Of a stretch of DNA of 17,546 nucleotides, positions 1-17,546 are shown one piece after another (position 1 is the first letter of the stretch; each line of letters begins with the position of its first letter). The notes under the pieces were generated by a model. It was not told where the DNA came from. It worked only from the letters and a program-made list of their open reading frames with translations, and searched no databases. Position numbers and translations under genes: made by a program. The stretch is from Flavobacterium psychrophilum. GTDB taxonomy: Bacteria; Bacteroidota; Bacteroidia; Flavobacteriales; Flavobacteriaceae. The stretch covers positions 1 to 17,546 of the forward strand of contig CAMAWK010000024.1 of assembly GCA_945861915.1 (NCBI GenBank). The letters run 5' to 3'.

Positions 1-603
1 ATGATTATCAAAAACGGGCATAAAATGATGGATTTGATGGGCAACTCGCCTTACGATTTTGTACTCAGCCACACCGATAATCAGTTAGAATCCCTGCAAT
101 CTTTTGTACACAGGACCTTCAACGGACACGATTTTGTTAGTTTCATCAAAGGATTACAGCATATTTACACCCATCATGGCGGATTAGAAGCGGTTTTCTC
201 CAAAAATCAAGAAGAAAACTCCATGCAAAAAAGCATATCGGAATTCAAGAAACTGTTTTTTGAAACGAACTCAATACAACAAAACCGTTCCCTCAAACAC
301 ATTTCAGACCCGATGAATGGCTCGGCTGCCAAACGCATTAATATGTACTTGCGCTGGATGTGTCGCCAAGACAACAAAGGAGTCGATTTAGGGATTTGGA
401 AAAGCATTTCGCCCTCGCTCCTCTCCTGCCCTTTGGATGTGCATTCGGGGAATGTAGCTCGAAAACTAGGTTTACTCACCCGAAAACAAAACGATGGCAA
501 AGCCTTGCTCGAACTAGACACTGCACTGCGATTACTAGACCCAAACGACCCCGTAAAATATGATTTTGCCTTATTTGGATTGGGCGTTTTTGAGGGGTTT
601 TGA
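1..603 (+). CDS. TIGR02757 / DUF2400 family protein, 5' truncated
   Basis: C-terminal portion of a conserved protein of unknown biochemical function, recognised as the TIGR02757 (DUF2400) family common in Bacteroidota. About 200 residues are visible. From memory the family is about 250 residues, so roughly the first 50 should lie upstream of the window. The ATG at position 1 is therefore probably an internal methionine rather than the start. Visible family features are the GHKMMDLMGNSPYDF segment near the edge, the FNGHDF and LQHIY segments, and the NMYLRWMCR followed by DLGIW block near residues 115-132. The LDVHSGNVARKLGL segment and a C-terminal DPVKYDFALFGLG complete the pattern. The protein looks soluble, with no signal peptide in the visible part. 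The stop is TGA at 601-603. Family assignment is fairly sure; function is unknown. Confidence 0.8.
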   Translation: MIIKNGHKMMDLMGNSPYDFVLSHTDNQLESLQSFVHRTFNGHDFVSFIKGLQHIYTHHGGLEAVFSKNQEENSMQKSISEFKKLFFETNSIQQNRSLKHISDPMNGSAAKRINMYLRWMCRQDNKGVDLGIWKSISPSLLSCPLDVHSGNVARKLGLLTRKQNDGKALLELDTALRLLDPNDPVKYDFALFGLGVFEGF

Positions 604-649
604 TGGTAGTAAATAAATACACCCTAAAATATTCTGTAAAAAAAAAGAG

Positions 650-657
650 TATATTTG
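650..657 (+). promoter_or_regulatory. Candidate Bacteroidota -7 element upstream of the cassette
   Basis: TATATTTG matches the Bacteroidota -7 consensus TAnnTTTG. It lies outside and upstream of the cassette-like unit, facing the LprI gene, the position an external cassette promoter would have. No TTG -33 element is seen at the usual 17-23 bp distance, so support is limited to the one box. Confidence 0.35.
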
Positions 658-670
658 GGGAGCGAATAAA

Positions 671-735
671 GTGTGACGTTTGTCACACATATCTACCTAA
701 AAACGGGTGGCTTTGTGTGTTTTTGTCACACATAT
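671..735 (+). repeat. Perfect hairpin plus 14-bp direct repeat upstream of the cassette core
   Basis: GTGTGAC (671-677) and GTCACAC (682-688) form a perfect 7-bp stem with a GTTT loop. The segment TTTGTCACACATAT occurs twice, at 679-692 and 722-735. The second copy ends 6 bp before the cassette-like core GTTGGCG (742-748). The hairpin has no following T-run, so it is not a convincing terminator for the upstream gene. It could be a recombinase or regulator recognition structure, or a remnant of an earlier insertion. What is seen is only the repeat geometry. Confidence 0.55.
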
Positions 736-742
736 AAACAAG

Positions 743-1281
743 TTGGCGGTAATATAGCCTCAGAACTAAATAGAACTCTAAAATTATGAAGATAATCAAG
801 CTGAAATTTTTATTATCATTTTTACTATTTGGTATTTGCCATTGTCTTTCCGCACAAACTCAAAGCGAGATGAATAATGAAGCTTATAAAAATTATGAAA
901 AAGCTGACTTAGAGATGAATAAAGTTTATAAGAAATTACTAAATGGCTTAAATAAAACGGAAAAAGAAATGCTAATTAAAACTCAAAAAGATTGGCTAAA
1001 ATTTCGAGATTCTAATTGTGAATTTGAGGCGGAAGAAAATGAAGGTGGAAGTATTAAGCCTATGGTTTGGGCAATGTGCTTAGAAGAAAAGACTAAAACG
1101 AGAATAAAAGATTTAAAAGCCAGTATAAATAGCAGAAACATAAAATAATATACTACCGCCAACACACGCTACAAGCAATTTGGGTATTAGGCTTAATTTG
1201 AAATTTGTTTTGTATTTGGAAGATTTTGCAAATCCGAATAATGGCTTAATTTAGTCCCAAACTACTTGTAGCGCGAGAACG
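743..1281 (+). mobile_element. Integron-like gene cassette carrying an LprI-family gene
   Basis: This unit has the architecture of an integron gene cassette. It starts inside G|TTGGCG (742-748), carries one small ORF (786-1148), and ends in a long imperfect inverted repeat closed by AAC-G|TT (1278-1283). The left boundary GTTGGCGGTA (742-751) is the exact reverse complement of TACCGCCAAC (1154-1163) at the start of the terminal hairpin; extended, 14 of 15 bp match. This is expected of a cassette: in the circular form its first bases rejoin the right core, so R' and R'' pair. No integrase gene is visible in the window. The cores deviate from the strict RYYYAAC/GTTRRRY consensus, so this could be a divergent Bacteroidota attC or another hairpin-ended mobile unit. 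Confidence 0.5.
786..1148 (+). CDS. LprI / DUF1311 family secreted protein
   Basis: 120-residue protein with a clear signal peptide: a lysine-bearing N-terminus and hydrophobic core over residues 6-20, with likely cleavage after ...CHCLSAQ. The mature part is a short helical domain of the DUF1311/LprI type, with the family pattern AYKNYEKADLEMNKVY, then KTQKDWLKFRDSNC, and a second cysteine in VWAMCLEEKTKTRIKDL. The two mature cysteines are probably disulfide-bonded in the periplasm. LprI of Mycobacterium is a lysozyme inhibitor; most family members are uncharacterised, so that role is only a possibility here. It is the only gene in the cassette-like unit, starts about 44 bp after the left boundary and ends 5 bp before the complementary repeat arm. 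No good ribosome binding site or internal TAnnTTTG box is visible, which suits expression from an outside promoter. Confidence 0.8.
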   Translation: MKIIKLKFLLSFLLFGICHCLSAQTQSEMNNEAYKNYEKADLEMNKVYKKLLNGLNKTEKEMLIKTQKDWLKFRDSNCEFEAEENEGGSIKPMVWAMCLEEKTKTRIKDLKASINSRNIK

Positions 1282-1287
1282 TTAAAA
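1157..1287 (+). repeat. attC-like imperfect hairpin (candidate recombination site)
   Basis: CGCCAAC (R''-like, 1157-1163) is followed by an 18-base arm CGCTACAAGCAATTTGGG (1167-1184). Its near-complement CCCAAACTACTTGTAGCG lies at 1256-1273, with two non-complementary positions out of 18. The site ends in AACGTTAAAA (1278-1287), where GTT is R'-like. The 71-bp loop contains a 10-bp direct repeat GGCTTAATTT at 1190-1199 and 1243-1252. Total length, 131 bp, falls in the upper range known for attC sites. The spacers between core and arm differ in length on the two sides, giving the asymmetry expected of a folded attC. No T-run follows, so it is not an ordinary terminator. Confidence 0.5.
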
Positions 1288-1384
1288 ATAACTACAAAAA
1301 AACCCAACATTATCTTAAAGTTACCAGAATCTAAAAATTATCATAAAAAATAATTAGACTCCAAAAGTTTGTGGTTTATTATTA

Positions 1385-1392
1385 TATATTTG
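1385..1392 (+). promoter_or_regulatory. Candidate -7 element of the WG-repeat gene
   Basis: TATATTTG matches TAnnTTTG, 50 bp before the ATG at 1443. The nearest TTTG upstream is at 1368-1371, only 13 bp away and closer than the usual 17-23 bp, so the -33 element is uncertain. Confidence 0.4.
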
Positions 1393-1442
1393 AAATCTAA
1401 TTTTTAGCAATAGAGTACTTTAACCTATAAAGTTTAAATATC

Positions 1443-2693
1443 ATGAAAAAAATAAGTTTTATTATTGTTTTGTTAGCCATATCGTTGGTTTCTTTCGGGC
1501 AAATTAAATACGACAAAGTTTCTGACTATGGCGAATATCAAGAAAACTGGGCATTGGTTCAAAAAGGCGGTCTTTTTGGGTTTATAGACCTAGAGGGAAA
1601 TGAAATTGTAAAACCACAGTATAGCAAAATAGCGATTTTTGGCGATTTTCAAGAAAAATGGGCGTTGGTTGAAAAAGGCGGTCTTTCAGGATTTATTAAT
1701 ACAGATGGGATAGAAATTGTAAAAACACAATACAATAAAATTTCCCTTTTTGGAGACTTTCAAGAGAAATGGGCTTTGGTGGACAAAGGCGGCCTTTTGG
1801 GTTTCATAGACCAAAACGGAAATGAAATAGTAGTACCACAATACGACAAAATAGCACAGTTTGGGGAATTTCAAGAAAATTGGTCTTTGGTAGAAAAAGG
1901 CGGCTGTTTGGGTTTTATAAACAATGAAGGAATAGAAATTGTAAAACCTGTTTATGAACAAATTCAAGCCTTTGGAGACTTTCAAGAAAAATGGGCGTTG
2001 GTCGAAGTGGGGAAATTTTCAGGCTTTATTAACAACGAAGGGATAGAAATTGTAAAACCACAATACGAAAAAATACTCCAATTTGGTGACTTTAGAGAAA
2101 ATTGGGCGATAGTAGAAGTGGGAGGTTTACTAGGATTTATAGATAATACGGGTAGCGAAATTGTAAAACCACAATACAAAAAAATAGATCCATTTGGAGA
2201 ATACAAAGAAAACCTAGCTTTGATTGAAATGGGTGGCTTAGTTGGTTTTTTAGACATTGAAGGAAAAGAAATTGTAAAACCTAGCTACAAAAAAATTGGG
2301 CAATTTGGCGACATCAAAGAAGATTGGGCTTTGGTAGAAAATGAGGGTCTGTTTGGTTTTATTGACTTAGAAGGCAAAGAAATTGCAAAACCAATTTATA
2401 CTAAAATTGGCATGTTTGGAGAAATTAAAGCCGATTGGGCATTGGTAGAAATTGGCGCACTCGTAGGATGTTTAAACCAAAGCGGAAGAGAGATTGTGAA
2501 ACCTAAATATCAAAAAATTGAGCCTTTTGGAGATTTCAAAATAGATTGGGCTTTGGTAAAAAGAAACGGACTTTCAGGTTTTATTGACGAAGATGGTAAA
2601 GAGGTTATTAAAACCAAATACGAAAAAATCGAAAACGACGAATTATTGGAGGGAATCATAAAAGGAAAAAGAGAAAATCTTTTGCCAAATTAA
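1443..2693 (+). CDS. Secreted WG-repeat protein, ten 37-residue units
   Basis: 416-residue protein with a signal peptide (MKKISFIIVLLAISLVSFG, cleavage probably before Q20 or I21). It is followed by ten head-to-tail WG-type repeats of exactly 37 residues each (residues 23-392) and a short charged tail. Each unit follows the pattern Y.KI..FG(D/E)(F/Y)(Q/K)E.WALVE.GGL.GFI(D/N)..G.EIVKPQ. In the N-terminal half the units are more alike, with FQEKWALV recurring; in the C-terminal half they drift to IKEDWALV and unit 9 has GCLN in place of GFI. WG repeats are expected to form a beta-rich scaffold for binding; no enzyme motif is visible, so the ligand is unknown. There is no lipobox and no C-terminal sorting domain, so the protein is probably periplasmic or released. 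The gene is monocistronic: it follows the attC-like site and ends at a strong terminator. Confidence 0.85.
   Translation: MKKISFIIVLLAISLVSFGQIKYDKVSDYGEYQENWALVQKGGLFGFIDLEGNEIVKPQYSKIAIFGDFQEKWALVEKGGLSGFINTDGIEIVKTQYNKISLFGDFQEKWALVDKGGLLGFIDQNGNEIVVPQYDKIAQFGEFQENWSLVEKGGCLGFINNEGIEIVKPVYEQIQAFGDFQEKWALVEVGKFSGFINNEGIEIVKPQYEKILQFGDFRENWAIVEVGGLLGFIDNTGSEIVKPQYKKIDPFGEYKENLALIEMGGLVGFLDIEGKEIVKPSYKKIGQFGDIKEDWALVENEGLFGFIDLEGKEIAKPIYTKIGMFGEIKADWALVEIGALVGCLNQSGREIVKPKYQKIEPFGDFKIDWALVKRNGLSGFIDEDGKEVIKTKYEKIENDELLEGIIKGKRENLLPN
1509..2618 (+). repeat. 111-bp in-frame tandem repeat array (10 units)
   Basis: DNA encoding the ten 37-residue WG units, each exactly 111 bp with no indels between units. 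Phrases such as GAAATTGTAAAACCACA recur nearly identically in several units, so homologous recombination or slippage could change copy number. Units 7-10 are more diverged than units 2-6. Confidence 0.8.
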
Positions 2694-2752
2694 GATACCT
2701 TTTTGGGTTGAGAATATAAAATAAATTACTTTCAAAAATAAGCTCAAAGTTA

Positions 2753-2811
2753 TTGACCGCTACTTCACAAATTGTTCTTTTTAATTTGTAAAGTAGCGGT
2801 CAACTTTTTTT
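2753..2811 (+). terminator. Strong rho-independent terminator after the WG-repeat gene
   Basis: A 21-bp stem with one mismatch (2753-2773 pairs with 2783-2803; arms start TTGACCGCTACTT and end AAGTAGCGGTCAA) and a 9-nt loop is followed by seven T residues (2805-2811). It lies 60 bp after the WG-repeat stop and 77 bp before the DEAD-box gene, separating the two transcription units. Confidence 0.85.
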
Positions 2812-2862
2812 AAACAAAACTCTATCGAACTGCAAGTCATTTCATCTTTAATTTGAATAACC

Positions 2863-2870
2863 TACCTTTA
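2863..2870 (+). promoter_or_regulatory. Candidate -7 element that favours the inner helicase start
   Basis: TACCTTTA resembles TAnnTTTG with one mismatch. Transcription would start about 7 bp downstream, near 2877. The ATG at 2879 would then be almost leaderless, while the ATG at 2888 would have a short leader, so the inner start is preferred. No clear TTG -33 box is seen. Confidence 0.35.
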
Positions 2871-2887
2871 CGCAAAATATGCGTTCC

Positions 2888-4237
2888 ATGACTAGTTTCG
2901 AAAAATTCAATCTCCCAAAATCAGTTCAAAAAGCAATAGACGATTTGGGCTTTGTGACTCCAACACCCATTCAGGAAAAATCATTTTCGGTAATCATGTC
3001 GGGACGCGATATGATGGGAATCGCACAAACAGGAACAGGAAAAACATTTGCTTACCTCCTGCCCTTATTGAAATTGTATAAATTTACGCCCACGCACACT
3101 CCAAAAATAGTTATTCTTGTTCCTACTCGTGAATTAGTCGTTCAAGTGGTAGACGAAGTAGAAAAACTCACCAAATACATGTCGGTTCGAACTATTGGGA
3201 TTTTTGGTGGTGTAAATATCAATACTCAAAAAACCACAGTTTATCAAGGTTGTGATATTCTTGTTGGAACACCCGGACGTGTAATGGATTTAACGTTGGA
3301 CAACGTTATCCGTTTTGAAGAAATGCAAAAATTGGTCATTGACGAATTCGACGAAATGCTGAATTTAGGTTTTCGTACGCAACTGACAGCTATTTTAGCG
3401 ATGATGCCCAAAAAGCGACAAAACATCCTTTTTTCTGCTACTATGACTGATGAAGTAGATGCGATTTTGAATGATTATTTTGATTATCCCGAAGAGGTAA
3501 CCCTTTCGGCATCGGGAACGCCGCTAGAAAATATAACACAAATTACCTACAACGTTCCCAACTTCAACACTAAAATCAATTTACTGAAAGAGTTGTTGCA
3601 AACCAACGAAAACATGAGTCGGGTTTTGGTTTTTGTAAACAATAAGAAGATTTCAGACTTGGTTCACGAGCGAATCGAAGAAGATTTTGAGGGTCAATTT
3701 GGAGTTATACATTCGAATAAATCACAAAATTATCGTTTGAGTACGATGGCGGAATTTCAGACTGGCAATCTTCGAGGGTTGATTACGACCGATATTATGG
3801 CTAGAGGATTAGATATTTCGAATATTACTCATGTTATTAATTTTGAAATGCCTGAATTACCTGAATTATACATGCACCGAATTGGTAGAACAGGACGCGC
3901 CGATGCTACTGGAACGGCTATCAGTTTTGTTACTCCTCGTGAAGACGAAATGAAATTGGCAACCGAAATTCTGATGGATATGGAATTGCCGATTGAACCT
4001 TTGCCTGAAACGGTAGAAATTTCAATAAAATTAATTGAACCCGAAAAAGACCGTCAGCCTCTTAAGTTTTTAATGAAAAAACAAAAATTAGAAGGCGATG
4101 GCGCTTTTCATGAAAAAAGCAAGAAAAACAAAAAAGTGAATTTAGGTGGTCCTGGAATTACCAAGAAAAAAACACATGGTTCTGTTAATAGAAATATGCT
4201 GAAAAATCAAGCGAAAAAACGCAAGGACAAGAAATAA
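2888..4237 (+). CDS. DEAD-box ATP-dependent RNA helicase with DEFD motif II
   Basis: 449-residue superfamily 2 RNA helicase from the ATG at 2888; an alternative ATG at 2879 adds MRS. Motifs in order (numbering from 2888): Q motif FEKFNLP..VTPTPIQ (4-29), Walker A AQTGTGKT (46-53), PTRELV, GG, TPGR (128-131), motif II as DEFD (152-155), FSATM (182-186), VLVFVNNKK, TTDIMARGLDI and HRIGRTGRA. The C-terminal tail of about 60 residues is rich in lysine (KKNKKVNLGG, KKKTHGS, KKRKDKK) and should bind RNA. Likely roles are ribosome assembly or unwinding of structured mRNA, as for the RhlE/CsdA-like group. DEFD replaces the usual DEAD; the catalytic D and E are retained. It converges with the RecD-like helicase, with only 21 bp between the stop codons. 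Confidence 0.93.
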   Translation: MTSFEKFNLPKSVQKAIDDLGFVTPTPIQEKSFSVIMSGRDMMGIAQTGTGKTFAYLLPLLKLYKFTPTHTPKIVILVPTRELVVQVVDEVEKLTKYMSVRTIGIFGGVNINTQKTTVYQGCDILVGTPGRVMDLTLDNVIRFEEMQKLVIDEFDEMLNLGFRTQLTAILAMMPKKRQNILFSATMTDEVDAILNDYFDYPEEVTLSASGTPLENITQITYNVPNFNTKINLLKELLQTNENMSRVLVFVNNKKISDLVHERIEEDFEGQFGVIHSNKSQNYRLSTMAEFQTGNLRGLITTDIMARGLDISNITHVINFEMPELPELYMHRIGRTGRADATGTAISFVTPREDEMKLATEILMDMELPIEPLPETVEISIKLIEPEKDRQPLKFLMKKQKLEGDGAFHEKSKKNKKVNLGGPGITKKKTHGSVNRNMLKNQAKKRKDKK

Positions 4238-4258
4238 TTTTCCGAACTGCAGTTTATT

Positions 4259-5686
4259 TCAATAGTTTTCCACAAAACTTTCGTCCTTAAATCCTATTAA
4301 ATACAACTTATTTTTGGCTCTGGTCATGGCGGTGTACAACCAACGAATATAATCTCGATTAACACCGTCTGGCAAATAGGGTTGTTCAATAAAAACCGTA
4401 TTCCATTGTCCGCCTTGCGATTTATGGCAGGTAATTGCATAAGAGAATTTGACTTGTAAGCCGTTGAAATACTCGTTGGCTTTCACTTTTTGGAATTGCT
4501 TAAATTTGGTTTCACCCTCATAATCCTTCAAAACTTCTTGATACAATCTATTGGATTCTTCATAAGTTAATGAGGGCGATTCGCTCTTAATAGTATCCAA
4601 CAAAAGAACAGTTTCAAATGGTTTTTGATCAGGATAATCAACCATTCGAATCTTTACTTTGGCAAATTTAAAACTGTATAATTCTTGAATTTTGAAAATT
4701 TCTAACACTTCAAGAATATCACCATTGGCTATGAAACCCGCTTCGTCAGAATCTTTTAACCAAAAATAATTATTCTTTACCACCATCAAAAAATCACCCG
4801 TTGACAATTCGTTTTCTTTGTCTAAAATCTTGGAACGAATTTGCTCATTGTACTGATTGGCTCTTTTATTCGACCGAACAATAAAAGCAGTATCCTCGAT
4901 GCTATAATTACTGTAAGCCGAATTAATGGCATCCTGAATATCATAGCCATCCGTGAGCCGAACGATGTCTTTGAATTTTTGTAAATTAAACTGAAAATCG
5001 GTTATAAATGATTCTTTCAACAACTCTCGAAGTTCGGTCGCATTGTACAAAATTCCAGAGTTTTCCTCTTGACGCATGACTTCGTCCAACTCGATATGTT
5101 CGACTTCTTTGTTGTAATTCAGTCCCAAAGTTTGAATGTCTAAAGCCGGACTAATGTCTAAATTCACTGGCGGTAATTGGGCAGTATCGCCCAAAAGAAT
5201 CATCTTGCAATTGGTTCCCGAATACACATACGAAATCAAATCATCGAGCAAAGATCCGTTTTCATATAGTTTAGAATCGGAATTGGTATCAGAAATCATC
5301 GAGGCTTCATCCACAATGAAAATGGTATTTTTATGTTTGTTTTGTTGCAAGGTAAACGAAACGCCATCGCCTGAAGATTTTTTTGGAAAATAGATTTTTT
5401 TGTGAATTGTAAAAGCAGGTTTGTGTGAATAATTGGCAATTACCTTTGCTGCTCGACCCGTTGGCGCTAGTAAAACATATTTTTTGTTTATTTCTAGCAA
5501 ATTATTGACAATCGTAGAAATCACGGTTGTTTTTCCCGTTCCTGCATACCCTTTCAAAACAAAAATGCTGTTGTTGTCGATATCGGTTAAGAAAATAGCA
5601 ATTTTTTGAAAAAAAATATCTTGTTTGTAGGTTGGAGAAAAAGGGAATTTTTTCTGTAAAAGGCTATAAAACAAAGAGGAATTCAT
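4259..5686 (-). CDS. RecD-like superfamily 1 ATP-dependent DNA helicase
   Basis: 475-residue SF1B helicase of the RecD2/Dda-like type, often annotated in Flavobacterium as an AAA-family ATPase or exodeoxyribonuclease V alpha homologue. Walker A is GYAGTGKTT (46-54). The Walker B is FIVDEASM (residues 123-130), motif III is LLGDTAQLPPV (about 164-174), and the C-terminal UvrD_C_2-type block YAITCHKSQGGQW precedes LYTAMTRAKNKLYLIG. It should translocate 5'-3' on single-stranded DNA and act in repair or recombination. No RecB or RecC gene is nearby and there is no nuclease domain, so it is probably a stand-alone helicase. The ATG at 5684-5686 lies 17 bp after a TATATTTG -7 box. The gene ends tail-to-tail with the RNA helicase; the short gap contains the perfect palindrome AACTGCAGTT (4245-4254) but no T-run terminator. 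Confidence 0.9.
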   Translation of the reverse strand: MNSSLFYSLLQKKFPFSPTYKQDIFFQKIAIFLTDIDNNSIFVLKGYAGTGKTTVISTIVNNLLEINKKYVLLAPTGRAAKVIANYSHKPAFTIHKKIYFPKKSSGDGVSFTLQQNKHKNTIFIVDEASMISDTNSDSKLYENGSLLDDLISYVYSGTNCKMILLGDTAQLPPVNLDISPALDIQTLGLNYNKEVEHIELDEVMRQEENSGILYNATELRELLKESFITDFQFNLQKFKDIVRLTDGYDIQDAINSAYSNYSIEDTAFIVRSNKRANQYNEQIRSKILDKENELSTGDFLMVVKNNYFWLKDSDEAGFIANGDILEVLEIFKIQELYSFKFAKVKIRMVDYPDQKPFETVLLLDTIKSESPSLTYEESNRLYQEVLKDYEGETKFKQFQKVKANEYFNGLQVKFSYAITCHKSQGGQWNTVFIEQPYLPDGVNRDYIRWLYTAMTRAKNKLYLIGFKDESFVENY

Positions 5687-5702
5687 TTGGCGGTATTTAA
5701 AG

Positions 5703-5710
5703 CAAATATA
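5703..5710 (-). promoter_or_regulatory. -7 element of the RecD-like helicase gene
   Basis: On the minus strand this reads TATATTTG, an exact TAnnTTTG match, 17 bp before the start codon. No TTG at 17-23 bp further upstream is apparent; that region is occupied by AT-rich repeat-like sequence. Confidence 0.5.
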
Positions 5711-5747
5711 GAATAAAGTTTAGTAGTTTTAAGAGTTTAGATTCAGA

Positions 5748-5804
5748 CTAAACCTTCAAAACCCACTAAACTTTTAAACTTCATAAACTCTTAAACCTGT
5801 AAAC
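5748..5804 (+). repeat. Degenerate 8-bp tandem repeat, consensus NNNTAAAC
   Basis: About seven units end in TAAAC or a close variant at 8-bp spacing, with one 9-bp unit (CACTAAAC at 5764-5771, TTTTAAAC at 5772-5779, then TCTTAAAC and CTGTAAAC to 5804). The array fills most of the divergent spacer between the RecD-like helicase and the DUF3822 gene. The sequence TTTAAGAGTTTA further left (about 5729-5739) complements TAAACTCTTAAA inside the array, so an intramolecular stem is possible. The reverse complement of the unit, GTTTANNN, recurs between idi and queD. Confidence 0.6.
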
Positions 5805-5811
5805 TATAAAA

Positions 5812-5819
5812 TAAATTTG
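5812..5819 (+). promoter_or_regulatory. -7 element of the DUF3822-rsmD operon
   Basis: TAAATTTG fits TAnnTTTG and ends 13 bp before the ATG at 5833. A second match, TAAGTTTG at 5820-5827, follows immediately but would leave almost no leader, so the first is preferred. Confidence 0.5.
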
Positions 5820-5832
5820 TAAGTTTGCAACT

Positions 5833-6651
5833 ATGCCAATAAACACTACAATTACCGATAAAACATACAAAAAACTATCCCTTCAGGTTTCTTTAACAGG
5901 GCTTTCGTTTTGTGTTTTCGATACTTTAAAAAACAAAATTCTTTCTGTTAAAGAAATTCATTTTGACACCTTTCAAAAGGATTTAAAAGTAGAAGATTTA
6001 TTTGCTAATGCGTTTGTAGAAAACGCTGAATTAAGGGATTCTTATGATGATATATTAGTTATTCACAACAATAATCTTTCTACATTTGTTCCAGAACCGC
6101 TTTTTGACGAAGAGTTTTTAGGCAGTTATCTTCAATACAATACCAAAGTTTTTGATACCGATTTTTTTACTTTCGATGCAATTACAAATTATCAACTCAA
6201 TACGGTTTATATTCCGTATGTGAATATCAATAATTTTTTTATTGATCAATTTGGCTCGTTTGATTACAAACATGCCAATAGTATTTTGGTTGCCCAATTG
6301 TTAGATGCTTCTAAAAATAACGACAACAAAAAGATGATTGTGAATTTTAATTTGGGACATTTTGAGATTGTAGTGCTACAAAATCAAAAACTGTTGTTTT
6401 TTAATTCTTTTGATTACAAAACGCCAGAAGATTTCTTGTATTACTTACTTTTCACAGCCGAACAATTGAATATGAATCCCGAAAATTTCCAATTAAAATT
6501 ATTGGGAACCATCACCCAAGAAGATGATTTCTATCAATTGGCATACAAATACATTCGGAATATTGAATTTTTCGATCTGTCGGAATTACAGAAAAACAAC
6601 GATTTTTCAACTGCCGTGAATTTGAAACATTTTATTTTATTTCAATCGTGA
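5833..6651 (+). CDS. DUF3822 family protein
   Basis: 272-residue cytoplasmic protein recognised as DUF3822, a Bacteroidota family usually encoded just upstream of rsmD. The N-terminal half begins with the beta-rich KLSLQVSLTGLSFCVFD, and the C-terminal half has MIVNFNLGHFEIVVLQNQKLLFFNSF followed by TPEDFLYYLLFTAEQL (the former split here by MIVNFNLGHF and EIVVLQNQKL). This repeated beta-strand layout resembles an actin-like ATPase fold, but I see no nucleotide-binding motif I can name, so that is inference. No signal peptide or membrane segment is present. Its stop overlaps the rsmD start by 4 bp (GTGA), so the two are co-translated. Function is unknown; context hints at a link to rRNA modification or simply conserved co-expression. 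Confidence 0.85.
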   Translation: MPINTTITDKTYKKLSLQVSLTGLSFCVFDTLKNKILSVKEIHFDTFQKDLKVEDLFANAFVENAELRDSYDDILVIHNNNLSTFVPEPLFDEEFLGSYLQYNTKVFDTDFFTFDAITNYQLNTVYIPYVNINNFFIDQFGSFDYKHANSILVAQLLDASKNNDNKKMIVNFNLGHFEIVVLQNQKLLFFNSFDYKTPEDFLYYLLFTAEQLNMNPENFQLKLLGTITQEDDFYQLAYKYIRNIEFFDLSELQKNNDFSTAVNLKHFILFQS

Positions 6652-7244
6652 GAATCATTTCTGGCAAATACAAAGGAAGACGTATTTTTCCGCCCAAAGG
6701 TCTTCCAGTTCGTCCCACAACCGACATGAGCAAGGAAGCTTTGTTCAATGTTTTAAATAATCATTTCAATTTTGAAGGTTTAAAAATACTCGATTTATTT
6801 GCTGGAACAGGCAATATTAGTTTCGAGTTTGCCTCTCGTGGCAGCACACCTATTACTTCTGTTGATGCTGATTTTGGTTGCGTAAAATTTATCAAACAAG
6901 TCGCTGCCGAATATGATTTTAACATTGCAGCCTCAAAAAGTGATGTGTTTCAATTTTTAGAGAGAAACAAAGCCAGTTTCGATATTATTTTTGCCGACCC
7001 GCCTTATAATTTAGATCAAAAAACATTTGAAAAAGTAGTTCAAACTGTTTTTGAAAACAACAGTTTAAACGAGGATGGCATGATGATTATTGAACATTCT
7101 AAATACACTAAACTCGACCATTTGAATCACTTTTCGTTCAAGAAAAGTTATGGAGGTTCTATCTTTAGCTTTTTTGAAATTGGAAAATCAGATACACCTG
7201 AAATCGATGATGAAGATCTATTTTCGGGTTCGGAAGAAGAGTAA
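6648..7244 (+). CDS. rsmD: 16S rRNA (guanine-966-N2)-methyltransferase RsmD
   Basis: 198-residue class I SAM-dependent methyltransferase that methylates N2 of G966 in 16S rRNA during 30S assembly. The N-terminal signature MRIISGKYKGRRI leads to RPTTDMSKEALFN. The SAM-binding motif I is ILDLFAGTGN (47-56) and the catalytic DPPY is at 117-120. Start is GTG at 6648, inside the DUF3822 stop region (GTGA), which gives the expected MRIISG terminus. The last 20 residues are very acidic (DDEDLFSGSEEE). It converges with the alpha/beta hydrolase: stop codons are separated by 5 bp, and a 7-bp inverted repeat (GAGTAAT 7239-7245, ATTACTC 7256-7262) spans both ends without a T-run. Confidence 0.94.
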   Translation: MRIISGKYKGRRIFPPKGLPVRPTTDMSKEALFNVLNNHFNFEGLKILDLFAGTGNISFEFASRGSTPITSVDADFGCVKFIKQVAAEYDFNIAASKSDVFQFLERNKASFDIIFADPPYNLDQKTFEKVVQTVFENNSLNEDGMMIIEHSKYTKLDHLNHFSFKKSYGGSIFSFFEIGKSDTPEIDDEDLFSGSEEE

Positions 7245-7249
7245 TTCTA

Positions 7250-8050
7250 TTATTTATTACTCAAAGTCCCAATAAATAATAACACTTGCTCATTAAAAAC
7301 GACTGGTTGCTCTACATTTACCACATGACCAGAATTTTTAACAACTAGTAATTTAGATGATTTATAATGGTTTTTAACTACGAGTCGAACCGAAGGTAAA
7401 AACATATAATCTTCTTCGCCCATCACATAAAAAGTAGGGATATCAAGTTCTACTTGACGAAACCACTTTAAAATAGGATTAATTTCTGAAGTGAGTTTAA
7501 ACCATTTTATAAATTCTTTTTGATATAATTTCTTAGCTTCGTTTATAAAAAGTAAACGCGACTGTCTATGATTTTTTTGAGGCATTATTACAAAAGCAAA
7601 AAACTTGTATAAAACTAAATAAGGTAATACATATTTAAAGGTGTTTCCTAGTTTCATTAGAATTTGTGATTGAAAATTCATTTTCAAAATAGCTCCTCCA
7701 AGTATCATACTTTGTACTCTGTGAGGTTGCATTTCGGCTAACTGACGAATTAAAATGGTGCCTAATGAAATGCCTACAAAATGAGATTTTTCGATTTTTA
7801 AATGGTCAATGACTTCAAGAACATCATTGGCGATAGACTTAAAAGTATATTTTTGTTTGAAAGCATTTTTTATTTGTGCGTTCGAATTTCCGTGACCTCG
7901 TAGGTCAAGTAATAAAACATTGTATTGTTTCTTGAAATCCCGAATTTGTTTAAACCAAATTGATGAACTCCCCCCAGCTCCATGAACAAAAGTGACCCAT
8001 TGATCGCTGTTTTCGTTTTTATAGAGAGTGTAGTTTATCAAAATATTCAT
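7250..8050 (-). CDS. Alpha/beta hydrolase fold protein
   Basis: 266-residue hydrolase from the ATG at 8050; an upstream in-frame ATG at 8095 would add 15 hydrophobic residues. The inner start is preferred because the family begins close to the first strand (MNILINYTLYKNEN). Family features are the oxyanion-hole segment VTFVHGAGG, LLLDLRGHGNS, the nucleophile elbow GISLG (Ser), the acid in MGEEDYMF, and the histidine in NSGHVVNVEQP, so the Ser-Asp-His triad is complete. The lid region (VLYKFFAFVIMPQ and following) is hydrophobic, suggesting an acyl-chain or ester substrate. Substrate is not predictable. If the 8095 start is real, the extra residues could act as a membrane anchor. Confidence 0.87.
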   Translation of the reverse strand: MNILINYTLYKNENSDQWVTFVHGAGGSSSIWFKQIRDFKKQYNVLLLDLRGHGNSNAQIKNAFKQKYTFKSIANDVLEVIDHLKIEKSHFVGISLGTILIRQLAEMQPHRVQSMILGGAILKMNFQSQILMKLGNTFKYVLPYLVLYKFFAFVIMPQKNHRQSRLLFINEAKKLYQKEFIKWFKLTSEINPILKWFRQVELDIPTFYVMGEEDYMFLPSVRLVVKNHYKSSKLLVVKNSGHVVNVEQPVVFNEQVLLFIGTLSNK

Positions 8051-8140
8051 TAAAAGATTTAAAAATAAAACAGATAAATTTAAAAGTAAATTCACGAATT
8101 GTATAAATATACACTCTCGAATTTATAGTTTAATAAAAAA

Positions 8141-8445
8141 GCAGACCTGTAAGCCGGATTCTGTCACTAATAAATTAGCACCCTATCATTTATCTAGGCA
8201 CACAATTGCTCGTGTACTCCATCTTTCTACCCTTCGACAACGGGCGAGAAACCCTTAAAAGCCGATATACTTGAAATTTCACCGCATAGAGTTTACCTGG
8301 TTTCACTACAGCATGATCTGTACATTCTTTCTGTTGCACTGGTCCTAACCCGCCTTTGGCTGGCCGACGGCTGTTAGCCGCTATGCTTCTCTTTGGTGTC
8401 CGGACTTTCCTCTCATTATTTCTAACAAGCGATAAGGCAGTCTGC
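8141..8445 (-). ncRNA. rnpB: RNase P RNA (bacterial class A)
   Basis: Catalytic RNA of ribonuclease P, which trims the 5' leader of pre-tRNAs. On the minus strand the conserved blocks appear in order: GAGGAAAGTCCGGACACC (8412-8395), CAACAGAAAGA near 8337, GGTAAACTC (8297-8289) and GACAGAATCCGGCTTAC (8165-8149). The ends pair as P1: GCAGAC at the 5' end (8445-8440) with GTCTGC at the 3' end (8146-8141). A run of T follows (8140-8134) and probably ends transcription. A TACTTTTG -7 box lies 4 bp before the predicted 5' end. Ends are inferred from P1 pairing and the promoter, so they may be off by a few bases. Confidence 0.95.
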
Positions 8446-8449
8446 GGTG

Positions 8450-8457
8450 CAAAAGTA
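8450..8457 (-). promoter_or_regulatory. rnpB -7 element
   Basis: Minus-strand TACTTTTG (TAnnTTTG), ending 4 bp before the P1-defined 5' end of RNase P RNA, as expected for a -7 box. The -33 region is occupied by a heptameric repeat and shows no TTG. Confidence 0.65.
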
Positions 8458-8459
8458 GG

Positions 8460-8502
8460 GATTTTAGATTGTAGATTGCTGATTTTAGATTGTAGATTTC
8501 TG
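8460..8502 (+). repeat. Heptameric short tandem repeat upstream of rnpB
   Basis: Six consecutive 7-bp units fit TTNNNGA or a close variant (TTTTAGA, TTGTAGA and variants). A higher-order 21-bp period is also present: GATTTTAGATTGTAGATT occurs at 8460-8477 and again at 8481-8498. It abuts the rnpB -7 box and occupies its -33 region. Confidence 0.75.
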
Positions 8503-8577
8503 TAAGACATCGAACTTGATTTTTGATAATTATGATTTCAATTAAAAACCTTATTATTGTATGTAAAATTTTCAAAA

Positions 8578-9243
8578 ATGAAACTAAACAATCTATTCTT
8601 TTTAATTATTTGTTTATTAAATATCAATATTTCACTTGCCTGTAAGTGTTTTGAATACGATAAAGAAAAAATGGTTGAATATGGTTTGCATAAATATGAT
8701 ATGGTATTTTATGGAGAACTAATAAAACTAGATACTAACAACAAAACTTATAATTTTAAAATAATAGAACTTTTCAAAGGAAATTTAATCTCAAAAACTA
8801 TTGAAGGTGTTACTGAAGGTGGTAATTGCAGTTTATTTCCTGATAAAAAAGGTTTGTGGATTGTTTATGGTAATTTCAATAATGAAAATAAAATGTCTCT
8901 GAGTATGTGTTCACCAACACAATCACAAGATTTCGGACCGGGTTGGCTTCCTCCACTAGAATTTAAACGTGATACATTCGGTAAAATCATTGAACCTACT
9001 GAAATTGATTCTGAAATCAACTACTTAAAATTTAAATTAGAATCATTAAGAAGTTTTATTTATCAATTAGAACAATTAAGAGCTTATAAATTATCTCAAA
9101 ATAAAATTCCTGTAAGCAAAAAAAATACAGTAAAAGACAATATCACAATCATTTCTTTAATTATCAATATGTTATTAATTTCGATTCTGATTTTTATATT
9201 GGTAAAGAAAATATCTCAATCAAATAAACGAATCAACGAATAA
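8578..9243 (+). CDS. Secreted, C-terminally anchored protein with NTR/TIMP-like cysteine pattern
   Basis: 221-residue protein from the ATG at 8578; an earlier in-frame ATG at 8557 only adds MYVKFSK before the signal peptide. The signal peptide covers about residues 1-21 and would leave the mature protein starting CKC. The pattern of a cysteine at the mature N-terminus, then YDMVFYGELIKL, FKIIELFKG, GGNCSLF, GLWIVYGNF and MCSP, resembles bacterial proteins with a netrin-like/TIMP OB-fold. In those proteins the N-terminal CxC pairs with two later cysteines. A charged linker of about 60 residues with heptad-like leucines follows. A hydrophobic segment (about residues 188-210, IISLIINMLLISILIFILV) and a basic tail then complete a type I membrane topology. 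It does not look like a metalloprotease inhibitor in detail; function is unknown. No neighbour is co-directional and close, so it is probably monocistronic. Confidence 0.7.
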   Translation: MKLNNLFFLIICLLNINISLACKCFEYDKEKMVEYGLHKYDMVFYGELIKLDTNNKTYNFKIIELFKGNLISKTIEGVTEGGNCSLFPDKKGLWIVYGNFNNENKMSLSMCSPTQSQDFGPGWLPPLEFKRDTFGKIIEPTEIDSEINYLKFKLESLRSFIYQLEQLRAYKLSQNKIPVSKKNTVKDNITIISLIINMLLISILIFILVKKISQSNKRINE

Positions 9244-9252
9244 CCAAATCAA

Positions 9253-10005
9253 CTACTTGTGTTTAAACCAACATGAATCGGAATTTTCATATTTCTTAAA
9301 CACTGTATTGACGGGATTTCCGTGAATTAGTAGTTTGTTATATTGCGTTCGAACCAAATAATTAAAAGCACCCATATCGCCAGTAAACAATGTTTTATTT
9401 TCAGAATTATAGCGTTTATGGATTGCCCATAATTTAGCAATAAAAGATTGCATGACCGTTATTGAACCTCCGATAACACCACAATTCAGCAATGTTTCGT
9501 ATTTAAAATCGGTTTCAAAATTGGCATAATCAGTAATCAAATTCCGAAAATGAGTGGAATGTTCTTGCATCCAATCGTTATTCAACACTTCAAGTTCATC
9601 GCCACAAAAAAGGGCTTTCTCATTATCTAAAAACAGTGTTTCTGTAAAAGGGTTTTTCAAAACAACCACATCGGAAACATCTGTAAAAAATAAATTATCA
9701 ATGGATTCTGCATGCTTTTTTAAGAATTCATTGTAAACAAAATACCTAAAAACATTGGGATTGAATTGATTGTTGTATTCGACTTTTATGAAATGGAGAA
9801 AGTCATTTTCGTACTCTTTGCAAGTAGCTTCTGAAAAATTATTATGAAATAGGATTCCTTGCAAACCCAAATCGGCAATCGATTTTGCCCAAGCTGCCAC
9901 AATCGAAAAATCGTCGTTTGGCAATACGGAACTTCTATTTACATCATAAACGCCCGAAATATGAGATGCAAGAATAAGATTCTTGGCCAATTTAAAATGT
10001 TTCAT
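9253..10005 (-). CDS. GT-A-like glycosyltransferase (uncharacterised)
   Basis: 250-residue cytoplasmic protein probably belonging to a nucleotide-diphospho-sugar transferase (GT-A) group. Supporting segments are LFFTDVSDVVVLKNPF, where DVSD may be the metal-binding DxD-like motif, then LLNCGVIGG and TGDMGAFNYLV, and the C-terminal HGNPVNTVFKKYE with SCWFKHK. This arrangement is typical of enzymes related to the galactosyltransferase GMA12/MNN10 or capsule GT groups. It is the second gene of a two-gene operon: its ATG overlaps the stop of the upstream GT2 gene by 4 bp (ATGA), so translation is coupled. The pair probably decorates a surface glycan; acceptor and sugar cannot be told from the sequence. 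The strand ends close to the convergent secreted-protein gene (9 bp apart). Confidence 0.65.
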   Translation of the reverse strand: MKHFKLAKNLILASHISGVYDVNRSSVLPNDDFSIVAAWAKSIADLGLQGILFHNNFSEATCKEYENDFLHFIKVEYNNQFNPNVFRYFVYNEFLKKHAESIDNLFFTDVSDVVVLKNPFTETLFLDNEKALFCGDELEVLNNDWMQEHSTHFRNLITDYANFETDFKYETLLNCGVIGGSITVMQSFIAKLWAIHKRYNSENKTLFTGDMGAFNYLVRTQYNKLLIHGNPVNTVFKKYENSDSCWFKHK

Positions 10006-10649
10006 ACCGTTTCGGACTCACTTTTAACTCTGGCAGTCAAACTATCAGGATTGTCACGATAATAAATGTAGGTTCTTAAATCAAGTTTTTTGACCACAAA
10101 TTGTTGTTCGGCTCTTTCATAAAAATGGGCATCGGCTCCATACATATCCTGAAAATTAAGACTTTCGAATACTTTCTTTTTTCCAAACAAAGTGGCAAAC
10201 AAAATACAATCATCTACGTGCACCACTTCGTTAGTATTAAAACGATCCGGAACATAATAATCTGCTTCCTGATTCACGACGGTTTCGGTAGTTGAAGCTA
10301 TCAAATCTAACGATTCCATTTCGGCAAAACAAGCACTTAAATGATTGGGTTTGTACTCATCATCGGCATCAATCACAGTAATAAATTCGCCATTGCAAAT
10401 TAAAATTCCTTTGTTTACTGATTCCGCTTGACTGCAGTTTTTATGACGCAAATAGGTGATTTTATCTTCGTGCTTGATAGCGTAGTTGAGGATTTCTGTT
10501 TGGGTATTATTATTACTACCATCATCTATAATTAGTAAATCGAAATTGTGATAATCTTGATTCAAAACTGAATCGATGGCTCTTTTTATCAGTTTAAATG
10601 GGGTATTGTAAACCGACATAATAACGGAAACTCTATTTCTAAAAGGCAT
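10002..10649 (-). CDS. Family 2 glycosyltransferase
   Basis: 215-residue GT2 (GT-A fold) enzyme. Family features are the N-terminal VSVIMSVYNTP, AIDSVLNQDYHNFDLLIIDDGS, then NKGILICNGEFITVIDADDEYKPNHL, where DADD is the metal- and UDP-sugar-binding DxD motif. The protein is shorter than many GT2 enzymes (about 250-330 residues) and ends soon after the YERAEQQFVVKKL segment, yet it has no frame defect; it may be a natural short form. No membrane segment is present. It is first in the operon and overlaps the downstream glycosyltransferase by 4 bp. The start is the ATG at 10647-10649; no strong ribosome binding site precedes it. Confidence 0.88.
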   Translation of the reverse strand: MPFRNRVSVIMSVYNTPFKLIKRAIDSVLNQDYHNFDLLIIDDGSNNNTQTEILNYAIKHEDKITYLRHKNCSQAESVNKGILICNGEFITVIDADDEYKPNHLSACFAEMESLDLIASTTETVVNQEADYYVPDRFNTNEVVHVDDCILFATLFGKKKVFESLNFQDMYGADAHFYERAEQQFVVKKLDLRTYIYYRDNPDSLTARVKSESETV

Positions 10650-10722
10650 AATTGGGGTAAAAAATTAAACTATTGGCAAGGTACAAACTTGCAGTAAGAT
10701 ATAGATTAATTTTAAATTAAGA

Positions 10723-10740
10723 ATTTCATTTTAATGAAAT
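10723..10740 (+). repeat. Near-perfect palindrome in the dnaX promoter region
   Basis: ATTTCATT and AATGAAAT form 8-bp arms around a 2-bp centre. It lies 22 bp upstream of the dnaX -7 box, where a -33 element or operator would be. No TTG -33 element is otherwise seen, so it could be a regulator site, but an AT-rich chance palindrome is possible. Confidence 0.4.
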
Positions 10741-10762
10741 ATATAAATTAAAATATTAAAAC

Positions 10763-10770
10763 TATATTTG
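10763..10770 (+). promoter_or_regulatory. dnaX -7 element
   Basis: TATATTTG, an exact TAnnTTTG match, 17 bp before the dnaX ATG at 10788. No clear -33 TTG is visible. Confidence 0.5.
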
Positions 10771-10787
10771 CTCAACTTAAAATTTCT

Positions 10788-12544
10788 ATGGAACAATTTG
10801 TAGTATCGGCTCGAAAATACCGTCCGCAAACATTTAAAGATGTAGTGGGGCAAAAAGCAATTACGAGTACATTATTACACGCCATCGAAAGCAATCACTT
10901 GGCCTCTGCCTTACTTTTTACAGGTCCTCGTGGTGTTGGAAAAACAACTTGTGCTCGAATTTTGGCTCGAAAAATTAACCAACCCGGTTATGATGACCCA
11001 AACGAAGATTTTGCTTTTAATGTATTCGAATTAGATGCTGCTTCGAACAATTCTGTTGACGATATACGAAATTTGATTGATCAAGTGCGCATCCCACCGC
11101 AAACTGGGCAATACAAAGTGTACATCATCGATGAGGTTCATATGTTGTCTTCAGCCGCTTTTAACGCATTCCTAAAAACCTTAGAAGAACCACCCAAGCA
11201 TGCCATTTTTATATTGGCTACGACCGAAAAGCACAAAATTATCCCAACTATACTATCTCGTTGTCAGATTTTTGATTTTAAACGAATTACCGTCAAAGAT
11301 GCCAAAGAACATTTAGCTGAAGTGGCTCAAAGTCAAGGCGTTATTTGCGAAGACGATGCATTGCACATTATAGCTCAAAAAGCCGATGGTGCCATGCGTG
11401 ATGCTTTGTCGATTTTTGACCGAGTGGTTTCGTATTGCGGGACCAATTTGACTCGTCAAGCGGTTACAGAAAATCTAAACGTATTGGATTATGAAACTTA
11501 TGTTTCTATAACCGACTTAATTTTAGAGAATAAAATTCCAGAATTATTGATTGCTTTCAACGAAATTCTTTCCAAAGGATTTGATGCACATCATTTTGTT
11601 TCTGGTTTGGCCTCACATTTCAGAGATTTATTAGTCTCGAAAACACCTGCAACTTTATCATTATTAGAAGTGGGCGAACAAGCCCAAAAATTATACGGAA
11701 TCCAATCTCAAAAGGCATCACAAGAATTCCTGTTGAAAGGAATCGAAATTGCCAACGACTGCGATTTGAAATACAAAGTGAGTCAAAACCAGCGATTATT
11801 GGTTGAACTTTGCCTGATGCAACTAGCCTCTATCACTTTTGATGGAGAAAAAAAAAAGTTGAGTCCTTTATAATTCCACCGACTTATTTCAGAAGAACGA
11901 ATTATTCTATCGTCGAAAGTGTAAAGTCGAAAGTCGAAAATCCGCAGGAGATTAATACAACTACTAGTCTTCCTGGAATTGAAATTCCAAACCAAGTTGT
12001 TTCTTCAATAGATTTACCCCAAAGCCCAGACCCCAAAGCTCATACCCTAGACCCAAGTCCTCAAACCCAAGACTCTCAAGAAGAAATAAAAATTTCTGCC
12101 TTATCACTTTCGAGTATTCGAGCCAAAAAAGAATTACAAGAGAACAATAAATCGCTAATCAAAGAAGAATTTCAACATGCAACTGAAGCTTTCAACGAAA
12201 CAGATATGTTATTGCATTGGAGTAAATATGCGCAACGACTGGGCGATAAAGGGCATAAAATCATGGAGTCGCTTTTATTAATTACCAATCCAAAACTGGA
12301 CGGAACAACGATTATTCATGAATTGCCTAATGATGGTTCAAAAATTGAATTTGAAACCGAAAAACAAGAATTGTTAGGCTATTTGAGAGGCAAACTTCAT
12401 AATCATGACATCACTATTGAAGTCATTGTAAATGAAAAAGTGGAACAAAAATTTGCTTTTACTGCTCAAGACAAATACAATAGATTGAATGAAATAAACC
12501 CCAATTTAGAGTTATTGAAACGCACCTTTGATTTGGATATTTAA
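10788..12544 (+). CDS. dnaX: DNA polymerase III subunit gamma/tau, with -1 frameshift
   Basis: Clamp-loader ATPase and organiser of the replicative polymerase. The first frame (10788-11873, 361 residues) is a complete gamma-like protein. It has Walker A GPRGVGKT (46-53), ELDAASNN, Walker B IIDEVHML (113-120), sensor 1 LATTE (143-147) and the arginine-finger SRC (157-159), then domain III. It ends shortly after a ten-A run. Reading in the -1 frame from there continues as FIIPPTYFRR, a Pro/Ser/Gln-rich linker, ISALSLSSIRAKKEL and the C-terminal domain MLLHWSKYAQRL to the TAA at 12542-12544. The full tau product would be about 585 residues. No four-cysteine zinc module lies between Walker A and ELDAASN; GYDDPNEDFAFN occupies that place. 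The dual product could be programmed, or the run could be miscounted in the assembly. Confidence 0.9.
11844..11858 (+). promoter_or_regulatory. dnaX slippery site (A10 run with in-phase A AAA AAG)
   Basis: GGAG (11844-11847) is followed by ten A (11848-11857) and G. The zero frame reads GAA AAA AAA AAG TTG, so the heptamer A AAA AAG (11852-11858) is in the phase used by the E. coli dnaX frameshift site. The zero frame stops at TAA 11871-11873, giving a gamma-length product. A -1 slip enters the tau frame. The GGAG is only 4 bp from the heptamer, closer than the roughly 10 bp in E. coli, and I see no strong downstream hairpin. Transcriptional slippage on the A-run, as in Thermus dnaX, is an equal or better explanation. 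Confidence 0.7.
11912..11939 (+). repeat. Heptamer repeat GTCGAAA x4 inside dnaX
   Basis: Four adjacent 7-bp units, three identical (GTCGAAA) and one variant (GTGTAAA), in the tau-specific linker just after the frameshift site. 28 bp is not a multiple of three, so gain or loss of one unit would change the frame of tau but not of gamma. Confidence 0.8.
12018..12080 (+). repeat. Heptamer repeat array, about nine units, inside the dnaX linker
   Basis: Nine consecutive 7-bp units close to CCCAAAC (for example CCCAAAG, then CCCAGAC) encode the Pro/Gln/Asp/Ser-rich part of the tau linker. Pattern and length recall the heptameric STRR sequences known in cyanobacteria. Here they lie in a flexible linker that tolerates low-complexity insertions. 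Confidence 0.75.
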
Positions 12545-12575
12545 ATCTACACTCACATATTTTTCAAACATAAAA

Positions 12576-12609
12576 AAACCGTAAGCAATAATACTTACGG
12601 TTTCTTTTT
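12576..12609. terminator. Bidirectional terminator between dnaX and tRNA-Thr
   Basis: AAACCGTAAG (12576-12585) pairs perfectly with CTTACGGTTT (12594-12603) around an 8-nt loop. On the plus strand TTTCTTTTT follows; on the minus strand a run of seven T (complement of 12572-12578) follows. It can therefore end both dnaX and the convergent tRNA transcript. Confidence 0.88.
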
Positions 12610-12610
12610 G

Positions 12611-12684
12611 AGCCGGCGGAGGGACTCGAACCCACGACCTGCTGATTACAAATCAGCTGCTCTAGCCAACTGAGCTACGCTGGC
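12611..12684 (-). tRNA. tRNA-Thr (anticodon UGU)
   Basis: 74-nt tRNA on the minus strand. Acceptor arm is GCCAGCG with CGCCGGC and discriminator T; D arm is in TAGCTCAGTTGGCTAGAGC. The anticodon stem is GCTGA/TCAGC with loop TTTGTAA, so the anticodon is TGT (UGU in RNA), reading ACA and other Thr codons. The T loop is TTCGAGT. CCA is not encoded. Two non-canonical stem positions are seen: A4-C69 in the acceptor stem and T50-T64 in the T stem. It is preceded by a good promoter and followed by a terminator. Confidence 0.95.
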
Positions 12685-12699
12685 GACTCATTTCGGATG

Positions 12700-12730
12700 C
12701 AAATATAAGACTGAATTTGATTTTTCAAAA
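12700..12730 (-). promoter_or_regulatory. tRNA-Thr promoter
   Basis: Minus strand: TTTTG (12730-12726), 18 bp spacer, TATATTTG (12707-12700). This matches the Bacteroidota TTTG-N17-23-TAnnTTTG layout and ends 15 bp before the mature tRNA 5' end. It is the best-formed promoter in the window. Confidence 0.75.
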
Positions 12731-12758
12731 CAATTCTGTCTTTTTTTTATTGACTTTT

Positions 12759-13028
12759 TTACTGTAAATCGTTGATTTTTGTAATCAATTGATTTGCTGT
12801 TTGTTCCAATTCGATATTGATTTGTTTGAAATGAGACTTTTTATTTTCAACATTTTTTGCATTTACTTTAGCAATTAATGTGTCAAAAGCAGCTATTGCC
12901 TCATCAATCAAAGCATTAGTCTCTGTAGTTGGTTTTCCAGAAGTGGAAATTTCAAACAAATAAACTGCTTCAATTATATCTCCTAAAACGTAGTTGATGT
13001 CTTTTTTTAAATTCTTAACGTTTGCCAT
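12759..13028 (-). CDS. Small conserved helical protein, function unknown
   Basis: 89-residue cytoplasmic protein from the ATG at 13026-13028 (MANVKNLKKDINYVLGDIIE). The frame extends to 13064, but the upstream extension crosses the TACTTTTG -7 box at 13061-13054, so the inner start is right. It is almost all alpha-helical and charged, with no cysteine, signal peptide or membrane segment. The middle part (DEAIAAFDTLIAKVNAKN) and the C-terminal part (HFKQINIELEQTANQLITKI) have heptad-like hydrophobic spacing and could form a coiled coil or helical bundle. I recognise it as a small protein found in Flavobacteriia but know no function. It stands alone between tRNA-Thr and the manA pseudogene. Confidence 0.75.
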   Translation of the reverse strand: MANVKNLKKDINYVLGDIIEAVYLFEISTSGKPTTETNALIDEAIAAFDTLIAKVNAKNVENKKSHFKQINIELEQTANQLITKINDLQ

Positions 13029-13053
13029 TTTTATATATTTTAATTTGCTATGG

Positions 13054-13061
13054 CAAAAGTA
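13054..13061 (-). promoter_or_regulatory. -7 element of the small helical protein gene
   Basis: Minus-strand TACTTTTG (TAnnTTTG), 25 bp before the ATG at 13028. It decides the start because the longer frame would begin at or upstream of the promoter. A TTG lies only 14 bp further upstream, shorter than the usual spacing. Confidence 0.55.
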
Positions 13062-13082
13062 CACATTATCTTTTACAATAAG

Positions 13083-14060
13083 CTATGAAATATAGATTTC
13101 TAAAATCGATGCATTTCCTTCGAGAGAAAAAGTCTTTAAATCAGCAGGAAGTAGTACCGTTATCCCCATTTTATAAGACTGAATTGAGCCATCATATTCT
13201 ATTTTAAAACTTCCACATACACATAAAAACAGTAAACGAACTACCATTTTTATCAAATAGTATATTTCCATCAAGCGGAATAAAATTTGTAGTAAAATAA
13301 GAAAAGTTAACTATAGTATTGGACTGATTTGATTTTCGTTCGTATTGAATATACGTATCCACTTTGTCAAAAGTTATTGTATCCAAAGCCAATTCAACAT
13401 GTTATTCTCTTTCGTTACCTTGTTCATCGACTCTGTCAAAATCATGTAAACGATAAGTAATATCAGAGGTTTGTTGAATTTCGGCTAAAACGATTCCTGC
13501 TCCAATGGCATGAACAGTTCCTGTTTCTAAAAAGAAAACATCGCCTTGTGAAGCATTTTTAACATCCAAAACGGACATTATTTTCTTGTCTTCTATTTTT
13601 TTTTACAAATTCATCTGGATTGATTTTTTCATTGAAATCGGCAATCACCCTAGAATTTTCATCCGCTTGCATCACATACCACATTTCTGTTTTTCCAAAA
13701 GAATCATGGTGTTTTTTTTGCAAAAGCATCATTAGGATGAACCTGAATGGATAAATCCAATCGAGCGTCGAGAAATTTGAATAATAAAGGAAATTGTTTA
13801 CCAAATTTATTAAAAACAGCAGTTCCTACAATTGCTTCTGAAGCTAAATCTATCAAATCATTCAATGATTTCCCAGCTAAAATTCCATTTAAAACCTTAC
13901 TTACATCTCCTTATACAGTTGATATTTCCCAACTTTTGCCTATTGTTTCGGAAGTAATAGGTTTTTCTAAAAGAGAAAATAATTTGGTTCCTCCCCAAAT
14001 TCTATCTTTTAAAATAGGCGTAAACTGTAATGGATTAATTTTGGAATCATGAATTTGTAT
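13083..14060 (-). pseudogene. manA: Mannose-6-phosphate isomerase (class I), decayed
   Basis: Reading the minus strand from about 14060 gives a nearly full ManA (about 325 codons): INPLQFTPILKDRIWGG, GKSWEIST, FPLLFKFLDARLDLSIQVHP, then KTEMWYVMQADE, GTVHAIGAGI, ITYRLHDFDR and a C-terminal ILEIYIS. ManA interconverts mannose-6-phosphate and fructose-6-phosphate for nucleotide-sugar synthesis. The frame is broken by a GAA-to-TAA-like stop at 13911-13913 and +1 changes in an A8 run (13712-13719) and an A9 run (13596-13604). A TTA-to-TAA-like stop at 13402-13404 and a shift near 13225-13229 add to this. No ATG opens the frame; ATA stands at 14058-14060. The metal-binding Gln/His/Glu/His pattern remains recognisable, so decay is recent. 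It sits downstream of bcp in the usual order idi, queD, bcp, manA. Confidence 0.85.
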
Positions 14061-14102
14061 TGGTGACGAATTTAATTATTTAAATAGTATTCAGAAATAT
14101 TA

Positions 14103-14570
14103 TTACTTGATTTCAGCAACTATTTTTTTGATGGTTTTCAAAGCCATTGGAATATGATTAGTTGCAATAACACTATCAAAAATCAATCTAATAATTCCTT
14201 TTTCGTCAACAATATAGGTAACTCGACCAGGAACTAAACCAAACAAATGCGGTTTTACACCAAATAAATTTCTTATTTTTTTATTGTCGTCTGAAAGTAA
14301 GGTGAAAGGCAAACGATATCGTTTAGAAAATTTTTCGTGTGAGGCCGAGCTGTCACTACTAATTCCAATAACTTCGGCTCCTAAATCCTTAAAATCTTCA
14401 TACTGATCTCGAAAACTGCAAGCTTGTGCAGTACAGCCTGGTGTATTGTCTTTGGGGTAAAAATAGAAAACAACTGGCTTTTTGCCCACAACGGAACTGC
14501 TTTCAAAAATGATTCCTCTACTATCTTTTGAAACGAAATTCGGTATTTTATCACCAATTACTAATGCCAT
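14103..14570 (-). CDS. bcp: Thioredoxin-dependent peroxiredoxin, Bcp/PrxQ type
   Basis: 155-residue peroxiredoxin of the Bcp/PrxQ group that reduces hydrogen and organic peroxides in the cytoplasm with electrons from thioredoxin. The family core is VVFYFYPKDNTPGCTAQACSF with the peroxidatic Cys46 and the resolving Cys51 (2-Cys PrxQ spacing), GISSDSSASHEKF, and FTLLSDDNK. Its ATG overlaps the TAA of queD by one base (TAATG). An AAAGGAG motif precedes the ATG by 5-6 bp, a rare good Shine-Dalgarno site here, and implies translational coupling. Length fits the family (about 150). It is intact although its downstream neighbour manA is broken. Confidence 0.95.
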   Translation of the reverse strand: MALVIGDKIPNFVSKDSRGIIFESSSVVGKKPVVFYFYPKDNTPGCTAQACSFRDQYEDFKDLGAEVIGISSDSSASHEKFSKRYRLPFTLLSDDNKKIRNLFGVKPHLFGLVPGRVTYIVDEKGIIRLIFDSVIATNHIPMALKTIKKIVAEIK

Positions 14571-14980
14571 TATTCTCCTTTATAGGTTACAAAATTTCGT
14601 GGAGTTTCATACAAAACAACTTCCAAATCAAATTCCGTATTAATTCTTTTTCGTAATTTATTCCAAATTACCACGACTATATTTTCGGCAGTTGGATTTA
14701 GATTTTCAAATTCTGGTACATCTAAATTCAAATTTTTGTGGTCGAACTTTTTTTCAACTTCTTCCAAAATCAAATCGCTTAAAATCTTTACATCCATAAC
14801 GTAACCAGTTTCGGGATCTATTTTCCCAGTAACACTTACTATTAATTCATAATTATGACCATGAAAATTAGGATTGTTGCATTTGCCAAAAACCGTATCA
14901 TTTTGTTCAAATGTCCAGTCTTTTCGATACAATCTGTGGGCTGCGTTAAAATGTGCTTTTCTTGAAATAGTAACTTTCAT
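14570..14980 (-). CDS. queD: 6-carboxytetrahydropterin synthase / PTPS family protein
   Basis: 136-residue zinc enzyme of the QueD/6-pyruvoyl-tetrahydropterin synthase family. QueD converts dihydroneopterin triphosphate to 6-carboxytetrahydropterin, the first committed step to queuosine. Zinc ligands are His14 (FNAAHRL), His39 and His41 (FHGHNY); the catalytic Cys33 lies in FGKCNNPN, and the C-terminal glutamate is in LYETPRNF. FDHKNLN and PTAENIVV are also typical. QueD rather than PTPS is preferred for a bacterium with this length, but the two cannot be separated by eye. It follows idi after a repeat-filled 97-bp spacer and overlaps bcp by one base, so it may share a transcript with bcp. 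Confidence 0.9.
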   Translation of the reverse strand: MKVTISRKAHFNAAHRLYRKDWTFEQNDTVFGKCNNPNFHGHNYELIVSVTGKIDPETGYVMDVKILSDLILEEVEKKFDHKNLNLDVPEFENLNPTAENIVVVIWNKLRKRINTEFDLEVVLYETPRNFVTYKGE

Positions 14981-14992
14981 TAGTAATTTATA

Positions 14993-15075
14993 GTTTAAAG
15001 GTGTAAGGGTTTAGAAGTTTAAAGAGTTTAGGGTTTTGAATTTTGAATTTGTTTTTTGAGATTTGATTTTTGAAA
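14993..15075 (-). repeat. Degenerate 8-bp then 7-bp tandem repeats between idi and queD
   Basis: Read on the plus strand, six units of about 8 bp with the shape GTTTANNN run from 14993 to 15040 (GTTTAAAG, then GTGTAAGG and variants). They pass into six 7-bp units close to TTTTGAA (15034-15075). The array fills nearly the whole spacer and ends 2 bp from the idi stop codon. GTTTANNN is the reverse complement of the NNNTAAAC unit at 5748-5804. No terminator is visible in the spacer. Confidence 0.65.
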
Positions 15076-15077
15076 TT

Positions 15078-15605
15078 TTAAATCGTATGATCTTCTAAAA
15101 AGTGATAAAATTCATCAAAAATAATTTTGAACCAAACCGTATAAATTTCAGGATTATTTTGAATGTCATTTTGAACTTCTTCAATGCCCATCCATTTCCA
15201 GTTCTCTACCTCTTCAGGATTGATATTTGGTTTTTCGTTGTAGTAGCCAATCATCACATGATCTAATTCGTGCTCAGTCAATCCATTATCAAAAGGTGCT
15301 TTGTAAATAAAATGAAACAACTCTTTCAAGGGGGTGTCAAAGCCCATTTCTTCGAACAATCTTCGGTTTCCTGCCTGAATGTTTGTTTCTCCATCGCGCT
15401 GATGACTGCAACAGGTATTCGTCCATAATAATGGCGAATGGTATTTTTGTTTGGCTCTTTGCTGGAGCATAATTTCGTTTTTGTCATTTAATACAAATAC
15501 CGAAAATGCTCTGTGCAAAACCGCTTTTTGATGTGCTTCTAACTTAGGCATTAGCCCAATTTGTTCGTCGTTTTCGTTCACCAATATTACTTTCTCCTCT
15601 TCCAT
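15078..15605 (-). CDS. idi: Isopentenyl-diphosphate delta-isomerase, type I
   Basis: 175-residue Nudix-fold enzyme that interconverts IPP and DMAPP, supplying isoprenoid precursors for carotenoids, menaquinone and undecaprenol. Metal-binding His25 and His31 lie in EAHQKAVLHRAFSVF, the catalytic Cys66 in WTNTCCSH, the Nudix-like helix in AGNRRLFEEMGF, and the catalytic Glu113 in TEHELDHVM. The terminal VWFKIIFDEF block is also typical. Flavobacteria make IPP by the mevalonate pathway, where this enzyme is essential. It is first in the idi, queD, bcp, (manA) set. The start ATG at 15603-15605 follows a TATTTTTG -7 box by 17 bp. Confidence 0.95.
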   Translation of the reverse strand: MEEEKVILVNENDEQIGLMPKLEAHQKAVLHRAFSVFVLNDKNEIMLQQRAKQKYHSPLLWTNTCCSHQRDGETNIQAGNRRLFEEMGFDTPLKELFHFIYKAPFDNGLTEHELDHVMIGYYNEKPNINPEEVENWKWMGIEEVQNDIQNNPEIYTVWFKIIFDEFYHFLEDHTI

Positions 15606-15622
15606 TCTAAATTTTTACATTT

Positions 15623-15630
15623 CAAAAATA
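15623..15630 (-). promoter_or_regulatory. idi -7 element
   Basis: Minus-strand TATTTTTG (TAnnTTTG), 17 bp before the idi ATG. No TTG at the usual -33 distance is seen. Confidence 0.45.
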
Positions 15631-15834
15631 CAAAAAAAGAAATGGATTTTGGGATTACAGAAAGTTTATGAAAAGTTTAACGAGCGTTTAGTGAGTGTAA
15701 TTCCTATCTTTAATTCGTTTTAAATGAAGTTTATTTCTAATAAAAAAACTGATTAATCCTATTGAATTTGTTAAAGTTATCCAAACATTCAATTCATTGT
15801 AAACTAAGTGACATTTTTACATTCAAACCAAAAT

Positions 15835-15842
15835 TAAATTTG
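15835..15842 (+). promoter_or_regulatory. -7 element of the msrBA gene
   Basis: TAAATTTG (TAnnTTTG), 18 bp before the ATG at 15861. It lies inside the longer open frame that begins at 15762 and so supports the inner start. Confidence 0.5.
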
Positions 15843-15860
15843 TTGTATAAAAACGCAACT

Positions 15861-16976
15861 ATGAAAACACCTATCAAATTCCGAAATTTATTATTTTTAA
15901 TCCCGTTATTTATGCTCCAAGCTTGTGGGCAAACAACCAAACAAAATCATTCTCAAAAAACAAATATTATGCAAAATTCCATTTCTAAACCTGAAAACCC
16001 ATATTACTCTAACACCGATTCCACAAAATTGAACGTCTCTGACGCTGAATGGAAAAAAGTGCTTTCGCCTGATTTGTATGCCGTTTCTAGAAATGCCGAC
16101 ACCGAACGTGCCTTTACAGGAAAATTATGGGATTCTGAAGAAAAGGGAACCTATTATTGTGCCGCTTGTGGGAACAATTTATTCCGCTCCAATCAGAAGT
16201 TTGTTAGCAGTTGCGGTTGGCCAAGTTTTTTTGAACAGGAAAACAAAAATAGTGTGGTTTTCAAAGCTGATAATTCTTATGGAATGAAAAGAATCGAAGC
16301 ACTTTGTGGTCGATGCGACGGACATTTAGGTCATCTTTTTGATGATGGCCCAGCTCCAACTGGCAAAAGATATTGTATGAATTCAATAGCGTTAGATTTT
16401 GTGCCTGAAAAAGCAATTACTAATATAAAACAAACTAACGATACTTTCGAAACAATTACACTTGGTGGTGGCTGTTACTGGTGTGTAGAAGCCGTTTACG
16501 AAAAATTAGATGGCGTTCAATCGGTAGCTTCTGGATTTATGGGAGGTGTTGGTGCTAACCCTAGTTATAAAGAAGTTTGCTCTGGCACAACTGGTCATGC
16601 CGAGGTGGTTCAAATTACTTTTGATAAATCGAAAACGAGTCTAGACGAAATTTTTCAAGTCTTTTTTACGGTTCATGACCCAACCACGCTCAACCGACAA
16701 GGTGGCGATGTGGGAACGCAATATCGCTCGGTTATTTTTTATGCCAATAACGAACAGTACCAAACCGCCAAATCAATTATAAATCAATTGAATGCCGAAA
16801 AAGTGTTTGCCAACCCAATAGTTACAACGCTTGAAGAATATCAACCTTTTTACAAAGCCGAAGATTATCATCAAAATTATTATGAGAATAATAAAAGTCA
16901 GCCGTATTGCCAAATGGTAATTCAGCCCAAAATAGAAAAGTTTGAAAAAATATTTAAGTCGAGATTAAAAAAATAA
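15861..16976 (+). CDS. MsrB-MsrA bifunctional peptide methionine sulfoxide reductase, lipoprotein
   Basis: 371-residue fusion from the ATG at 15861; the frame is open from 15762, but the first 33 codons precede a -7 box and do not look like a signal peptide. The N-terminus is a lipoprotein signal (LFLIPLFMLQACGQ, lipobox cysteine 22), so the enzyme is probably membrane-anchored on the periplasmic side. The MsrB domain comes first, with zinc CxxC pairs CAAC and CGRC, a Cys in SSCGWPSF and the catalytic Cys in RYCMNS. The MsrA domain follows with GGGCYWCVEA, where the first Cys is catalytic, and YHQNYYENN near the end. MsrA repairs the S and MsrB the R epimer of methionine sulfoxide. The order MsrB-MsrA is reversed from PilB-type proteins. 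A terminator follows 6 bp after the stop. Confidence 0.93.
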   Translation: MKTPIKFRNLLFLIPLFMLQACGQTTKQNHSQKTNIMQNSISKPENPYYSNTDSTKLNVSDAEWKKVLSPDLYAVSRNADTERAFTGKLWDSEEKGTYYCAACGNNLFRSNQKFVSSCGWPSFFEQENKNSVVFKADNSYGMKRIEALCGRCDGHLGHLFDDGPAPTGKRYCMNSIALDFVPEKAITNIKQTNDTFETITLGGGCYWCVEAVYEKLDGVQSVASGFMGGVGANPSYKEVCSGTTGHAEVVQITFDKSKTSLDEIFQVFFTVHDPTTLNRQGGDVGTQYRSVIFYANNEQYQTAKSIINQLNAEKVFANPIVTTLEEYQPFYKAEDYHQNYYENNKSQPYCQMVIQPKIEKFEKIFKSRLKK

Positions 16977-16982
16977 TCTCCC

Positions 16983-17012
16983 AAAACCGAAAAGCAATTT
17001 TCGGTTTTTTTT
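16983..17012 (+). terminator. Rho-independent terminator of msrBA
   Basis: AAAACCGAAAA (16983-16993) pairs with TTTTCGGTTTT (16998-17008) around a GCAA loop, and the T-run extends to 17012. It lies 6 bp after the stop codon. Confidence 0.88.
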
Positions 17013-17040
17013 ATGAATAACAATTGCAATTCAGTATTTT

Positions 17041-17076
17041 TTTGACAGTAAGTAAAGCCTATATTTATTACATTTG
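17041..17076 (+). promoter_or_regulatory. Glycogen synthase promoter
   Basis: TTTG (17041-17044), a 24-bp spacer and TACATTTG (17069-17076). The -7 box is an exact match; the spacer is one base longer than the usual 17-23. The leader to the ATG at 17131 would be about 47 nt. Confidence 0.5.
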
Positions 17077-17100
17077 AAAATAGTAATCACTGTAATAAAT
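17063..17100 (+). repeat. Perfect 10-bp inverted repeat overlapping the -7 box
   Basis: ATTTATTACA (17063-17072) and TGTAATAAAT (17091-17100) are exact reverse complements, 18 bp apart. The left arm covers half of the TACATTTG box, so it cannot be a leader hairpin and could be an operator. Confidence 0.5.
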
Positions 17101-17130
17101 ATTCAATTTCAAAATATAAAAATATACCTT

Positions 17131-17546
17131 ATGAAAATAGCCCTTTTTACCAACGAATTTCCACCTAATATCTATGGCGGAGCTGGAGTACACATCGATT
17201 TTTTAAGTCAAGAATTAGCCAAACTCGGTCAACTGGAAGTACGTTGTTTTGGCGATCAGCAAGAAGAAACCGAGGCAATGAACGTGCAAGGAATCAACTC
17301 CTGTTTGACTAAAATGGTGGACGAAAACAATTCGCACATCAAAATGTTTCATAATTTAAGTAAAAATGTCGAAATGGCACAAGCCACACCACAGGCCGAT
17401 ATTATTCATTGCCATACTTGGTACACGCATTTGGCAGGAATTTTTACCCGAGAATTACTGCAAGTGCCGTTAATATTGACTACCCACAGTTTAGAAACGC
17501 ACCGTCCTTGGAAAGTAGAACAACTAGGCAATGGCTATTTTTTATC
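17131..17546 (+). CDS. Glycogen synthase (GT4-like, GlgA/GlgM group), 3' truncated
   Basis: First 138 codons of a glycosyltransferase that runs off the window with no stop. The N-terminus MKIALFTNEFPPNIYGGAGVH contains the glycine-rich KxGG-like NDP-sugar binding region (YGGAGVH). HCHTWYTHLAG and LTTHSLETHRPWKVEQLG follow, a combination characteristic of the Corynebacterium-type glycogen synthase family (TIGR02149) rather than E. coli GlgA. It transfers glucose from ADP- or UDP-glucose to a growing alpha-glucan; related enzymes make maltose-1-phosphate. It starts a new transcription unit after a terminator. glgC or glgB homologues would be expected downstream, outside the window. Confidence 0.88.
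   Translation, partial: MKIALFTNEFPPNIYGGAGVHIDFLSQELAKLGQLEVRCFGDQQEETEAMNVQGINSCLTKMVDENNSHIKMFHNLSKNVEMAQATPQADIIHCHTWYTHLAGIFTRELLQVPLILTTHSLETHRPWKVEQLGNGYFL

Follow-up and report, generated by a model that had tools for sequence, protein, structure and literature searches.

A probable chromosomal integron remnant in Flavobacterium psychrophilum and the integron-like cassette arrays of its relatives

The Flavobacterium loci described here have much in common with the classic IntI chromosomal integrons of Vibrio and Xanthomonas: a tyrosine recombinase, an attI site, a one-directional array, hairpin attC sites with a G^TT cut, and pairing between cassette start and R'' box. In an integron the first bases of a cassette pair with its own R'' box, and the IntI-specific insertion, or domain, is thought to define integron integrases and is held to be essential for handling folded attC sites. 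Unlike the classic enzyme, the Flavobacterium recombinase lacks this insertion and stays under the TIGR02249 cut-off, and its gene points at the array, whereas the classic one points away. Archaeal XerA acts on chromosome dimers, and the XerA-type family NF040815 is the best NCBIfam match to the Flavobacterium recombinase, which in contrast to XerA carries an extra N-terminal beta-beta-alpha-beta-beta stretch (in the structure model) and sits at cassette arrays. In the available text of one study (PMC3607928) the integrase gene usually faces away from the array, whereas in Treponema it is read toward attI, the way the cassettes run, and T. phagedenis has kept attC sites and seemingly lost intI; on that account, the orientation toward the array and the apparent loss of the integrase gene in one species both have a counterpart in Flavobacterium. 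As to the phylum, the available part of the IntegronFinder 2.0 paper gives one complete integron in Bacteroidetes proper, that of Salinibacter ruber (PMC9024848), the accessible portion of a review counts Bacteroidota among the phyla with integrons (PMC8618304), and the taxon models of attC in the accessible sections of a further paper include none for Bacteroidota (PMC8352920). Preprints aside, we found no description of integrons with a recombinase of the Flavobacterium type in the open-licence PMC literature; as far as could be seen, the name 'integron integrase' exists in automatic annotation and the system itself is undescribed.

The window, by which we mean the whole stretch of 17,546 nt that was analysed, very probably holds between its DUF2400 and DEAD-box genes the remnant of a chromosomal integron, reduced to attI and one cassette by deletion of the recombinase gene (Table 1). 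The initial annotation had proposed an integron-type cassette without an integrase, and there is indeed no recombinase gene in the window, while both the attI and the attC profiles match. The unit it delimited, 742..1287, contains a real cassette, but the G^TT cuts give 743-1281 and the attI-like site at 641-744 had been overlooked. No second attC was found in the window, which holds one cassette only. The alternative name offered at the time, a lone CALIN-like site, is rejected: a CALIN comprises at least two attC sites and no attI, and here one attC accompanies a complete attI-like site.

Table 1. Positions of the features in the window from the DUF2400 gene to the DEAD-box helicase gene
Feature	Position	Strand	Remarks
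DUF2400 gene	1..603	+	left chromosomal neighbour; Pfam PF09674, 241.5 bits
Possible degenerate relic of the recombinase 3' end (weak)	610..639	+	TAA at 637-639; 20/30 nt match
attI-like site	641..744	+	crossover AAG^TT after 742; palindromes 671-688 and 714-732; nhmmer profile
TATATTTG, candidate -7 box of a cassette promoter	650..657	+	TAnnTTTG enrichment
Gene cassette	743..1281	+	539 bp between two G^TT cuts
Cassette gene, LprI/DUF1311, 120 aa	786..1148	+	Pfam PF07007, 84.6 bits; signal-peptide-like start
attC-like site	1154..1287	+	R'' 1154-1163, stem and loop, R' GTTAAAA 1281-1287; profile and covariation
WG-repeat gene	1443..2693	+	right neighbour; Pfam PF14903; cassette status only a possibility
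DEAD-box helicase gene	2879..4237	+	right chromosomal neighbour; Pfam PF00270

The single gene of the cassette was correctly recognized as LprI/DUF1311. It has 22 relatives at E<=1e-10, and a homologue of its protein, 42% identical, sits in a cassette of another locus (L149). Matched against plasmids the cassette gave nothing, and against phages a single 60-nt match within a tail gene; a looser attC pattern hit 29 stretches of viral contigs, none of which continues into the hairpin when inspected by eye. The WG-repeat gene, which consists of 111-bp units, sits in the interval from attI to the DEAD-box gene; relatives without an integron have nothing there, and the gene may therefore be an old cassette that has lost its attC. 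Downstream of it, at 2753-2811, perfect 13-bp arms (TTGACCGCTACTT and AAGTAGCGGTCAA) are followed by a T run, likely an intrinsic terminator.

The exact reverse complementarity between GTTGGCGGTA (742-751) and TACCGCCAAC (1154-1163) was confirmed, each occurring once in the window, and the 131-bp hairpin at 1157-1287 ends AAC|GTT as had been claimed. A complementary 10-mer within 600 bp is expected by chance at about 1.6e-4; inverted 10-mers spaced 150-1500 nt apart number 121 in the window, ten of them with at least 5 G/C. As the folding energy of the hairpin only modestly beats that of shuffled sequences (z -1.74; 7 of 200 shuffles equally good), energy alone is no proof, and it is conservation that supplies it. 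Scanning genome contigs with CCGCCAACANNCGCTACAAGC returned 36 stretches, in 30 of which the conserved site was recognized by eye (27 named Flavobacterium records and three MAGs, assigned to Flavobacteriales, Crocinitomicaceae and Bacteroidetes), truncated in L063 and with an altered 3' end in L033; by the same inspection it is absent from L036, L038, L040, L041, L044 and L046. Aligning 60 attC sites yields one stem of 17 pairs, with 95.7% of the stem cells paired. Changes on both sides of a pair occur in 116 cells, compared with a mean of 40 after shuffling, and affect 11 pairs; sliding the stem partner by 1 to 3 columns abolishes this covariation signal. A profile made from the 59 other sites finds 1157-1284 of the window at E=1e-38. 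The hairpin thus has many copies, and they lie in arrays, which is the opposite of the absence of copies named in advance as grounds for dropping the cassette interpretation.

Among the matches listed, some of the CCGCCAACANNCGCTACAAGC stretches are arrays, with up to about ten head-to-tail sites in 8 kb (L035 and L045), and others contain one or two sites. Some cassettes of L030 and L035 show no evident long reading frame and many GCAGAAGCGTGAAAATTGGAA-like units. Elements starting with CA(A/G)(A/G)CTGT lie exactly at the attC crossover ACGT in L061 (minus strand, about 7393), L051 (about 2780) and L049 (minus strand, about 6642), and also in L034 and L042; the one in L049 is short, MITE-like and flanked by ACGT on both sides, and those in L061 and L051 carry what we take to be a transposase-like gene, so named from its presumed family. 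The attC crossovers may thus be an insertion target. At another locus (L137, genome G326) two runs of weaker attC matches, 8200-11385 and 13826-17012, are spaced at about 608-620 nt, as would result from tandem multiplication of a single cassette.

The complementarity of a cassette start to its own R'' core, noticed in the window, holds in these arrays. For sites of at least 40 bits lying at most 3 kb apart, with both boxes placeable, 58 adjacent pairs could be compared: the hexamer behind GTT agrees with the reverse complement of the following R'' at 5.21 of 6 positions on average and perfectly in 42 of the pairs, whereas shuffled pairings average 2.61 and reach a maximum of 3.19 in 5000 trials. 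The other 16 pairs are imperfect, 11 of them at 4/6 or less; the imperfect pair of L049 is due to the element inserted at the crossover. Walking from attI through locus L132 passes 15 successive cassettes with 0/9 mismatches, and the same walk returns the window cassette with 0/9 mismatches at the length given in Table 1. In L138, L139 and L140 the walk from attI met no attC-bounded cassette, and these loci are therefore more decayed than that of the window. Intact relatives have recombinase, attI and one-directional array in that order on one strand, with attC matches on the recombinase strand numbering 37 in 40 kb (G262), 31 in 40 kb (G171) and 20 (G114) after the recombinase; sparse arrays also exist, such as that of G277 with two attC matches.

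The search for an IntI-type tyrosine recombinase, which the initial annotation had recommended, was answered in part: a recombinase does lie beside attI and the arrays in relatives, but it is not a classic IntI. None of seven array-bearing genomes passed the curated TIGR02249 cut-off of 265 bits, while generic recombinases were matched in 14 of 14 controls at E<=1e-5. A tyrosine recombinase of 347 aa is full-length in four of these seven genomes and truncated in a fifth, and was not seen in the remaining two, F. piscis and Flavobacterium sp. LC2016-01. Three loci (L066-L068) have its gene immediately upstream of the first cassette, pointing toward the array. Three recombinases of this kind score 210.3, 205.3 and 202.5 bits with TIGR02249, below the cut-off of the IntI family. 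With NF040815 ('site-specific tyrosine recombinase/integron integrase', XerA-type) they reach 222.2, 217.7 and 228.2 bits for a cut-off of 220, and some database proteins of the same kind already bear that name automatically. Between GKGxKxR and HxLRH all 13 Flavobacterium recombinases measured have 59 residues and all 11 true IntI have 100, so that the IntI insertion of about 41 residues is absent; measured against structure 2a3v, the recombinase has 15 residues in place of 57. Spacing was measurable in 11 IntI, 13 Flavobacterium, 15 other Bacteroidota and 1 Xer sequences. The label IntI is rejected on these grounds: without the insertion and below the cut-off, the loci are integrons by architecture and their enzyme is not a member of the IntI family, and the missing insertion places it in a separate integrase lineage. 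A tree was built from 44 of 55 requested loci (IntI 11/12, Flavobacterium 13/13, other Bacteroidota 16/20, Xer 4/10), the other Bacteroidota loci L182, L186, L188 and L192 having dropped out by motif; its deep branches are long, and the order of IntI, Xer and Bacteroidota recombinases in it is not trusted. A single-sequence structure model was useless (pLDDT 38.8), and the alignment-based one (pLDDT 81.1, pTM 0.53), with its large rmsd to full-length chains, supports only a tyrosine-recombinase fold. In this predicted structure residues 1-60 (in L068, 1264-1443) form the N-terminal beta-beta-alpha-beta-beta stretch, which has no Pfam match and may bind the palindromes of attI.

Directly 3' of the recombinase stop, about 105 bp are conserved; they comprise the TATATTTG box, two palindromes with arms that vary among integrons, and ATATAaAcaAG^TT. 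With the window left out of its construction, a profile of these 105 bp recovers 641-744 at 67 bits (nhmmer); on 26 held-out recombinase loci it matched 14 at E<=1e-4 in what is a very small search set, the remaining loci giving weaker matches and two of them no match. The box fits TAnnTTTG, the -7 consensus of Bacteroidota, and at 37 of 57 loci this motif occurs no more than 45 nt from the recombinase stop, compared with 2.4% of 15,362 background 45-mers, making the box a candidate promoter element for the cassettes.

DNA of the DUF2400 gene is present in 338 of 348 Flavobacterium genomes, at a best identity of 79%, and 20 of these loci were fetched. In four of them (L124, L126, L127 and L128) the DEAD-box gene follows DUF2400 directly. 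Four others (L110, L113, L115 and L121) have attI after DUF2400 at E=2.5e-7 or better and, between the two, the last codons of the recombinase without the rest: the relic reads KSIQKIKSPFDDL-stop in L121 and KSVQQVKSLFNDL-stop in L115, and the match to the 3' end of the intact recombinase is 29/30 nt in L121, 28/30 in L115, 25/30 in L110 and 24/30 in L113. As attI and these codons persist in four of the 20 loci, the recombinase gene was probably deleted. The gene order of the window equals that of the four relic-bearing relatives, and we infer the deletion for its own lineage as well. The window's relic, at 20 of 30 nt, is equalled by 2 of 464 TAA-ending controls and is less striking at other lengths (18 of 464 controls as good at 24 nt, 10 of 464 at 45 nt). 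An intact recombinase is encoded elsewhere in genomes G168, G207 and G275, so that action in trans is possible in some; genome G295 is not among the 202 with a recombinase homologue.

An empty site joining 742 to 1282, proposed beforehand as a check, was not seen in the 20 loci. Precise junctions at GTT are seen for another cassette of the wider family: two Bacteroidota genomes, with recombinases 60% and 43% identical to the query, share the first cassette after attI (97.6% identity over 1059 alignment columns), the homology setting in precisely at GTT, where left flanks and attI sites that are unrelated to each other end, and stopping at CCGTTAGC. The start of this cassette and its R'', TACCGCCAAC, are reverse complements of each other. 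Cutting between sites gave 155 cassettes, with 36 near-identical pairs among them; 20 of these pairs link different genomes, identities reach 97.6%, and exact copies stand at different positions inside G262.

Of 348 Flavobacterium genomes, 202 have a homologue of the recombinase at E<=1e-40 and 137 a close relative at E<=1e-88, some of the latter partial or broken; attC-model matches at E<=1e-3 were found in 231, at most nine candidates being scored per genome. With the recombinase threshold of our choice, E<=1e-88, 103 genomes combine recombinase and attC, 34 have just the recombinase, 128 just attC and 83 neither (odds ratio 1.96, p 0.005), a modest association implying that many arrays either are orphans or depend on more distantly related enzymes. 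Across the phylum, 98 of 395 Bacteroidota genomes encode the recombinase at E<=1e-60. Among 20 such loci with downstream DNA, two have attC of the Flavobacterium type (10 and 8 raw matches), one (L191) a single weak match and 17 none. Repeated sites of a different sequence occur in L182 and L186, and in L186 the pairing of starts with R'' holds by eye; most of the others among these 20 show, again by eye, no more than an attI-like end and a start resembling that of a cassette.

The layout of the intact relatives runs from the recombinase gene straight into attI, the candidate promoter box and a one-directional array. We propose that the enzyme fuses a cassette circle with attI, or with an attC, at G^TT, that attC acts as a folded, single-stranded hairpin, and that the box would drive the cassettes. 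The first bases of a cassette would pair with its own R'' only in the circle, leaving the signature seen in the window, and the cassette stranded there would be mobile only if such an enzyme were supplied in trans. Gene order, boundaries, pairing, precise junctions, shared cassettes and the recombinase relics of the relatives are established at the level of DNA sequence, and the relatives' system is integron-like in every architectural feature that sequence can test.

A different history for the window is that a secondary chromosomal site received its cassette by insertion in trans, at a locus that never had a recombinase gene. The window has no such gene and its own relic is weak, which would suit this account, but by profile its attI is complete (E=1.5e-20), and in four relatives codons of the recombinase survive at the same place between DUF2400 and attI; we consider it unlikely. 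More improbable still is that the host XerC/XerD moves the cassettes at dif-like sites, the neighbouring recombinase being incidental. Sites of the dif/Xer kind hold palindromes, as attI does, and the recombinase resembles XerA; yet attI lies directly behind the recombinase stop in many genomes, including the 14 of 26 held-out loci matched at E<=1e-4 (in the very small search set), and palindrome arms that differ among integrons fit a fixed XerC/XerD pair poorly.

Hardly any weight is left for the hairpin as a MITE or other dispersed palindrome that has nothing to do with cassettes, an idea that draws on the likeness of the Flavobacterium sites (80% mean column identity). Randomly oriented copies with target duplications would favour it, and the fetched arrays show the opposite: their copies face one way with gene-sized segments between them, each start matching its own R'', and in distant Bacteroidota hairpins of other sequence follow this logic too. 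We therefore retain an integron remnant that has lost its recombinase gene as the explanation of the locus.

With rather less confidence, we lean toward the view that a class of integrons peculiar to Bacteroidota extends across the phylum and relies on XerA-like recombinases, able to handle folded attC sites although they lack the IntI-specific domain; cassette capture would then have arisen twice or would need no such domain. If this is true, surveys that require an IntI profile would miss the integrons of Bacteroidota. How a tyrosine recombinase recognizes a folded attC site, and whether the IntI insertion is needed for it, can now be tested. If the view is right, integrons are commonplace on Flavobacterium chromosomes and reach other Bacteroidota as well.
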